Of a stretch of DNA of 64,000 bases, positions 1 to 64,000 are shown piece by piece. Both the position numbers and the translations under genes were made by a program. The notes beneath the pieces were generated by a model. It did not search any database. It was not told the DNA's origin and saw only the letters and a list, made by a program, of their open reading frames with translations. How positions within the stretch are numbered: the first letter of the stretch is position 1; the number at the start of each line of letters is the position of its first letter. The stretch is from Pseudobdellovibrionaceae bacterium (GTDB lineage Bacteria > Bdellovibrionota > Bdellovibrionia > Bdellovibrionales > UBA1609), in the NCBI GenBank assembly GCA_947444305.1, contig CANEZP010000014.1:1-64000 (forward strand), in the 5' to 3' direction.

Positions 1-498
1 GCCGGCGCTGTCCGAAGCCGACTCACCGGCTAAGCCGCTGCCCGCTTTGACCAGCATCGAATCGGCGTGACCATGGTAGCAGCCTTCAAATTTTAGAATA
101 CGTGACCGGCCCGTCGCCGCCCGCGCCACACGAAGCGCACTCATGACGGCCTCGGTGCCCGAACAAACGAAACGGATGCGTTCAACCCACGGTAAGTTTT
201 GAACGACGAACTCAGCAAGCTCGAGCGAATAAGGCTCGCACGCACCGAAGCACCAACCGAGCTCGATGGTCTCGCGCAAAACTTTTTCGACGTCGGGATC
301 GCGGTGCCCTAAAATGTTGGGACCGAAGCTTTGGCAATAGTCGATGTACTCCTGCCCTTCGACCGAGTACAGGTACGCGCCTTGCCCTCGCTTAAAGAAA
401 ACGGGTGTACCGCCCACGCTCTTGAACGCACGGACCGGTGAGTGAACTCCTCCCGGAGCGACTTTTAACGAACGCTGGAATAATTCTGATGAATTCAT
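1..498 (-). CDS. hemL: Glutamate-1-semialdehyde 2,1-aminomutase, N-terminal part (cut by window edge)
   Basis: PLP enzyme that turns glutamate-1-semialdehyde into 5-aminolevulinate, the last step of the C5 pathway of tetrapyrrole synthesis, in the cytosol. The frame opens at an ATG (496-498 on the minus strand) and is still open at base 1, giving the first 166 residues. Visible family marks are the N-terminal [11 protein letters not shown] segment, a [10 protein letters not shown] stretch and the [14 protein letters not shown] / GCYHGHAD cofactor-binding region. The catalytic lysine region lies outside the window. It is the third gene of a hemA-hemC-hemL operon, 33 bases after the hemC stop. 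The function is consistent with its neighbours, since HemA makes its substrate. Confidence 0.95.
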
Positions 499-531
499 AG
501 GAATCTTTTTTCCCACAGAAAGGGCTTCAAC

Positions 532-2037
532 TCAAGGCAAGGAGTTCAACGACTCGCTTAGGAATTGTTCGTGACCCATGAGGACCTTGACCGGATTCTT
601 CAGGCCCACAAAGGTTCTTAGGAATTCCCACGTGCTACCGGGCCCGCATGCGTTGTGGCCCGCCGCGATTTCACGCGGATACTTTGCCCAAGCGCTCTCG
701 AAAGATGTGCGGCTCATCCAAAAAAAGTGTGTCTTGCCCGTCAAATCGGGACCGTTGTTTTTTGGACTAAGGGCGTAGGTCGCGATCGCCGTTTCATCGA
801 CGGAGGTCGCCTGATCATGCGTGAGTTTACACCATGTTTGCGGCCCGGCGATGCGGTCTAGTTTCTTGTCTTCGCTTTCACCAAGACCGTCTTGGCAACC
901 GCTTACGAACACGCCCCGCGCCGCGAGTTTGATCCATGTTTGAACGCCCGCGGTCCAAACCAGCTGGGCGGAGGGTGCTTCGAAATTTTCTGGCCAGGCC
1001 TCGGCGCGCGCGATCATAAGCGCCGAAAAATTGCGGACTGCGGGATCGAGGGGTAAAGACTTACGCTCGAACCAGCTATTGTCCTTTGGTTGCAGCGGAA
1101 AGATTCGTTCGGGCCCGTCCGCCTTCGCCCACGGGGTCGCGTTTTCAATGCGCCACTCGCGTAACACTTGGTTTTCGTCGGTCAACCCGCGGGTCGAACA
1201 CACCATGCCGTAATCGCGCGGCAAACGTGCAACGCCGATTTTTTGGTGGCAACCGCCGCCGTAGCGTTTCAAAATCTCGCGCTCTTTTTGTACGCAGTCG
1301 AAAGTCACCGGATCGGTCAGGCGTTCGCAAATGGCGTTCACGTTTTCGTTCAACCGCGAAATCTCGACCGCGAGTGCGCCTTGCGCGGGCGCTGGTGGAT
1401 TAAGGCTCACGGGTAAGATCTGAAAGCGGCAATTTTGAATCAACTGCTTTACCGACTCATCGTTGGCGATGAAACCGCTGGCTTCGGCTTCGAGCAGGCG
1501 ATCGAGCCCGGCCTTGGCCAAGATCAGCGCCGCGTTTTCCGTGCGCATCTTACCGAGGCGCGTGGGCACGTTGCCGCGTACGTTGCGAAATTCAATTTGC
1601 ACATTGCCCGGCAAAAGTTGCGGCAACGCCGGCGCGAGATTGTAGGCCCGGCGTGGTGAACTGGTGAGTACCGCAAGAGTTTTCGTTTCCAAAGCGCGCT
1701 GCCAAACTTCTTCTGGGATCAACATCACGTCGCGCACATCGGCCCGCGGCATCGTCATCGCGATGAGCGTGTCGGTGCGGTCGTCGATCGGCAGATCTTT
1801 CCACGAATGCACGACGAGGTCGCAACGGCCCTCGGTTAAATCTTTGTAAAAGTCCTCGGTAAACACGCCGCGCGCGCCCATGCCGGCCAGCGGAATATCA
1901 AGATTTTGATCGCCGAACGAGCTCTTGAAAATGAATTCGATGCTTGGTTTTTCGCTGATTTGCTCGAACGCGTGCGCCACCTGCACCGCTTGCCAGCGGG
2001 CCAGATCGCTTTTGCGCGAAGCTAACTTTAGGCGCAT
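532..2037 (-). CDS. hemC: Porphobilinogen deaminase fused to a HemD-like uroporphyrinogen-III synthase domain
   Basis: Residues 1 to about 300 are hydroxymethylbilane synthase, which joins four porphobilinogens. Seen are the N-terminal RLKLASRKSDLARWQ, the HSWKDLP segment with the catalytic aspartate, RNVRGNVPTRL, and GGGCHQKIG with the cysteine that carries the dipyrromethane cofactor. The protein is 501 residues, against about 310 for HemC alone. The remaining 190 residues have the alternating pattern of HemD (TAGVQTWIKLAARGV; later FFWMSRTSFESAW and ACGPGSTWEFL), so a HemC-HemD fusion is inferred. The HemD part is divergent. The ATG at 2037 was chosen because the homology begins there; it overlaps the end of hemA by 10 bases. 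No separate hemD or hemB is in view. Confidence 0.9.
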   Translation of the reverse strand: MRLKLASRKSDLARWQAVQVAHAFEQISEKPSIEFIFKSSFGDQNLDIPLAGMGARGVFTEDFYKDLTEGRCDLVVHSWKDLPIDDRTDTLIAMTMPRADVRDVMLIPEEVWQRALETKTLAVLTSSPRRAYNLAPALPQLLPGNVQIEFRNVRGNVPTRLGKMRTENAALILAKAGLDRLLEAEASGFIANDESVKQLIQNCRFQILPVSLNPPAPAQGALAVEISRLNENVNAICERLTDPVTFDCVQKEREILKRYGGGCHQKIGVARLPRDYGMVCSTRGLTDENQVLREWRIENATPWAKADGPERIFPLQPKDNSWFERKSLPLDPAVRNFSALMIARAEAWPENFEAPSAQLVWTAGVQTWIKLAARGVFVSGCQDGLGESEDKKLDRIAGPQTWCKLTHDQATSVDETAIATYALSPKNNGPDLTGKTHFFWMSRTSFESAWAKYPREIAAGHNACGPGSTWEFLRTFVGLKNPVKVLMGHEQFLSESLNSLP

Positions 2038-2864
2038 AGATCGTCCCACCCCTGCGGGCGAACCAGCGCGTGGGCGGTGAGCTTTTCGGTGCACGCGACG
2101 ATGTCGGCACGCACCCGCTCAATGACGGGAAGAAGTTTCGATTTGTTCGCTTCGATATGATTGAAGATCGCTTTGAGGCCGTGATGTTCGCAATCGCGCT
2201 GTAAAGGATCTTCGCAAGAGTTGTCGCGCAAATCGAAAATCTGCGTCGGGTGCTTGTCGCCGAGCCAAAGTTCGATTTCGGCCGCCGACATAGGTGCCGC
2301 GATCACCAGCGCGCCACGCACGAAACCGCGTTTGCAAATTTCGTTAACGGTGCCGGTATGAAAATCGATTTTTTTAGCGTTGCGCACGTGAACCGAAACG
2401 GTTTTGCCCTGCTTGTTCAAGTAAGGGAGCACTTCGCGCACGAGCTGCCCGCCGCCGAGTACGTGCACATCGTTCGACTTCACGTGCTTACGCAACCAGC
2501 TGCCGTACGATTGATTGCCCAGTTTGCTCAAGTGCTTCGAACGGATTGCCTTCGCGTCGCCCAAAATTCTTTGCGCGAGAGCCGTCCACTCGGGCTGCGC
2601 GAGCAACCACTCGGCCATAAACACTTTGAATTGACCGAAAACTTCGGTCTCACCGACGATGGGTGAATGCATGCCGCACACGACTTCTAATAAAAATTCG
2701 TAAGCCCGCGCCCCGACGTACACGCCGTCTTGAGGTTCGACCACGACGTCCGACGGTGACGCTACGAAAGCTAAACTGCGAAGACAGGTAGCCCAAACGG
2801 GCGCCCCCACGTTATCGAATGTGCGAGGCTTGCGGCGATGAATGATACAAAAGTTGTTCGTCAT
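2028..2864 (-). CDS. hemA: Compact glutamyl-tRNA reductase
   Basis: NADPH-dependent reduction of glutamyl-tRNA(Glu) to glutamate-1-semialdehyde, first committed step of the C5 pathway. The diagnostic segment CGMHSPIVGETEVFGQFK is present, followed by a Rossmann-type VHVLGGGQLVREVLPYL and a DLRDNS motif in the NADP domain. A TCLRS segment near residue 27-31 is a likely equivalent of the TCNR motif holding the catalytic cysteine. At 278 residues it is far shorter than the usual 410-430: the N-terminal catalytic domain is abbreviated and the C-terminal dimerisation helices are much reduced. Gene order hemA-hemC-hemL supports the function. It is the first gene of the operon, starting at ATG 2864 and facing the sirtuin gene across a 142-base promoter region. 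Confidence 0.85.
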   Translation of the reverse strand: MTNNFCIIHRRKPRTFDNVGAPVWATCLRSLAFVASPSDVVVEPQDGVYVGARAYEFLLEVVCGMHSPIVGETEVFGQFKVFMAEWLLAQPEWTALAQRILGDAKAIRSKHLSKLGNQSYGSWLRKHVKSNDVHVLGGGQLVREVLPYLNKQGKTVSVHVRNAKKIDFHTGTVNEICKRGFVRGALVIAAPMSAAEIELWLGDKHPTQIFDLRDNSCEDPLQRDCEHHGLKAIFNHIEANKSKLLPVIERVRADIVACTEKLTAHALVRPQGWDDLCA

Positions 2865-2895
2865 GTGATTCTTAATTTAGCTAATCCTTGCGCGC

Positions 2896-2915
2896 CTTTG
2901 TCACAGCTTTGTCAC
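2896..2915. promoter_or_regulatory. Direct repeat CTTTGTCAC x2, possible operator before hemA
   Basis: Two perfect copies of CTTTGTCAC start 11 bases apart (2896-2904 and 2907-2915), about one helical turn, in the divergent region between hemA and the sirtuin gene. The spacing on one face of the helix is typical of a regulator site. Which regulator binds, and which of the two genes it controls, cannot be told. Confidence 0.35.
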
Positions 2916-3006
2916 ATGAGATTTATTCTCATTTTTGGACGAAACCCGCCTCACGTTGTTGAGAACCTGTTTCATAATGGAGCGTTTCTGCGTTAGATTC
3001 GCCCGC

Positions 3007-3747
3007 ATGGAAATCTCACCGCGCTTAAAGAGTTTGCTCGTCCCCTCGACCCGGGTCGCCGTCTTAACCGGCGCGGGCGTCAGCCAAGAGAGCGGCGTTC
3101 CCACCTTCCGCGATAAAGACGGGCTGTGGCAAAAGTTCCGCCCCGAAGAATTGGCCAACATGGGCGCCTTCCTCAAAAATCCGAAGCTGGTCTGGGAATG
3201 GTACGAACACCGCCGGCAGATCGTGCGCGACGTCAAACCCAACGCCGGGCACGACGCCCTAGTCACCTTCGAAAACTTTTTTAAGGAGTTCACCTTAGTC
3301 ACGCAGAACGTGGACGGCCTGCACCAACGCGCGGGCAGCCGCCACGTTTTGGAAGTGCACGGGACCCTTTTACGCAGTTCGTGCGTCGATTGCCGCGAGC
3401 CTGCGCCCTCCGAGTATTTAGAAAATTTGAAGGAGAGCGACCGAGCCGTTTGCCTCGATTGCGGCGGCCTCTTGCGCCCCGACGTGGTCTGGTTCGGCGA
3501 AGACTTACCCGGCAGGATCTGGGATCTTTCGCAAACGGCCGCGGCCAACTGCGATTTATTTTTTACGATCGGCACGAGCGCCGCCGTCTACCCGGCCGCC
3601 GGCCTCCCCCTACTCGCCAAAGAAACCGGCGCCTACGTCGTAGAAATCAACCCCCAACAAACCGAAATCTCCCGCCTCATCGACGAACAACTCCGCGGCC
3701 CTTCGGCGGTGGTGTTGCCTGCTTTGTTGAAAGAGCTGCGAAGATAG
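3007..3747 (+). CDS. cobB: NAD-dependent protein deacylase, sirtuin class III type
   Basis: Sir2-family enzyme that removes acyl groups from lysines using NAD+. Its 246 residues show GAGVSQESGVPTFR (NAD binding), TQNVDGLHQRAG, the catalytic histidine in VLEVHGT (about residue 118), and four zinc ligands in two CxxC pairs (Cys126/129 and Cys149/152). Tyr66 and Arg69 in WYEHRR match the Y-x-x-R pair that in SIRT5 and CobB binds acidic acyl groups, so desuccinylase or demalonylase activity is likely as well as deacetylation. The start is ATG 3007; a longer frame back to a TTG at 2935 lacks homology. It stands alone, divergent from hemA. Confidence 0.93.
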   Translation: MEISPRLKSLLVPSTRVAVLTGAGVSQESGVPTFRDKDGLWQKFRPEELANMGAFLKNPKLVWEWYEHRRQIVRDVKPNAGHDALVTFENFFKEFTLVTQNVDGLHQRAGSRHVLEVHGTLLRSSCVDCREPAPSEYLENLKESDRAVCLDCGGLLRPDVVWFGEDLPGRIWDLSQTAAANCDLFFTIGTSAAVYPAAGLPLLAKETGAYVVEINPQQTEISRLIDEQLRGPSAVVLPALLKELRR

Positions 3748-3783
3748 GTAAATAAAAATTTGAGATGTGCCGTCGTTTGCGGA

Positions 3784-3806
3784 AGCTTTTCTTGAAAAGA
3801 AAAGCT
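3784..3806 (+). terminator. Inverted repeat after the sirtuin gene, probable terminator
   Basis: A perfect 10-base stem AGCTTTTCTT / AAGAAAAGCT with a three-base loop lies 37 bases after the sirtuin stop and before the convergent small genes. There is no clear U-run after it, so intrinsic termination is only probable. Confidence 0.4.
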
Positions 3807-3828
3807 CGTTGAAGTTTGCTTCAGCTTA

Positions 3829-3969
3829 TCAATTTTTGTCGGGCTTGCCTTCTGAATCTTCAGTCTGAGCGAACATGCTCTCGTCCATGTGGAAACCGAA
3901 GCCGAAGATCATGGCCATCATGCTTAGGCCCCAGAGGATTTCTTTGATCATGATTTGATTGAAGCTCAT
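3829..3969 (-). CDS. 46-residue single-helix membrane protein
   Basis: Short open frame whose ATG overlaps the stop of the upstream 74-residue gene in an ATGA arrangement, strong support for coupled translation. The product starts MSFNQIMIKEILWG and has one hydrophobic segment (about residues 11-27, ILWGLSMMAMIFGFGFH) and an acidic, polar C-terminal tail ending KPDKN. This is the layout of a small inner-membrane protein. No family is recognised. The open frame is short, so the coupling and the helix are the only evidence. Confidence 0.5.
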   Translation of the reverse strand: MSFNQIMIKEILWGLSMMAMIFGFGFHMDESMFAQTEDSEGKPDKN

Positions 3970-4190
3970 AAGAAGTCCGAGCGGCGAATGGGTGAATAGA
4001 AACTTTCGGCGATGGTCATGGGGAAGTAGGAGCGAATGTGCCCGGTGCCGTAACGTGCGGGGGTCTTCGTGCTTTCCGGTTTGGGCGGTGCGGAGTCATC
4101 AGGTACGGGGACCATCGAGACGACGTCTTCGGGCTTAAGATTCATGTTTGAGGCAAGGAAACCAAGATTCAATAACATGTAATCGATCAT
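3966..4190 (-). CDS. 74-residue hypothetical protein
   Basis: Small soluble-looking protein of unknown function. The start ATG at 4190 is preceded by CGGAG seven bases upstream, a reasonable ribosome site. Residues 1-15 are mildly hydrophobic and the middle is proline-rich (VPDDSAPPKPESTK); the end is basic and aromatic. It overlaps the next gene by four bases (ATGA), so the two small proteins are probably made together. No homologue is recognised from the sequence alone. Confidence 0.5.
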   Translation of the reverse strand: MIDYMLLNLGFLASNMNLKPEDVVSMVPVPDDSAPPKPESTKTPARYGTGHIRSYFPMTIAESFYSPIRRSDFL

Positions 4191-4355
4191 CGGAAGACTC
4201 CGCGGGTTAGAGTGGCCGAGTTGTAAGCGAACGGCGGGGCTTTTCCCACGGGTATTTTTTCAACTTAAATGCGCGCGCGGAGACCGCTTAAAAGCGCCCC
4301 AACGGAGTTTTCTTGTTTAGGAAGTGAACGGCCGGTGATTTGTTACAAAGAGAGG

Positions 4356-6047
4356 TTAGCGTTCGCAGCCGATCAGCTCGCCGAGCCGACATTTTTCCTG
4401 CATGCGTTCGCTGATGCGGTTCCAAATATTAACGAACTTGCCGTTGATTTGCGCCGAGTAGATATCGATCCCGCCGGTGCGCGTGCGATTAGGATCGCGG
4501 TCCGCCCCGGGCAAGAAGCGGCGTAAGTCGACGCCGTGCTGATCCGTCGCCGGTGCCCGCGTGCCTTGACCATATCCGGTGAAGCCTCCACCACCGTCAT
4601 CGGCGCTCGCGTCGCCACCCGCGGGTGCGGAGTAGCCGCCCGCGCCGCTAAAGCCTTGCAAAACATCCGTTGTATACCCGGGAGCGCCCGGTGAACCTTT
4701 GCCGCCTCCGCGGTCACCCAACTTCGCGGGTGCGCCACCCTCGCCGCCGGGAATGCCGCCGCCGGAGTTGTTCGCGATCGTTCCGTTTTTGACGCCGGTG
4801 GGTTGAAAGCCGTTCGGATCGGAGTTTAAACCACTCGCATCCACGCGCGGTTCTTGAATATCGAAATCACCTTTTTTATTTTTTGCGGTCGTGTCGGTAA
4901 CGCCGAAGGAAGCCTCACCGCGAACTTCTTTTTCGTAGTTAAGCGCTTTACACGCGGCCGAGTTCGGATCGGCAGAACAAGGTTGCGAGTAAGGATCGTT
5001 CCCCGCCGCGGCCGCTTGCGCATTCGCCTGATCGGCCGCAGACCCGCCACCAGCCGGCGCACCCGCCCCACCCGCACTCTGCGGCGCGGAGGACGAAACG
5101 TTTTTGCAAATATCCCCGTCGGCGCTAGAAACTTGTGACGTCAAACCTTGCGTTGCGAGCTGCGTGACTTTTGATTCGTGCGACCGGCAACTCTGCGCCG
5201 CCGAGGTCATCAACTGCGCCGCCTGACCCGAGTAACCCGCGGCCATACCTTCGCAGCTGGTCACGCACGACGAGTAAGCTTCGTAGCACGTCGAGCTCGC
5301 CGAATTGTTCGACGTCCCGCTCTGCTGCCCCATCGCTTTCATCTGTTGGCAATACTCATTAAGCCCTTGCCCAGGTGCCGGCCCGGTCTGCGCCGCGGAA
5401 CCCGTCATGCAACTCGCCGGATTATTACAACACTGCGAAGCCCTTCGCGCGAGCTGATCACATTTCTGCTGATCCGCAGATTGGTTGCCACTGGGTGCGG
5501 TTTGGGTTTGTGTAGCTGATTGCTTTCCCTGGTTTGAAGTCGCTTGCTGTGGTGTAGCGCCCGTCGCTGGTTTGGTCGCCGATTGATTGTTTTGCTTGCC
5601 AGCAGCAGGTGTTGGCTTTACCACCCTTTCCACTGCTGGGGCCTGTCCGCCACCTTTGTTACCGGCATTTCTACCAGCGCCAGCCTCTTTGCACTTCGGC
5701 TCAACAGCTGTGCAACCCGCCGGGCAAAATTCGTCTTGAACCCTCTTCAAACACCAGCTGGAGGCTACCTGCCGACATTGCTCCTTAACGCCAGCGATTG
5801 GGTTACCTTGAGAAACATGGCATGCTTCACATGTTAACTTAACGGCATTTACCGAAGATTTCGCGATGGCTTCACCCATACAATTGCCCTGCCGATTCAT
5901 ATCACCAATCAAGGACATATCGATATCAGGACTCACCGGATGAGTGGGAGCCTTAGGAATTGGAGCATTAGGATTATTGTAGGCACCTACGGTCAAGGGC
6001 AAGAGCGAGATCAAAAGCAAAATTGCAGTTAAGAATCGAGAATACAA
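4356..6047 (-). CDS. Secreted cysteine-rich, glycine/alanine-rich protein
   Basis: A 563-residue exported protein of unknown function. A clear signal peptide (residues 1-22, FLTAILLLISLLPLTVGAY) is followed by a block with many cysteines (about residues 57-118), a Gln/Thr/Ala-rich linker, a second cysteine-rich block (about 195-290), then a long disordered Gly/Ala/Pro stretch. The last 60 residues are more structured, with DLRRFLPGADRDPNR and an aromatic NIWNRISERM segment; similar tails are known to me in secreted Bdellovibrio-group proteins. The start is a TTG at 6047 supported by GGAG five bases upstream. It is downstream of three trypsin-like proteases on the same strand, and could be a substrate or partner, which is only a guess. 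Confidence 0.75.
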   Translation of the reverse strand: MYSRFLTAILLLISLLPLTVGAYNNPNAPIPKAPTHPVSPDIDMSLIGDMNRQGNCMGEAIAKSSVNAVKLTCEACHVSQGNPIAGVKEQCRQVASSWCLKRVQDEFCPAGCTAVEPKCKEAGAGRNAGNKGGGQAPAVERVVKPTPAAGKQNNQSATKPATGATPQQATSNQGKQSATQTQTAPSGNQSADQQKCDQLARRASQCCNNPASCMTGSAAQTGPAPGQGLNEYCQQMKAMGQQSGTSNNSASSTCYEAYSSCVTSCEGMAAGYSGQAAQLMTSAAQSCRSHESKVTQLATQGLTSQVSSADGDICKNVSSSAPQSAGGAGAPAGGGSAADQANAQAAAAGNDPYSQPCSADPNSAACKALNYEKEVRGEASFGVTDTTAKNKKGDFDIQEPRVDASGLNSDPNGFQPTGVKNGTIANNSGGGIPGGEGGAPAKLGDRGGGKGSPGAPGYTTDVLQGFSGAGGYSAPAGGDASADDGGGGFTGYGQGTRAPATDQHGVDLRRFLPGADRDPNRTRTGGIDIYSAQINGKFVNIWNRISERMQEKCRLGELIGCER

Positions 6048-6144
6048 TTTTACTCCACAAAGAATAAGTAATTTCAGTATGACCTAAGCATGGCGCCTCA
6101 AGTACAGAATCTCAAAATGAGACAGCTGCATTCTCAATTTAAGC

Positions 6145-7086
6145 CTAAATTGATTGATCCAACATTGCCTTCTTAACAGTCTCTAAGAACTTCGCGTTTA
6201 GCGGAACATGAAAGGTTGTCCATTTATCCGGTTGGTAAACTCCGGTATTGGGGGTACCTCGCCGCTCGGCTTGACGTAAAGCGGTTTCCGACTCTCTGTT
6301 CGCTATCGAAATTCCTATTAAAGTGTCACGACCATTCACGACACGTAACAATGATCCTCCGGACGCCCCTCGCCCAAAGTCGCAATTAGATTCCACCAAT
6401 GAAGTACGCTGTATGCCGTGTGTTTGCTTTGTCTGACATTCCTCAATGGATTTTGGTAAGTACTTTTTTTTTGTTTTAGGATCTATGCGATAGAAATCGC
6501 GAGCTTGTGCTGATACCGCAAGAACATCTTGGCCCTCTTTTATATCTAAGCTCTCTGGAATATCATACGGCGTGATACCTTCCAGCGGCGGATCTATCTT
6601 TAAGACCGCCCAATCATCGATAGCACGATTCTTGTTCGGACATTCCACGCCTGTGCCTTGCATACCGGAAACTTTGCTCACGCGTTCAGACTTGCCAATC
6701 TTAACGGTGAAAACACAAGATTTCGGATCTGCTATAGCTTTACATTTTTCCATGTCCATAAATCCGTGGCCCGCCGTGGTAATAACTCCCGTGGAACCAG
6801 TGAGCTGAGCCGTGAGCTCAGACCCATCGCATTTTAATATACCGGTAGGTGCAAATCGGTTTTGAACTGCAGTCAGCGGTTTTAATTTTTCTGCAGCAAA
6901 CTCTTCTTCAGTCCGACGGCCGTTTTCATCAACAACCCCTGTTTTGTGGGTTAGGCAGCGATAAGCTTCTATCAATCGTGAGGGTTCTTGGCATTCAGAT
7001 TCGGGACACTCATCAGCCCTGGTGCTAGCGGTAGAGATGATTAATAATAAAAAAATCAAAATTTCTAATTTAAAAAGTCTTGTCAT
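6145..7086 (-). CDS. Secreted trypsin-like serine protease, paralogue 1
   Basis: 313-residue S1/trypsin-fold peptidase with an N-terminal signal peptide (residues 1-24). The triad is complete: His107 in TTAGHGF, Asp158 in DDWAVLKIDPPL and Ser242 in GASGGSLL. The His motif reads TAGH, not the usual TAAH. Six or more cysteines are shared with the next two genes, fitting an extracytoplasmic protein. A conserved VVDENGRRTEEE segment precedes the catalytic domain and may be a propeptide or processing region. It is the most downstream of three tandem copies on the minus strand, and is 97 bases upstream of the 563-residue secreted protein. Base composition is more AT-rich than in the flanks. Confidence 0.88.
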   Translation of the reverse strand: MTRLFKLEILIFLLLIISTASTRADECPESECQEPSRLIEAYRCLTHKTGVVDENGRRTEEEFAAEKLKPLTAVQNRFAPTGILKCDGSELTAQLTGSTGVITTAGHGFMDMEKCKAIADPKSCVFTVKIGKSERVSKVSGMQGTGVECPNKNRAIDDWAVLKIDPPLEGITPYDIPESLDIKEGQDVLAVSAQARDFYRIDPKTKKKYLPKSIEECQTKQTHGIQRTSLVESNCDFGRGASGGSLLRVVNGRDTLIGISIANRESETALRQAERRGTPNTGVYQPDKWTTFHVPLNAKFLETVKKAMLDQSI

Positions 7087-7283
7087 GAGTATTTAGTATA
7101 AGTCAGAACAACAGCATTAAAACTAGTATCAGAGAGCGCTAACTTAGGGCTGGGTTTGCTTAGAAATAATACGTAAAAAATCGGCCAAATGCGGTCCTAT
7201 GTCTAGGGGCCGACGATGAGATCGATGAGCTGCTATCAGTCGAACTAACAACCAAGGCGATCATAGGTCTATATCAGACTGTA

Positions 7284-8114
7284 TTAAATCGAACGATCGT
7301 TCATTGCTTTCACAATGGCCTCACGAAACTCGCCGTTCACCGGCACATGGAACGTTGTCCATACGTTCTTTTGGTATGGTCCAATGTTTGGTGTTCCTCG
7401 TTTTTCCGCAGCCCGAAGTTGGGCTTCGGATTCTCGGTTCCCGACTGAAATTGCCATCAGAACATTCCATCCTCCATGTACTTTTAAAATTGATCCGCCC
7501 GAATTGCCTTTTCCGAAATCACAATTCGATTCGACGACTAAGACTCGATCTGGACCGTAGGTTTTTTTCGTACGGCATTCTTCGATAGTCTTAGGCAGAT
7601 ATTTCTTATTAGTTTTTGGATCGATACGTACGAAGTCACGCGCCATTGCCGAAACTGATATGACATCATCGTTGTCTGTAATCTCGACGCCAACCGCTGG
7701 AATCTCGTAGGGTGTAATGCCATCCAACGGCGGATCAATTTTTAAAACCGCCCAGTCATCGCTCGCTTCCGGAAGCTTTGGACATTTATATCCTGTCTGA
7801 ACCATCTTCGTCACGCGGCTCACTCGCTCGACGGCCCCAGATTTCACGGTGAATGTGCACGATTTCGGCGAGGATATTTTCTTACAATTTCGATCATCGG
7901 CGAATCCATGGCCAGCCGTCGTTATAATATTAATATCACCGGTGAATTGAGCCGTAAGTTCAGAGCCGCTGCATTTGAGAATGCCGGTGGGCGCAAAACG
8001 ATTTTGAACAGCCAACAGCGGCTTTATCTTGAAGGCCGCATATTCTTCTTCAGTGCGGCGGCCGTTTTCATCAACGACGCCGGCTTTGTGAACAATCATG
8101 CGGGAATCGAGCAT
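7284..8114 (-). CDS. Trypsin-like serine protease, paralogue 2, with an interrupted signal peptide
   Basis: Second tandem S1 peptidase, 276 residues from the first ATG. His69 (TTAGHGF), Asp120 (DDWAVLKIDPPL) and Ser205 (GNSGGSIL) are all present, so the catalytic domain is intact. Upstream of this ATG the same frame continues through a hydrophobic stretch that reads as a signal peptide (IFAASFLAIVFTTATTSA) and back to an ATG at 8195, but a TAA codon at 8178-8180 breaks it five codons after that ATG. Either the gene is an inactivated copy, or translation starts at a non-standard codon (ATT or CTG), or at ATG 8114 giving an unexported protein. The gene body shows no other damage, so the lesion would be recent. 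Confidence 0.75.
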   Translation of the reverse strand: MLDSRMIVHKAGVVDENGRRTEEEYAAFKIKPLLAVQNRFAPTGILKCSGSELTAQFTGDINIITTAGHGFADDRNCKKISSPKSCTFTVKSGAVERVSRVTKMVQTGYKCPKLPEASDDWAVLKIDPPLDGITPYEIPAVGVEITDNDDVISVSAMARDFVRIDPKTNKKYLPKTIEECRTKKTYGPDRVLVVESNCDFGKGNSGGSILKVHGGWNVLMAISVGNRESEAQLRAAEKRGTPNIGPYQKNVWTTFHVPVNGEFREAIVKAMNDRSI

Positions 8115-8177
8115 TTCGTTTTCAGCGGATGTCGTTGCCGTTGTGAAAACTATGGCCAGAAAACTAGCCGCAAAAAT

Positions 8178-8180
8178 TTA
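8178..8180 (-). other. In-frame TAA inside the signal peptide of protease paralogue 2
   Basis: Reading from ATG 8193-8195 gives Met-Asn-His-Ile-Leu-stop, then an uninterrupted signal-peptide-like sequence and the whole protease. The intact paralogues on both sides have a continuous signal peptide at this place. Confidence 0.8.
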
Positions 8181-8219
8181 TAAAATGTGATTCATAAGTA
8201 ATGTTCGAGCGTTTCGTTA

Positions 8220-9146
8220 TTAAAGTTTCCGATTTCCTACTGCAGTCTTTACGGTATTCAAAAATTTTGAATTTAGGGGAACGTGAAACGTAGCCCATTT
8301 ATCAACTACGTATGGTCCGGTGTTGGGCGTACCTCTTCGTTCAGCTTTTCGAAGCATTGCTTCAGATTCTCTATTGCCGATTGAAATTCCGATAAGCACG
8401 TCTTTACCATTCACAACCTTAAGCAGTGATCCTCCGGAGTTTCCACGGGCTAGATCACAATTCGATTCAAATAGTACGGTTCGCCCGACTCCGTAAGCCT
8501 TCTTGGTCTGACATTCCTCTATTGATTTGGGTAAAGTCTTCTTTTTTGTCACTGGATCTTTTCTCACGAAGTCGCGAGCCATCGCGGAAACGGAAATGAC
8601 GTCCGTATACTCCTTAACTTCTGGCTCATCGGGAAGTTCGTGAGGCGTTATACCATCTAAAGGCGGATCAATGGTTAGGACAGCCCAATCATGGTAGGTG
8701 CTAGCAAAATCTGGACAGCTGATACCGGTGCCCACCATTCCGCTGACCCGGCTTACTCGAATATTAGTGCCTACTTTTACGGTAAAGGTGCATTTCTCAG
8801 GAGTTGAAATCGTTTTGCAGCTGTCGGTGTCAACAAAACCATGACCGGCCGTAGTGACAAGGTTGTTTGCGCCGGTGAGCTGGGCCGATAGTTCAGAGCC
8901 GTCGCATTTCAAGATTCCGGTTGGTGAGAAACGGGTTTGTACGGCGATCAGCGGTACGGCCTTTTTTTGTGCGTATTCCTCTTCGGTATGCCGGCCGTCT
9001 TCGTCGACGACGGCCGCGTGTTGGATCAGGTCGCGGTAGTTTTCCATTGGTTCATTGGAGGCTAGACAGACGACGGCGATGGAAAAAGGCGAGAGGCCGG
9101 CCGCGCTGGTAAGAAGAAGAATAATGATACGTCCACGGTTAGTCAT
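8220..9146 (-). CDS. Secreted trypsin-like serine protease, paralogue 3
   Basis: 308 residues from ATG 9146, first of the three tandem copies. Residues 1-29 form a signal peptide (RIIILLLTSAAG...). The triad is His102 (TTAGHGF), Asp153 (HDWAVLTIDPPL) and Ser237 (GNSGGSLL). A VVDEDGRHTEEE segment stands where paralogues 1 and 2 have VVDENGRRTEEE. A longer frame to 9185 exists, but the hydrophobic signal starts at MTNRGR, so the shorter start is preferred. Sequence similarity between the three is high over the whole catalytic domain, pointing to gene duplication; small differences lie mainly around the Cys-rich loop after the catalytic His. Expected to act outside the cytoplasm. Confidence 0.88.
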   Translation of the reverse strand: MTNRGRIIILLLTSAAGLSPFSIAVVCLASNEPMENYRDLIQHAAVVDEDGRHTEEEYAQKKAVPLIAVQTRFSPTGILKCDGSELSAQLTGANNLVTTAGHGFVDTDSCKTISTPEKCTFTVKVGTNIRVSRVSGMVGTGISCPDFASTYHDWAVLTIDPPLDGITPHELPDEPEVKEYTDVISVSAMARDFVRKDPVTKKKTLPKSIEECQTKKAYGVGRTVLFESNCDLARGNSGGSLLKVVNGKDVLIGISIGNRESEAMLRKAERRGTPNTGPYVVDKWATFHVPLNSKFLNTVKTAVGNRKL

Positions 9147-9260
9147 ATGATTTTTGATTATAGGTGAACGAGGCGCGGTGCTCAACCTGGACTAGTTCAT
9201 ATTACAATTTGAAAGTGGCGCTGAAATTGCTCAACGGTTGCGCATACAAGACGAGGATGC

Positions 9261-9923
9261 ATGAGACGATTGTTAGCTGTGCTTTTTACATTTTTGGTGT
9301 GTAGTCCGGTCTACGCGGCCACGGTTTTATTCCTGCCGAACCCACGCTTCAAGATCGACGATCATCTGGTTTATCTGCTCACGAAGATTCCGTTGGCGCA
9401 AATGCGGGCGGAACAGGATTCACATATCATTCACGTGCACGGCGAACTGACGTTCGATCTTTCCGAGCTGCCGGAGATTCTTAAGGAGCCATTGAAAGAC
9501 AAACTAGAAAAGCTGATTGCGGGCGAAGTCCTCGTTTCGGGCGCAAAGATCGATGCCTCGCAGGCGTTCATTTCCTACAAGTTATTAAGCGCAAAAGAGT
9601 CTCTCGTGGACAACGTCACTAAATTTTTAGAAGGCTCGCTGGCGTCTAGGAAGGAGCCGCTCATCATAGCTTGGGATGAGTATGCTCCAGACCCGGCTCT
9701 AAAAGCGGCGATGTTCGAGACGATATCCAAGATATTAGATGGGGGCGGTACGCACTTCAAGAGCGACACTTTTATCACGACGCTGAACCCAACGGAGGGA
9801 GGCGTCACCATTCCGGAACCAATGCTTGAACGGATCGCAAAACCGTCCTTGTTCTTCCCACCGGAGAACTGCATTCTTCTCCTGTCATCAAACATCGAAA
9901 ACCCGGAAGACAAAGAAGAATAA
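9261..9923 (+). CDS. Secreted hypothetical protein
   Basis: 220 residues with a typical signal peptide (MRRLLAVLFTFLVCSPVYA) and a GAGGAT ribosome site before ATG 9261. The mature part is mixed alpha/beta with alternating hydrophobic and charged residues (for example SHIIHVHGELTFDLSELPEI) and no low-complexity region. Only one cysteine is left after the signal. No family is recognised. It is divergent from the three-protease cluster and convergent with the large hydrolase gene, so it is transcribed alone. Confidence 0.7.
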   Translation: MRRLLAVLFTFLVCSPVYAATVLFLPNPRFKIDDHLVYLLTKIPLAQMRAEQDSHIIHVHGELTFDLSELPEILKEPLKDKLEKLIAGEVLVSGAKIDASQAFISYKLLSAKESLVDNVTKFLEGSLASRKEPLIIAWDEYAPDPALKAAMFETISKILDGGGTHFKSDTFITTLNPTEGGVTIPEPMLERIAKPSLFFPPENCILLLSSNIENPEDKEE

Positions 9924-9949
9924 CAGTCGGTTCGCGCCGCGCTCACAAA

Positions 9950-12900
9950 TTAGTTTAAATCCGCTTCTTTATCTTTTTTGGAATGGCTTTCTAAACGCAT
10001 TTGCGCCAGGTAAGCCTCCCACTTCGACAGAAGTTGCGTTAAGGCCGCGGCCGTCGATGGGTTGGAATTAAGCTCGTTCAATACGGCGTGCAACGGTTGA
10101 TCGAACAACTTGCCGATTTCAACGCGTTGAAGGCGGTACGGGAGCGGTTGATTCAACGCCGACATTCGCAGCGTGTAATTCACGCGCGCTTCGTTCAACT
10201 CCAATTCGTTTTCGTGGAAGTCGATCTGCCGGGTCTCTAAGTACTCTTCTTCGAGTTGCAGCATGTGCGTGAGGCTATTCGGCGCCGCTCGGCCGGTGCG
10301 CAGGTAGTCGGCGCCCCAGAGGTCACGCGCAATGGTTGTTGCGCGCTTAACTAAATCTTCCGGACCCTCTAGCGCTCCGCCAAGGACTTCGTGGACACGT
10401 GACGCTTCATACTCACCTCGTGCGTCCAAGTAAACTTGCTTCGCGCGCTGTACTTTGCGGCGTAGGGCACGCAATTCCGGAGTGAAGGCGAGAATATTCG
10501 CGGCGGTGAGTTGTCCCTCTTTTTTTAACGACAAGAGGAAATTCGATTTTCCATGCTCGTAGACGGTATATAATTCTTTGTATGCCGCTAGGTTTTGCTC
10601 GACGTCTTTCGAGCGCTTGGCCAAGCCGGGCGAAGTGAGTTTACCGCTCTTCCACACGCTATCCCAGCCTTTCAAAAGACCGGCGCGCTTCGAGCGTAGA
10701 GCGCGTACCGAATCGTCTAGCTTCGCGAGACTTTGGGTTTTCCCGTCGCCGTTTTGGTCTTCAAAAACCGCCTGGTTCAGTCGCGCGATCTCACGGGCGA
10801 GCGCTTGGATGTCAGGTTGGTCCACCGGCGAGTAAGTGAAATTCAGCAATGAATCTTGGTGCGCTTGCAGCATCGCGGCCTGGGCGGGTGAAGCGACTCC
10901 TTCTGGACGTGCGAGCGTCATGATGTTCGCGCGCATATCATCGAGCGCTTGCTGACGGGCACGTGATTCAACTTTGTCGTACTCGGCGACAAACTCGCGC
11001 AGGCGGGCTTTGCGTTCGGGTGAATGGTCCATGACCAATTCACGCTCGGCGGTGCCTTGGTCGCGTACTTCCGGCGGTGTACGCACTTGCGCGAGCCGTG
11101 TGTCGAGCGCAACGCCGAAGCGGCCTTCACGTTTCTTCGTGAGCTCGGCCATCCGTTGATGAATTCGGCTGAGGTCTCCACGCAGGCGCGCGCGGTCACC
11201 CTTCTGCTCCTTTAAGCCCGAGGTGTATTCATCGTAGAAGGGTTTGTAATCATTGACGTGCCTGATCCCGAGCTCACTCAGTGTTTTCGTGAACTGAGCA
11301 TTCAACTGCGCAACGCCTTGCTCATAATCTTGGTCGACGAAGCCGGCGCGCATCGTCGCCTCAACCTCTTTGATGCGGGCGATGTAATCTTCCAACATCA
11401 CGCGGCGCTCGGGCGTGAGCGGCTTCGTAGCTAATTCCTCATGCGCGCGTTTCAATTTGTAATTCTCGGGTAAGTTGAGCCGCGCACGTAGAGCATCGAG
11501 CGCTTGTTTGACGGCGGGAATAGGTTGAACCCCGTCGGCCATTCTTTGAATTTCGGATTCGGCATTTTTGACGCGTGATACGAAAGCTTCAAGCTCATCG
11601 CGGCGAAGCGTCGTGCGCATGCGGCTGTCGGTGTCGCTCATCACGAACTCGACGCGGTCACGCAACATTTCGCGGAAGCCGAAAAAATTGGCGTAATGGC
11701 GGAACGAGCGCTCGACTAAATCCATCGCGGGGTCGCCGGTGTTTTCGACCGCGCTTAACGAACCTTCACCGTTCAGCACCGTGTCGCCGATGATCTTGTA
11801 GGTCTCGAGAATTCGCGTGCCATCGATGAAGCGGTCAAAACCGTTGTGCCCGGTCGGCTTTAAATCGGTTTCGTCTTTAGACTTCCAGTTCAATCCCGGC
11901 CCCAGCAAATAATATTGCGAGGGAGCTTGTAGGTTACCGAACACGAGATCGAACTGCGGCTCGCGCCCGACGTAGACTAATCCGTCGGCGGTGCCGACGA
12001 TCACGGTGAGTTTTTTTAGTTTGGCTTGCTCTTCCGGCGTCAAAGGCGGCAGCAGATAATCGAAGTCGGTCAGGTGGGTGAAGTAAGCGCCGACGTCCGA
12101 TGCTTTACCGTTGTTCAATAGGTTATTGAGAAAGTCGAAATCGGTGTCGGCGATTCGCGGTTTATATTTTTCGAGATTACGCTGGTACTCTTCTTCGAAA
12201 TCTAATTTTAGTTTTGGGTCTCCGCCCATGGACACGTCAATCGGCGGCGCCATAGAGATAAACTCGCTGATGCGCGAGTAGTTCGGGTCGAGCGACAAGC
12301 GATGCATGAACAGCGCGAACGATCCGCCCCAACTGTGACCCGTTAATACAATCTTCACTTTCGGATCGATCAACTGCTTAACGGCCTTCATTAACCAGTC
12401 GGCTTGTTTCTTAAAAGTTTCGAGGCCGTCGGGGTTGCGCGTGGCCCGCCCGTGTCCCGGCATATCGAGGCCGATCACGGGAATGCCACGCTTGCCAATT
12501 TCTTTCGCGATGCTCATGCCGTTACGCCCGGTCGAAGTTGGTGTACCGCCACCATGAACGTGCACAACCACGACGGGATACTCGGGCCCGACCAAAAATT
12601 TAGAAGGCGATGAAACTTTGGCTAACGGCAAGCTAAGGAACGCGGCGGTGCTGGTACGGCGCCCGTCCCAAGGGACGTCGACGTGAACGGGAATCGAGCG
12701 GCCTTCTTCAATCATATCCACCGCGAGCGGCGTCGTTGCGGTCGGCGCCGGCGTGTTGATGAACGAAACCCCGAACGGAAGCAATTGTTGAAAAGCCTGC
12801 GGCCCCTGCTCCCCCACTTGTTCGATGCGCGCTTGCTCTTCGATGTTGTCGAAGCCTGGCTTAGGCGTAAGCTCTTCGGCTTGAGTCGCGCGTATCTTTG

Positions 12901-13075
12901 TTCGTTCGGTCAATTGCCGCAACGTTTGCGCCGGCATGGCCTGCGTCCGCGTTGAACTCAAATCCATCAGGCAGCGATTGTTAATTTTGTTGTTGTGGCG
13001 ATTGGTGGCCGAAGCCGCGGGGGTCGTTGAGGCAAAGCTTAAGAGAAACGCAAAACCGAGTGCGGTAAAATTCAT
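9950..13075 (-). CDS. Secreted alpha/beta-hydrolase with a long C-terminal coiled coil
   Basis: 1041-residue exported protein. Residues 1-24 are a signal peptide. Residues about 125-440 form an alpha/beta-hydrolase: HVHGGG (oxyanion region, about 173-177), DMPGHGR, the nucleophile elbow GHSWGGS with Ser248, a likely acid in the GTADGLVY segment and a likely His in PTGHNGFDRF. The following 600 residues are almost wholly charged helix with heptad-like leucines, predicted coiled coil. Substrate is unknown; lipase, esterase or peptidase activity would all fit. The ATG at 13075 follows AAGGAT; a TTG three bases earlier is less likely. An alpha/beta-hydrolase joined to so long a helical rod is unusual, and the rod may anchor or oligomerise the enzyme in the envelope. 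Confidence 0.8.
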   Translation of the reverse strand: MNFTALGFAFLLSFASTTPAASATNRHNNKINNRCLMDLSSTRTQAMPAQTLRQLTERTKIRATQAEELTPKPGFDNIEEQARIEQVGEQGPQAFQQLLPFGVSFINTPAPTATTPLAVDMIEEGRSIPVHVDVPWDGRRTSTAAFLSLPLAKVSSPSKFLVGPEYPVVVVHVHGGGTPTSTGRNGMSIAKEIGKRGIPVIGLDMPGHGRATRNPDGLETFKKQADWLMKAVKQLIDPKVKIVLTGHSWGGSFALFMHRLSLDPNYSRISEFISMAPPIDVSMGGDPKLKLDFEEEYQRNLEKYKPRIADTDFDFLNNLLNNGKASDVGAYFTHLTDFDYLLPPLTPEEQAKLKKLTVIVGTADGLVYVGREPQFDLVFGNLQAPSQYYLLGPGLNWKSKDETDLKPTGHNGFDRFIDGTRILETYKIIGDTVLNGEGSLSAVENTGDPAMDLVERSFRHYANFFGFREMLRDRVEFVMSDTDSRMRTTLRRDELEAFVSRVKNAESEIQRMADGVQPIPAVKQALDALRARLNLPENYKLKRAHEELATKPLTPERRVMLEDYIARIKEVEATMRAGFVDQDYEQGVAQLNAQFTKTLSELGIRHVNDYKPFYDEYTSGLKEQKGDRARLRGDLSRIHQRMAELTKKREGRFGVALDTRLAQVRTPPEVRDQGTAERELVMDHSPERKARLREFVAEYDKVESRARQQALDDMRANIMTLARPEGVASPAQAAMLQAHQDSLLNFTYSPVDQPDIQALAREIARLNQAVFEDQNGDGKTQSLAKLDDSVRALRSKRAGLLKGWDSVWKSGKLTSPGLAKRSKDVEQNLAAYKELYTVYEHGKSNFLLSLKKEGQLTAANILAFTPELRALRRKVQRAKQVYLDARGEYEASRVHEVLGGALEGPEDLVKRATTIARDLWGADYLRTGRAAPNSLTHMLQLEEEYLETRQIDFHENELELNEARVNYTLRMSALNQPLPYRLQRVEIGKLFDQPLHAVLNELNSNPSTAAALTQLLSKWEAYLAQMRLESHSKKDKEADLN

Positions 13076-13278
13076 CAATTATCCTTCGAGCGGTGGAGGT
13101 ATGAAGTTGTCACGCGGGCGCCGCTGCATTCCAAGGGCAAAGATTTCAGGCACTTGAGCTTATAAGCGCGAATAGTTTTGCTAATGATGAATGTTTTGTG
13201 ACTGAGAATGCCGCTTTCGCCCGGCAAAATCGCACGCGCGAGCGCTTTTGTCTGGTCTGTTTCACGCGAATTTCTTAC

Positions 13279-13560
13279 TCACAATTCGCCCACTTTACGC
13301 TCCGCGCGCAAGAAGGCCCAAAGTGCAGAGGCGTCGAAATGAACAAATAGACCGTTTGGGAGAGCGTGCTCGGTTTCAATTCGAACTAAATCGGTGCACG
13401 CACCGGATTTGTTCATTTCGACGCCTTCTAAAACTACCCCGCGCGCATTGCTTAAAGACCTGGAGCGGAGCTGCATCCGGACGCGACTTCGATCCGTACC
13501 GTCAACGAGTTCAACATTCACTTTGCTGGCGCAGGCGGAGTAGCAATCCGGAATTGCCAT
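13279..13560 (-). CDS. Hypothetical protein after plsC
   Basis: 93 codons from ATG 13560, in the same frame as plsC and directly beyond its stop: reading back from the ATG there are 13 sense codons and then the plsC TAA. The product is balanced in charge (NVELVDGTDRSRVRMQLRSRS, shown in part) with beta-strand character and two N-terminal cysteines. No convincing ribosome site precedes the ATG. It could be a small real gene, the start of which is elsewhere, or a readthrough extension of PlsC. Function is unknown. Confidence 0.4.
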   Translation of the reverse strand: MAIPDCYSACASKVNVELVDGTDRSRVRMQLRSRSLSNARGVVLEGVEMNKSGACTDLVRIETEHALPNGLFVHFDASALWAFLRAERKVGEL

Positions 13561-13599
13561 TCGCAGCGGTTCGCCAGGCCAGCGTCTCCGGCCGCAGAC

Positions 13600-14379
13600 T
13601 TATTTAATTGGGATGTAAACGGATTCGACTAAGGCTTGTGTGTGTTCGGCGAGTTCGGTGGTGTCGGATTCTGCCGTCGTTGGGATCGGGGCTAAGAAAG
13701 TGAGTTCGACTTCCGCCCCGCCTTCGCCCGTTAAACGCCAGAGGTGCGGGATAAAATCCATGTCGCCGTACCAGAAAACATTGTCGCGATTCGCGAGCGT
13801 GACCGGGGCGCCGCCGATCGTGCGGTAATTCAAAATGAACGGCACGACCGGAACGCCCGCCGTGACCGCGGAGTAATACAAAGGTTTGCGGAAGCGTAAG
13901 ATTTTTTCGCCGTTGGTGCTCGTCGCTTCGGGGAAGATCGCGACGTTTAAACCGTTGCGTAAACCTTCTTCGATCTCGCCGACTTCGTTGACCAGGTTTC
14001 TTTTGTTTTTGCGATCGACGAACAAGCAGCCCGCCATCATGCAGATTTGGCCGAGGCCGATTGAGCGTTTGATTTCCGTTGAAGTGACGAAGCACGTAGG
14101 CAAGTGCGAAGCGATGACCGTGACGTCGGTGTACGTGAGGTGATTGCCCACGAACAGCGCGCCGTTCAAACCGCGCAAATGTTCCAGCCCGAAGACCGTG
14201 CGGCGGATGCCGAGGACCCAGCACGCGAAGCGGCCCCAGTAAGATAGTAATTTATTTGACACCCGAACGCGTTTCCAGCGGTTGCGAACGACGAGCCACA
14301 CGAGGCTCATCGCCGTAAGAAAGCTGGCGACGACGATCACGACCCCGAAGAGGCGCAATGGGCGGAGTATTCTGCGCAT
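13600..14379 (-). CDS. plsC: 1-acyl-sn-glycerol-3-phosphate acyltransferase
   Basis: Membrane enzyme that acylates lysophosphatidic acid to phosphatidic acid in phospholipid synthesis. 259 residues, with an N-terminal hydrophobic segment (about residues 8-30). The acyltransferase motifs are NHLTYTD (the HX4D catalytic motif, about residues 78-84) and FPEATSTNG (the substrate-binding motif, normally PEGT, here PEAT). ATG 14379 follows AAGGG with good spacing. It lies 25 bases after the protein-glutaminase gene on the same strand and probably shares its transcript. Confidence 0.88.
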   Translation of the reverse strand: MRRILRPLRLFGVVIVVASFLTAMSLVWLVVRNRWKRVRVSNKLLSYWGRFACWVLGIRRTVFGLEHLRGLNGALFVGNHLTYTDVTVIASHLPTCFVTSTEIKRSIGLGQICMMAGCLFVDRKNKRNLVNEVGEIEEGLRNGLNVAIFPEATSTNGEKILRFRKPLYYSAVTAGVPVVPFILNYRTIGGAPVTLANRDNVFWYGDMDFIPHLWRLTGEGGAEVELTFLAPIPTTAESDTTELAEHTQALVESVYIPIK

Positions 14380-14404
14380 TGCACCCTTATGACAAATTTA
14401 CGGC

Positions 14405-15193
14405 CTAAAGCCAAGGCGGCAGATCGCCCAATTCTTTCTCGGGATTGCGGCCGAGACGTTGGAGGCGTTGCCACTCGGCATCGAGGTACGACGGCTGATC
14501 GTAGAGCGCGGTACTTTCAACACCGTCCGACTCGCGTTGGCAGGCGTCGTACGGAGTGTAGCTGCCCGAACCGCAGACGGCGACTTCGAGTGAATCCGGG
14601 TTTTTGCTCATCGTCGCGAGCCAGTCTTCGAGGCGCAAGGGATTCTTGGCGTCGATCGCGGGATCGAGAACGTACTTTTGGCCGGCGACTTCAACGAGCG
14701 GCGCGACGTGGTACCACCAAGTGACCTCACCGTCGGGCGAGTTTTTCGTTTGCACCGTCAAATCGCCGAACACAAAAACTTTTTTCGGTACGGGCACGTT
14801 CATCTTGCCCAAATTCAAAATCGCGAGGGCTGCGCGCGCGAAGCAACCGTCGTCGGGATAAAGCCAGCTTGAGCGGCGAGCGAAACCGGGCTTGCGGTCG
14901 CTCTCGATGAAACGCAGGTCGCGAAACTTTTCGAAGTTGCCGTTCATCTCGGTAACGCCGGACCAGACGGTCGCCGTAGGTAAATTATTTTTATTTGTAC
15001 CGAAGGCTTTGGCTTCATCGACCGGCGTGCTGAGCGACGGCGGCAATTGACCTTGCGACATCGTGTGCGCGTAAGCTTTGTAGGCTAAGTACGAAACACC
15101 GGGCTTGCGGTGCGCGGACCGTGACTCCAGGCCCGAAGCCCAGCCGAACGTGCTCGAAACGAGAGATGCGACTAACAATAAACTTTTTAACAT
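14405..15193 (-). CDS. Secreted protein-glutaminase (protein glutamine deamidase)
   Basis: 262 residues with a signal peptide (1-19). The catalytic domain closely resembles the Chryseobacterium protein-glutaminase family, which converts glutamine side chains in whole proteins to glutamate: DDGCFARA with nucleophile Cys117, VFVFGDL, WWYHVAPLV with His162, and YVLDPAI with Asp177 make up the Cys-His-Asp triad in the family's order and spacing. The 90 residues between signal and triad may be a propeptide, as in that family. ATG 15193 has a GGGGGG ribosome site. Such an enzyme acts outside the cytoplasm and could modify target-cell proteins or raise protein solubility. The assignment rests on motif matching by eye. 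Confidence 0.82.
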   Translation of the reverse strand: MLKSLLLVASLVSSTFGWASGLESRSAHRKPGVSYLAYKAYAHTMSQGQLPPSLSTPVDEAKAFGTNKNNLPTATVWSGVTEMNGNFEKFRDLRFIESDRKPGFARRSSWLYPDDGCFARAALAILNLGKMNVPVPKKVFVFGDLTVQTKNSPDGEVTWWYHVAPLVEVAGQKYVLDPAIDAKNPLRLEDWLATMSKNPDSLEVAVCGSGSYTPYDACQRESDGVESTALYDQPSYLDAEWQRLQRLGRNPEKELGDLPPWL

Positions 15194-15343
15194 TGTCCCC
15201 CCCGGGATAATTGAGCCCGCAGTTTAAGCGAGGCGGCCCCCGATCGGTCAAACAAAGTTTAGCTTATCTCCACTGGCTAAACGCCATGACTCTTTGTATC
15301 GTTAGAGATCCGCACGTTCACAGATTCTGTTGGAGATCCGCCC

Positions 15344-16291
15344 ATGATTCGCCTCCGCGTTCACCTATTCGCCGCCGCCCTCCTGCTTACCGCGACTTCC
15401 GCCGCCCATGCCGGACTGTGTGGACATTGGGAAGCCCCGAAATTTAGCGGCAATCTTTCGCCGAAGGATGTGCGCGAGGCCAGCGGGATGACCACGTCGA
15501 AACTGGTGAAGGACCGCGTGTATTGGATCAACGACTCGGGCGATAAAGGTTTCGTTTACTACAGCGACGCCGCCGGCAAAAACATGCGGAAGGCAAAGGT
15601 CGCCGATTACAAACCCCGCGACACCGAAGCGATCGCCTTAGCCGAATGCGCGGAGGGACAATGTCTCGCCCTCGGTGACATTGGTGATAATTTAGGCACG
15701 CGCAAACATGTTAAGATTTCGTTCGTGCGTGAACAAAAAGAATACGACGGCGAGATGAAAGTTCTGCGTACGCTGACGCTTGAATATCCCGACCGCGCCC
15801 ACGATGCCGAAGCGCTCGTCTTTTTACCGAACGGTGATCTGTGGATCATCACGAAAGAGATCCGGCTGAAGTTTTTGGAAGTCTCGGCCGCGCAAGTTTT
15901 TGCGCTAACGAAAGCGGACTGGAGCGGGACCGGCGACAAAGAGTTAAAACTCAAAAAATTGGGCGAGCTGCCGCTACCGAAGTGGCTCAGCGAAGATTTG
16001 TTTTACACCCAAGCCGTGACCGACGCCGCCATCAATACGCAACGGCAAGTGTTGGGCCTGCTCACCTACGGCAAAGCGGTTGAGATCCCGCTGAGCAAGC
16101 TGCCCGACCTCGCGAACAGCATGAATTGGAAAAAGGACGTCGATTACGGTGTGCTCGCCATCGAAGCGCCGTTGCCGCAACAGGAAAGCATGACGTATCT
16201 CACCGCGCCCGACCGCATGGTGTGGAGTACCGAGTACCGTATGCCCGAAGCGCCCATTTTTTCGATGACCTGCGCCCGCCCCGCCCCTTAG
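15344..16291 (+). CDS. Secreted hypothetical protein, probable beta-propeller
   Basis: 315 residues, signal peptide 1-23 (LFAAALLLTATSAAHA). Repeating short strands such as YWINDSGDKGFVYYSDAAG, CLALGDIGDNLG and EALVFLPNGDLWIITKE give the look of a beta-propeller, with Asp/Gly turns that could bind calcium. The DTEAIALAECAEG segment resembles secreted proteins annotated as SdiA-regulated or phytase-like esterase, but this is weak. A GGAG ribosome site precedes ATG 15344. The next gene starts nine bases after its stop, so it probably heads the tesA-ybbA-ybbP transcript. Confidence 0.7.
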   Translation: MIRLRVHLFAAALLLTATSAAHAGLCGHWEAPKFSGNLSPKDVREASGMTTSKLVKDRVYWINDSGDKGFVYYSDAAGKNMRKAKVADYKPRDTEAIALAECAEGQCLALGDIGDNLGTRKHVKISFVREQKEYDGEMKVLRTLTLEYPDRAHDAEALVFLPNGDLWIITKEIRLKFLEVSAAQVFALTKADWSGTGDKELKLKKLGELPLPKWLSEDLFYTQAVTDAAINTQRQVLGLLTYGKAVEIPLSKLPDLANSMNWKKDVDYGVLAIEAPLPQQESMTYLTAPDRMVWSTEYRMPEAPIFSMTCARPAP

Positions 16292-16300
16292 ACTTGGGGA

Positions 16301-16918
16301 ATGAAATTTGGATTCAGTCTCCTCGCGGCGCTCACTCTCGTATTTTCATTAAATATCTTCGCCGCCGACGCTAAGGCAAAAAAACTCGTGATCATCGGTG
16401 ACTCGATCACTGAAGGCTACGGCGTGCGCAGAGAGTTCGCCTACCCGAATCTCGTGCAGCAAAAAATCGATAAGGCTAAAAAGAATTGGCGCGTGATCAA
16501 TTCAGGCATTAGCGGATCGACCTCGGCTAGTGCATCGTCTCGCGTAACGTGGCACCTGAAGCAAAAACCCGATCTAATGATTCTAGCCCTCGGCGCGAAC
16601 GACGGCCTGCGCGGCAGCGATGTCAAAGCGATGGAAGCCAATCTTAACGCCGGCGTTGAACTCGGCAAAAAAGCCGGCGTGAAGATCGTGCTCGCCGGCA
16701 TTCGCGTGCCGCCCAATTACGGCGCCGCTTACGCGACCGCATTCGATGCGGTTTTTAAAAAAGTCGCCGATAAAAACGGTGTGCCGTTAATTCCGTTCCT
16801 GCTGGACAAAGTCGGCGGCGATAAAAGTTTGAATTTAGAAGACGGCATTCACCCGAACGAAAAAGGCCACGCGATCATCGCCGAAACCGTTTACAAAGCA
16901 ATCGAGAAACTCCTATGA
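16301..16918 (+). CDS. tesA: SGNH/GDSL lysophospholipase-thioesterase
   Basis: 205-residue periplasmic esterase of the TesA type: signal peptide 1-21, block I IIGDSITEGYG with nucleophile Ser35, a glycine in INSGISGST (block II), Asn in LGANDGL (block III) and the Asp-x-x-His pair in DGIHPNEKGH (block V). The family hydrolyses acyl-CoAs and lysophospholipids. It overlaps the following ATPase gene in an ATGA. In E. coli tesA is divergent from ybbA-ybbP; here all three are in one operon, which strengthens the assignment. Confidence 0.9.
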   Translation: MKFGFSLLAALTLVFSLNIFAADAKAKKLVIIGDSITEGYGVRREFAYPNLVQQKIDKAKKNWRVINSGISGSTSASASSRVTWHLKQKPDLMILALGANDGLRGSDVKAMEANLNAGVELGKKAGVKIVLAGIRVPPNYGAAYATAFDAVFKKVADKNGVPLIPFLLDKVGGDKSLNLEDGIHPNEKGHAIIAETVYKAIEKLL

Positions 16919-17586
16919 CACTTTCCATGCAAGGCCTGGCCAAATCTTTCAAACAGGGCGACACGCAACTAAAAATTCTGGAAGACCTTGAATTGAATTT
17001 GCAAGACGGTGAGATCGTGGCCGTCATCGGTGAAAGCGGCAGCGGCAAGTCGACGTTGCTTTCTCTTCTCGCGGGCTTCGAAACACCCGACAAAGGTTCC
17101 ATGTCTTGGAACGGCGACGTCACCCGCGAATGGGATGAAAAACGCTGGTCGGAATTTCGTAAACGTTCACTCGGTTTCGTGTTCCAAAATTATCATTTAA
17201 TCCCTTATCTCACGGCCGTCGAAAACGTCGGCTTACCTTTGCGGCTCACGGGCGTCGCGGGTGAAGAAGCCAACGCCGCCGGCGAAAAATTACTACGGCA
17301 GCTCGGGCTAGCCCAACGGGCCGATCATTTGCCTAACCAGATGAGCGGCGGCGAAAGCCAGCGCGTCGCAATCGCGCGCGCGCTCGTGCATAAGCCAAGT
17401 TTGGTTTTAGCCGATGAGCCGACCGGCAGCCTCGACGCCCGTACCGGGCAAACTGTTTTAGATCTTTTGTTCACGCTGCTCACCGAGCTGAAACAAACGG
17501 CGTTGATCGTTACCCACTCGGCCGAGGTGGCGGCGCGCTGTCACCGCGTGCTCACGCTACGACAGGGCAAATTGTGGCCGTCTTAA
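16915..17586 (+). CDS. ybbA: ABC transporter ATP-binding subunit, YbbA/LolD type
   Basis: 223 residues with every ABC motif: Walker [10 protein letters not shown] (about 39-47), Q-loop FQNYHLIP, signature [15 protein letters not shown], Walker [13 protein letters not shown] and switch histidine in VTHSAE. This is the LolD/MacB-like subclass that works with FtsX-fold permeases. Its partner is the next gene, which begins 13 bases before this stop. Together with TesA it makes a YbbAP-like system, thought to move or present lipophilic substrates to TesA at the inner membrane; substrate is not established here. Confidence 0.92.
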
Positions 17587-20108
17587 AATTAATCGCCACC
17601 TCCGTACGGCGGCAAAAGCCTCTCTATATACTTTGGATTTTTAGTCTCGCGGCGGCGGTGAGCGGGCTGCTCGTCGTCGATGTCTTTCGTCACAGTCTGA
17701 CGGGAACGCTCACGTCGCAGGGCCGTAAAATCTTAACGGCCGACGCTTCACTTTCGGCGAGACGGATGCTGAGCGATGACGAAGTCGATGCATTAAAAAA
17801 GCAAATGCCGGGAGCCGAGACCGCGCGCCTGACCGAAATGTTCGCGATGGTCAGCGCGCAGAACGAGAGCCGGCTTACGTTGATGCGTTTTATCTCGGAC
17901 GAATATCCGCTCGCGGGTGATCTGACTTTGCAAGGTGAGGCCGCGCCCGTGCACGGCCGTGATCTTGGCGAGAAACCCACGGCCTGGGCCGCGGGCGATT
18001 TGTTTTCGCTGCTGGATTTAAAACCCGGCGCTTCGGTCAAGATCGGCAACCAAGAATTCAAACTCGAACGCGCGCTCGACAAAGATTCATCGCAAACTTT
18101 CCGTATGGGCAACATGGCCCCGCGGATCTACGTGCATCGCAAATACATGACCGCGACGGGCCTCGTGCAGTACGGCTCCACCCTAACCGACAACTTTTTT
18201 GCGGCGACCGCACGCCCGCCCGAAACATTGAAAGCAGATCTAGAGAAAAGCTTCAAAGATCCGGGACTGCAGATCACCGTGCCGGCCGACCTCGAGCAAG
18301 GATCGCTACGCTTACTCAGCCGCCTGCTCGATTACTTGGGCCTAACGGGTCTCGTCACTTTGTCGCTGGGCTGGATCGGCGTGTACTACCTCGGCCGGCG
18401 TTGGCTCGCGCTCGAGGCAAAAAGTTCGGGCGTACTGAAATGCTTGGGGCTTTCGTCGAAAGAACTCCAGAATCTTTTGCTGCTTAAACTCGCGGCGATC
18501 TTATCGTGCGGCGTGCTCCTGGGCGGCGCGATCGCTTGGCTGCTCGCACATGGTTTGCTGCCGTTCGTGCGTGATTCCCTACCGGCCGGCTTTCAACTTA
18601 TTTGGTCTTGGAAAAACACGGCGCTGCTTTTGATCGTCGGTCCCATGGCCGGGTTGATTTTGTTGCGCTCGGCGATTCACGATCTGGCGTTCGAAAAACC
18701 ACTCGACCTATTTCAGGAGCGCACGCAAAGCGCGAAGGTCAATATCCTAGGCGTGGCCGTCTTGCTCGCGTCGGTTGCCGCTTTGTTCATGCTTTTGACG
18801 TTCATGCAGGCGCGCAGTTGGCTCGTCACCGGCACGTTCATCGGCGCGCTCAGCGCCAGCGTCGTCGTCGTCGCGGCGATTGCGTTCGGTTTCATACGCG
18901 TGATCGCGAAAGTGCGCCGACCCGGCTGGGGTTGGCAGGCCCATCTGTTCAGCGCGCAATGGGTACGGCGCGCGGGCACGAGTCTTTTACTCATCACCGT
19001 CTCGGCGCTCGCGGGCTTGCTCTCGCAATTACTTCCTCACCTAGAAAAAACATTGGTCGGCGAGCTGAATTCACCCGCCGGCGTCGAGCGTCCCGCGCTG
19101 TTCATGGTCGATATCCAAGACGAGCAGCTCGCGCCGCTAAAAGATTTTTTAAGTGAAAAAGGTTTAGAGGTCGCGAAGGACGCCCCGTTCGTGAGGGCGA
19201 GGATCATCTCGGTCAATGATCAGGAATTCGAACGCGGTCAAGCCGCCGGCGCGATGAGCACACGTGAAGAAGAAAACGACGCGCGCTTTCGCAACCGCGG
19301 CGTGAATCTTTCGTACCGCAAAGAACTTTCCGACTCGGAGAGTATCGTCGAGGGGAAAGAGTGGAAAGACCTGACCGTCGACCCGCCCGAGATCGCCGTC
19401 GAAGCGGCCTACGCCAAACGTTTGAACTTAAAAATGAACGATTCGCTTTTGTTCGACGTGCAGGGCATCGAGATCCGCGCGAAGATCGCCGCCATTCGTA
19501 AAATCAATTGGGAAAGTTTTAATCCGAACTTCTTCATCCAGTTTCCCGACGGCGTGCTCAACGACGCGCCGAAAACTTGGATCATGGCGGTTAAGAAACA
19601 TCCGTCGTTCACGCCGCCGCAAATGCAAACGTTGATCACCAAAAAATTCCCGAACGTCACGTCGATCAACGTTAGCGAAGCGCTCGACAGCGCTACCCAA
19701 TTGATCGGACAATTGAGTTCGGGGATGAAGATGGCGAGCCGACTATCGCTCGGTCTGGGCATCTTTGTATTCCTGATGATTCTTTTGTTCCAATTGATCT
19801 CCGCCCGGCGCGATTGGCGCCAGTTGTTGGTGCTCGGATTGACCGCGCGCCAGGTGTGGCTGCTGCAGGTTTTGAATTACGGTTTGCTTTGCTTGTTCGG
19901 CACTTTGATCGGCGCGGTTCTCTCGACGGCGGTGGCGTGGGGGCTATTCAAATTTGCCTTCAGCACGCCGGTCACCTTCGACTTCAAAGGCATGGCGCAA
20001 GTTTGGTTGATCACCTGGGTTGCCGCGATCGGCGGACTCGCGTGGCTAGGTTGGCGCGAAACCCGCTCGGTGCGGGGCGGCCTTTCTAGCGAAAGCTTCC
20101 GGGATTAA
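17574..20108 (+). CDS. ybbP: ABC transporter permease, YbbP type
   Basis: 844-residue inner-membrane protein. One helix near the N-terminus (residues 18-36), a large periplasmic part, a block of helices around residues 255-460, a second periplasmic domain, and three to four helices at the C-terminus (about 720-835): the doubled FtsX arrangement of YbbP. The start is a GTG at 17574 inside the ATPase gene, so translation is coupled. The C-terminal helix bundle (LGIFVFLMILLFQLI, AVLSTAVAWGLF) is typical of the FtsX domain. Works with the ATPase encoded just upstream. Confidence 0.88.
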   Translation: MAVLKLIATSVRRQKPLYILWIFSLAAAVSGLLVVDVFRHSLTGTLTSQGRKILTADASLSARRMLSDDEVDALKKQMPGAETARLTEMFAMVSAQNESRLTLMRFISDEYPLAGDLTLQGEAAPVHGRDLGEKPTAWAAGDLFSLLDLKPGASVKIGNQEFKLERALDKDSSQTFRMGNMAPRIYVHRKYMTATGLVQYGSTLTDNFFAATARPPETLKADLEKSFKDPGLQITVPADLEQGSLRLLSRLLDYLGLTGLVTLSLGWIGVYYLGRRWLALEAKSSGVLKCLGLSSKELQNLLLLKLAAILSCGVLLGGAIAWLLAHGLLPFVRDSLPAGFQLIWSWKNTALLLIVGPMAGLILLRSAIHDLAFEKPLDLFQERTQSAKVNILGVAVLLASVAALFMLLTFMQARSWLVTGTFIGALSASVVVVAAIAFGFIRVIAKVRRPGWGWQAHLFSAQWVRRAGTSLLLITVSALAGLLSQLLPHLEKTLVGELNSPAGVERPALFMVDIQDEQLAPLKDFLSEKGLEVAKDAPFVRARIISVNDQEFERGQAAGAMSTREEENDARFRNRGVNLSYRKELSDSESIVEGKEWKDLTVDPPEIAVEAAYAKRLNLKMNDSLLFDVQGIEIRAKIAAIRKINWESFNPNFFIQFPDGVLNDAPKTWIMAVKKHPSFTPPQMQTLITKKFPNVTSINVSEALDSATQLIGQLSSGMKMASRLSLGLGIFVFLMILLFQLISARRDWRQLLVLGLTARQVWLLQVLNYGLLCLFGTLIGAVLSTAVAWGLFKFAFSTPVTFDFKGMAQVWLITWVAAIGGLAWLGWRETRSVRGGLSSESFRD

Positions 20109-20114
20109 GCGACC

Positions 20115-20711
20115 ATGAGCCTCGCGAAGATTCACGAGAATCTGAGAGCCTGCCGCCGCTGTCCGAACGTTTGCGGTCGCGCCGTACACGGGCCGGCGCT
20201 CGAGACGAAAGTAATGATCGTTGGGCAAGCACCCGGCATTCACGAAGGCGATCGAGGCAGGCCCTTCGCGCACACCGCGGGCAAAACTCTATTTAAATGG
20301 TTCGAACAAGCCACCGGCGCCGACGAGGCGACCATTAGAGAAATGATTTATTTCTCAGCGGTCGCGCGCTGTTTTCCGGGTAAAGCCGCGGGCGGTAAAG
20401 GGGATCGTGTCCCAAGCAAAACTGAAATAGATAATTGCCGCGAACATCTGAGCGACGAAGTGACCGCGCTCAAACCCGAGTTGATTCTTGCGGTCGGCAA
20501 GCTGGCCATAGAAGAAGCTTTAGGAAAGAAATGCTCGCTCAACGAGGTCGTGGGCAAGAAATTCTCGGCCGTTTTCCACGGCCACCGGGTAAGCGTGATT
20601 CCCCTTCCCCACCCGAGCGGCGTTTCACGCTGGCCGCACACCGAGCCCGGCAAAACAAAATTGCGCCGGGCCTTAAAACTACTCGGTCGCGAACTCAGCG
20701 CACATTTTTAG
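20115..20711 (+). CDS. Iron-sulphur uracil-DNA glycosylase family protein
   Basis: 198 residues. Removes uracil (or other deaminated bases) from DNA, first step of base-excision repair. Motif A is GQAPGIHEGDRGRPF, with HTAGKTLFKWF following; motif B is HPSGVSRW. Cys13, Cys16, Cys86 and Cys108 have the spacing of the 4Fe-4S ligands of family 4 UDGs. The HxxGK variation after motif A and the charge-rich ERD region are not those of classic UdgA, so it may be a separate subfamily with its own base preference. It starts six bases after ybbP and ends overlapping the convergent CheB-CheR gene by four bases. Confidence 0.8.
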   Translation: MSLAKIHENLRACRRCPNVCGRAVHGPALETKVMIVGQAPGIHEGDRGRPFAHTAGKTLFKWFEQATGADEATIREMIYFSAVARCFPGKAAGGKGDRVPSKTEIDNCREHLSDEVTALKPELILAVGKLAIEEALGKKCSLNEVVGKKFSAVFHGHRVSVIPLPHPSGVSRWPHTEPGKTKLRRALKLLGRELSAHF

Positions 20712-23700
20712 GTCGTCGTAAGCGGCGTAATATTGTCAATGATCAACATGACCTCGGGGCGATGATACCGTTCGACTCGGCGGGCGTTAAGAAGAAGCAT
20801 TTGCCGGCCGATCTTTGGAAACTCTCGCTCGAATTGATAGTCGTCCAAGTGGATATTCTTGGCGTAAACCTCGGCCATCATGGCCTTGAGCATGGGAGTG
20901 CTCCACGCGGAATCTAGGATCTCGAAAAAGTTAATGTTTAATATTCCGCGTTCTTGAATTTGGAAAAGCGAAGCAAATGCGTGATTACAGGTGCGTACGC
21001 ACATCTGACCATCCAGAAAAATTACGGGCTGGGTGATCGTCTCCTCAAGCGAGCGTGTTTCCATTGAATCCGGTGAAGCAAGAGCGGTGGACCGCACGGG
21101 TCCGGCAATTTCAACGAAGATGAGAACGGCGCCATCCACCGTATTGTTAGCAGTCCGGTACGGACGTACGCGGAGCGAGTACCAGTGGCCGCGTCGGTCT
21201 TGAACCTCACGCTCCATCGTTTGCACCGAGCGAATCGTCTCCGCAATGAGATTCTCAAGATCGGGGATATTCACATTGGGGTTAATATCACTAATTCGCC
21301 GGCCGACGTCGGCGCTGATGACGTTTAGCACTCGCTCAACCATTGGATTGAAACGACGGATACGTAAATCGCTACCCACGATAATGATCGGAATATTTAC
21401 GCTGACTAATAAATTGTTTAAGTCATTGTTTGTTTCAAGCAAAAGATTATTACGCTGACTAAGTTCATCGTTAACCGTGGTCAGCTCTTCATTCGTCGAC
21501 TGAAGCTCCTCCTTGGCCGTCTCCAATTCTTCGTTAGTCGATTGCAGTTCTTCGTTGCTCGAGAGGACTTCTTCATTAGCCGCTTGTAGCTCTTCGTTGC
21601 TTGTGTCTTGATCGCGGATAATAGATTGAAGGTACTCGCGTGTTGACACAAGTTCTTCCTTCAGTCTCTCCATTTCTAGCTCGCGGCTTTTTGCGTCTAC
21701 GGTGCGCGGCGGCCTCACGATCGCGGCAGGGCGAACGTTGGTTTTCAAACAGTCATCAAATAAGACAAGAAAGTACTTTGCGTGCTCGTGGAGCTTAAGA
21801 GGAATGATTTCAATCGCAAATTCCGGGCGCTCTCTCGATTTCCTGAGCGAAATATTCTCTTTGCGAGCGGGTTTCCCTGACTTCTCACATTTTTTAAAAA
21901 GAATTCGCAACTCGGTGTCGAGACCGGCCTTCGCCATCTTTAGGAGATTTAAGCTCGCTTCGCCGGAGGCGGGTTCAAGATAGTCGCCCGTGCTTCCACG
22001 AAATTGCACGATTTGCATCGAGGCGCTAACAACCACGCCAACCGGGACGAATCGTTCCATTAAAATGCGCGTCACCTCCCGCTCGAGATCCATGGCAGGA
22101 TCGGGCGATTTCGTATGAACTTTATTAGGAACGAACTTGATATCCACGGGCGCAACCTGCACGTCAATTCTTGAGCGCGATAACCCCGCTTTCCGCAAGA
22201 ATATTCGATTCTCTTTATCCACCGGATCGAAGCAGTCTGTATTGGCCGTCGTTTCGGAATTACCCAACAGCAGATAGCCGAACGAACGAAGCGCGTAACC
22301 AAACATCGAGAGGACTCTTTGTTGTTCGACGGTTTTCAAATAAATAAGGAGATTGCGACAGCTAATCAAATTCATGCGTGAAAACGGCGGATCTTGTGTG
22401 ATGTCGTGACGGGCAAAAATACACAGCTCCCTCAATGACGGTTTAACCCGATAGCCGGTCGGCACTTTGATAAAATATTTTCGTAGACGCTCGGGAGAGA
22501 CATCCATCATGATCGAATCGTTGTAAAAACCATCACGCGCTTTTTGGAGCGAGGGTTCACTCAAGTCCGACGCAAAAATCTGAATGGGACGATAGCTTCC
22601 CATCTCCTCCATGGCCTCAAGCAACACAATCGCCATGGAGTAAACTTCTTCACCCGTAGCGCAGCCAGGTATCCAAACTCGGACTGCTTGGTCCTCGTCG
22701 ATGCTTTTAAACAATTGTGGAAAAATTTGTTTCTTTAAAATCTCGAAAACGGCTCCGTCCCGGAAAAAGCTGGTGACGTTGATTAAAAAATCAGCGCCCA
22801 AGGCGTCAAGCTCTTCGGGATTATGCCTAAGCAATTGAACATAATCCGGAAGTCCTTCGGCCTGGTGTAAAAGAATCCGTCGACGCAAACGCCGTAGAAT
22901 AGTGCCTTCTTTGTACCTAGAGAAATCCGTGCGCGTATGTTTTTTAAGAAGTTGGAAGATTTTAACAAGATCGTTTGGCTCAGCAAAGTTTCTTGCGGCT
23001 TCACTCGCTAACGGGTGATTTGCGATGCGGATCAATTCGGCCGCTATATCGGGAATCGTCAAAATTGTGTCGGTACCGCCAGCCGCTATGGCGTTGCGGG
23101 GCATGCCGTCGACTTTTGCCGTCCGCGGATCTTGCACCAAGGTTAATCCGCCTTGAGCGCGGATAGCCCTCATGCCCTGAGCACCATCGCTGTCGGCGCC
23201 GGAAAGAATTACTCCGATCGCCAAATGATTCTGATCGTCGGCTAAACATCGCATAAAGAAATCCACCGGCATGTGGCGTGAGGGACTTTCCAATCGTGGA
23301 AGCAGCTTTATCACTCCGTTGATAAGACCCATGTTTGTATTCGGTGGAATGACGTAAACATGATTTGGTTTTGCGACCATGTCTGTTTCGGCTCTTTTCA
23401 CCGGCATCTTGCTTACTCTCGACAGAATGGCCGGCAAAAGGCTTTCGTGTTTAGGCGCTAGGTGTTGAATAAGAACAAACGACATGCCGGTGTCGATAGG
23501 AAGATAACTCAATAGTTCCGAGAAGCTCTCAACCCCACCCGCCGATGCACCGATGCCCACGACTGGGAAAGTCCCGCTGTACGTTCCGCGCATCGCATTT
23601 CGTTCTTTTTCGTGAAAGCTTGCTTGCACCGACCCGGTCGTGATCTGTTCAGGACTTTTGCCGGCAAACTCTTTGAAGGTCTTTTCAGCGGGACCGTCTA

Positions 23701-23746
23701 ACTGGATCTCAGCTTTTGCCCTCTGTTTCTTTTTCGTCTTCTTCAA
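20708..23746 (-). CDS. CheB-CheR-PAS fusion protein (chemotaxis-type methylesterase/methyltransferase)
   Basis: 1012 residues. After a basic 50-residue lead there is a CheB methylesterase domain (about 60-245) with Ser68 in GIGASAGG, His95 in IQHLAP and Asp in SGADSDGAQG. A CheR methyltransferase follows (about 255-520; SAM motif VWIPGCATGEEVYSM). Then a long coiled coil of repeated Asn-Glu-Glu-Leu-Gln units (about 690-755), a PAS domain (about 765-880) and a further sensory segment to the end. No receiver and no kinase domain is joined. The TTG at 23746 is preceded by GGGG; an ATG at residue 52 is an alternative. The adjacent hybrid kinase, 32 bases upstream, is its likely partner. Both probably sense signals in the cytosol. 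Confidence 0.92.
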   Translation of the reverse strand: MKKTKKKQRAKAEIQLDGPAEKTFKEFAGKSPEQITTGSVQASFHEKERNAMRGTYSGTFPVVGIGASAGGVESFSELLSYLPIDTGMSFVLIQHLAPKHESLLPAILSRVSKMPVKRAETDMVAKPNHVYVIPPNTNMGLINGVIKLLPRLESPSRHMPVDFFMRCLADDQNHLAIGVILSGADSDGAQGMRAIRAQGGLTLVQDPRTAKVDGMPRNAIAAGGTDTILTIPDIAAELIRIANHPLASEAARNFAEPNDLVKIFQLLKKHTRTDFSRYKEGTILRRLRRRILLHQAEGLPDYVQLLRHNPEELDALGADFLINVTSFFRDGAVFEILKKQIFPQLFKSIDEDQAVRVWIPGCATGEEVYSMAIVLLEAMEEMGSYRPIQIFASDLSEPSLQKARDGFYNDSIMMDVSPERLRKYFIKVPTGYRVKPSLRELCIFARHDITQDPPFSRMNLISCRNLLIYLKTVEQQRVLSMFGYALRSFGYLLLGNSETTANTDCFDPVDKENRIFLRKAGLSRSRIDVQVAPVDIKFVPNKVHTKSPDPAMDLEREVTRILMERFVPVGVVVSASMQIVQFRGSTGDYLEPASGEASLNLLKMAKAGLDTELRILFKKCEKSGKPARKENISLRKSRERPEFAIEIIPLKLHEHAKYFLVLFDDCLKTNVRPAAIVRPPRTVDAKSRELEMERLKEELVSTREYLQSIIRDQDTSNEELQAANEEVLSSNEELQSTNEELETAKEELQSTNEELTTVNDELSQRNNLLLETNNDLNNLLVSVNIPIIIVGSDLRIRRFNPMVERVLNVISADVGRRISDINPNVNIPDLENLIAETIRSVQTMEREVQDRRGHWYSLRVRPYRTANNTVDGAVLIFVEIAGPVRSTALASPDSMETRSLEETITQPVIFLDGQMCVRTCNHAFASLFQIQERGILNINFFEILDSAWSTPMLKAMMAEVYAKNIHLDDYQFEREFPKIGRQMLLLNARRVERYHRPEVMLIIDNITPLTTT

Positions 23747-23778
23747 TTTTACCCCGGTCCCTTTTACTTGCGAATGCG

Positions 23779-26028
23779 TTAGGCGCGCGCCTGGCTCATC
23801 ATATTACCTATCAGCTGAAAAAGTTTGTGCGCGTCGATTGGTTTTGACAAATAATCGGAGCAACCCGCTTCCAAACATTTATCGCGGTCGTGCCTCATCG
23901 CGTTTGCGGTGAGCGCGACGATCGGCCCTTGAAAACCGGCGCTCCGCAATTCTCGGGTGGCCTCGTAGCCGTCGAGTGTCGGCATCTGCATATCCATTAG
24001 CACGATGTCGTATTTTTTGTGCAGCGCTTTGTTAACCGCCTGCCTCCCATCATCAGCTAGCTCGGTGTTGATTCCTTTTTTATCCAACATATGCATGATG
24101 AGCTCTTGATTGTCGGGCGAATCGTCGGCCAAAAGAACCTTGATGCCTTCCAACGAGTAAGTTTGATTTTTTGATTCAAGTTGCGAGGGTATTTGGCCTG
24201 CTGACCTTGAACAACCCTTAAACGGAATCGAAATACAGAAGCTTGAACCTTGGCCAACCACGCTGCGCTCGAGCTCAAGCTCGCCGCCCAAAGCGCGCGC
24301 TAAACGCCGTGACAAAGCCAAACCAAGGCCTGTGCCCCCGTATCTTCGGGTGGTAGACGCATCGGCCTGCGTAAAGGGATTGAATAAACGCGTGGCCGCC
24401 TCGGCGCTGATTCCAGGGCCTGTGTCGTTTATCCTAAACAATAGATATGCCGCCCCTTCATTTGACTGGGTGAAGGTAACTTGAACAGTCACTTCTCCCT
24501 GTGCGGTAAATTTGATCGCATTGCCTAGTACATTAAGAAAAATCTGGCGCAGCCGAATTTGATCACTCATTACATATTCGGGTACTGGCCCTTCGAATTG
24601 TATGTTCAGCTTCAAACTTTTCGCATCGGCATTAACTTTGAGTAAAGTTACGACCTCTTCAACCAATTCATAGACGGCGACGCTCGCCTTTTCTACCTCG
24701 AGAAAGCCGGCCTCAACCTTTGATAGATCTAAAATATCATCGATCAGTAATGCCAGCCCCCGTGCATTTCTATTCACGATACCCAGAAAACGATCGACCT
24801 CGTCTTTCCTTAAAGTAGATTCACGCATCGCTTCGGTAAAACCGATGATCGCCCCGAGCGGCGTGCGGATCTCGTGACTCATATTTGCGAGGAAGTAACT
24901 TTTCTCGCGGTTCGCGTCTTCGGCAGCAAGTTTAGCACTCTGTAATTCAATCTCCGTATTCTTCTGTTCGGTAATATCGCTGACCAAACCCGAGACACGA
25001 ACCGTGCGTCCCTTCTGATCGATGTACACTCGACCGCGCATGCAGATCCAATGAACGCTTTGATCCGGCCAGATGATTCGGGTCTCGCAGTTGTAATCGT
25101 GACCGCGTGACAAAGCATGCCGGAAGGTAAGCTCAAAAACTGGACGGTTATCAGGGTGCACGTGCTCGACGAAATCTTGATAGCCCCAGCATTTCTTCGG
25201 TTCGGCGTAACCGAAGACTTGATCGAACTTTGGTGAACGGCGGGTGCTGTCGGTGTTCGAATCGTAATCCCACTTGCCCATGCTCGCCGCTTGTAATGCG
25301 AACTTAAGACTTTCTTCCGAATCTTTGCGTTCACTAACGTTCTCGATAACTGCGACGAAATATTTTGGTCGGCCGGCAAGAGAACGCACGAGCGATAAAG
25401 CAAGGCGTACCCACAGACTATCGCCGTCGGACCGTATAACCTGCCGTTCTAATATGAATTGCTTAGTCGACCCGCTTATAAGCGCAGCAAATTTTTCCTC
25501 ATCATCTTCGCAAGCACCGGGACCGCGCAAAAGATCACGTAGGCTTTTGCCGGCGTAGTCTTCATGAAGATCGAGGATTTCCTTAGCCCGCGCATTTAAG
25601 CTGAGCCACCGGCCATCTAATCCGACTTGAGCGATGCCCGCCTCAGAACCTTCAAGAACGTCGCGCCACCGTTCTTCACTGGACGTTAGCTGGATCTCAA
25701 TATTTTTCTGAGCTGTGATCTCGAGCACGAGAACAGCCAAACCGCCGGCATGCGGGCGCACGCGATATTGGAACCAAGTTTGCGTGGATGGATTGAAATC
25801 ATCCACCGAGACGACGATTTGAGACTGGCGGCATTTATGGAAAGCTTGAAGCGCAGGCGTACAAAAGTTTGCGGGATGAACGTCCTGATAACTTTTTCCG
25901 AGGATGGCGCGTGTCCATCCAAACTGAGTGAGGTAAGCGTCGCTCGCGTCGACAAATCTGAAATCAGAGTCGAGCAAAAAATATGGCTCAGGTAAGGTCT
26001 TTATGGAAACTTCAGGTGGACTCAACAT
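23779..26028 (-). CDS. Hybrid histidine kinase with three PAS domains and a receiver
   Basis: 749 residues, no membrane segment, so a cytosolic sensor. PAS domains at about 10-110, 118-235 and 245-360 (the third with PAC-like DYNCETRIIWPD); HisKA with His385 in MSHEIRTPLG; HATPase with N-box LNVLGNAIKFT, NDTGPGIS and GGTGLGLALSRR; then a receiver domain (about 625-745) with phospho-acceptor Asp679 in VLMDMQMP and conserved Lys in YLSKP. Probably one operon with the CheB-CheR fusion 32 bases downstream. The output is not encoded here; it may pass phosphate to another protein. Confidence 0.93.
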   Translation of the reverse strand: MLSPPEVSIKTLPEPYFLLDSDFRFVDASDAYLTQFGWTRAILGKSYQDVHPANFCTPALQAFHKCRQSQIVVSVDDFNPSTQTWFQYRVRPHAGGLAVLVLEITAQKNIEIQLTSSEERWRDVLEGSEAGIAQVGLDGRWLSLNARAKEILDLHEDYAGKSLRDLLRGPGACEDDEEKFAALISGSTKQFILERQVIRSDGDSLWVRLALSLVRSLAGRPKYFVAVIENVSERKDSEESLKFALQAASMGKWDYDSNTDSTRRSPKFDQVFGYAEPKKCWGYQDFVEHVHPDNRPVFELTFRHALSRGHDYNCETRIIWPDQSVHWICMRGRVYIDQKGRTVRVSGLVSDITEQKNTEIELQSAKLAAEDANREKSYFLANMSHEIRTPLGAIIGFTEAMRESTLRKDEVDRFLGIVNRNARGLALLIDDILDLSKVEAGFLEVEKASVAVYELVEEVVTLLKVNADAKSLKLNIQFEGPVPEYVMSDQIRLRQIFLNVLGNAIKFTAQGEVTVQVTFTQSNEGAAYLLFRINDTGPGISAEAATRLFNPFTQADASTTRRYGGTGLGLALSRRLARALGGELELERSVVGQGSSFCISIPFKGCSRSAGQIPSQLESKNQTYSLEGIKVLLADDSPDNQELIMHMLDKKGINTELADDGRQAVNKALHKKYDIVLMDMQMPTLDGYEATRELRSAGFQGPIVALTANAMRHDRDKCLEAGCSDYLSKPIDAHKLFQLIGNMMSQARA

Positions 26029-26330
26029 AGAGTAGAATTGTTTGATCGTGATCTAGAAGTCAAACGCGCATAACATTTTTCACCGTTCGATGTTTTTCGC
26101 GCCCGATGGCACAGCGTTCGCTAAGGGCGCTTTTTTAGGAGAAATGGCTTTTTTCTGCACCAAGAATGGACGTTCTTTTCGGTATTGCCCGTGTCGCCTC
26201 CCCCCCTCGGGATTGTTCGACCTCCGTTTTGAATATAATCTTCAATCGTCAACATTACAGACAATGAACCCATAATGAGAGAAGGCAGGCTCGCAGACCA
26301 AAAGGATCCGGCTTTGCAATTCTCGTTTAA
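26029..26330. other. Divergent intergenic region (302 bases)
   Basis: Region between the hybrid kinase and a divergent secreted protein. It must carry promoters in both directions. One TATAAT at 26234-26239 fits a -10 box for the rightward gene, though the best -35 candidate (TTGTTC at 26214) is too close. No gene, repeat or strong hairpin is seen. Confidence 0.4.
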
Positions 26331-27110
26331 ATGAAAAATTTAATTGGATTGAGCCACCTTCGTCAAAGCACGCTTATTTTCACGATATTCGTTATGACGC
26401 TGGCTTCATCAATATCGTCGGCGGCCGGCGGCCCGGCCGCGAGATTCAAAACTTTAGCGCGCGTGATCCCGGCCATGCTTTTGCGTCCCGGCCCCGATGG
26501 AAGGCCTCAATACTCGAGATTTGGGGCGCTCGATCTGCAGCAATTTATAAGAGAAATTTCGCCGATTAAAGTCGCGATTCAAAACGAGGAAGAGATCGCC
26601 CGGCGCAACGGCGACGGGCGAAAAACCGCGCGCTGGGAGCATACCCCGGCGGGTCCGGTCATCACCTACGATCCCTATTCGATGAAACGTTTCGATGTGG
26701 CCGCCATTGAACCGCTATTAGCGCTTCACGATTTTCTCGGCATGCTGGGGCACAACGACCATGATTACGTAGCTTCACTCGGCATGTTTTTTCTCGCTCG
26801 GCCATCCACCACAAAACTTCTGTTACCTGAAGAGCGCGCTCAAGTTGAAGCCATCATCAGCCGTCAGTTATATAAGAGAACGGCGGGCGGTGGCGTGATC
26901 GGCGTCGGCGGCGGCGGGCAATTCGCGACGCTTCTCTACCGTTCGTTGTTGATGGCGAAATGTTCACTGCTGATGGAAAAGGCGCGCACGCCCCGCGACC
27001 GCGCTGAGATTATGAAAGCGTTGATTCAACTTTGGATGGAACCCGATGAGGTTACTTACGAAGGCGGCGCGAATCCGCGCATCGACTTCAGCTTACCGCC
27101 GGGAAGATGA
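26331..27110 (+). CDS. Secreted hypothetical protein
   Basis: 259 residues with a signal peptide (about 1-32, ending SISSAAG). The mature part has a conserved-looking middle (LHDFLGMLGHNDHDYVASLG) and a glycine cluster GGGVIGVGGGG followed by a helix with two cysteines. No enzyme motif is recognised. It is the only gene of its transcript, with an inverted repeat right after its stop. Similar secreted proteins are, to my knowledge, found in Bdellovibrio-group genomes, but the role is unknown. Confidence 0.65.
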   Translation: MKNLIGLSHLRQSTLIFTIFVMTLASSISSAAGGPAARFKTLARVIPAMLLRPGPDGRPQYSRFGALDLQQFIREISPIKVAIQNEEEIARRNGDGRKTARWEHTPAGPVITYDPYSMKRFDVAAIEPLLALHDFLGMLGHNDHDYVASLGMFFLARPSTTKLLLPEERAQVEAIISRQLYKRTAGGGVIGVGGGGQFATLLYRSLLMAKCSLLMEKARTPRDRAEIMKALIQLWMEPDEVTYEGGANPRIDFSLPPGR

Positions 27111-27116
27111 GAGATT

Positions 27117-27147
27117 CGCTGTTTAGTAAAGGGTGAACTAAACAGCG
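27117..27147 (+). terminator. Perfect 11-base inverted repeat, terminator or operator
   Basis: CGCTGTTTAGT (27117-27127) and ACTAAACAGCG (27137-27147) pair perfectly around a nine-base loop, six bases after the preceding stop codon. No U-run follows, so it may stop transcription weakly or be a binding site for the next gene, a histidine kinase. Confidence 0.45.
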
Positions 27148-27250
27148 TTCGTAGTAATTAAATCAAAATAGATTAGATAAAAGACACTGATGAATTGTAG
27201 CGAATAAGATTCTATTGTTAACGCCCGGAGATTGGAATAGGTTCCCGCGC

Positions 27251-28825
27251 ATGCTCAATAATATTCCGATCATGGATTGTAGTCTGTCATTCCACGCATC
27301 CGCCGCACTAGTCAGCCTCGCGGAAGGTGCGCTGTGCGAGCTTGAGCTTATCCCTTTCCTAAATCGCGCGGTGGTCATCATCGGTGAAACTCTAAAGGCC
27401 GACGCCGTTCATCTTTACGAATTTATCGCCGGTGACTGTTTCAAAAAAGCGTTGAAGGCAACCTACTCTCTTCAGCCTTCTTGCCCGGTGATGAGTCTTG
27501 CGATCACCGGGCCTAACGGCAGCGCGCTTTACGGGCACGTCGAGATTAGCCGTATGACCGCGATCTCGAATGATGAAATTGCTTTTTTAAGTCTCGCCGT
27601 AAAACTCATCGGTTCTTCATTAAAGCGCTACGAGCGTGAGCAGAACCTTCATCATACGATCCTTGAGCATTACACCGCGAAACGGGATCGTGATAATTTT
27701 ATGGCGGCGATGGCCCACGAACTTCGCAATCCACTTAACGCCATCCTCGGTTTTCTAAACATCAGCAAAGAATTAGACCGCAACTCGCCAGAGTTTGCCG
27801 ATTCTTTAGCGGCCATCGAGCGAAGTGCCCGAACCGAGGCGAAGCTTGTTTCCGATTTGTTCGAAGCCTCGCGTGGTTTAACCGGTAAACTAAAAATGGA
27901 TACCGAAATATTCTCTTTGAAAGATGTGTTGAAGCAAACCATCGGTCCGATGGTCACATTTGCGAGCCAAAGAAATATTCGCCTCGAATGTAAAATTGAT
28001 GAAGACGCCATCGATGTTTTGGGCGATCAAGATCGCCTCCAGCAAGTCATCTGGAACCTAGTGGGCAATGCCATAAAGTTCTCGCCTGATGGAGGCCGCG
28101 TTGAAGTCTGTATTCATCGCGTGAAACAGAACGCCGTGCTTAGCGTAAAAGACAATGGCATCGGCCTTCGCTCTCAAAATCTAAAACAGATTTTCAATCC
28201 GTTCTGGCAATGCGAAGGCAAATCTGCAAAAAGCCGGCAAGGCTTGGGACTTGGTCTGTTCATCGTCCAGCAAATCATCGAAAGTCATAAAGGAACGATT
28301 GAAGCGCACAGCGAAGGCGAAGGTAAGGGCGCAACATTTATCGCCAAACTTCCACTGGCCACGCGCACCTTGAATTTGCCCATCGTCAGAACGCAATCTT
28401 TACCGACCGCCGGTCGCCTATCGAATCTAAAGGTCATCGCGATCGATGATTCACCGGATTCGCTCGAATTGCTTAGCAGAATTTTGCAGAACTGGGGCAT
28501 AGAAGTTGCGGCTTTTGATTGCGCCACTCAAGGTTTACAAGCAGCGATGAGCGGAGATTTTGATATGGTGATTTCCGATATTAACATGCCGGAGCTCGAC
28601 GGTTTCTGTCTGATGAGACAACTAAGGTCATGGGAATCAGGTACGGGACACGCGCGTATGCCGGCGATTGCCCTGACCGGCCGTGGAAGTGCTGAGGATA
28701 ACGGTGATTTCCGGAAAGCTGGTTTTGATTATCATGTGGCAAAACCGTTAAACTTCAACGTATTGCACGCCAATGTCATGGCGTGCGCAAAAGCAAAAGC
28801 TAGCTCTGAACGTAATCTTCAATAA
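27251..28825 (+). CDS. Hybrid histidine kinase with GAF-like sensor and receiver
   Basis: 524 residues from ATG 27251; no membrane helix, so cytosolic. Residues about 25-125 look like a GAF domain; HisKA has His156 in MAHELRNPLNAILG; HATPase shows LVGNAIKFSPDG, KDNGIGL and QGLGLGLFIVQ; a C-terminal receiver (about 395-510) has Asp in VISDINMPELDG and Lys in VAKPLNF. A TTG at 27215 would add 12 residues but has no ribosome site. The 3' end overlaps the convergent PilZ gene by 26 bases. No output domain is fused, so a further phosphotransfer partner is needed. Confidence 0.9.
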   Translation: MLNNIPIMDCSLSFHASAALVSLAEGALCELELIPFLNRAVVIIGETLKADAVHLYEFIAGDCFKKALKATYSLQPSCPVMSLAITGPNGSALYGHVEISRMTAISNDEIAFLSLAVKLIGSSLKRYEREQNLHHTILEHYTAKRDRDNFMAAMAHELRNPLNAILGFLNISKELDRNSPEFADSLAAIERSARTEAKLVSDLFEASRGLTGKLKMDTEIFSLKDVLKQTIGPMVTFASQRNIRLECKIDEDAIDVLGDQDRLQQVIWNLVGNAIKFSPDGGRVEVCIHRVKQNAVLSVKDNGIGLRSQNLKQIFNPFWQCEGKSAKSRQGLGLGLFIVQQIIESHKGTIEAHSEGEGKGATFIAKLPLATRTLNLPIVRTQSLPTAGRLSNLKVIAIDDSPDSLELLSRILQNWGIEVAAFDCATQGLQAAMSGDFDMVISDINMPELDGFCLMRQLRSWESGTGHARMPAIALTGRGSAEDNGDFRKAGFDYHVAKPLNFNVLHANVMACAKAKASSERNLQ

Positions 28826-29090
28826 TCGCTTGGTGATCGAACGACGGCGCCAGGAATTGGACACCGACAAAGTCGGTCTCTTCGGACGGACGACCGTAAC
28901 GTATTTCGGCGCGTTCTTCGATCATCGCGCCGCCCAACATAAAGCAAATTTGCAGTACGTCGCCTACAACGTAGGAGCTTGGCATCTCGATGAGCATGCC
29001 ACCCTTGCTAATTTCGCGCGCCTTGACGATGACGTTAACCCCGTTGTGAGTTAATGCCAATTCGCCTTCAAATTCGCGGCGCTTGTGCAT
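28800..29090 (-). CDS. PilZ-domain protein
   Basis: 96 residues, a single PilZ domain: MHKRREF at the start, the REISKGGMLIEMP segment (the D/N-x-S-x-x-G motif, here E-I-S-K-G-G) and a C-terminal DFVGVQF strand. PilZ domains usually bind cyclic di-GMP, but the RxxxR motif before the first strand is not clear here (KRREFEG), so binding is uncertain. The real gene starts at ATG 29090, preceded by GGAAAAGAG; the open frame continues upstream antisense to metG but that part is not coding. It is convergent with the neighbouring kinase. Confidence 0.78.
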   Translation of the reverse strand: MHKRREFEGELALTHNGVNVIVKAREISKGGMLIEMPSSYVVGDVLQICFMLGGAMIEERAEIRYGRPSEETDFVGVQFLAPSFDHQAIIEDYVQS

Positions 29091-29324
29091 TCTCTTTTCC
29101 ACTGATGACTCCCACTCTACCCCACTACTTGTTCGGCCTGGGTTGATTTGGGCTTTAAAAAAATCTTCGTGGAGGCTTATAGCGCCGCTGGCGCCCCCGG
29201 TTGTCGAACTTAGGGACGCTTCGTTTTGAGACGCTATTTGTGATGCCAGAAAATGCAGGTCCGGTGTTGCACGAACTTGCCGCTGCGCGGGGGTTCGTTT
29301 AAGGTCTACGTTTACACGTACTTC

Positions 29325-29329
29325 GGAGG
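29325..29329 (+). promoter_or_regulatory. Ribosome-binding site that fixes the metG start
   Basis: GGAGG at 29325-29329 sits four bases before TTG 29334. No ATG or GTG nearby fits the family's N-terminus (RRIVATGALPYANG), so metG uses TTG. Confidence 0.7.
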
Positions 29330-29333
29330 AAAA

Positions 29334-31352
29334 TTGCAAAAGCGTCGGATCGTAGCTACGGGAGCTTTGCCCTACGCGAATGGCCCTATTCACATCGGGC
29401 ACCTCGTTGAATATCTGCAGGTTGATTTTTGGACACGGTTCCAAAAACTGCGCGGGCACGAATGTTTGTATATTTGCGCCGACGACACGCACGGCACGCC
29501 CATCATGGTAAAGGCCCGCGAGCTCGGCGTGACGCCCGAAGCCTACATCGCCCAAAGCAAAGCCGATCACATGCGCGACTTCGCCGACTTCGGCATCGAG
29601 TTCGATTATTTCGGATCGACCAACGACCCCGAGAACAAACAGCTCGCCGAGGAATTTTACGGCAAGATGCGCGACGCCGGCCACACCGAAGTGCGCGACA
29701 TCGAGCAGTTGTATTGCGACCACGACAAGATGTTTTTGCCCGACCGCTTCGTTAAGGGCACCTGTCCCGTTTGCGCTTCGAAAGATCAGTACGGTGATTC
29801 GTGCGACGTCTGCGGCTCGACCTACGCGCCCATCGAAATGAAAGACGCACGCTGCACGATCTGTTCGACGCCACCGGTGCAACGAAAATCCAGCCACGTG
29901 TTTTTTAAACTCGATCACTTCCGGGAGTTTTTGCAACAGTGGGTGCCCGGTCACACCTCGAGCGAGGTCGCGAACAAATTAAGCGAGTGGACCAGCGGCG
30001 AATTGCGCGATTGGGATATCTCACGCGACAAACCGTATTTCGGTTTCGAGATTCCCGGGCTTAAAGACAAGTTCTTCTACGTTTGGGTCGACGCCCCGAT
30101 CGGGTATATCTCGAGCACCTGGAACTGGTGCAAACAAAACGGCAAAGAGCTGAAGGACTATTGGCTCGATCCGAAAACCGAGAACTATCATTTCATCGGC
30201 AAGGACATCGTTTACTTTCACTGTCTATTCTGGCCGGCCATGCTGAAGACAACCGGTTATAATTTGCCGCGCGAAGTTTTCGTGCACGGCATGCTTACCG
30301 TCAACGGCGAGAAAATGTCGAAATCAAAGGGCACCTCCGTCACCGCCCGCAAGTACCTCGAGCATTTAGATCCGATGTACCTGCGCTATTACTACGCGTG
30401 CAAAATCAACGGTCACCTGCACGACGTCGATTTGAACCTCGAGGATTTTGCCGGCCGCGTGAATTCGGATTTGATCGGCAAAATTACTAACCTCGGGTCG
30501 CGCGGCGCCCAGATGTTGAGCAAACGGCTCGAAGGCCGCATGGGTACGCTCTCGGGCGACGCGCTTAAACTCGTCCAGCTCGCGCAAAGCAAATCGGAAG
30601 AGATCGCCGGTCACTACGAAAAACGTGATTTCGGCAAAGCTTTGACCGAAGTGCGCGCGCTGGCCGATGAGGCAAACCGCTACTTCGATGAACTCGCTCC
30701 CTGGAAGTTGATCAATACCGAGCCCGAGGCCACGCGTGAGGTTTTGACGTCCGTTTTAAATGTGTTCCGTTTACTTACGATATATCTCGCACCCGTGCTG
30801 CCGAAGTACGCCGACCGGGTCGCGAAGTTGATGAATGAACAAGCTTACGTTTGGCAAGACACCTCGAAAATCTTGACCAACGTGAACATCGGCAACTACG
30901 AGCACCTCGCGGTACGGATTGAATTGCCGAAGATCCAACAAATGATTGAGGAGAGCAAAGTGACCGATAATAAAACCTCGCCCCCCGCGCCGAGCGCGAA
31001 GGCTGCGGCTCCCGCGAACGACGGGGTTATTGAGATTGATGATTTCATGAAAGTTGATCTTCGCATTGCGAAGATTGTGTCGGCCGAGGCGGTTGAAGGT
31101 GCCGACAAGTTGTTGCGTTTGAAGGTTGACCTCGGCGAGTTAGGCGAGCGGCAAATTATCGCGGGCATCAAAGCCGCTTACGCGCCCGAGAGTTTAGTCG
31201 GCCGTCTGACGATCGTCGTCGCGAATCTTAAACCGCGCCAGATGAAATTCGGACTGTCGGAAGGCATGGTCTTGGCGGCCGGCGCGGGAGGCAAAGATCT
31301 GTTCATCTTATCGCCCGACAGCGGAGCGCAGGCCGGCCAAAAGGTGAAATGA
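29334..31352 (+). CDS. metG: Methionyl-tRNA synthetase
   Basis: 672 residues; charges tRNA(Met) and initiator tRNA with methionine. Class I motifs: HIGH at about residues 20-23 (ANGPIHIGHL) and KMSKS at about 326-330. Cysteine pairs in the connective-peptide insert (CPVC, CDVC, CTIC) look like zinc knuckles. Residues about 560-672 are a Trbp111-like tRNA-binding domain (DDFMKVDLRIAKI...), giving the dimeric form seen in E. coli. TTG 29334 is the start, with a strong ribosome site. The stop overlaps the next ATG (ATGA). Confidence 0.96.
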   Translation: MQKRRIVATGALPYANGPIHIGHLVEYLQVDFWTRFQKLRGHECLYICADDTHGTPIMVKARELGVTPEAYIAQSKADHMRDFADFGIEFDYFGSTNDPENKQLAEEFYGKMRDAGHTEVRDIEQLYCDHDKMFLPDRFVKGTCPVCASKDQYGDSCDVCGSTYAPIEMKDARCTICSTPPVQRKSSHVFFKLDHFREFLQQWVPGHTSSEVANKLSEWTSGELRDWDISRDKPYFGFEIPGLKDKFFYVWVDAPIGYISSTWNWCKQNGKELKDYWLDPKTENYHFIGKDIVYFHCLFWPAMLKTTGYNLPREVFVHGMLTVNGEKMSKSKGTSVTARKYLEHLDPMYLRYYYACKINGHLHDVDLNLEDFAGRVNSDLIGKITNLGSRGAQMLSKRLEGRMGTLSGDALKLVQLAQSKSEEIAGHYEKRDFGKALTEVRALADEANRYFDELAPWKLINTEPEATREVLTSVLNVFRLLTIYLAPVLPKYADRVAKLMNEQAYVWQDTSKILTNVNIGNYEHLAVRIELPKIQQMIEESKVTDNKTSPPAPSAKAAAPANDGVIEIDDFMKVDLRIAKIVSAEAVEGADKLLRLKVDLGELGERQIIAGIKAAYAPESLVGRLTIVVANLKPRQMKFGLSEGMVLAAGAGGKDLFILSPDSGAQAGQKVK

Positions 31353-32158
31353 TCTTAAGTCCCTCCGATCAAGCGAAGCTCGCGCGGATCCTGCACCAAG
31401 CGCGCGAGCTCGAGATGTCCTGGCCCGCCGTCGATCGCCTCGAATCACGCGAGCTCGGCGGCCATCCACTTTACGAAAAGTTGAAAGCCGAGATCGCTGG
31501 GTGTGCCGCGGGTGACGCGGAAGTGCTGCGCCGGCTCGCGGGCACGGTCATTCACTTTCACGACCGGGTATCCCTCCGTCACTTCTACTCGTTGCTCGTC
31601 CCGTTCGAACGCTTAACGGGCCGAGCGCTACGTGACGATGAGTTTTTGGTCGTCGAGGGGGACGGTTCGTCGCCGGCGCTAAGTAAAGTTCCTTTGAAAA
31701 TCATCGCCGAAAATATCCGGTCGGCCTTTAACATCGGCGCGCTTTTTCGTACGTCGGAGTGCCTCGGTGTTTCCGAAATCGTTTTATGCGGCTACTCCCC
31801 AGGCCCAGACGAAGTCAAAACTTTGCGCACGGCCATGGGCACCGACGAACTCGTCGCTTGGCGCCGGCTCGAGCGCGCGCGAACGGCGTGCGAAGATTTG
31901 CGCCGCGAAGGCTATCTGATCGTCGCGCTGGAGACGGCGGCCACCGCCGTGTCGTTACACGAATTTGAGTTCGGCGAAAAGCCGGTGGCCTTCGTCTTGG
32001 GCAACGAACGTTTCGGGATCGAAGCCGATACGCTCGCCGCGGTTGATTTCATCTGCCGTATTCCCACGCGAGGAATCAAGAATTCGATGAACGTCGGCGT
32101 GGCCTTCGGCATCGCGGCCTTCGAATGGTTGCGGCAGTACGAAGGACATTCGCGTTGA
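31349..32158 (+). CDS. SpoU/TrmH-family RNA 2'-O-ribose methyltransferase
   Basis: 269 residues. The C-terminal 160 residues hold the three SPOUT motifs: ENIRSAFNIGALFRT (motif 1), FVLGNERFGI (motif 2) and IPTRGIKNSMNVGVAFGIAAFE (motif 3, SAM-binding knot; partly listed). An N-terminal 90-residue helical extension is not that of TrmH, so the substrate (tRNA or rRNA ribose) cannot be told. It overlaps metG by four bases and the next gene by TTGA, all read as one unit. Confidence 0.88.
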   Translation: MILSPSDQAKLARILHQARELEMSWPAVDRLESRELGGHPLYEKLKAEIAGCAAGDAEVLRRLAGTVIHFHDRVSLRHFYSLLVPFERLTGRALRDDEFLVVEGDGSSPALSKVPLKIIAENIRSAFNIGALFRTSECLGVSEIVLCGYSPGPDEVKTLRTAMGTDELVAWRRLERARTACEDLRREGYLIVALETAATAVSLHEFEFGEKPVAFVLGNERFGIEADTLAAVDFICRIPTRGIKNSMNVGVAFGIAAFEWLRQYEGHSR

Positions 32159-32925
32159 CGCTCGAGCCGATCGGAATCTTCCGCACCGAAAGTAAATTCC
32201 CGTACGAAGCCCGGCGCCAAGCGACGGCCACCGGCGCCGGCGCGAGCGGTGAAATACAATTGTTCGCGAATCGCGGTTTCGAACAGGCAATCGAAGATCT
32301 CGCGGGCTTCGAGCGCATTTGGATCATTTATCATTTCCACCGCAACGACGATTGGAAACCGAAAGTTATGCCGCCGCGGGGCCCGAGGCAAAAACGCGGA
32401 GTATTCGCCACCCGCGCCCCCTACCGGCCGAACGCGATTGGCATGAGTTGCGTGCGCTTGATTTCCGTCGACAAGCTTAGCGTGACCGTCGAGGGCCATG
32501 ATTTATTAGACAGTACGCCCGTGCTCGACATTAAACCTTACCTCCCCTACGCAGATTCATTTCCGAATGCGAAGGTCGGTTGGCTTGAGGAAGTGGAAGA
32601 GGCGGGTTGGTCGGTAGAGATCTCACCCGCCGCGGAAAAGCAGATCGCGTGGCTCGAAGAGAACGCCGTGACGCAGCTGCGGGGATTTGTGCAAGGACAA
32701 CTCGAATTTGAACCGCTCGATGCCAAACGGAAACGCGTTGAAGTTTGGGGCGAAGGCTTCCGCCTAAAGTACCGCACCTGGCGCGTGATTTTCAAAGCAG
32801 AGCCGGAAAAGAAAATGATCCAAGTGCAGGCGATCGAAACCGGATATTCGAAAGAGGATTTAGCGAGAAGTGAAGATCCTTATCTAGATAAAGATCTTCA
32901 CCGCGAATTCTTCAAATTAAATTGA
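32155..32925 (+). CDS. trmO: tRNA (N6-threonylcarbamoyladenosine(37)-N6)-methyltransferase
   Basis: 256 residues, UPF0066/TsaA family, which methylates t6A37 in tRNAs such as tRNA(Thr) using SAM. N-terminal EPIGIFRTESKFPYEA, the SAM-binding RGVFATRAPYRPNAIG stretch and LLDSTPVLDIKPYLPYAD are diagnostic. The TTG at 32155 overlaps the stop of the previous gene (TTGA) and an AAGGA lies upstream, so coupling is likely. The C-terminal extension is longer than in the minimal family. Its 3' end overlaps the convergent 155-residue gene by nine bases. Confidence 0.9.
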   Translation: MTLEPIGIFRTESKFPYEARRQATATGAGASGEIQLFANRGFEQAIEDLAGFERIWIIYHFHRNDDWKPKVMPPRGPRQKRGVFATRAPYRPNAIGMSCVRLISVDKLSVTVEGHDLLDSTPVLDIKPYLPYADSFPNAKVGWLEEVEEAGWSVEISPAAEKQIAWLEENAVTQLRGFVQGQLEFEPLDAKRKRVEVWGEGFRLKYRTWRVIFKAEPEKKMIQVQAIETGYSKEDLARSEDPYLDKDLHREFFKLN

Positions 32926-33384
32926 TTTGTCGGTCGTGCACTTTACGGTCACGCGATCTACGCCGCCGTTTTCGCTGCTGATCGAAAGTTTGCCGACGAA
33001 AGAGGATAAGCGCGTGCTGCCTGCCTTCTTCAGCTTGACCGTCTTCGGTAACGCGTAAAGCTGGATCGACTTCATGCCTTCCGAATCTTTAGCGTCGATC
33101 GTGAACACACCTTCTTCTAGCTCTTCGACCACGCCGACGTGCCCGTCACCTTCGGTTTTGCCGGTGGATTGATTGGTGCGCGAGTAGATCTCGAGTACGC
33201 CCATCGGGCCGCTGCCGAACTTTCCGCTCAAGCTGAATTCGGCGAAGTCACCGGGGACGTCGCCTTCGAGCGCGACTTTGCCGTCGGCGCTTTGGCATTT
33301 GACGATCGTGTTCGAAGCACCGGCAAAGGCTGGCGCGGTGAACAGTGAGGCCGAGATCAGTGCGGTTGCGATAATTGCTTTCAT
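32917..33384 (-). CDS. Secreted hypothetical protein
   Basis: 155 residues; signal peptide 1-21 (ATALISASLFTAPAFA) and a good AAGGAA ribosome site. The mature 130 residues are beta-rich, with two cysteines (one near each end, KCQSADG and VKCTTDKS) that probably form a disulphide across the fold. Resembles small beta-barrel or immunity-like secreted proteins only in general shape; no family recognised. Convergent with trmO. Confidence 0.65.
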   Translation of the reverse strand: MKAIIATALISASLFTAPAFAGASNTIVKCQSADGKVALEGDVPGDFAEFSLSGKFGSGPMGVLEIYSRTNQSTGKTEGDGHVGVVEELEEGVFTIDAKDSEGMKSIQLYALPKTVKLKKAGSTRLSSFVGKLSISSENGGVDRVTVKCTTDKSI

Positions 33385-33470
33385 GTGAATTCCTTCGTTT
33401 GGGGTTAGCTGTTTACAAAACGGAAGATACGCTTTCTTCTATTATGAGAAAAGCAGCGTTATTCTATGAT

Positions 33471-33493
33471 ATCTATTCCATTACGGAATAGAT
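33471..33493. promoter_or_regulatory. Perfect 9-5-9 palindrome before a LysR gene
   Basis: ATCTATTCC (33471-33479), five bases, then GGAATAGAT (33485-33493), 19 bases before the LysR start. This is the position and form of an autoregulatory LysR-family site, also covering the divergent 155-residue gene. Confidence 0.55.
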
Positions 33494-33512
33494 TGCGTAA
33501 ACTACGGTAACC

Positions 33513-34397
33513 ATGGAACTAAACCACCTCCGTTATTTCTTCGAAGTCGCGCAATCCGGCAGTTTTACCGAGGCCGCACGCCGCCTGCACATCTCGCAAT
33601 CTGCTTTAAGCAAGGCGGTGGCGCTACTAGAAGACCGCGAGGGCGTGAAACTTTTGGTGCGCTCGAAGCGTGGCGTGACCGTTACGGAGATCGGCGCGCA
33701 GGTGCTCGAACGTAGCCGGGCAATTTTCCAAACCGTGCGTGAGATTGAGGACGCCTGCCGGGGGATGAAGTCGGAATGCGAAGGTTTTTTGAACTTCGGC
33801 GCGAGCGATCATCTCATCAATTATTTTCTGATGCCCAAGATTGCCGAATTAACCGCGAAGTTTCCGAAGGTCATTCCGTCGGTCAGCAGCGGCGCGCCCC
33901 AAGAGACCATCGCCGCTCTTTTAAACGGTAAAATTGAATTCGGCTTGTTCTTCACCCGCATTAACATTCCGCAAGTGACTTACGAGACGCTCAATCAAAT
34001 CGATATGGCCATCGTGTGCCGGCCCGATGAAGCCAAGAAAATAAAAACGAAGCTAACGTTCCCGCTGCTTCGCAAATTTGTGCATGACCATGGCTTCATC
34101 TCGTCGATCGGCTCACAGTACCAGCATCACCCGTCGGAAAGTTTGATCAGCCACCTCGGTGAGTTCCCGCCTTTACGTTTCGAAAGCAACAGCCAAGAAG
34201 CGCAGAAAAGATTTTGCACGCAATCGGGCGGCGTCGCCTACCTCGCCAAGTTTATCGTCGAAGAAGAATTAAGGTCCGGAACCTTGTTCGAACTCAAACC
34301 ACCAAAAAAATTCCAAGCCGATCTTTTGTTAGCTAAACCCAAAGACCGCCCTCTCTCCCTCAACGCCCAAACATTTTTAGATATCCTCCGCCACTAA
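33513..34397 (+). CDS. LysR-family transcriptional regulator
   Basis: 294 residues. Winged helix-turn-helix at residues 1-62 (LRYFFEVAQSGSFTEAARRLHISQSALSKAV, shown in part), followed by an effector-binding domain of the usual two-lobe layout. No ligand can be inferred. The perfect palindrome just upstream probably is its own operator. Neighbours on either side give no regulon hint; the divergent secreted protein is the nearest candidate target. Confidence 0.9.
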   Translation: MELNHLRYFFEVAQSGSFTEAARRLHISQSALSKAVALLEDREGVKLLVRSKRGVTVTEIGAQVLERSRAIFQTVREIEDACRGMKSECEGFLNFGASDHLINYFLMPKIAELTAKFPKVIPSVSSGAPQETIAALLNGKIEFGLFFTRINIPQVTYETLNQIDMAIVCRPDEAKKIKTKLTFPLLRKFVHDHGFISSIGSQYQHHPSESLISHLGEFPPLRFESNSQEAQKRFCTQSGGVAYLAKFIVEEELRSGTLFELKPPKKFQADLLLAKPKDRPLSLNAQTFLDILRH

Positions 34398-34435
34398 CAC
34401 ACCGCTTAAATCCTGGAATTTAAACGGCGTGTTAG
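34394..34435. terminator. 18-base inverted repeat after the LysR gene
   Basis: Arms 34394-34411 and 34418-34435 pair with two mismatches in the plus-strand RNA, but with G-U pairs at both places in the minus-strand RNA. It overlaps the end of the LysR gene. No U-run follows on either strand. Confidence 0.35.
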
Positions 34436-35057
34436 CCGGAACCCGAATCGGGTTGGCGCCAAGCGTGACCATCCATGAGAGGGGCCTTCCGCCGCCATCC
34501 CGGCGTCGGAACCAAAAAATCAAAAACCAATTTTATTTAAGAAGGGGGCGAAGAAGAGGAAAAAGAACAAGAGAAGTGAGAGAAGGAATTAAAGGAAAAG
34601 AAGAGGTTAAGAGAAGAAGAGGTTAAGAGAAGAAGAAGTTACGAGAAGAAAGAGAATAGAAGAAGAAGAAGAAGAAGAAGAGAAGAAGGAGAGACAAAAG
34701 CAAAAAGCCCGAAGAACCATGATCACATTTTCTGTGCGCACAGAATTCAATCCAAGAAAGTGCCCGTACACAACTAGCCAAAAACAAAGAAAAAGCCGAC
34801 TCCGCCAAAACGATCATTGCGGTTCGCCCCAAGAACGCCCCAAGATAAAGAGCAGACGACTGCAAACTAAAAAACAAAACCACCAACCCGAAAACCCACC
34901 CGGCAAGCGCAGCGCCGCCCCAGACCAGCGAAGCGCAGTCCCCCGCGCGAAGCGCAAGTGAGCGTTCGCGCGAACATTCGGCCGGAGGCCGAAAACCAAA
35001 ACAGAATGAAACGAAATGGGGAGCCAACAAGGCGACCACACCCGGGGGGGAGTGGAA
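34436..35057. other. Gene-free region with a purine-rich tract
   Basis: About 620 bases between LysR and the tRNA gene. From 34541 to about 34706 the plus strand is almost wholly A and G, with runs of AGAAG units and a repeating AAGAGAAGAAGA-GGTT of 16 bases. A long open frame antisense to it encodes leucine- and phenylalanine-rich protein and crosses the tRNA gene, so it is not real. No RNA gene is recognised in the rest. Confidence 0.6.
34541..34706 (+). repeat. Polypurine (GA-rich) tract with 16-base imperfect repeats
   Basis: A run of about 165 bases that is nearly all purine, including a 16-base unit (AAGAGAAGAAGAGGTT) repeated near 34609-34640 and an (AGA)n stretch near 34660-34680. 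Such tracts can form triplex or other non-B DNA, but a role here is not known. Confidence 0.75.
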
Positions 35058-35134
35058 TGGTAGCGGGAGAGGGAATTGAACCCCCGACACCAGGATTATG
35101 ATTCCTGTGCTCTAACCAACTGAGCTACCCCGCC
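35058..35134 (-). tRNA. tRNA-Met (anticodon CAT), elongator type
   Basis: 77 bases, CCA encoded. Acceptor strand begins GGCGGGG; D-arm GCTCAGTTGGTTAGAGC; anticodon stem CAGGA/TCCTG around loop ATCATAA, anticodon CAT; T-arm GGTTCAATTCC. The D-arm and the pair pattern (G-U at the first and last acceptor pair) fit elongator tRNA(Met); a tRNA(Ile) read by lysidine-modified CAT is the alternative and cannot be excluded from sequence alone. Confidence 0.92.
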
Positions 35135-35168
35135 ACGGGGTCTATCGAACAAAGACGAGAGGCGTTAA

Positions 35169-35196
35169 GTTATAACCAATTCGAGATGGCTGTCAA
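35169..35196 (-). promoter_or_regulatory. Sigma-70-type promoter of the tRNA-Met gene
   Basis: On the minus strand a perfect TTGACA (-35, 35191-35196) and TATAAC (-10, 35169-35174) are 16 bases apart, about 35 bases upstream of the tRNA. Confidence 0.75.
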
Positions 35197-35261
35197 CAAC
35201 TTGACCTTTGTCGGGATCGACAATTCAATCTTCGTAACACACTATTTTCCGGGGGGAATTT

Positions 35262-36755
35262 ATGGGTTTGGCCGGACGTCTTTTTAGCCTCGTCGCCTTC
35301 TTGGTTGCGACAACGAGCGCTTCCATTTCTTATGCGCAACAGCAAAACCTAAGCGTGGTCGACGAGACCGGCCAACCGATTGCGGGCGCAAGCGTGCTCG
35401 TTGGTTTCGAAGCCGGCGTACCTTTCGAGGGAAATGTGCTGACCACCAACGCGAACGGCGCCGCCGCGCTCCCCGCCGGTTGGAAAGACGCGCTTCCCGT
35501 TACCGTCCAGGCGCCGGGCTACATCACGTCCACCGTTCCCGTTTTGGTGCCCGGTGCGATGACCTTGCAGCTGATCAAGCAAGACGCCGCGAATGATTTT
35601 GAAGTGCGCGGGGTCGCGACGAATTTCCCGAGACTCGTGACGGACGGAAAGGTGGACTTTGCGCTATTGATCCCCGCCTTATCGCGTGAAAATCTTTTGG
35701 CCTTTGATCTTTCGACGGTCATAAGCCCGAAGGTCGACGTGATCACCATCATCGGTAACGACGTTAGCCTGCCGAGCAACATCTCGCTGCCGCAGCAAAC
35801 CGAAAATTATTTCTTTCCGATCGAATTAAATAAACCCGAGTACCGCACTTACCTTCGCAACCCGGGCGTGCAAACTTTGACGGCGACGCACGGACAGTTT
35901 CCGCTTCAGCGCGTGGTGAGCGATATCCGTGCGGGCAAATCGATGTTCGAGCTAATTAATCACTTTACGTTTAGTGAAGGTGGGCAGAGGCAGCTCGACG
36001 TGCAAGGCAATCTGACGGCCCAGGACGTTCCCGTAAATCAAACTCCGTTCAACGCGCAAGTTGCGGTCAAGGCGCCGGCGTTCCCCGCCTCGCAGCAGAT
36101 GGTTTCGCTCGCGGTCGTTGAGCAGAACGGCGTGCTCGTGCCGAGCGATCTGAAGCGCGTAAATTCCAATCAAACTTTGAACATGAAATCGTTCCCGGGC
36201 AACGCTTCGGTGTTTTCATTCTTGGTCAACGCCGTGGCGAATGCTTCCGCGTTGCTGAATCAGCCGTTCGCTTGGTTCAAGCCTTTGCTCGATTTAGACC
36301 GATCGCGCATGATGTTTGATCCCGCCGTGGCAAAACAAGATTTTACGCAACTGAGCTTCGCGTTCTTGGCCGGGCAAGGCGGCGTCGCGCCGCAATTTTT
36401 GCCGTTGGTTGCGAAACCTTTGCTCCAGGACAATATTCTGAAGCTCGAAGCGCCGGCCATCGCGGCGGGCCTCACCCCGGTCGCGACTTACCTAGTATTG
36501 AGCGAAGTTGAGCAAATCATGACGGGCAACGTCGCTTCCGAAAAACGCAGCCGCTTGTGGGAAGTGTGGTCGACGGCGTGGCTCGATCAAGTAGAGCTGC
36601 CGAAGATCAATTTCAACAAACGTCCCGACCGCGTCTATCGCTGGGAAGTGATGTTTATGGCACGTCCCGTAAATTTTGTTGATGCGGCAACGCCGGGTTC
36701 GAGAGTAGACTTACAAACAGTCACACATGTCACACGTAACGCGCTCGATATTTAA
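35262..36755 (+). CDS. Secreted protein with a carboxypeptidase-regulatory-like domain
   Basis: 497 residues; signal peptide 1-25 (ATTSASISYAQQ); ribosome site GGGGGG before ATG 35262. Residues about 28-110 look like a carboxypeptidase-regulatory-like/Ig beta-sandwich (VVDETGQPIAGASVLVGFE, ALPAGWKDALPVTVQAPGY). The remaining 385 residues are beta-rich with no recognised motif. It overlaps the following lipoprotein gene by 29 bases, so both are likely envelope partners. Confidence 0.7.
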   Translation: MGLAGRLFSLVAFLVATTSASISYAQQQNLSVVDETGQPIAGASVLVGFEAGVPFEGNVLTTNANGAAALPAGWKDALPVTVQAPGYITSTVPVLVPGAMTLQLIKQDAANDFEVRGVATNFPRLVTDGKVDFALLIPALSRENLLAFDLSTVISPKVDVITIIGNDVSLPSNISLPQQTENYFFPIELNKPEYRTYLRNPGVQTLTATHGQFPLQRVVSDIRAGKSMFELINHFTFSEGGQRQLDVQGNLTAQDVPVNQTPFNAQVAVKAPAFPASQQMVSLAVVEQNGVLVPSDLKRVNSNQTLNMKSFPGNASVFSFLVNAVANASALLNQPFAWFKPLLDLDRSRMMFDPAVAKQDFTQLSFAFLAGQGGVAPQFLPLVAKPLLQDNILKLEAPAIAAGLTPVATYLVLSEVEQIMTGNVASEKRSRLWEVWSTAWLDQVELPKINFNKRPDRVYRWEVMFMARPVNFVDAATPGSRVDLQTVTHVTRNALDI

Positions 36756-37260
36756 TTTCAATTACCGGCCCTTCAGCCTTCTCACGATGTTGATCTTGTT
36801 GAATGCCTGCGCGCTCTTTGAAGAGCGCGGCGGGCCGCTTATGTACTACGGTCCCCGCGAACAAATCTTTTACGCCAATTTCGAAGAGGTTTGGCGGTCG
36901 GTCAATTTAGTGCTTCAACCGTATCCACTTCGCGTTTCGAACATGGATCAAGGCATGCTCGAGACGGACGAGATCCGCGGCTACCGGGTCTACGCCCCGC
37001 CTTACAAATCCGAAGCGGCGGCCAGCGGCGAGACCTACCGTCTTACCTTGCGCGTGATTAAGGGCGCGTTGAGCAATCGCGCGGCGACCAAAGTGACCGT
37101 GGTGAAAGACTCGCAATTACGTACGGATTTTTTCTCGGATCCGAAGTCGATGCCGTCCGACGGCCTGGAAGAAAAATCTTTGCTTTACCGCATCGGCCGC
37201 GAGATCCAGATCGAACGCGCGCTCGCGAAAGCCCAGAAAAAACAAAATCAAAGTCAGTAA
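36727..37260 (+). CDS. Lipoprotein, BamC-like or unknown
   Basis: 177 residues. The N-terminal hydrophobic segment ends in the lipobox LNAC with Cys28, so it is a lipoprotein. The mature part has a compact alpha/beta pattern (FEEVWRSVNLVLQPYPLRVSNMDQG, in part; then ETDEIRGYRV and a YRLTLRVIKG strand) like the small domains of BamC-type outer-membrane assembly proteins; only a loose match. It starts 29 bases before the end of the preceding secreted protein gene. A hairpin follows its stop. Confidence 0.65.
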   Translation: MSHVTRSIFNFNYRPFSLLTMLILLNACALFEERGGPLMYYGPREQIFYANFEEVWRSVNLVLQPYPLRVSNMDQGMLETDEIRGYRVYAPPYKSEAAASGETYRLTLRVIKGALSNRAATKVTVVKDSQLRTDFFSDPKSMPSDGLEEKSLLYRIGREIQIERALAKAQKKQNQSQ

Positions 37261-37266
37261 TGAATT

Positions 37267-37284
37267 GAACGCGTGACCGCGTTC
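37267..37284. terminator. Hairpin between convergent genes
   Basis: GAACGCG (37267-37273) and CGCGTTC (37278-37284) pair perfectly around TGAC, between a plus-strand stop at 37260 and a minus-strand stop at 37289. It can serve both strands; no strong U-run is present. Confidence 0.5.
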
Positions 37285-37288
37285 TGCG

Positions 37289-37990
37289 CTAGATCGAAGT
37301 GACGCCGAGTCGCGTGAGCCATTTTTGCCGGCGTATTTCGACCGGCTCTTTGCCGGCGGTAAGCTTCATGCCGGTTGAATTTTCAAGACCGATGATCGCC
37401 CACTTATGTAAACGCTCATCGCTATCGAGAAGCAATTTTTGGAAATGGCGACTGCGGCCCTCGGCGGCGAAGTAAGCCAGCGCCTCCGCGATGTGCGTGC
37501 GAATCCATAAGCTCTCGCGACCGCGGAAATTTCTTTTGGCGGCGATCTGTTGCCACAAAATCGGCTCACTCTCGCGCGCATTGAGGTCGATCAAATTGCG
37601 AACGGCTTGCGTACGAACGACGAGCGCGCGGTCTTCGAGCATGCGCATCGACCATGCCACCGCGCGGGCCCGCTCGTCGGTTTGCAAAGCGATCAAGGCG
37701 GCGTTGCGCATGTACCAATCACGACTAGAGAGTGCTTTGTCTAATTCAGGACGAAAACGTAAAGGATCGAGCCGCCCCATGGTCGTCACCGCTCGCCAAC
37801 GCTCGGTTAATGTAGCCGACGGATCGAACGCGACTCGCGCGAGATAGGTGTGCGCTTTGTCTTGCACCTTCGCGAACTCGCGAACGCGCACGGCCATCGG
37901 CCTCTCGAGCAAACTGTCCATGGACACGAGGGCCTCGGCACCGGCCGGTGCGGAGCAGGCCAATAGCAACGCGCTTAAAATTCTCTTCAT
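37289..37990 (-). CDS. Secreted HEAT-repeat protein
   Basis: 233 residues; short signal peptide (MKRILSALLLACSAPAGA) and then helical repeats of HEAT type, for example DWYMRNAALIALQTDERARAV, shown in part, and a WAIIGLENS repeat. No catalytic motif. HEAT proteins are scaffolds for protein contacts. Starts by an ATGA overlap with the larger coiled-coil protein upstream, so they probably act together in the envelope. Function unknown. Confidence 0.65.
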   Translation of the reverse strand: MKRILSALLLACSAPAGAEALVSMDSLLERPMAVRVREFAKVQDKAHTYLARVAFDPSATLTERWRAVTTMGRLDPLRFRPELDKALSSRDWYMRNAALIALQTDERARAVAWSMRMLEDRALVVRTQAVRNLIDLNARESEPILWQQIAAKRNFRGRESLWIRTHIAEALAYFAAEGRSRHFQKLLLDSDERLHKWAIIGLENSTGMKLTAGKEPVEIRRQKWLTRLGVTSI

Positions 37991-38991
37991 GATTTGTGTA
38001 AAGACGTCGCCTCGTCCGCCATTTTGTCGGTGTCGATATTTTCTTCTAAAGCACTGCCGGTTGCGGGTTCCATCCCGACGAGCGCGGCCATCTCGGCCAT
38101 CATTTTGTCGGTATCAAGATCGGCTTGATCGTCGGAAGAGCTTTGCGAGAACTCACCGAACAAATCATCCGCTTCGGCTTGCGCGACGGCTTCGGGTGCG
38201 GGAGCCGGCGCGGGCGTCGCGGCCGGAGACGGCGCGGCGGGAACCGAAGGCTTCGCCAACTGCTTTTCTATCTGCAGAGTCGATTCGAAGTCGGCCATCG
38301 GATCACCCGTGTCGGGCACATCGATTTTCGCGGCATCGGCAATCTTCAAGGCTTCGGGCTCTTGTTCTAACACCTGCGCAAACTCGGCGACGATCTCTTC
38401 ACCCTGCGCCGGCGACGGGGTTACGACCGCGGCGAGTTCAGGCTCGGCGATTTCAGGTTCGGGCGCTTCGACTTCGGTCATCTCGGGTGCGGCCGCAACA
38501 GTCGCCGCGGCAGGATTCACCTTCACGCGGTCGAGTTCGCTTTTTAAGCGCTGATTTTCTTCTTTGTAGAGCGATAGATCGGCGATGTCGTCTTCGAGAA
38601 TTTCGTACTCCGCCAATTTTGATTCAAGCTCTTTAATTCGCGCGGACAAATCGTTGGCCACGGCTCCGCCGCCACCGCCTGCTTTGAGTTCAACCAATTC
38701 TTTTTCGCGAACCGCGAGGTCGGCTTTAAGGGCGGTGACAAGTGCTTCCGTTTGCGGTGAACCCGCGCCGGAAAGGCGATCGACCGAAACATTCTCGAGC
38801 TTGGTGGTTTGCGCTAAGATCTTTTCGAGGGCGGATTGAAGGTCGCCACCCGAGGCATGCTCTTCGGTTTTCTTACCGAACAACGAACGCGCGATCAGGG
38901 TACCGGCCAGCAATAAAATGCCGAAGAAAAGCCACTGGATGATGGCCGCATTATGCTGGGTCACGAAGGTAAGGAATTTATCTAGATTCAC
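37987..38991 (-). CDS. Single-helix membrane protein with coiled coil and acidic Pro/Ala-rich tail
   Basis: 334 residues. One membrane segment (about residues 17-38, IQWLFFGILLLAGTLIA), a coiled coil (about 85-150) with heptads such as ELKAGGGGGAV-ANDLSARIKELESKL in part, and an acidic, Pro/Ala-rich stretch to the end with EADDLFGEFSQSSSD-type and DTDKMMAEMAAL segments. This layout resembles scaffold proteins of envelope or motility machines. The start is a GTG at 38991. It overlaps the HEAT-repeat gene by ATGA. Confidence 0.65.
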   Translation of the reverse strand: MNLDKFLTFVTQHNAAIIQWLFFGILLLAGTLIARSLFGKKTEEHASGGDLQSALEKILAQTTKLENVSVDRLSGAGSPQTEALVTALKADLAVREKELVELKAGGGGGAVANDLSARIKELESKLAEYEILEDDIADLSLYKEENQRLKSELDRVKVNPAAATVAAAPEMTEVEAPEPEIAEPELAAVVTPSPAQGEEIVAEFAQVLEQEPEALKIADAAKIDVPDTGDPMADFESTLQIEKQLAKPSVPAAPSPAATPAPAPAPEAVAQAEADDLFGEFSQSSSDDQADLDTDKMMAEMAALVGMEPATGSALEENIDTDKMADEATSLHKS

Positions 38992-39029
38992 TTACATATG
39001 TTCGAAGTATTTGGCGGGAGGGTCAACGG

Positions 39030-39052
39030 GACCCGGGCCATGGCCTAGGGTC
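39030..39052. terminator. Hairpin between two minus-strand genes
   Basis: GACCC-G-GGCC-AT-GGCC-TA-GGGTC forms a 9-pair imperfect stem. A second GC-rich stem, CGCCGGC/GCCGGCG, follows at about 39057-39077 and covers the stop of the next gene. Either may be the terminator of the 211-residue lipoprotein gene. Confidence 0.4.
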
Positions 39053-39064
39053 CAAACGCCGGCT

Positions 39065-39700
39065 TTAGCGGCCGGCGAGTTTAGCCGCGATGCCCGAGCA
39101 CTGAATGGCCGGCATCGAACGATTCAAGACCACTTTATTATCGCGGTAGCAAACTTGGTTGCACGGCGCACCATCTTCGGCGCCAGGCTGGTACTCAAGC
39201 GAACACTGGGTGCCTTGCGGCGCTTCGTTCGGTACCGCAACTAATTCTGAAGCAAGCGGTTGGCAACGGCGCAAGACGTGAGTGAAGGTCGAGGCGCCCC
39301 ACTCACCTTCGACGACCAACAAATGTTTAACGCCGCAAACGAGGTTCGGCAATTCGTCGAGACTTACGTTGAAGGATCCACCTTTGCATTCGCTATCGCC
39401 GGCTAACAATGGTGAGCTGGTTTTTTGCCCGGCCCAAATGGCCCAACGCAAACGCGCGCCGCTATGGCTACGATTACACAAACCACCGACGCCCGTGTTC
39501 AGAGCTTCGTCGTGCACCTGAATCTCGGGTGCGAGGAATTGAATTTCGGCTTTGTTCCAATCTTCAATCGTGCGCACTTCACCGCTCACGCCGGAATTGT
39601 CGGCGGTCGATTGCGCGGGCGCGCAGTTTTGGAATTGCGTCAGCAGCAAGGTGACCGCTGCGATGCTCGTAAAGATGGAGACGTTCCGACGTGATATCAT
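39065..39700 (-). CDS. Probable lipoprotein with an atypical FQNC processing site
   Basis: 211 residues. A hydrophobic lead (IFTSIAAVTLLLTQFQNC) ends at Cys26 with a Phe-Gln-Asn-Cys in place of the usual lipobox; I know similar sites from Bdellovibrio-group lipoproteins, so lipid attachment is likely. The mature part has eight further cysteines (for example GGLCNRSHSG, LVCGVKHL, APCNQVCYRD) that may form disulphides. Start ATG 39700 follows AGGTG. No family recognised. Confidence 0.65.
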   Translation of the reverse strand: MISRRNVSIFTSIAAVTLLLTQFQNCAPAQSTADNSGVSGEVRTIEDWNKAEIQFLAPEIQVHDEALNTGVGGLCNRSHSGARLRWAIWAGQKTSSPLLAGDSECKGGSFNVSLDELPNLVCGVKHLLVVEGEWGASTFTHVLRRCQPLASELVAVPNEAPQGTQCSLEYQPGAEDGAPCNQVCYRDNKVVLNRSMPAIQCSGIAAKLAGR

Positions 39701-39767
39701 TACACCTAGTGTATATAGAGCACTCCGGAAGTGCTAAACTTTTGTCCAGCTGTCTCCCTTTAGTACA

Positions 39768-40970
39768 TCAAGGCTTCTTGAGTAGGCGGGCGTAATAGAA
39801 TCCGTCGGGCCCGTCCGTTTCGGGGTAGAGCGTTTCCTGTTTATCGAGCGTGAACTTCGTCTCGTTTTGAGACAGAAATTTTTCGACCTGCGCCGAGTTC
39901 TCGGAGGGCATGATTGAACAGGTGGCGTAGACCACGACTCCGCCCGGCTTAACCATCGATGTGTATTGATTTAAAATTTGGCTTTGGGTCTCGTTCAAGC
40001 GGGTGAGGTCTTCGGGCGTAAGCTTCCATTTCGCATCGGGATTGCGGCGAAGTACACCCATCCCCGTGCACGGGACGTCTAACAGCAGGCGGTCGGCACT
40101 TTCGGCCAAGCGTTTGATCACTTTGTTGTTCTCGATCCATCTCGTTTCGATGATGGAACTACCGGCGCGCTTGCCCCGCTCCTTTACCTGTTCGAGCTTC
40201 TTCTCGAAAATATCCATCGCGACGATCTTACCTTTGTTCTGCATCAGCGCGGCGAGGTGCAAACTTTTGCCGCCGCCGCCGGCGCACGCGTCGATCACGC
40301 GGTCCCCGGGTTGCGCTTGGAGTTCGGGCGCAACACGCTGCGAGTTCAGATCTTGAACTTCGAATAAGCCGGCGTGGAAGGCTTTGGTTAAAAACACGTT
40401 CGCACGTTTTTTCAAACGAACGGCATCCCCTCCCGCGACTTCCGCCTCGATCTTTTCTTGGGTCAAACGCTTCGTGACCTCTTGCGCGTTAGCTTTGATA
40501 CGGTTCGCGCGCAGAAAAACCGGGGCCGACGAATTGAGTGCGGGCAGAACTTTATCCCAGCGTTCGCCCAGCTCGCGTGCACCCCACTCGTCCATCCAGT
40601 CGGGAATACTTTCGCGCACCGCGCGCGGCAACGAGCGGTCTTTCCACGCGGCTTCGACGCCAGAACGTGAGGGAATTAGGCGCGGTATATTTTTGCCGAG
40701 CTCCACGTCGTGCAGCAAACACCACGCTTCGATCGCGCAGGCGTGGGCGTCTTCGCTATCGAATTGTAGATCGCAGGCGACCAACAAACGCCGCCACCAG
40801 CGCACGATGTCGTACAAACCTTCGGCGAAAAGCCTGCGGTCTTGGCTCCCCCACTTGCGGTTGCCTTTCAGTTGGCGTTGGATGACTTTGTCGGCGGGGT
40901 GGCCTTCGTTGAAAATATCGGCGAGGGAATTTTGCATTCCCTCCCAAATCGGCCGGTGCATGAGACGCAT
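39768..40970 (-). CDS. RsmB/NOL1-NOP2-Sun family RNA m5C methyltransferase
   Basis: 400 residues. SAM-binding motif DACAGGGGKSLHLAALMQ; the general acid/base and nucleophile cysteines are in LLDVPCTGMGVLRRNPDAKW and YATCSIMPSEN. An N-terminal helical part of 130 residues precedes the catalytic domain. It methylates cytosine in RNA, most likely 16S rRNA by analogy with RsmB. Upstream of its ATG lies a threefold 14-base repeat. The gene upstream is a separate envelope protein. Confidence 0.88.
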   Translation of the reverse strand: MRLMHRPIWEGMQNSLADIFNEGHPADKVIQRQLKGNRKWGSQDRRLFAEGLYDIVRWWRRLLVACDLQFDSEDAHACAIEAWCLLHDVELGKNIPRLIPSRSGVEAAWKDRSLPRAVRESIPDWMDEWGARELGERWDKVLPALNSSAPVFLRANRIKANAQEVTKRLTQEKIEAEVAGGDAVRLKKRANVFLTKAFHAGLFEVQDLNSQRVAPELQAQPGDRVIDACAGGGGKSLHLAALMQNKGKIVAMDIFEKKLEQVKERGKRAGSSIIETRWIENNKVIKRLAESADRLLLDVPCTGMGVLRRNPDAKWKLTPEDLTRLNETQSQILNQYTSMVKPGGVVVYATCSIMPSENSAQVEKFLSQNETKFTLDKQETLYPETDGPDGFYYARLLKKP

Positions 40971-40972
40971 AG

Positions 40973-41014
40973 TTATCTTTTCTCGGTTATCTGGTCTCGG
41001 ATACCTAATCTCGG
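40973..41014 (-). repeat. Three tandem 14-base repeats directly before a methyltransferase ATG
   Basis: On the minus strand three copies of CCGAGA-NN-AG-RTAW (14 bases each; 41001-41014, 40987-41000, 40973-40986) end two bases before the ATG at 40970. The GAGAAAAGAT in the last copy is the only ribosome-site candidate. A change of copy number could shift spacing. Confidence 0.7.
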
Positions 41015-41018
41015 CTTA

Positions 41019-41711
41019 TCAAAAAGCGAAGACGGAGCCGACGTTGATGAACACGCCGTTAAACTGACCGTCGCTCAACAACGAGATGTGATTCTTCAAG
41101 CCCGTTTCGACCATGAAGCCGATGTTGTCAATCACGTTTAAAAAACGTGCACCCGCGACCAACGAGTAATCGAGCACGACGGCCGATTCATCATCGAGCT
41201 TCTTCATCATGATGCCTGGACCGATGCCGGCCCCGAAATAGAGCGGAAATCGGCTATTCGCGTCGGGAAAGCTAAACAACAGGCTGAAGGACAGCTTGCG
41301 CGCGTCTTCGTCGTAGAATTCGGTGTTGGTTTCGTCGAGCACCTTCAAAACGTAAGACGTGTACTCAATGCGCAACGCGAGATCCATCGAATTGACCCAC
41401 TCGCCGATCCGGTACGTCACGCCCATGTTGAACTTGCCGGGATCATCGCCGCTACCGTCGCCCCATTTGTAGGCTTGGCTCGAAAAGAAGGTGCCGAGGT
41501 GGATAGCCATGTAGCGCGGGGCCGCCCCGTCGTCGCCGCCACCGAACGTGCGGCGGGGACTGTCGTCGCTTCTTGATCCCTGACGTTCCTTGAAATATTC
41601 CTGCGCTTTGTCGCGGCCCTGGGGCGCGGACTCGTTATTATCTTTTACTTCCACCATTTGGGCGAAGGCGGTTGACGCCATCATGAGCGAAATGAGGAGC
41701 AAGCTGCGCAT
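41019..41711 (-). CDS. Outer-membrane beta-barrel-like protein
   Basis: 230 residues; signal peptide 1-18 (LLLISLMMASTAFA); start ATG 41711 follows GGAGGG. After a charged, disordered lead (about 25-65, NNESAPQGRDKAQEYFKERQG, in part), repeated amphipathic strands (RYMAIHLGTFFSS, LALRIEYTSYVLKV, LSFSLLFSF, FPLYFGAGIGPGIMM, NIGFMVETGLKNHI, FNGVFINVGSVFAF) end in an aromatic residue, the sign of an outer-membrane barrel of eight to ten strands. Function unknown. Divergent from nrdR. Confidence 0.7.
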   Translation of the reverse strand: MRSLLLISLMMASTAFAQMVEVKDNNESAPQGRDKAQEYFKERQGSRSDDSPRRTFGGGDDGAAPRYMAIHLGTFFSSQAYKWGDGSGDDPGKFNMGVTYRIGEWVNSMDLALRIEYTSYVLKVLDETNTEFYDEDARKLSFSLLFSFPDANSRFPLYFGAGIGPGIMMKKLDDESAVVLDYSLVAGARFLNVIDNIGFMVETGLKNHISLLSDGQFNGVFINVGSVFAF

Positions 41712-41822
41712 ATAAATTCCCTCCGAGGAATGAAGACTTTTGATACGGTAAAACTCCTTTTGCATCGTGACAACAGTTCATTTTCAGATTAAAAAACCAG
41801 GGCTTATGAAAAGCGGCCAATC

Positions 41823-42299
41823 ATGAAATGTCCCCAGTGCGGACACTTGGAACACCGGGTACTCGAGACCCGGGTGCATCGCGAGGAAGAGATTCGCCGT
41901 CGCCGCGAATGTCTGAGCTGTAATGTACGCTTCTCAACGGTCGAGACCCTTCTCGTACATTATCCGCACGTGATCAAAAAAGACGGCCGCCGCGAACCTT
42001 ACTCCAAAGAAAAACTGCGCCGGGGTATCCAGATCGCCTGCAAGAAGCGGCCGGTTGCCGTCGGCCAGATCGAGAATTTGGTCAACCGCATTTCGCGCTG
42101 GGTTCAAGGCTCACCCGACAAAGAACTGGCCGCCCACAAAATCGGGCAGGCCGTCGTTAAAGAATTAAAAAACTTGGATGACGTCGCTTACGTTCGCTTC
42201 GCAAGCGTCTACAAGTCCTTCAAAGACGTGAACGAATTTATGCAGACACTTGAAGCCGACGAACCACGTCCCTTACCACTCCCCGAGGCCGAGCAATGA
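41823..42299 (+). CDS. nrdR: Transcriptional repressor of ribonucleotide reductase genes
   Basis: 158 residues. Zinc ribbon with Cys3, Cys6, Cys30 and Cys33 (MKCPQCGH ... ECLSC) and an ATP-cone domain from about residue 50 (VIKKDGRREPYSKEKLRRG). NrdR senses ATP/dATP and represses nrd operons through NrdR boxes. The gene overlaps nusB by ATGA. It has an unusual acidic/proline tail of about 12 residues. Divergent from a barrel protein gene. Confidence 0.95.
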   Translation: MKCPQCGHLEHRVLETRVHREEEIRRRRECLSCNVRFSTVETLLVHYPHVIKKDGRREPYSKEKLRRGIQIACKKRPVAVGQIENLVNRISRWVQGSPDKELAAHKIGQAVVKELKNLDDVAYVRFASVYKSFKDVNEFMQTLEADEPRPLPLPEAEQ

Positions 42300-42703
42300 A
42301 CGGTACCCGAAGACTCAGCCGCGAACTCGCGCTCCAGGTTCTGTTCCAACAGGAATTTGCGCCCAAACAATCTTTCGAAGCCGGTTTGGATAACTTCAAG
42401 CGCAGCTTTAGTGCAACGCCCGAAGTTTGGGATTACGCACTCGAATTGCTAAAAGGCGTTCAAACCAACGCCAAAAATATCGACGAAGTGATCCAAAAGA
42501 ATTCCGCGCATTGGAGCTTGAAGCGCATGGCGCTGGTTGACCTGAACATCATGCGTTTAGCTACGTTCGAATTAAAATTCGGCGGCGAGCAAGTTCCCCC
42601 GGCCGTTTGCATCGACGAAGCCATCGAGATTTCTAAGAAGTACGGCACCGTCGATTCGTCGGCATTTGTGAATGGCATCTTAGATCAAATCATGAAACAC
42701 TAA
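42296..42703 (+). CDS. nusB: Transcription antitermination factor
   Basis: 135 residues, all-helical NusB fold. Family marks: RRLSRELALQVLFQ at the N-terminus, SLKRMALVDLNIMRLATFEL and INEAIEISKKYG-type segment (here IDEAIEISKKYGTVDSSAF) and GILDQI at the end. Works with NusE in rRNA antitermination. Overlaps nrdR by four bases. Confidence 0.95.
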   Translation: MNGTRRLSRELALQVLFQQEFAPKQSFEAGLDNFKRSFSATPEVWDYALELLKGVQTNAKNIDEVIQKNSAHWSLKRMALVDLNIMRLATFELKFGGEQVPPAVCIDEAIEISKKYGTVDSSAFVNGILDQIMKH

Positions 42704-42707
42704 TTCC

Positions 42708-43136
42708 ATGTCGGATCTGTGGTTCGTACCTCCCTCCACGCACAGCGCTTGGTTTTCGCGTCTGGACTGGTATCTAAACTGGCAAATGAGCAAAGGTTTA
42801 GCCCACAGCCACGCCATCCCTTCTGCCGACCTCTTCCGCCTCGCCGGTGAACACGGCGTAACCATTGAACCCGCCCAAACTTTGCCGCCGCACGCACCAC
42901 TGATGATTTCGGGCGTGGGCCTGATTCCCGCAAAGGCTTGCGTCGTACTGCCCTTCAACGGGCAACTTGAAACTTGGCTCGCGCAGGCCAAGGCTATCGC
43001 GTTTGAACTTCGGGCCACGACGGCCCGGATCTACTTGCCCGCGGGTACGGGCCAAACCGAAGCCGCCGGTTCGTGGCGAAAATTAACGGGTACTTGCACC
43101 GCCGAATTCACGGAAGACACAACGGAGTTTGCATGA
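42708..43136 (+). CDS. Hypothetical protein in the nrdR-nusB operon
   Basis: 142 residues, no signal peptide or membrane helix. Tryptophan-rich N-terminus (SDLWFVPPSTHSAWFSRLDW) and a strand-rich middle (APLMISGVGLIPAKACVVLPF). Starts four bases after nusB and overlaps the next gene by ATGA, so it is transcribed with them. No family recognised. Confidence 0.6.
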   Translation: MSDLWFVPPSTHSAWFSRLDWYLNWQMSKGLAHSHAIPSADLFRLAGEHGVTIEPAQTLPPHAPLMISGVGLIPAKACVVLPFNGQLETWLAQAKAIAFELRATTARIYLPAGTGQTEAAGSWRKLTGTCTAEFTEDTTEFA

Positions 43137-43702
43137 TCGAAAAAATGAAGATTACGCGCTGGAGCTTGGAACGGGTCCAATTCGTGTTGAGCCACGTCGA
43201 GGACTTCATCGACGACGACGCGCAAGAAACACGTGACCGCGCCAAAAACTTCGTTGCGCAACAAGGTCTCGAACAAGTGCAAAATTTGGCGGGCTGCGAA
43301 CCGCAAGATCCTCACTTGCCGACCCAATTACTCGAACGCCTATCACCCTTCTTTGATTCCGGCGTATTGTTTCAACGAGGCGCCGACCACGATACCGGCG
43401 GCTGGTGGGTCACCGATTTATTTTACCGCGGCACCGCCTTTCACCTCGAACCGAAAGATCAAGTCAACGCGACGCCGATCGTGCCGATGATTACGCCGCT
43501 GCAGGTACACAGAGCACCCGCGAAGAAGGTGATGTCTTCGCTGAGGCTTGATTTTTTGTGTCCCGCAAAGGACGCCGACGCCTTTTTGGTTAAACCCACG
43601 CCGACCACCGCCTTCGTGCTGATCAGTAATTTCCCGGCGCCTTGGACCGAAGATCACGTGGCGCAAGCGCATCGGCTTATCAATAAATGTTTTATCTACT
43701 GA
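43133..43702 (+). CDS. Hypothetical protein
   Basis: 189 residues from ATG 43133, which overlaps the previous stop (ATGA); a longer frame back to 43073 is not needed. Soluble, with a long N-terminal helix rich in acidic residues (VEDFIDDDAQETRDRAKNF, in part) and a GGWWVTDLFYRGTAFHLEP segment. Coupled to the preceding unknown gene. No homologue recognised. Confidence 0.6.
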   Translation: MIEKMKITRWSLERVQFVLSHVEDFIDDDAQETRDRAKNFVAQQGLEQVQNLAGCEPQDPHLPTQLLERLSPFFDSGVLFQRGADHDTGGWWVTDLFYRGTAFHLEPKDQVNATPIVPMITPLQVHRAPAKKVMSSLRLDFLCPAKDADAFLVKPTPTTAFVLISNFPAPWTEDHVAQAHRLINKCFIY

Positions 43703-43729
43703 GCGGGTTACCGTGAAAGGGCAAGAACC

Positions 43730-44575
43730 GTGAGCGAGCAAGAACAAGCCACGATATTCATTCTTGCCGACGGTACCGGCGAAACGGCCGCGACCATGAT
43801 CCGCGCCGCGGTCGTGCAGTACGCCGATCTCAACATTAACATTGTCCGCTGCAAAAACGTTCGCACCGAAGAGCAAATCGAATCTTTGATCGAAGACGTG
43901 CACGCGCAAAAAGGGATCATCGTTTTCACGATGGTAAGCCCGCAAATGAGCCGCAAGGTAATGGACTCGGCCGCGCAAAAAGGAATTCTGACGGTAGATT
44001 TGATGGGTCCGCTGCTCGGCGCACTCGATAACTATTTAGGCCGAACGAACAGCGGGCATACCGCGGGCTTGTTACGCGCCGTCGACGAGCAATATTTTAA
44101 GCGGATCGAAGCCATCGAATTCACGGTTAAACATGACGACGGCAAAACGCTGACCCATTTGGACCAAGCCGATATCGTCTTGGTCGGCATCAGTCGCACG
44201 AGCAAGACCCCGCTCTCCATTTTCCTTTCGCACAAAGGCTGGAAGGTTGCGAATATTCCGGTCGTTTTGCACACGCCGCTACCCGAAGAGGTTTTTAAGT
44301 TAGATCAGCGCCGTATCGTCGGCCTGACCATCGACCCCGCTTCGCTCACGCGCATTCGCAAAAAACGTTTAGAGAAATTTGGGCAAGACCCCGGCGGCGA
44401 ATACGCGAACATCGCGCACATCCAAAAAGAAATCGAATACATCCGGGAAATTTTTAAGCAGAACCGGCGTTGGCCGGTATTCGACGTGACCGACCGCGCC
44501 CTCGAAGAGACCGCGGCGGAAATCGTGCGCGTCGTGGCTAGCCGCCTCGACATCCCGTTCAACGCGATGTTTTAG
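43730..44575 (+). CDS. PEP synthase / pyruvate,phosphate dikinase regulatory protein (DUF299)
   Basis: 281 residues, bifunctional ADP-dependent serine/threonine kinase and Pi-dependent phosphorylase that switches PEP synthase or PPDK on and off. Marks: ILADGTGETA near the N-terminus, the P-loop GISRTSKTP at 153-161, and GHTAGLLRAVDEQYFKRIEAIEF, in part. GTG start at 43730 with AAGGG upstream. The target synthase is not in the window. Ends 9 bases before the convergent LysR stop. Confidence 0.92.
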   Translation: MSEQEQATIFILADGTGETAATMIRAAVVQYADLNINIVRCKNVRTEEQIESLIEDVHAQKGIIVFTMVSPQMSRKVMDSAAQKGILTVDLMGPLLGALDNYLGRTNSGHTAGLLRAVDEQYFKRIEAIEFTVKHDDGKTLTHLDQADIVLVGISRTSKTPLSIFLSHKGWKVANIPVVLHTPLPEEVFKLDQRRIVGLTIDPASLTRIRKKRLEKFGQDPGGEYANIAHIQKEIEYIREIFKQNRRWPVFDVTDRALEETAAEIVRVVASRLDIPFNAMF

Positions 44576-44584
44576 ACCGCGACC

Positions 44585-45490
44585 TCAACCGCCGATGGAT
44601 TGCTGTTGCAGAGCTTTGTAGAAGGTCTCGTGCAATTGGTCGTTCTTGGCGTCACGGCGGTAGTACAGATTTACGTTGGCCGTGTACTTAAGGTCATCGA
44701 CCTGAATCTGAACCATCCGGCCCGCACGCACTTGTTTTTTGATTGCGTGCGACGGCAAGAAGCCCCAGCCAAGACCCGATTCGATCACGCGCTTTAACGT
44801 CCCGACGTTGTCGGTTTCAAAAACGGGTGCGAGTTCGATTTTGAGTTCCTGCATCTTACGCTCCATGAGCGAGCGGAAGCCTGGATAACGATCGGTAAAC
44901 GAGATCACGGGTTTGGAATTGAAGTACTTCATTTCGACGGAAGCGGGCAAGGTCGTGTCACGACCCGAGCCGACCAGCCACATCTCGTCGCGGAACAAGA
45001 AGCGCTTTTCGAACTCGGGGAATTCGATACCGTACTCGGTCTTGAGATCGGGTAAGATCACGACGTCGACGAGATTGTTGCGCATGTCACTAATGACTTT
45101 TTCGCCGGTTCCATAAACTAGTTTAATTTGTAACTTGGAGTTGTGTTTTAAGAACATGCCGATGATCGGCGACACGAGATAAAGACCGATCGAATTCAGC
45201 GTCCCGACCCGAAGATGCCCCTGTACCTCTTGCGACATTGTTTGAATCGCAACCTGCGCCTGCTGCGTAAGGTGCAAAATACGTTTCGCGTAATCGTAAA
45301 GAATCTGACCCTGTAGCGTCGGCTTAACTTGGCGTACACCGCGCACCAACAGATCGACGCCCATCTCTTCTTCGAGGTTGCGGATTTGTTGGCTGACGGC
45401 GGGTTGGGTGAGGAAGAGTTTTTCGGCCGCGGCGGTCATGCTGCCTTCGGCTAATACGGTACAAAAAGTGGTGAGCTGCTGAAGGTTCAC
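44585..45490 (-). CDS. LysR-family transcriptional regulator
   Basis: 301 residues. N-terminal helix-turn-helix (LQQLTTFCTVLAEGSMTAAAEKLFLTQPAVSQQI, in part) and a typical two-lobe ligand domain. The GTG at 45490, preceded by GGAG, was chosen since HTH homology begins there; a longer frame to 45559 is unlikely. Divergent from a subtilase gene 275 bases away, a candidate target. No ligand can be inferred. Confidence 0.88.
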   Translation of the reverse strand: MNLQQLTTFCTVLAEGSMTAAAEKLFLTQPAVSQQIRNLEEEMGVDLLVRGVRQVKPTLQGQILYDYAKRILHLTQQAQVAIQTMSQEVQGHLRVGTLNSIGLYLVSPIIGMFLKHNSKLQIKLVYGTGEKVISDMRNNLVDVVILPDLKTEYGIEFPEFEKRFLFRDEMWLVGSGRDTTLPASVEMKYFNSKPVISFTDRYPGFRSLMERKMQELKIELAPVFETDNVGTLKRVIESGLGWGFLPSHAIKKQVRAGRMVQIQVDDLKYTANVNLYYRRDAKNDQLHETFYKALQQQSIGG

Positions 45491-45765
45491 TCGGATCTCT
45501 CCTGTTTTAGCTGGGAAATTACGTCTACCATTTCTGCTCGCGACTTTCACCTGGGACATAAAAATTTCTTATGCAGATTCCGTGTTGTAATCTTTTCAAT
45601 CTACTATGTAGTAAACTCAAGATGTCACCTAGGGCTAACTACTTCAGAACATTGAGCAAAACCGCCCGAGATAAAAATTCCTTATATTGATTGTCAAAAG
45701 TAGTTGCTGGCTCGGCTACCTCTCACCGGGAGAAATTGATCGCGGGGAACAAGGGGGAAACGAGA

Positions 45766-47463
45766 ATGAAGGCAGCGGGGCTGGTTTTAGGAGTCGTCAT
45801 CTTATCCGCGATCGGTTGCGGAAATAAAAATCTGATCGGGAGCCGCGCGCGTTCGCAAGCTCCGGCCGGCAAGAACGATGTCGGTGTATTGATTGAAAAC
45901 GCACCCGCTTCGGATATCGAAAAAATTCTCAATGATTTCCCCGCATCGCAAGTACGCGTGCTTAGCCAAGAGCATGGTTTGTACGAAATCTTCGGCGTGA
46001 ACTTAACCGACGTTGCCTCACGTACCGAAGGTCGCACGAACAAAAATGTTTTCTTTGAATTGATCAAACCACAGACGAACGGATTACTTTCGATGCCCGC
46101 GCCCGACGGCATGGAGATTCGCGGCTTGCCCGCGTGCCGCGGCGGACGGCCTTCACCGAACGCGGTCATGACGGTCACGCAACCCACGGTCAGCCTCAAT
46201 GGCTCAACGGTTACGCAAGGTACGAAAATAAAACTCAATACACGACTAAGCACCGCGAACGCGGCGGCACCTTCAATATTGAAGACGGCCATCGTTGTGG
46301 TTGCTCCCGCGACGAGCGTCGAAGGCAGCAAAGTTCTGTTGCAAGATGAGTTGGAATTCACGCCAGACGCGCTCGGTGTGTATCAAGTCGTGATCGTCGT
46401 GCAAGATGCGGTACAATCTTGCGCGATGGACGGCGCTCGCTTCATCGTGACATCGAACCGGCCTTACGCCGGCCCCGCGGCGCGCGACGTGACACTTACG
46501 CTTAGCCGAATGAAACACCTCGCCGCGGTCCAAGCGGAAGAATCATGGAACGTAGGTGACGGCGAAGGCACGATCATCGCGGTCATTGACTCGGGCGTTA
46601 ACTACAATCATCCGTCGCTTGCTCCGAACATGCTCATCAACGACGGTGAAATTGCGGGTAACGGAATCGACGACGACAAAAACGGTTTCACGGACGATAC
46701 CGTGGGCTACGACTTCGTTAACAGCGATGAGTTTCCCTACGATGACGAAGGCCACGGTTCGCACGTTGCGGGCCTTGCCGCCGGCAAGCAATTCGGCTTG
46801 GCTAAGAACGCAAAAATTTTGGCGGTGAAAGCTTTGACCGGTATCGGCGGCGATGTCGGCACCATTTCGGCGGCGCTCCGTTACTCGGTCGACCGTGGCG
46901 CGAAGATCGTAAATATGTCGCTCGGCGCGCCCGCACCGTTCCCGCATCCCGCAATCGTCGCGGCGATGGCTTACGCAGAGAGCAAGGGCGCGCTTGTCGT
47001 CGTATCGGCCGGCAACGGCGATCCGCAAACCGGGCTTGGTTTCAGCATCGATGAAACGCCCTTCTTCCCCGCGACTTTACCGAACGCCAATATCCTAACC
47101 GTGGCTTCGTTCGATTCGACTTCGGTTCTCTCGACTTATTCGAACTTTGGTTCGCAGAACGTCGACGTGATCGGACCCGGTGGCGCCATGCCCGCCGATC
47201 CGATGTTCTCGTGTACCCACGAAAATCCGCGTAACGCCGGCTTCGTCGGCATGAGTGGCACGAGCATGGCCGCACCGGTGGTCTCCGGAATCGCGGCGCA
47301 AGTCTTGAGCATCTTGCCGCGCATCTCGGTCGCCGACCTTAAAGACATTTTGATGAAGGCCGGCGAGGCTCGGTCTGATTTGTCGAACGTCGCGGCTTCC
47401 GGTCGCCACATCAATGCACTCAAGGCCGTGCAAGCCGCGAATGAACGGAATGTGTCATTTTGA
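45766..47463 (+). CDS. Subtilisin-like serine protease lipoprotein
   Basis: 565 residues from ATG 45766 (GGGGGA upstream). Signal ends in lipobox AIGC with Cys18, so probably lipid-anchored. A propeptide-like part and a beta-sandwich domain (about 120-240, with TVTQPTVSLNGSTVTQG) come before the S8 domain (about 260-550). Triad: Asp in IAVIDSGVNYNHP, His in DDEGHGSHVAGL, Ser in GMSGTSMAAPVVSG; oxyanion Asn in SAGNGDP. Probably periplasmic or surface-exposed. A GC-rich hairpin follows. Confidence 0.92.
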   Translation: MKAAGLVLGVVILSAIGCGNKNLIGSRARSQAPAGKNDVGVLIENAPASDIEKILNDFPASQVRVLSQEHGLYEIFGVNLTDVASRTEGRTNKNVFFELIKPQTNGLLSMPAPDGMEIRGLPACRGGRPSPNAVMTVTQPTVSLNGSTVTQGTKIKLNTRLSTANAAAPSILKTAIVVVAPATSVEGSKVLLQDELEFTPDALGVYQVVIVVQDAVQSCAMDGARFIVTSNRPYAGPAARDVTLTLSRMKHLAAVQAEESWNVGDGEGTIIAVIDSGVNYNHPSLAPNMLINDGEIAGNGIDDDKNGFTDDTVGYDFVNSDEFPYDDEGHGSHVAGLAAGKQFGLAKNAKILAVKALTGIGGDVGTISAALRYSVDRGAKIVNMSLGAPAPFPHPAIVAAMAYAESKGALVVVSAGNGDPQTGLGFSIDETPFFPATLPNANILTVASFDSTSVLSTYSNFGSQNVDVIGPGGAMPADPMFSCTHENPRNAGFVGMSGTSMAAPVVSGIAAQVLSILPRISVADLKDILMKAGEARSDLSNVAASGRHINALKAVQAANERNVSF

Positions 47464-47473
47464 TACGTAACTG

Positions 47474-47493
47474 GACCACCGGCGGGGGTGGTC
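47474..47493 (+). terminator. Hairpin after the subtilase gene
   Basis: GACCACC (47474-47480) and GGTGGTC (47487-47493) pair perfectly around a six-base loop, 11 bases after the stop. Confidence 0.5.
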
Positions 47494-47581
47494 TAGCGCT
47501 TTCCACAAAATCACTTTCACAAGCGATACGTCTGGCATCTATAATCAGGGAGTAAACACCTAGTACTTCCCGGAGATTATA

Positions 47582-48463
47582 ATGATATTGCGAAGTCTCT
47601 TGTTGGCCGCCCTTTTTGTCTGCGGTACGGCCCACGCCAAGCGCTTCCGTAACGCTTACGTTAGCTTCGAACTTCCGCCCAACTGGAACTGTAAGCTCGA
47701 AGGTTCAGAGTGGGTTTGCGAAAATGACTTCGCCCAGAAAACCAAAGAAGCGATCATCATCCTCACGGCAAAGGAAGTCGGCCCGACGGACACGCTGCCG
47801 ATGTACCTTGCGCACTTACAAACTCCGCGCACGCTGCCCGGTCGCGGTGGTTCGCCTTCGAAATCTAAAATTATCCATGTCAAAGAACGCATGATCGCCA
47901 ATCAGTTGTGGATCGACGGTTTACACGAAGGTTCGGAGGTCGGCCCGTACTTCACACGCTACCTCGCGACGATCAAAGACCGCATCGCGATTCTCGTCAC
48001 ATTTTCGGCGCACAAGCAGCATTACACCAAATACAGCGGCGACTTTATCAAGGCGGTCGAAAGCTTACGCGTCGTCGCGACCAAAGATACACTCGGAGAC
48101 CGTGGCAATAGCGGCGGTTCGAACGGCGGCGATATCGTCGGTCCGCCCATCGGCGGCAATATCCCCACCTTCGGTGACGACGGCTTGCCGGCCGAACAAG
48201 GCCCGCGCGGTCTGTTGAAGAAGTTAATGACTTGGGGCTTGATCGCCTTGATCTTGGCGTGCGTTGGTCTGTTCTTCTACATGAAGACGAGCAAGAAAAA
48301 ACCCGCACCCCGCCCGCCCGGCAGTAAACCTCCCGGCGGCGGTAGTGGTGGCGGAAGCGGCAAGCCCCCGGGCGGCGGTGTTGGTGGCGGCACACGTCCC
48401 CCCAGCGGCGGCACGAGCGCCGGCGGCGGGAAAACCTCGTCGACCAAGAGCGTGAAAAGATGA
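47582..48463 (+). CDS. Envelope protein with signal, single helix and Gly/Pro tail, paralogue 1
   Basis: 293 residues. Signal peptide 1-19, an extracytoplasmic domain (about 20-165: KRFRNAYVSFELPPNW ... AILVTFSAHKQHY), an acidic/Gly linker, a membrane helix (about 219-240, LIALILACVGLFFYM), and a cytosolic Lys/Pro/Gly tail to the end. The domain has the beta-strand layout of PsbP/Mog1-like folds, which is a guess. Overlaps the next paralogue by four bases. This signal-domain-helix-tail order suggests a sensor or adaptor that spans the inner membrane. Confidence 0.7.
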   Translation: MILRSLLLAALFVCGTAHAKRFRNAYVSFELPPNWNCKLEGSEWVCENDFAQKTKEAIIILTAKEVGPTDTLPMYLAHLQTPRTLPGRGGSPSKSKIIHVKERMIANQLWIDGLHEGSEVGPYFTRYLATIKDRIAILVTFSAHKQHYTKYSGDFIKAVESLRVVATKDTLGDRGNSGGSNGGDIVGPPIGGNIPTFGDDGLPAEQGPRGLLKKLMTWGLIALILACVGLFFYMKTSKKKPAPRPPGSKPPGGGSGGGSGKPPGGGVGGGTRPPSGGTSAGGGKTSSTKSVKR

Positions 48464-49206
48464 AGTTAAGCGCCGGAATTTTTCTTCTGGCCGCGTTCGC
48501 GGGCTTAAGCGCCGAGGCCAAAACTTTTCAGAACTCGTACGTCTCGTTCGAAGTGCCCGACAATTGGTCTTGCCTGCAAGAAGGCGTTGCTTGGACATGC
48601 ACACCCACCGGCGTGGTCGAATCGAAAGAAGCCGTCATCGTGCTCGCCGCGAAAGTCGCGGGCCCGGAAGACAACATTAATAACTTCCAAACCTATTTAG
48701 GCCAGCCGAAGAAGATTACGACTCGCGTAGGGACCCCGATGCCGTCGCAGGTGATGTACTCGAAGCCCCGGCAACTCGCCAACGGCCAGTGGGTTCAAGC
48801 CCAACATTTAGGTTCAGAAATTCAGGAGTACTACACTCTTTATTTAGCGACGGTAAAAGACCAGCTCGCAATTTTAGTGAGCTTTTCCTCGGAACGTAAT
48901 CGCTACCAGGTTTATAATCCGATCTTCGATAAAGCGATCAAGACTTTGAAAATCACCGCCAATCAACAGCTGTTGTTCCCGAAAAACAAAGCTGGGAACG
49001 GCGGCGAGATTATCGGCATTAACGTCCCGCCTCCGGGTAGCGAAGACCTCTTACCTCCGCCCAGTGGCGGCAAAGGTTCGAAGTGGACGTTGATCTTCGC
49101 GGGTCTGGTATTGGTCGTGCTCGCGGCCGGCGGCTTCCTGTATACGAAGACACGCAAGCGCAAGAAAATTACCCATTCCAAACCGGGCAAACCTAAGACA
49201 AAATAG
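48460..49206 (+). CDS. Envelope protein with signal, single helix and basic tail, paralogue 2
   Basis: 248 residues with the same order as its upstream neighbour: signal peptide 1-20, matching domain (KTFQNSYVSFEVPDNW ... LAILVSFSSERNRYQV), linker, membrane helix (about 209-229, TLIFAGLVLVVLAAGGFLYT) and a Lys-rich tail. Identity between the two copies is clear across the domain but the tails differ: this copy lacks the long Gly/Pro stretch. ATGA overlap with the first copy, so equal amounts are probably made. Confidence 0.7.
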   Translation: MKLSAGIFLLAAFAGLSAEAKTFQNSYVSFEVPDNWSCLQEGVAWTCTPTGVVESKEAVIVLAAKVAGPEDNINNFQTYLGQPKKITTRVGTPMPSQVMYSKPRQLANGQWVQAQHLGSEIQEYYTLYLATVKDQLAILVSFSSERNRYQVYNPIFDKAIKTLKITANQQLLFPKNKAGNGGEIIGINVPPPGSEDLLPPPSGGKGSKWTLIFAGLVLVVLAAGGFLYTKTRKRKKITHSKPGKPKTK

Positions 49207-49213
49207 TGGGTAT

Positions 49214-49540
49214 ATGACCATTGAATCTGCCCTCGAGACCGTTCAAAATTCCCGCGCGATGATCGACCAATGGGGAGTGACGAATCAAACGTTGCTCGCC
49301 GTCGCCGGCCTCGCGATCGTTATGTTTATCTTTAGTTTGCGTGAAGTCCTCACCTGGTTTTTGCGCGTACACTCATTGCGTAACGACGTGAAGAACCTCC
49401 GTGAAGACATCGCCGAGTTAAAGACCATGTTGGCCGCCCGCCCGGCCCCGATCGAAGAACTGGATTTCGCGCCCGCCCCGAGCGAGCTTAAAAAAAAAGT
49501 CCAGGACAGGCCGGCTAAGGCTTTTCAGGTAAATCACTAA
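49214..49540 (+). CDS. Single-helix membrane protein with coiled coil
   Basis: 108 residues. A membrane helix (about residues 27-45, LLAVAGLAIVMFIFS) is followed by a short coiled coil (RVHSLRNDVKNLREDIAEL, in part) and an acidic-to-basic tail. It lies seven bases after the paralogue pair and probably belongs to the same transcript. No family recognised. Confidence 0.65.
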   Translation: MTIESALETVQNSRAMIDQWGVTNQTLLAVAGLAIVMFIFSLREVLTWFLRVHSLRNDVKNLREDIAELKTMLAARPAPIEELDFAPAPSELKKKVQDRPAKAFQVNH

Positions 49541-49640
49541 TTTTTAAAAATTAAAAATTAGGCGTTGACGCCCTTACGGCCGGCCGTTAATTATCTCGTC
49601 ATGGAAGAGGGACGCTTACGTATTATTAAACAGGCACGGC

Positions 49641-50276
49641 CTAAGCCACGGGGGCAAAGTTCACTTCCAGCAACTGGAACGAGGCCTTCACCGCAAGATC
49701 AGCCATCGCCTTGAAGTCGCCTTCGGTTTCGGCCGAGGCCATGAAACCGTAACCGGTAATGATTCCTTGCACGCAGGTCGCGACGTCATTGATCGTGCGG
49801 GGTTTACCTTTTAACTTTTCAGTCTGAATGACCGCGGTGATGAGCATCGCTAAACGCTCGTTGCCGGTTTGCCGTACCACGCGGTTGAACGCGGCGAAAT
49901 TTTTGTTTACCGTCGTCAGGTGATAGTAGCTCGACCAAACCGCACGAAAACCCGCGTCGCTCCCCGCCAGTTCGAAGACTACCCGGATGTACGCCTCGAG
50001 GGCCTTGCGCGGTTTTGCCGCGTTGGCCTCGATCGCTTCGACCGAAAGATTTTTAAGTTTCTCTAGTTGATGGGTAACCATCTCGGTCAACAAAGCCTCG
50101 AGGCTCGGAAAATGATAGTCGATTAAGGGCTGCGGCACGCCCGCGATCTTCGACACTTGCGAAAAGCGAAAGCCGTAGATGTGCGATTGGGTCAAAGCCT
50201 CGATGGCGGCCAGAAGCAAAGTCTCGCGCGTGCGAAGACCGCGCTCTTGTTTCGGTCTGGTTTTCTTCTTCGCCAA
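49641..50276 (-). CDS. TetR-family transcriptional regulator
   Basis: 211 residues. Helix-turn-helix at about 15-60 (RTRETLLLAAIEAL ... GFRFSQVSKIAGVPQPLIDYHF, in parts) then an all-helical ligand/dimer domain. TTG start at 50276 with CGGAG six bases upstream. It begins 11 bases after the stop of the large secreted protein gene (same strand), so it may be the second gene of that transcript. Ligand not known. Confidence 0.88.
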   Translation of the reverse strand: MAKKKTRPKQERGLRTRETLLLAAIEALTQSHIYGFRFSQVSKIAGVPQPLIDYHFPSLEALLTEMVTHQLEKLKNLSVEAIEANAAKPRKALEAYIRVVFELAGSDAGFRAVWSSYYHLTTVNKNFAAFNRVVRQTGNERLAMLITAVIQTEKLKGKPRTINDVATCVQGIITGYGFMASAETEGDFKAMADLAVKASFQLLEVNFAPVA

Positions 50277-50287
50277 CTGAGACTCCG

Positions 50288-52162
50288 TTAAAACGTGGGC
50301 GCGAAAAGCATCTTCAAGCGGCTTTTGTAATTGCCGGTCGAAAGATTATTTCTCGCGTTGTTACCGAGGTAACTATAATCCGCGGCGAGTTTTCGCAACT
50401 GCGCGGTTTTGAACTCAAACAAATCACCGGGGCGCGCCCCTAGTTCGATATTGATATCACCCTCCAATGCGCGCGGCCCGGACTTAAAGCCCGTAAAGCT
50501 CATGATCGCACCGGTGAATTTCACACCGCCTAACAGCGAGAGCTCTTGCATGATCAACGGATCGGTCGCGCCGAAGCCCAGCCCGTAGGTCTCAAAGAAG
50601 ATATCGGCGTCGACGGTCGAAACTAGGGGCAACCGCAATCTGGCGCGGTCCTCGTTCACCTTGTCCCGCAAAACTGTGAATCGGCCGGGCGCGAGCTGGG
50701 TCATTTCGAAATCGATCGAATCACGTAGCGAGAGAATGACCATCGCTAAATAAATGCGGGGAAATTTACGCACCATTTGCGGATCTAGATTCGTGACGAA
50801 ATGCGAGATATTTCGCGTAGGTATTCCCGGCAAATCGCCTTTAAACGCGGGATGCAAAATAACATGGCTGCCCTCCCATAGCTCGAGCATCGCGTCCGGC
50901 AGGTAATTGATGTGCATGCCATTCCACAAATTCAATATGTTTTGCACCGGCGCCGCGGCCACTTTGTCGCGCATATTCACCTCGGGTAAGCCGTAGGCTT
51001 TGGTCAGCGCCATCAAATTTTGAATGAACATCCCATCGCCCGCGCGGGCCACGATCAAGGGCTTTGGTGACCGGCCCATCTGAGGATTGTCGAATACGTA
51101 GTCCTGCCGAAAGAGCGTCTTGAAATCCCGCCAGAAAAATTGTCCCCGTTCGGCGGGAATCAGCCCACCGGTGGCGGCCTCGGTGAGCACCGCAAATTCT
51201 GAAGCTTTAGCCGCCGGGAATCTATTTATAAATTGCTCTAGAGAAGCATAGAGGACGACATCCTTAAGGCTGGTCCACTCTTCGGAAGTCGGTGCCGGCG
51301 TCTCCAGGTAAGAGGCGAGCGCGGCTTTCGGATCCGCTTCGATTCGCCCGACCGCCAATGCATCCATAACTCGGTAAGGGAAATGCGCCGCGAACAAACG
51401 CCCTTGCGGACCATCGAGCGCGTGCGCGGTGATCACCACTTTTTGCGGATCAAGCCCGAGCGCGTCCGCTTCGTTCGCGACGACATTCGTCATGATGGAC
51501 GAGAGAAGTTTGAAGTTACCCCCGAACGGTTTTTCTTCCGAAAGCAAGCGACCGATCTCGTAAACGAAAGGGACTTGCTCGCGGTTGAGACCACGCGCTA
51601 AGCCTTGCGCAAGCTTCGCACTTTCCGAGGGGACCGGCAGCGGATGAAAGCGCAGCCGCGGGTCATTTAAGTCAAAAGCGAACCCGCGCACGGCCCACAG
51701 CGCACCCCTTAGCAAATGGCGCTTGCGGCCCGTGGTCGGCGAAAGCGTCGTGCGTTTTTCTAATTCAAATTCGTTCGGGATCAGCTGCCGTGCTTCGGCT
51801 TCCGTTACCGCGGACTCCTGGATGAGCAGAATAATCTGCGGTGCTTTTATATTCTGCGCTTTCAAATCCAATAAGATTTTTTTGAGAGCCGGCGTGATGT
51901 ATTGGTTATCCTCCATCACCCCGAGGGGCCGGGCCTGGAACTGGGATAGCAAATCGCCGCACGAACCGGCGGTCAGAAGGGGCTCGTGCTTTTCGGTTTT
52001 ATAACGTCCGTTCGCCGTCGGTATTAAGTAGGATTGAACACCTTCGTACGAATTCTCACTGTCGAAAATCATGACACGATGTAAAATTGGCCGGTCGTCG
52101 GCGACGGCCTGAAGGGTCAGCAAGGATAAAATGCCCGCTAAGGCGAATCTCAGAAAATACAT
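50288..52162 (-). CDS. Large secreted hypothetical protein
   Basis: 624 residues. ATG 52162 begins a good signal peptide (residues 1-21, ALAGILSLLTLQAVA); the open frame extends further back to a TTG at 52192, but that is not needed. The mature part is mixed alpha/beta with no repeats; segments such as HRVMIFDSENSYEGVQSYL, ETYGLGFGATDPLIMQEL and NIELGARPGDLFEFKTAQL (in part) are not matched to a family. Likely periplasmic or secreted. Its downstream neighbour is a TetR regulator. Confidence 0.7.
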   Translation of the reverse strand: MYFLRFALAGILSLLTLQAVADDRPILHRVMIFDSENSYEGVQSYLIPTANGRYKTEKHEPLLTAGSCGDLLSQFQARPLGVMEDNQYITPALKKILLDLKAQNIKAPQIILLIQESAVTEAEARQLIPNEFELEKRTTLSPTTGRKRHLLRGALWAVRGFAFDLNDPRLRFHPLPVPSESAKLAQGLARGLNREQVPFVYEIGRLLSEEKPFGGNFKLLSSIMTNVVANEADALGLDPQKVVITAHALDGPQGRLFAAHFPYRVMDALAVGRIEADPKAALASYLETPAPTSEEWTSLKDVVLYASLEQFINRFPAAKASEFAVLTEAATGGLIPAERGQFFWRDFKTLFRQDYVFDNPQMGRSPKPLIVARAGDGMFIQNLMALTKAYGLPEVNMRDKVAAAPVQNILNLWNGMHINYLPDAMLELWEGSHVILHPAFKGDLPGIPTRNISHFVTNLDPQMVRKFPRIYLAMVILSLRDSIDFEMTQLAPGRFTVLRDKVNEDRARLRLPLVSTVDADIFFETYGLGFGATDPLIMQELSLLGGVKFTGAIMSFTGFKSGPRALEGDINIELGARPGDLFEFKTAQLRKLAADYSYLGNNARNNLSTGNYKSRLKMLFAPTF

Positions 52163-52225
52163 ATGGCTTAGATTCCTATTGAGCAAACGCAATGCCGTGG
52201 ATTCTTTTTGTGATAGAAGGGCGCC

Positions 52226-53128
52226 ATGGTTAAGAAATCTTCGTTGTTGTGCCTATCGGCAATTGCTTTCGCTTGCTCGCTTTACCATCCCCCGGCCGTG
52301 GGGACAAAGATTGAGAATCGTGGCTTTTGCAAAGAGATTCTCGAACACGATGTCGGGCCTTCGTCGCTCTTGGAAGTCTTGTTAAAAACCCGCGTTGAAC
52401 AGGATTCCGGCCCCATATTTCGAGAGAAGGTTTTATCTTCCATCGCCAGGACCTACTCGCAAAAAAGTTGGGACGGACCCCGGCCTTACTGGCCTTCAAT
52501 TAAAATGCTCAGCCGCTTTAGTAAGAAGACCGGCGATAACATGCATCGGTTGTACCTGACCGCAACAAACGGTTGGATCGTCGATCTTTACGACGCCTAC
52601 TTGCAAGCCTACGCTCCGGCCGTCGCGGCGGATGGCTCATTTACGATGGTTAATCCCGGTATAAAGGTAAAATGCCGCTACTCAAGGTCTGAGTCGGCTT
52701 TGGATCTCGACTTAGTTTACCGGGGCATCAAAGCGGAAGTGCCTTACGAGATACTTCAGGTACGGGCGGTATTCTCGGATGGCTCCGAACGCGCGATGTT
52801 CGAGATTGCCGGCGCCGACGATGAAGTCAGATTCGATCCAGAAGAGCTGGCTTTGAAAGTCTTAAGAAAGTATCGGAGTAACCCGAAAGATTACATCGGC
52901 CTTCGCCGGATCGACCTGGTTCACAATCATCCGGGGGAATCACTTTTGCTAAAATTTGATTCACGCAAACCGTCCCTTATAAACTTAGATGTTTCCCTGG
53001 AGGACGTTGAGATGGCCGACGCCTTTCAAGATTTGATCGGTGATGTGAGCGTGAGTGTTACCGCACTGATCGGACTGAGACCGGGATCGATTACCCGCTC
53101 AAGTTATTCGCCGACGGGAAGATTCTAA
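52226..53128 (+). CDS. Lipoprotein with a JAMM-like metalloprotease motif
   Basis: 300 residues. A signal segment ends in AFAC with Cys17, so probable lipoprotein. Near the C-terminus there is His233-Asn-His235-Pro-Gly-Glu, and 25 residues after the second His comes Ser257-Leu-Glu-Asp260: H-x-H-P...S-x-x-D is the metal-binding pattern of RadC/JAB (JAMM) proteins, but with a longer insert. A distant glutamate (region FEIAGAD) could complete the site. Catalysis is therefore only inferred. The rest is mixed alpha/beta and unknown. ATG 52226 follows AAGGG. Confidence 0.6.
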   Translation: MVKKSSLLCLSAIAFACSLYHPPAVGTKIENRGFCKEILEHDVGPSSLLEVLLKTRVEQDSGPIFREKVLSSIARTYSQKSWDGPRPYWPSIKMLSRFSKKTGDNMHRLYLTATNGWIVDLYDAYLQAYAPAVAADGSFTMVNPGIKVKCRYSRSESALDLDLVYRGIKAEVPYEILQVRAVFSDGSERAMFEIAGADDEVRFDPEELALKVLRKYRSNPKDYIGLRRIDLVHNHPGESLLLKFDSRKPSLINLDVSLEDVEMADAFQDLIGDVSVSVTALIGLRPGSITRSSYSPTGRF

Positions 53129-53130
53129 AA

Positions 53131-53155
53131 AAAAGGGCGATGTCTCGCCCCTTTT
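53131..53155. terminator. Bidirectional intrinsic terminator
   Basis: AAAAGGGCGA (53131-53140) and TCGCCC-C-TTTT (53145-53155) pair with one bulged C around TGTC. The plus-strand RNA ends in a U-rich run and the minus-strand RNA in U8, so it serves both convergent genes. Confidence 0.8.
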
Positions 53156-53177
53156 ACTTTGGAATTTTGGTTACGTT

Positions 53178-54587
53178 CTACTCCAAAAATTCTTTGTACT
53201 CGCGGATCTCGACTTTGCCGAGTTTCGACATCGTTTCTTCGGCGCTGGCCTTCGGGGCGTACACCAGGATTCTCAGGTTCGTCGGATCGAAGTATTTCTT
53301 GATCGCGGCGTTGATGCTCGCTTTGTTGATCTTGTCGAGATTGGTGTAGTAGTTCGTCAGGTAATCGATGCCCACGCCGTACCGGTTCAACATTAACAAC
53401 TGGCGGGCGAGCGCTTCGGGCGTTTCGAACGAACGCGGGAATTGGCCACGCATCAGCGCTTTGACCTGATCCACTTCGCCGTCGGTTAACCCGTTCGCGA
53501 CGAAATTGCGATAGACCTTCAAGGTTTCCTCAACCGTCTCGCCGATCTTATCGAGTCTCGTGAAGGTGTAGATACCCATCGGGCCCGTTTGTAACCGGGC
53601 ATCGAAGTAAGCGTGAATATGGTAAGTCAGTCCGCGCTTCTCGCGAATCTCTTCGAACAGGCGGCTGCCGAAAGATTCGCCCAGCACTTTCAAAGCGGCG
53701 CGCAGCTCTAAGAACTCGGGCACGTTGCGGGCCACGCCGCGGAAACCGATTTGAATTTGCGCTTGGTTGAGATCGGCACGGTTAACGAGCATCAGCTCGG
53801 TCCCCTTCCATTGCGGGAACTCGGGCACTTCGCGCGGAGTGGTTTTTACCGCTTTCCATTTCGAGAACTGATCGACGACCGACTTTTTCCAAGCATCGTC
53901 GTACTGACCGACCACGGCCATGACGGCGTTCGCGGGATTGTAGTTTTCCGCGTAGAATTTTTGGAGATCCGCTTTCTTAAGTGTTCGGACCGAAGCCGGC
54001 GTACCCGAAGCTTCGTGCCCGTAGGGATGGCTGCCGTAAATAAATTTGGGCAGCAAGTACTCGGTGAAATCGTCGGGGTGATCGGCCAGCTTTTGCAGCG
54101 AAGCTAAGGTCAGTTTACGCATGCGCTCGAGTTCGCTCTGCGGAAAGTTCGGCGTTAGCATGATCTCGGCGTATTGGCGTAAGATATCCTCCCGGTTGAA
54201 CGACAAGGCCGAAGTGCTCGCGATACTGTAGTCGGGCTGAACCTCGACGCCGAAACCGCTGCCGATCTGTTCCAAGTCGTCGGCGATTTTATTGGCCGTG
54301 CGGCGCACGGTGCCTTTTTCAAGCATCGCGCCGGTGAAACCCGCGAGACCTTCTTTGTTCAGCGGATCTTGGCTGCTGCCCGATTTGATCATGGTTTGCA
54401 AGCTCACGTACGGCAACGAGTTGTCGGGAATCCAAAGGATCGTCAGGCCGTTTTCTAAAACTTGCGTTTCGAACTTACGAATTTCAAACGCGGGCGCTGC
54501 GCCGGCCTTTGCCGCATCGTTCTTTTTAGAAGGCGCACCGCAACCGAACGAGAAAACGAGAAGGAGAGAAAATAAAATCCGGCTCAT
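53178..54587 (-). CDS. M16 peptidase homologue without catalytic residues, lipoprotein
   Basis: 469 residues. Signal with lipobox FGC, Cys16. The M16 fold is clear (LENGLTILWIPDNSLPYVSLQ, in part; GSSQDPLNKEGLAGFTGAMLEKG, in part), but the place where active members have HxxEH reads GFTGA, so zinc ligands are lost. Such inactive subunits pair with an active one, as in mitochondrial processing peptidase and some bacterial M16 pairs. The active partner is the gene immediately upstream, overlapping by ATGA. Confidence 0.9.
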   Translation of the reverse strand: MSRILFSLLLVFSFGCGAPSKKNDAAKAGAAPAFEIRKFETQVLENGLTILWIPDNSLPYVSLQTMIKSGSSQDPLNKEGLAGFTGAMLEKGTVRRTANKIADDLEQIGSGFGVEVQPDYSIASTSALSFNREDILRQYAEIMLTPNFPQSELERMRKLTLASLQKLADHPDDFTEYLLPKFIYGSHPYGHEASGTPASVRTLKKADLQKFYAENYNPANAVMAVVGQYDDAWKKSVVDQFSKWKAVKTTPREVPEFPQWKGTELMLVNRADLNQAQIQIGFRGVARNVPEFLELRAALKVLGESFGSRLFEEIREKRGLTYHIHAYFDARLQTGPMGIYTFTRLDKIGETVEETLKVYRNFVANGLTDGEVDQVKALMRGQFPRSFETPEALARQLLMLNRYGVGIDYLTNYYTNLDKINKASINAAIKKYFDPTNLRILVYAPKASAEETMSKLGKVEIREYKEFLE

Positions 54588-55924
54588 GACTTACCTCCCG
54601 CTTTGCGCGGTAAAACGATCACGGTGTTACGTTGATTGGCTTTCAAATAAAGTTTGGCGACACGCTGAATGTCGGCGGGCTTCACCTTTTGGTACTCTTT
54701 AAGATCGGAAAAGATGCGCGTGTAATCGCCTAGCAAAGTCTCGTAGCTGGCGAGCGTGCGCGCGCGCCCGGCAACCTTCTTCAAGCCGTCGACGTAATCT
54801 TTTAAAAAGATATTGCGCGCTTTATCCAGTTCTTTTTGCCCGACTAAACCGTCGCGCAGGCCGGCCACTTCTTTTTCCATGAGGGCGGCAACTTTGTCGG
54901 GATCGGCTTTGGGCTTAAGCGAAGCGTAGACCGAGAACTGACCCGCCAGCGTTTGGCCCCAGCTCGACGCGTAAGTGTTGAGCGCGATTTCGTTGCGGTA
55001 CACGAGTTGGCGGTAAAGCCGGCTCGATTGTCCTTGGCCCAGGATAATCGACAGCAGATCAAGCGCGTAGTGGTCGGGGCTGCGCAGATCAGGCAATCGA
55101 TAACCGACGGCCACCGTCGGCGCTTGCGCTTCGCGCTCGATCACGGCTTTGCGTTCTTTCGTTTGGGGAACCTCTTGGGTGACCTTCGGGCGCTTGATCT
55201 CTTCGCGCGGCAAGCCGCCGTAGTATTTCTCGATCATGCCTTTGACGGTGGCGGGATCGAACGCACCCGCGACGACCAGGACCGCGTTGTTCGGGCTGTA
55301 GTAGGTTTTGTAGAAGGCATGGAGATCATCCATGCTCGCGGCGTTGAGATCCGCCATCGAACCGATCGGCAGCCAGCGGTACGGAAGTTTTTCGAACATC
55401 AAGGTCGTCATCTTCTCTCTGATGCCGCCGTCGATGTTGTCTTCGTAGCGCATACGGCGCTCTTCTTTAACGACTTCCCGCTCGCTCGTGACTTCCGGAA
55501 CTTCCAGCAAGAGGTTGCGCATGCGATCACTTTCGATCTGCAACAGAAGCTCGGTGTGTTCGGCGGGCGCATTGATGTAGTAGCCGGTGTAATCGTTTGA
55601 CGTGAAGGCGTTCACTTCGGCGCCTTTGCCGTTCAAGAATTTACCCCAAGTGTCTTTCGGGAATTTTTTGGTGCCCTTGAACATCATGTGTTCAAAGAAG
55701 TGCGCGAGGCCGGTACGCCCTTCGACTTCATCTTTCGAACCGACTTTAAACCATTGCTGAATGCTTACCGACGGAATCGATTTGTCGGGATGAAGCAAAA
55801 CGGTCAGTCCGTTTTTAAGTTCGTATTTTTCGACGGGAACTTGAACCGCTTTTTCAAGCTCTTCGCTCGTGACCGCCCAAGCGGCCGTAGAAAAAACTAA
55901 GGCCAAAAGAATTATGAAACGCAT
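54584..55924 (-). CDS. Zinc-dependent M16 peptidase (active subunit)
   Basis: 446 residues; signal peptide 1-18 (FIILLALVFSTAAWA). Inverzincin motif HFFEH at residues 75-79 in GLAHFFEHMMFKG with the distal glutamate region SEREVVKEERRMRYED. A second M16 domain without the motif completes the molecule (to about residue 440). Degrades short peptides in the periplasm. The ATG at 55924 has a strong GGAGG five bases upstream, which can be hidden in a hairpin. Probably one complex with the inactive paralogue downstream. Confidence 0.92.
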   Translation of the reverse strand: MRFIILLALVFSTAAWAVTSEELEKAVQVPVEKYELKNGLTVLLHPDKSIPSVSIQQWFKVGSKDEVEGRTGLAHFFEHMMFKGTKKFPKDTWGKFLNGKGAEVNAFTSNDYTGYYINAPAEHTELLLQIESDRMRNLLLEVPEVTSEREVVKEERRMRYEDNIDGGIREKMTTLMFEKLPYRWLPIGSMADLNAASMDDLHAFYKTYYSPNNAVLVVAGAFDPATVKGMIEKYYGGLPREEIKRPKVTQEVPQTKERKAVIEREAQAPTVAVGYRLPDLRSPDHYALDLLSIILGQGQSSRLYRQLVYRNEIALNTYASSWGQTLAGQFSVYASLKPKADPDKVAALMEKEVAGLRDGLVGQKELDKARNIFLKDYVDGLKKVAGRARTLASYETLLGDYTRIFSDLKEYQKVKPADIQRVAKLYLKANQRNTVIVLPRKAGGKS

Positions 55925-55929
55925 GGATA

Positions 55930-55960
55930 CCTCCGCATTGTAAGATTCTGCGAGCGGAGG
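55930..55960 (-). promoter_or_regulatory. Hairpin that can hide the M16 operon ribosome site
   Basis: On the minus strand GCCTCCGC-like arm (55954-55960) can pair with GCGGAGG (55930-55936) over 7 bases with a 17-base loop; the GGAGG of the ribosome site is inside the second arm. Confidence 0.45.
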
Positions 55961-55994
55961 CTTAAGACGTCAAATTGATATTGGAAGAGCGAGT

Positions 55995-56492
55995 CTACTG
56001 AACGACGAGTTCGTTGAAATAGACGTTTTTAACAACGCCTTTTTTAAGGGTCGAGTTGAGTTCGGCAACGATTTGGTTTTTAAGTTGCAATTTACCTTGC
56101 ACGCTTTCGACATCGGTGAACGTTTTGCCGTTGAGGATTCGCATGATCGAATCACGTGCGTGCGGTACGACGCCGATCACTTCTTCGTAACCCTCTTCGT
56201 CCATCATTTCGAGGCTGAGCTCAACTTTGACGAGACGGCGCGGGACACCATCCAAGTTCGTATTAAAAGGTGACATGGTATAGAGCACGGGATCGCCGCG
56301 CAGAGTCTCTTCGAAACTGGCGAGGTCACGCTCCGCCTGCTCGTTCGACAAGGATTTGTCCTGGACGCCTAGCGTACAAGTGTAAACGACATATGAACCA
56401 CCGCCCAAAACCGAAAGATTCAGTGCGATAAACGCGGCCGTGAAGACTTTCTTCATGTCACGGGCAGGTTTTGCGGGCGCTTCAGTGGACAT
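55995..56492 (-). CDS. fliL: Flagellar basal-body-associated protein
   Basis: 165 residues. N-terminal membrane helix (about 16-38, VFTAAFIALNLSVLGGGSYVV, in part) and a periplasmic FliL domain (YTMSPFNTNLDGVPRRLVKV, in part; VKNVYFNELVVQ at the end, the conserved FliL C-terminus). Couples the flagellar rod and stator and affects motor torque. ATG 56492 follows AAGGA. It stands alone here, away from any other flagellar gene in the window, and is divergent from the L,D-peptidase gene. Confidence 0.93.
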   Translation of the reverse strand: MSTEAPAKPARDMKKVFTAAFIALNLSVLGGGSYVVYTCTLGVQDKSLSNEQAERDLASFEETLRGDPVLYTMSPFNTNLDGVPRRLVKVELSLEMMDEEGYEEVIGVVPHARDSIMRILNGKTFTDVESVQGKLQLKNQIVAELNSTLKKGVVKNVYFNELVVQ

Positions 56493-56567
56493 AAGTATAA
56501 TTCCTTCTCCCAAACTTATCGGAGGATTGCCATAAGGCTTTAGTCTTGTGCTAGTATCTAGTGATCT

Positions 56568-57611
56568 ATGATTTCGACCGCACTCAAAAGCTATCTGGCC
56601 GTTGGTTCGGCTGTCATATTGGCTCAGATCGGAACGTGGTCTACGGCTCGCGCCGAAGATCTTTCGAAAACTGACCAAAAACCTGACCCCGTCGAGCAAG
56701 TGCCGGCCGCGGGCACCTACCCGCACGCGCTTCTCTCACTGACTTCTGATTCGGGCGCGTTTTCGCAGCACGCGCTGCTGGTTGATAAATCGACCCGTAC
56801 GTTAACGGTTTGGCGCAATGAGAACGACAAACCGAAACTCGTGGGCGCCTGGCCCGCCGACATCGGGCGCCAGGGCGGCGACAAAGTGGCCGAGGGTGAT
56901 TTCAAAACGCCCGAAGGTATCTATTTTTTCCAGAATAAGATGGACGGCGAGAAGGTCGACTTCAGCCAGTACGGCAAGCGCATCTTCACGATGGATTATC
57001 CGAACTACTTCGACAAACTCGAGAAAAAAACCGGTAGCGGAATCTGGCTACACGCCATTCCCGACACGAAATCATTGTTGCGCGGCTCGCGCGGCTGCGT
57101 CGTCGTCCGTAACAAAGTCATCGAAGAGCTTGCGCAATACATCGATCTTAAAAAAACCCCGATCGTCGTGATCAACCAGGTGAACTATCTAACCGAAACG
57201 CAGTGGACGGCCCAGCGCCAAGTTTTTGCGCAATGGTTGGAAAGCTGGCGTCAAACCTGGATGGGCAAAGATCTCGAAAAATACATGGCTCAGTATTCCG
57301 AGCGCTTCCAATCGAACGGCATGAACAAAACGCAGTGGCGCTCTTACAAGAAGAGCCTGGGCGACCACTACAAATTTATCGACGTGAATTTAAAAGACAT
57401 CCAGATCTTCAATCATGGCTCAAAGATCGTCTTAAGATTTCTGCAAGATTATAAATCGGATCGTAAACAAGATTACGGCGCTAAGATTCTTTACGCCATG
57501 AAGGTCGATGACCGTTACGAAATTGTCGGCGAAACTTGGCAACCGATGCGCGCACCGGCCGTCTCTAAAACCGCATCACTCCCCGACGCAAAAACCCTTC
57601 CGGAGAACTAG
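56568..57611 (+). CDS. L,D-transpeptidase/carboxypeptidase, YkuD with NTF2-like tail (Csd6-like)
   Basis: 347 residues. Signal/anchor 1-30, YkuD domain (about 65-205) with His162 in GIWLHAIP and nucleophile Cys177 in GSRGCVVVRN (SRGC in place of the usual SHGC), then an NTF2-like domain (about 220-335, WLESWRQTWMGKDLEKYMA, in part). This architecture matches Csd6 and Pgp2 of Helicobacter and Campylobacter, L,D-carboxypeptidases that trim peptidoglycan tetrapeptides; a transpeptidase role is the alternative. In Bdellovibrio L,D-transpeptidases are known to alter cell wall during predation, but identity with those is not shown. No clear ribosome site. Confidence 0.85.
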   Translation: MISTALKSYLAVGSAVILAQIGTWSTARAEDLSKTDQKPDPVEQVPAAGTYPHALLSLTSDSGAFSQHALLVDKSTRTLTVWRNENDKPKLVGAWPADIGRQGGDKVAEGDFKTPEGIYFFQNKMDGEKVDFSQYGKRIFTMDYPNYFDKLEKKTGSGIWLHAIPDTKSLLRGSRGCVVVRNKVIEELAQYIDLKKTPIVVINQVNYLTETQWTAQRQVFAQWLESWRQTWMGKDLEKYMAQYSERFQSNGMNKTQWRSYKKSLGDHYKFIDVNLKDIQIFNHGSKIVLRFLQDYKSDRKQDYGAKILYAMKVDDRYEIVGETWQPMRAPAVSKTASLPDAKTLPEN

Positions 57612-57635
57612 GACCGCAAGCCTGCGGTCCGCAAT
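57611..57635 (-). repeat. Palindromic repeat, copy 1
   Basis: GGACCGCAAGCCTGCGGTCC-GCAAT is a perfect hairpin plus tail. Copy 2 (57833-57857) shares GCA-NN-CCTGCGG-Y-CC-GCAAT. They flank the 58-residue gene. Confidence 0.65.
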
Positions 57636-57643
57636 GTGAAATA

Positions 57644-57820
57644 TCAGTCGCCGAAGCCGGGCTTGTCTTCTAACGTTACTTCTTCACAGTCTTCCGCGAG
57701 ATCGGGCAACGATTGGATGGATTTCTGAAGCTCTTCTTTGGTGGCGTAGTTAGTTTTTAAAACCCACTCTTTCATGCGAGTGTCGTGCTTCAAATTTTCG
57801 AGGGCTTTTGCTAGATCCAT
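57644..57820 (-). CDS. 58-residue hypothetical protein
   Basis: Acidic small protein from ATG 57820 (AGGAG five bases upstream): MDLAKALENLKHDTRMKEW, then a polar helix and an acidic end (EDCEEVTLEDKPGFGD). The open frame goes further back to 57856 but without a ribosome site. It lies in a tight tract after the rhomboid gene, between two palindromic repeats. A small regulatory or adaptor protein would fit; no family recognised. Confidence 0.6.
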   Translation of the reverse strand: MDLAKALENLKHDTRMKEWVLKTNYATKEELQKSIQSLPDLAEDCEEVTLEDKPGFGD

Positions 57821-57832
57821 GTGACTCCTAAA

Positions 57833-57857
57833 GGGCTGCAGACCTGCGGCCCGCAAT
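57833..57857 (-). repeat. Palindromic repeat, copy 2
   Basis: GGGCTGCAG-AC-CTGCGGCCC-GCAAT: nine-pair stem with one G-U, in the gap between the rhomboid stop and the 58-residue gene. Confidence 0.65.
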
Positions 57858-57859
57858 AT

Positions 57860-58618
57860 TCAGTTCCAGTAGCGGGGTTCGTCGGGCTTGTGATTTTCCG
57901 TTTTCCGGTCATTGTTTACCACCAGTTTTAAACGGCGTCCACGTTTGCCTCCATTGGAGGACTGGCGGATACGCCACTGCGCAACCGTGGTCAGGAACAG
58001 AAATCCGACCAGAATTCCGCCCAGATGCGCCAGGTTCGCCGTCTGGCTACCCATGCCGCTATCCATGAGGGTAACGAGCTCAACCAAGCCGATGATCAGG
58101 ACGAAAAATTTCGCCTTCATCGGGAACAGCATCATGAAATACATGACCCGCTCGCCGAACAAAATCCCGAATGCCAAGAGCAAACCGTAAGTCGCCCCGC
58201 TCGCGCCCACCAACGGGGCCTCCATCGCGATCATGTTTCCGGTGAAGTAATAATAAAGAAACGAACCGAGCAAGTAGATCAATCCGGCGCCGACTCCGCA
58301 AACCAGATAGTAGGTCAGAAAGAAACGGCTTCCCCAGCGCGCTTCGAGCTCGTAGCCGAACCACCAGAGCACCAACATATTGAACAGGATGTGAAAGACG
58401 CCATTCGCGTGCAGAAACATGTAGGTGAAGATCTGCCATACGTAGAACTTCGTGAGCACCGTCGCGGGCGTAAGCGCAAACAGATCGAAGAGGATCGTAT
58501 TTCTAAGAATCATCCCCTGCAGGATCAACACGCCGACCACCCAAATAGCGACGTTAGCGATGACGAGGATCTTTACGGTTTTGTTGAACGGAACAACTTG
58601 GATTGGCGCCTGATTCAT
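57860..58618 (-). CDS. Rhomboid-family intramembrane serine protease
   Basis: 252 residues with about six membrane helices. Catalytic Ser140 in GASGATYG and His198 in ANLAHLGG; the conserved His76 and Asn80 are in VFHILFNMLVLWWFG. Both ends are cytosolic and the C-tail is basic. Rhomboids cut single-helix membrane proteins inside the membrane. It overlaps nothing but starts one base before the VOC epimerase stop (58618/58619), so one operon is likely. Substrate unknown. Confidence 0.93.
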   Translation of the reverse strand: MNQAPIQVVPFNKTVKILVIANVAIWVVGVLILQGMILRNTILFDLFALTPATVLTKFYVWQIFTYMFLHANGVFHILFNMLVLWWFGYELEARWGSRFFLTYYLVCGVGAGLIYLLGSFLYYYFTGNMIAMEAPLVGASGATYGLLLAFGILFGERVMYFMMLFPMKAKFFVLIIGLVELVTLMDSGMGSQTANLAHLGGILVGFLFLTTVAQWRIRQSSNGGKRGRRLKLVVNNDRKTENHKPDEPRYWN

Positions 58619-59041
58619 CTAAGTACCCTTAATCACCGGTGGCTGAGAGAGTTCGATGAGGATCCCGCCCGTCGACTTGGGATGAATGAACGCCACCTGG
58701 CAGCCGTGCGCGCCGGGTTTGGGTTCGTCGTTGATGAGCTGGATACCTTTTGCTTTCAAGGCCTTAAGTGTCGCACGAATATCCTTCACGCGAAAGCAGA
58801 CCTGCTGGACTCCCGGCCCGCGTTTTTCTAAAAATTTGCCGACCGGGCTGTCTTTGCCGATGGGTTCGAGCAATTCGATGCGTACGCCGCCCTCGAGCTC
58901 AAAAAACCCCACGTTCACTTTTTCGGAGGCGACGGTTTCGGTCGTCATTGGACCAAGGCCCAGGGCTTCCCAAAAGCTTTTGCCTTGCTCGAGGCTCTCG
59001 ACCGCGACGCCGATGTGGTCCAGCTCAAAAGTCATTTTCAT
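58619..59041 (-). CDS. Methylmalonyl-CoA epimerase-like VOC protein
   Basis: 140 residues, vicinal-oxygen-chelate fold: LDHIGVAVESLEQGKSFWE (His9, metal ligand), FFELEGGVRIELLEP, and GGILIELSQP (Glu130). Family members have a His in the second motif (HH-type) where this protein reads GPGVQQVCFRV, so one expected His is Gln. Activity as MCE (isomerising (R)- to (S)-methylmalonyl-CoA) is therefore probable but not certain. ATG 59041 overlaps the HIT stop (ATGA) with GGAG before it. Confidence 0.82.
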   Translation of the reverse strand: MKMTFELDHIGVAVESLEQGKSFWEALGLGPMTTETVASEKVNVGFFELEGGVRIELLEPIGKDSPVGKFLEKRGPGVQQVCFRVKDIRATLKALKAKGIQLINDEPKPGAHGCQVAFIHPKSTGGILIELSQPPVIKGT

Positions 59042-59661
59042 AATTTGATCTCCGCGAAGTGGGGGCGCAAGCGCTCGTAAGTTTGTTCGAGAGTCTGCGG
59101 GAGTACCTTCGTCTCGGCGATGAGGGGGAAGAAGTTCGTGTCCCCTCCCCAGCGCGGAACGATGTGCCAGTGCAAATGATCGGGAATACCCGCGCCCGCG
59201 ACCGCGCCGTGATTCATGCCGAGGTTGAGACCCGCGCAACCCAGTTCGTCAGTGAGGATTTTTGCCGCCACCTTTAGCCAACCCGAAATCTCGGCGCTCA
59301 CGGCGTCGCTCAACTTCCAAAGTTCGCCGGTATGCGCGCGGGGCAGGATGAGTAGATGCCCGGTGTTGTAAGGATATTTGTTCATGAGCACCATAACGTT
59401 GCGGCTCATGGCTAAGACTAAACTATCGGGACCGGCGCCCTCTTCGGCGGCCGAGCAAAACACGCAGCCCGTGTCGGGCAGCAGTTTTCGAACGTAGCGG
59501 TAACGTTCGGGACGTTCCATAAAATCACGCTCTTGCGGCCATACGGCTTTAAGCAGAGCTTGCGCCCAACCGGTTTTTTTTGCGGCCGGCGCAGATCTCT
59601 TCGAGGGCTTGCGCCGTTTCAGCGGCGGTGATTTTTTAGAGATCTTACCGTACTTCTTCAA
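59038..59661 (-). CDS. HIT-family hydrolase with basic N-terminal extension
   Basis: 207 residues. HIT triad HLHWHIV (about 169-175) and CVFCSAAEEG (zinc-type pair). The first 47 residues are very basic (KKYGKISKKSPPLKRRKPSK), not part of the usual HIT domain; they start at a TTG one base after the SppA stop (TGATTG), so coupling supports the longer form. A core start at ATG 59520 (MERPERYRY) is the alternative. HIT proteins cleave nucleotide phosphoanhydrides such as Ap4A or adenylated adducts. Confidence 0.85.
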   Translation of the reverse strand: MKKYGKISKKSPPLKRRKPSKRSAPAAKKTGWAQALLKAVWPQERDFMERPERYRYVRKLLPDTGCVFCSAAEEGAGPDSLVLAMSRNVMVLMNKYPYNTGHLLILPRAHTGELWKLSDAVSAEISGWLKVAAKILTDELGCAGLNLGMNHGAVAGAGIPDHLHWHIVPRWGGDTNFFPLIAETKVLPQTLEQTYERLRPHFAEIKL

Positions 59662-59662
59662 A

Positions 59663-60577
59663 TCAAAAGGCTCCGGGCATGAGGTATAAGGGCCGCGCGT
59701 TCAGCTCGGTATGGAGCAAGTTTTGGACCGTTTTGTGTAACCGAGTTTCGGCCGAAGCGTCCTCGAGGAAGTCCATAAAGCCTTTACGTTTACGCGCTTT
59801 AAATACTTCCACGTCGGGGCCGAGGCCCGTCAGCTCGCCGAGAGCTTTGCGTGCGTCATCCCAGCTACCGACCTGATCGGCAAAGCCAAGCTTCACGCCC
59901 TGACGACCGGTGAAGATGCGTCCGTCGGCGTACTGATCGAGAAATTCCGGCTTCATCTTGCGGCCTTCGATGATCGCCTCTTTGAACTGCCCGAGCACAT
60001 CGTTAAGCATGTCTTGGAACAGCGAGCGCTGCGCGGGGGTTAGCGATTTGTATTCGGCGCCGGCGTTTTTGTATTCACCGGTGGTCAGGGCGTAACGTTC
60101 AATCTTGGCCCAGTCGTAAAGTTTTTCGAGATTCACGAACTCCATAAGCACACCGATCGAGCCCATCATGCAGCCAGGCGTGGTGAAGATTTTGTCGGCC
60201 GCCGCGGCCGCGTAGTAAGCGCCGCTGGCCGCAACCGCCGAGCAGTAAGCCACGACCGGCTTTTTGAACTCTTCGCGGGTGCGCTTGATCTCATCGTAGA
60301 TTTCTTGGCTCGGGCCAACCACGCCGCCGGGCGAGTTGATGCGAATCAAGATGCCTTTGATGCGGTCGTCTTTGCGGTGTTTGCGCAACAGATCGAGGAA
60401 GTCTTTGCCGTCGATGATCACGCCATCGAGATCGAGCGCGAGCACGGAGGATTTTTTGATGTGAGCTTCACCTTCGTCGCCGCTAAATAAGGCCATCATC
60501 CCGCCGACGCCGGCGAGCATGCTACCGATAAAGATGACGAGGATGAGAATAAACAGAACTTGAACGACGCGTTTCAC
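59663..60577 (-). CDS. sppA: Signal peptide peptidase
   Basis: 304 residues. Signal anchor helix 8-29, then the SppA serine/lysine dyad fold: Ser118 in AVAASGAYYAA and the general base Lys170 in TTGEYKNAGA; NSPGGVVGPS near 81-90 is the conserved glycine loop. Short form, half the length of E. coli SppA, so a homo-oligomer as in Bacillus. Cleaves released signal peptides in the inner membrane. First gene of a tight operon with HIT, VOC and rhomboid genes. Confidence 0.93.
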   Translation of the reverse strand: MKRVVQVLFILILVIFIGSMLAGVGGMMALFSGDEGEAHIKKSSVLALDLDGVIIDGKDFLDLLRKHRKDDRIKGILIRINSPGGVVGPSQEIYDEIKRTREEFKKPVVAYCSAVAASGAYYAAAAADKIFTTPGCMMGSIGVLMEFVNLEKLYDWAKIERYALTTGEYKNAGAEYKSLTPAQRSLFQDMLNDVLGQFKEAIIEGRKMKPEFLDQYADGRIFTGRQGVKLGFADQVGSWDDARKALGELTGLGPDVEVFKARKRKGFMDFLEDASAETRLHKTVQNLLHTELNARPLYLMPGAF

Positions 60578-60697
60578 GATTTGGCTCCTAGTGATGACCC
60601 TGCGGGGTCCGATCCTTGTCGCGGTGGGCCCACACGGCCGCGGCCCAGAAACCGAACAATGACTTAGGATAATAAGATCTTACGCTCACGACCCGCA

Positions 60698-60726
60698 ATA
60701 AAAAAGGTCGCGCGAGGCGACCTTTC
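60698..60726 (-). terminator. Intrinsic terminator of rpsA
   Basis: On the minus strand AAAGGTCGC-CTCGC-GCGACCTTT followed by TTTTTT: nine-pair stem and U-run, about 30 bases after the rpsA stop. Confidence 0.85.
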
Positions 60727-60755
60727 TTAAGTTCTAGAATATTAGATTCGGGAAA

Positions 60756-62600
60756 CTACTGTTTCGACTGCTTCTCTTTTTCGGCGTCGGTCAGCGAGGC
60801 TTTCAAAGTCTCACCGAACAAGTCACCGAGGGAAGTTTTCGAAGTGGCCGTTGCCTTCTTCACGTAATCTTCAACATCGGCTTTTGACTCGCGCAATTTG
60901 ACGAGCTTCGCGCTCAGGCCGATCTTGCGGGAATCGCGATCGATGGTGATGATTTCGGCTTTAAGAACGTCGCCGACTTTAACCACGTCATCCGGTTTAT
61001 CAACACGCTTGGTGGAGAGTTCCGAGATGTGGATCAAGCCTTCGATATCGCTCTCGAGCTCGACGAAGACACCGAAATCCGCAAGCTTCACGACTTTTAC
61101 GTCGTACTGATTGCCGATTTTGTACTTGTCTTCGATGTTCGACCAGGGATCCGACTCGAGCTGTTTCAAGCCGAGGCTGAAACGTTCGTTCTCGATGTCG
61201 ACGCCCAAGACGACGGCGCGAACTTTGTCGCCCTTCTTGAACATTTCCGAAGGATGATTGATGCGTTTGGTCCACGAGAAATCTGAGATGTGAACCATAC
61301 CGTCGATGCCGTCTTCCACGCCGATGAAGATACCGAAGTCGGTGATCGATTTGACTTCGCCTTCGATGATCGTACCGGGCTGGTAAGAATCTTTGAGTTC
61401 AACCCAAGGATTGGCTTCGAGCTGTTTCATGCCGAGCGAGATGCGGCGATTGGTGCCGTCGATTTCGAGAACTTGTACGTCGACTTCGTCGCCGACTTTC
61501 AAGATCTGCGACGGGTGCTTCACGCGCTTCGTCCAGGACATTTCGGAAACGTGAATCAGACCTTCGATGCCTTCGGCGAGTTCGATAAATGCGCCGTAAT
61601 CAGTCAAGCTGACCACTTTGCCTTTAACTTTAGCGCCGACGACGAAGGCTTTAGAAGCCGCTTCCCACGGATCTTCTTTAAGCTGCTTTAAGCCCAAAGA
61701 GACGCGTTCTTTTTCGTTGTCGAATTTCAAAACTTTGACGTCGATTTCGTCGCCGACATTGAGAATTTCCGAAGGGTGCTTTACGCGGCCCCAGGACATA
61801 TCCGTAATGTGCAGCAAACCGTCCATACCGCCGAGGTCGATGAACGCACCGTAATCGGTGATGTTCTTGACCACGCCTTTGACGATCGAGCCTTCCTTCA
61901 TTGCATCCAGAGTTTGGGTGCGGAGTGACTCGCGTTCTTCTTCCAACAGAGCACGGCGGCTTAATACAATGTTGCCGCGTTTCTTGTTGAACTTGATGAC
62001 TTTGAATTTGTAGACCTTGCCGATGTAGGCGTCGATGTTCCGCACCGGGCGGAGATCGATTTGGCTACCGGGCAAGAAGGCTTTAACGCCGATGTCGACA
62101 CTCAAGCCGCCTTTAACTTTGGCGATGATCGTGCCTTCGATGACTTCTTCGTTTTCGGCCGCGCGGGAGATATCGTTCCAGGCGCGCAACATGTCGGCTT
62201 TGTCTTTAGACAGAACCACCATGCCATTTTCGTTTTCAATACGGTCGATGTAAACTTCAACCTCGGATCCGACGGCGATATCGCGTTGACCATCGACTAC
62301 ACGGAATTCCGAAATCGGAATCAAACCTTCGCTTTTGTAGTTGATGTCGACCAAAACGTAGTCTTCTTGAACTTCGACGACGCGGCCTTTGACGATGTCG
62401 CCCACTTTATTATCTGAAGTGGCGAGGGATTGGTTGAACAAATCGGCGAAAGATTCACCGGATTTGGCTGTAGTGTTAAAAAGTCCCGGATTTTGCGGAA
62501 CTTCGCTGTCGGCGGCATCAAGTTGCGCCAGGATCTTTTCTCTTTCAGCCTGTGCACGACTCTTATTTTTAGTACCTGCCGACGTGTTGACCATATGCAA
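60756..62600 (-). CDS. rpsA: Ribosomal protein S1
   Basis: 614 residues with six S1 domains, at about 60-130 (VGDIVKGRVVEVQEDYVLVD, in part), 145-215, 230-300, 315-385, 400-470 and 485-555. Domains 3-6 share DYGAFIDLGG/DFGIFIGVED-type sequence and HPSE/HPSQ turns. Helps mRNA binding by the 30S subunit. The TTG at 62600 is five bases from AGGAGG; an ATG two codons later (62594) is the alternative. The leader carries GC-rich hairpin potential, as S1 is autoregulated in other bacteria. An end with an acidic/Lys tail. Confidence 0.96.
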   Translation of the reverse strand: MHMVNTSAGTKNKSRAQAEREKILAQLDAADSEVPQNPGLFNTTAKSGESFADLFNQSLATSDNKVGDIVKGRVVEVQEDYVLVDINYKSEGLIPISEFRVVDGQRDIAVGSEVEVYIDRIENENGMVVLSKDKADMLRAWNDISRAAENEEVIEGTIIAKVKGGLSVDIGVKAFLPGSQIDLRPVRNIDAYIGKVYKFKVIKFNKKRGNIVLSRRALLEEERESLRTQTLDAMKEGSIVKGVVKNITDYGAFIDLGGMDGLLHITDMSWGRVKHPSEILNVGDEIDVKVLKFDNEKERVSLGLKQLKEDPWEAASKAFVVGAKVKGKVVSLTDYGAFIELAEGIEGLIHVSEMSWTKRVKHPSQILKVGDEVDVQVLEIDGTNRRISLGMKQLEANPWVELKDSYQPGTIIEGEVKSITDFGIFIGVEDGIDGMVHISDFSWTKRINHPSEMFKKGDKVRAVVLGVDIENERFSLGLKQLESDPWSNIEDKYKIGNQYDVKVVKLADFGVFVELESDIEGLIHISELSTKRVDKPDDVVKVGDVLKAEIITIDRDSRKIGLSAKLVKLRESKADVEDYVKKATATSKTSLGDLFGETLKASLTDAEKEKQSKQ

Positions 62601-62726
62601 ACATACCTCCTGCGGGATCGAACCAATACATCAGCCGGTCATTTTGGCCGGGTCCGCCCTTATATTTAGAATAGACTCGTTATTAGAGAGTAAGGATTTA
62701 AAGTCAAAAGGATTTTACAAAACGCA

Positions 62727-63404
62727 TCATGCGTTCCCGTTCGGCGAGGCCAAAGCCTCGACGACCCAACCTTGAATCTGGTCAACAACCTCGGAAAGTT
62801 GCAGGCCATTTGAATCCACCACTCGCGCATTTTTAGGAATAGCCAAGGGCGCCGCAGCGCGGGAAGAGTCCTGACGGTCGCGCTCTTTTTGTCGGTCGTG
62901 GGTCGCTTGGACGTCCAATCCTTGCTCCTTCGCACGACGGGCGGCACGCTCTTCTTGGCTAGCGGTCAGGAACACCTTCAATAATGCATTCGGGAAGACC
63001 ACGGTCCCGCAATCGCGCCCTTCGGCGACGAGACCAGGTACGTACGAGGCACAATCGCGCTGATTCTGCAGCAGAGCTTCACGAACTTCGGGGTTTTGGC
63101 TGATTTGGCTGGCGCGGGTGCCGTTCTCTTCGGCCAAGATCTCGAAAGTCACATCCTGTTTTTTGTAGAGGACGCGGGTTTGGTCGTCGTCCATGCGCAC
63201 TTCCCAAACGGGGTTGGCGGCGAGCTGAACGAGTCCCTGTGTGTCAGAAGATTTGACGTCTTCTTTCATCGCGACGAACGCGAGACCCCGGTAAAAGGCG
63301 CCGGTCGAAACCCATTTCCAGCCCAAACGGCGTGCGAGTTCGCGACTGACCGACGATTTGCCGGAAGCGCTTGGTCCATCGATAGTGATAATTTGGGAAG
63401 TCAT
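62727..63404 (-). CDS. cmk: Cytidylate kinase
   Basis: 225 residues. P-loop GPSASGKSSVSRELA, substrate-binding segment STGAFYRG, and LVAEGRDCGTVVFP, with the LID-type RRAKEQG and RDRQDSSRAAAPL arginine/serine segment. Phosphorylates CMP/dCMP using ATP. Next gene downstream is rpsA, the order seen in many bacteria, separated by 126 bases including the rpsA leader. Confidence 0.95.
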   Translation of the reverse strand: MTSQIITIDGPSASGKSSVSRELARRLGWKWVSTGAFYRGLAFVAMKEDVKSSDTQGLVQLAANPVWEVRMDDDQTRVLYKKQDVTFEILAEENGTRASQISQNPEVREALLQNQRDCASYVPGLVAEGRDCGTVVFPNALLKVFLTASQEERAARRAKEQGLDVQATHDRQKERDRQDSSRAAAPLAIPKNARVVDSNGLQLSEVVDQIQGWVVEALASPNGNA

Positions 63405-63488
63405 TCGAGGACCAAGGCTATTCTATCTTTCGTCCACCGCCAAGCCTGCATTTCCGCGGCGGCACGGTTTTTTCATCGGAATCCCCGC

Positions 63489-64000
63489 ATGACGAAAATC
63501 AGATCGGCTCTTGCACTCCTGCTCCTCCTGGCGTTCATCGCGCGCGCGCATGGCGGCGAAAATACAACGGGGGCTAAATTTTCTGCATTGGAATTCTTCG
63601 AAGTCATCGATCCGGCCATAAAACGGAATCCACTTTTGCCGGGGCGTGTGACGCTGGAAAGTGCCGATCTGAGCGTCGAGGAACTCGAAAATTTGCTCAT
63701 TGGTTCGTGGAAGGTGCAAATCACATGTTCAGGCCGGCCGCTCACCTCGCGCGCGACCATATTCACTACGATCGCCGACGGCGTAACGAAAGAAGCAGCG
63801 GTCGTTCAGTTTTTCCAAGACAAACGTTTCGAAAGGCGCTTCACACGCGGGGCACTGCAGACCCAAGCTGATTTTTCTGATCCCGGCGTGACCAACCGTG
63901 GGCAGTGGTCGGTCCAAGCGACCAAAACACCGGGCGTGTTCATCGTAGATCTCGAAAATGCCGAACTCCTTTATCTCACATTACGCCTGTACGTGATCAA
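63489..64000 (+). CDS. Secreted hypothetical protein, 5' part (runs off the window)
   Basis: Open frame from ATG 63489 to the window end, about 170 codons and no stop. Residues 1-22 form a signal peptide (SALALLLLLAFIARAHG). The mature part is beta-rich (GSWKVQITCSGRPLTSRATIF, in part) with no motif recognised. Divergent from cmk. Confidence 0.65.
   Translation, partial: MTKIRSALALLLLLAFIARAHGGENTTGAKFSALEFFEVIDPAIKRNPLLPGRVTLESADLSVEELENLLIGSWKVQITCSGRPLTSRATIFTTIADGVTKEAAVVQFFQDKRFERRFTRGALQTQADFSDPGVTNRGQWSVQATKTPGVFIVDLENAELLYLTLRLYVI

Follow-up and report, generated by a model that had tools for sequence, protein, structure and literature searches.

A predicted secreted member of the protein-glutaminase family from Bdellovibrionota belongs to a well-marked, uncharacterised subfamily

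Introduction

A gene of a Pseudobdellovibrionaceae bacterium encodes a confidently assigned member of the protein-glutaminase family, which is found in a lineage where such proteins are expected and belongs to an uncharacterised subfamily. The gene was analysed in its window, the whole stretch of 64,000 nucleotides (contig CANEZP010000014.1) that was examined, and its features are collected in Table 1. We consider it probable that the product is a Sec-exported deamidase of this family that acts outside the cytoplasm, likely on prey or environmental proteins, and is possibly activated by cleavage. Most work on protein-glutaminases has concerned Bacteroidota enzymes used in food, and enzymes of this type now appear to belong to the regular set that Bdellovibrionota export. 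If the subfamily is active, protein deamidation would be linked to bacterial predation, and a varied and so far unexplored group of deamidases, with a shorter pro-region, would become available. To our knowledge, no subfamily member has yet been assayed; the literature searched contained no such assay, and the open literature yielded no report of an enzyme of this kind from Bdellovibrio or Legionella.

Table 1. Positions in the window of the glutaminase-like gene, the parts of its product, and the adjacent acyltransferase gene
Feature	Coordinates	Strand	Details and basis
Glutaminase-like gene	14405..15193	minus	ATG at 15193, stop codon 14405-14407, 262 aa; ORF, PF18626, PDB, and model
Predicted Sec signal sequence, about residues 1-20	15134..15193	minus	Hydrophobic N-terminus, judged by inspection
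N-terminal region, about residues 21-74	14972..15133	minus	Conserved S26, invariant R29 (alignment A1)
Gln_deamidase_2 core domain, residues 86-195	14609..14938	minus	Pfam match; same coordinates in genome search
Catalytic Cys117 codon	14843..14845	minus	Motif RRSSWLYPDDGCFARA; aligned to Cys42 of 2zk9
Catalytic His162 codon	14708..14710	minus	Motif WWYHVAP; aligned to His83 of 2zk9
Catalytic Asp177 codon	14663..14665	minus	Motif VLDPAI; aligned to Asp103 of 2zk9
Subfamily-specific C-terminal part, residues 207-262	14408..14575	minus	Invariant Cys207 and Cys218, tail LGDLPPW
PlsC-type acyltransferase gene	13600..14379	minus	PF01553, E 4.2e-20; 25 bases past the glutaminase stop codon

Assignment to the protein-glutaminase family

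The predicted protein matches the Pfam profile PF18626 (Gln_deamidase_2) with an E-value of 9.7e-29 and a score of 100.1 bits, where the cut-off is 25, and among PDB sequences it is closest to 8z3i (E 2e-10), with weaker matches to 2zk9 and 3a54 (E 2e-4 to 5e-4). Cys117, His162, and Asp177 align with Cys42, His83, and Asp103 of 2zk9 (numbering counted from the alignment), which we take to be the catalytic residues of the Chryseobacterium protein-glutaminase, and the sequences flanking the triad (YPxDGCxARA, WxYHVA, and DP) are common to the window protein and the solved protein-glutaminases. An initial annotation of this DNA had proposed a protein-glutaminase on the basis of Cys117 in DDGCFARA, His162 in WYHVAPLV, and Asp177 in VLDPAI. 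All three are found at exactly these residues, and the family claim is borne out by the profile, by the triad alignment, and by the predicted fold, the PF18626 match being the outcome of the profile HMM search suggested there as a check. An open reading frame does occupy the interval it had given, and we add the strand, which it had omitted: the gene reads from 15193 to 14405 on the minus strand.

The three residues are invariant across 29 divergent relatives (alignment A1), and the triad is unchanged down to 33% identity. Among 65 aligned family sequences the exceptions are one gap at the Cys and one at the Asp, both of which come from one gene split into two frames. A chance motif is ruled out by the PF18626 score, the matches to PDB sequences, and the conservation of the triad in A1. 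The NCBIfam model NF040782, an equivalog for the Chryseobacterium enzyme, scores the window protein at 45.7 bits, which is far below its cut-off of 250; it matches all 29 members of A1 weakly (best E 6e-16, and 5e-12 for the window protein), and is the sole NCBIfam model matched by the other members.

Predicted structure and proposed function

An AlphaFold model built with alignment A1 has a pLDDT of 89.9 and a pTM of 0.87, with less confidence in the Cys loop (pLDDT 76–82) and low confidence at residues 18–20, within the predicted signal sequence. Protein-glutaminases alone were retrieved by Foldseek below an E-value of 1e-3 (best E 3.8e-9), and with VIA-align the model matches 8z3i (Z 15.1, 182 residues, 3.8 Å), mature 2zk9 (Z 14.5, model residues 75–245), and the pro-form 3a56 (Z 14.4, model residues 11–244). 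By both sequence and fold the closest solved structure is thus 8z3i, the FBPG of Flavobacterium sp. 316, with 24% identity by Foldseek, although the C-terminal signature of the subfamily (see below) is not seen in the aligned part. The next fold group is human NTAQ1, the N-terminal glutamine amidohydrolase (4w79), which is also a Cys-type glutamine deamidase but has a Z of only 6–7, and which is described as acting on N-terminal glutamine only (PMC4214742). Structure prediction, one part of the second check proposed in the initial annotation, favours the protein-glutaminase fold, with a Z of 15.1 compared with at most 7.0.

A protein with the same fold and triad could nonetheless be mainly a transamidase or protease that cross-links, conjugates, or cuts proteins, or that acts on cell-wall peptides. 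The papain/transglutaminase superfamily mixes such activities (PMC10318531), the active-site neighbours are unlike those of classical members, and the model has a weak likeness to transglutaminases, arylamine N-acetyltransferases, and the LapG protease (VIA-align, Z 3.5–5). However, protein-glutaminases match far better (Z 14–15 against 7 or less) and the residues adjacent to the triad match protein-glutaminase, and we regard a transamidase or protease as unlikely.

The comparison with the Chryseobacterium proteolyticum protein-glutaminase (EC 3.5.1.44; 2zk9, 3a54, 3a56; NF040782) is informative both for the core and for the N-terminus. The two share the core domain and the Cys-His-Asp motifs in the same order, each has a secretion signal (predicted by inspection for the window protein) and an N-terminal stretch that precedes the catalytic domain, and the Chryseobacterium enzyme is among the best fold matches, although identity is only 19–23% over the structural alignments. 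Equivalent Sec-type signal sequences begin the relatives with intact starts that we inspected. The pro-forms 3a56 and 3a54 align with the model from about residue 11–13, whereas the mature enzyme 2zk9 aligns only from residue 75; the mature-enzyme part therefore begins near residue 75, which leaves about 50 residues between the signal sequence and the catalytic part. This region may be a pro-peptide, and at about 50 residues it is much shorter than the 114-residue pro-sequence of the Chryseobacterium enzyme (PMC6132073).

In the proposed mechanism, Cys117, activated by His162 and Asp177, would attack the side-chain amide of a protein glutamine; ammonia would leave and water would complete the conversion to glutamate. 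The enzyme would act outside the cytoplasm in the course of extracellular digestion, with proteins of prey or of the environment as its most likely substrates, and the short N-terminal region may keep it inactive until it is cut by a protease, as with the longer Chryseobacterium pro-sequence. Deamidation chemistry is supported by the predicted fold, the putative triad, and the flanking residues, and export by the signal sequence recognised on inspection; we infer the specificity for glutamine, the preference for deamidation over cross-linking or proteolysis, the activation by cleavage, and the target. We count in favour of an extracellular deamidase the abundance of the family in the phylum, the presence of the subfamily in 20 genomes of one genus (g34), and the secreted M64-family metallopeptidase encoded beside the gene in at least two Legionella loci. 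The low NF040782 score, the differing active-site neighbours, and the lower confidence of the Cys loop count against it.

Sequence marks of the subfamily

The 29 proteins of A1 have in common the invariant elements RR-x-x-WLYPDDGC-x-x-R, WW-x-H, Asp177-Pro, Cys207, and Cys218, together with a nearly invariant tail, LG-x-x-PPW. The subfamily is thus marked by WWYH and a conserved Cys pair, by LGxxPPW at the C-terminus, and by an N-terminal region that is short, and the C-terminal marks are absent from the other PF18626 members compared; WWYH, Cys207/Cys218, and LGxxPPW also distinguish it from the Chryseobacterium protein-glutaminase. A disulfide between Cys207 and Cys218 is plausible, and the model has a long helix at residues 225–246 within the C-terminal part. 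The PPW tail and the Cys pair are conserved marks to which no function is assigned. At two positions the active-site neighbours are unlike those of most other members (WW as opposed to W and a variable residue, and often DPA as opposed to DPS), so that the substrate preference may differ.

Other PF18626 proteins of Bdellovibrionota (L059, L061, and L063–L070) have the same domain and triad, and in many of them a signal-like N-terminus, but they usually have CYARAH and DPS and lack both the Cys pair and the PPW tail, which places the window protein in a well-marked subfamily. In some of them 350–550 residues precede the domain, whereas the window protein is much shorter N-terminally. The window's own genome has a second, divergent PF18626 gene (L059, G000:C2:360074-360391, minus strand) for a protein of about 340 residues with the motifs CYARAW, WKYHTAP, and ALDPSV, in which the triad is intact and the Cys pair and PPW tail are lacking. 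In five proteins of 500–730 residues from other families of the phylum (L064–L068, in genomes G046, G073, G101, G263, and G123), PF18626 is near the C-terminus, behind a long uncharacterised N-terminal part. Three gammaproteobacterial relatives (L029, L032, and L028) have a degenerate copy of the domain, without the Cys and His motifs, ahead of the intact catalytic domain, and this may be a built-in pseudo-enzyme or regulatory domain.

Distribution among genomes

Relatives were sought in 84,980 species genomes with patterns drawn from the window protein, such that distant groups may be missed; the 37 loci recovered are nearly all from Bdellovibrionota or Legionellaceae, the rest being in a few gammaproteobacterial or unclassified proteobacterial bins. 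With the Pfam profile, PF18626 was found in 180 of 291 sampled genomes of Bdellovibrionota, the phylum of the window (up to 12 matches each), and in 21 of 40 close relatives of the window genome, compared with two of 299 sampled Pseudomonadota, one of which is the chosen Legionella centre and the other below the cut-off. The sampling covered Bdellovibrionota and Pseudomonadota, and the former is a second regular home of PF18626. The initial annotation had described the gene as outside its usual setting, but the window genome belongs to Bdellovibrionales, and the gene is not out of place because PF18626 enzymes are common across this mostly predatory phylum. A lineage-specific expansion of PF18626, with as many as 12 matches per genome, is present in genus g113 (G254 and others).

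The subfamily itself is more restricted. At a threshold of E <= 1e-30, the A1 profile matches 62 of the 291 phylum genomes, nearly always in single copy, and 20 of these belong to genus g34, which includes Bdellovibrio sp. UBA4095 (G095). It also matches 13 of 45 Legionella genomes; two of the 13 have internal stop codons or a gene split between frames, and intact copies are present in others, which suggests loss of the subfamily in some Legionella species. Copies that look broken in these ways are L036 (Legionella norrlandica), G322, and G342.

That predatory-type Bdellovibrionota and intracellular Legionella have the subfamily in common is compatible with a dedicated effector, as the initial annotation had proposed, here one that deamidates a single regulatory protein after delivery into a prey or host cell, and a 2023 survey reported Dot/Icm type IVB secretion genes near PF18626 members (PMC10318531). 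However, the N-terminal Sec signal, as judged by inspection, speaks against a protein that is loaded from the cytosol into an injection machine, the neighbouring genes in the loci read mostly as housekeeping or extracellular-enzyme genes, and the Bdellovibrio-type loci are not effector islands. No Dot/Icm gene was recognised among the selected neighbours scanned in the Legionella loci examined, and no link to an injection system was seen among the neighbours inspected at any of the gene's loci. We find no basis for a novel injected effector, and a dedicated effector is highly improbable. The same distribution could be read as a distinct subfamily of secreted glutamine deamidases, common to predatory-type Bdellovibrionota and to Legionella living in amoebae, whose members would alter particular proteins of the prey or host as another cell is invaded and would be held inactive by an unusually short pro-region; we consider this quite unlikely. 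The probable reading is still that of an extracellular deamidase with a digestive role.

Genomic neighbourhood

In the window the glutaminase-like gene is followed by the PlsC-type acyltransferase gene, and the 25-base gap between them suggests a single transcript; the two are probably co-transcribed in the window's genus. The pair recurs in a congener (L003, Bdellovibrionales bacterium ACE_BDE2), and a related arrangement that keeps part of the pairing is present in L049. As the pairing was not seen further out, a conserved acyltransferase operon was rejected. Two Bdellovibrio-type loci (L025 and L035) have the gene among housekeeping-like genes, and for L025 the neighbours confirmed by Pfam are a LolA gene and a SPOUT methyltransferase gene.

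These arrangements bear on whether the enzyme might be periplasmic or on the outer surface, deamidating the cell's own envelope proteins in a maintenance role tied to the acyltransferase neighbour. Such a role would be in keeping with the likely shared transcript, with the mostly single-copy state of the gene, and with its position between housekeeping genes in the two Bdellovibrio-type loci, but the acyltransferase pairing is confined to close relatives and most of the phylum lacks the subfamily, which 62 of the 291 sampled genomes have; we think such a role very unlikely. An extracellular deamidase acting on proteins of prey or the environment is again preferred.

Among the Legionella loci the neighbours include purine genes, an M64 peptidase, alpha-2-macroglobulin, and malic enzyme. 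In L007 and L008 the next gene encodes the secreted M64-family metallopeptidase (L007:6796-8178 and L008:6746-8110), which is a candidate activator or partner of the Legionella glutaminase-like enzyme. An ORF of similar size and start in L037 (L037:6636-7994) is probably the same gene. One RasGEF-domain gene lies about 3 kb from the glutaminase-like gene in L013.

Carriage by mobile elements was also considered. Phage cargo was rejected, as 50,697 phage records gave no match, viral contigs gave no confirmed one, and no PHROG was matched; plasmid cargo was rejected as there were only three weak partial matches; and an anti-phage defence protein was rejected as there was no PADLOC match.

Several other genes near the glutaminase-like gene encode secreted-looking proteins or proteases. 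Its divergent neighbour (15344-16291, plus strand) encodes a secreted-looking protein of 315 residues with no Pfam match, a homologue of which holds the same position in L049. A secreted-looking protein of 1042 residues (9950-13078, minus strand), conserved in the congener L003, has an alpha/beta-hydrolase domain near its N-terminus and a long charged C-terminal part, and two trypsin-like proteases (6145-7086 and 8220-9185, minus strand) are encoded within 9 kb of the gene.

Phylogeny and selection

In the tree the window protein groups with its congeners (100/93) and next with L071, whose genome belongs to a different family of the phylum (97/95), and the Legionellaceae form a clade with one sequence from an unclassified proteobacterial MAG (99/97). 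The deep branches have no firm order in the tree, so that a recent single transfer from one phylum to the other would be only a possibility. Substitutions within the genus fall predominantly at synonymous sites, with dS near or beyond saturation; in the sole pair for which dS could be estimated, dN is 0.43 against a near-saturated dS of 2.72, a pattern in these sequences that would fit purifying selection.
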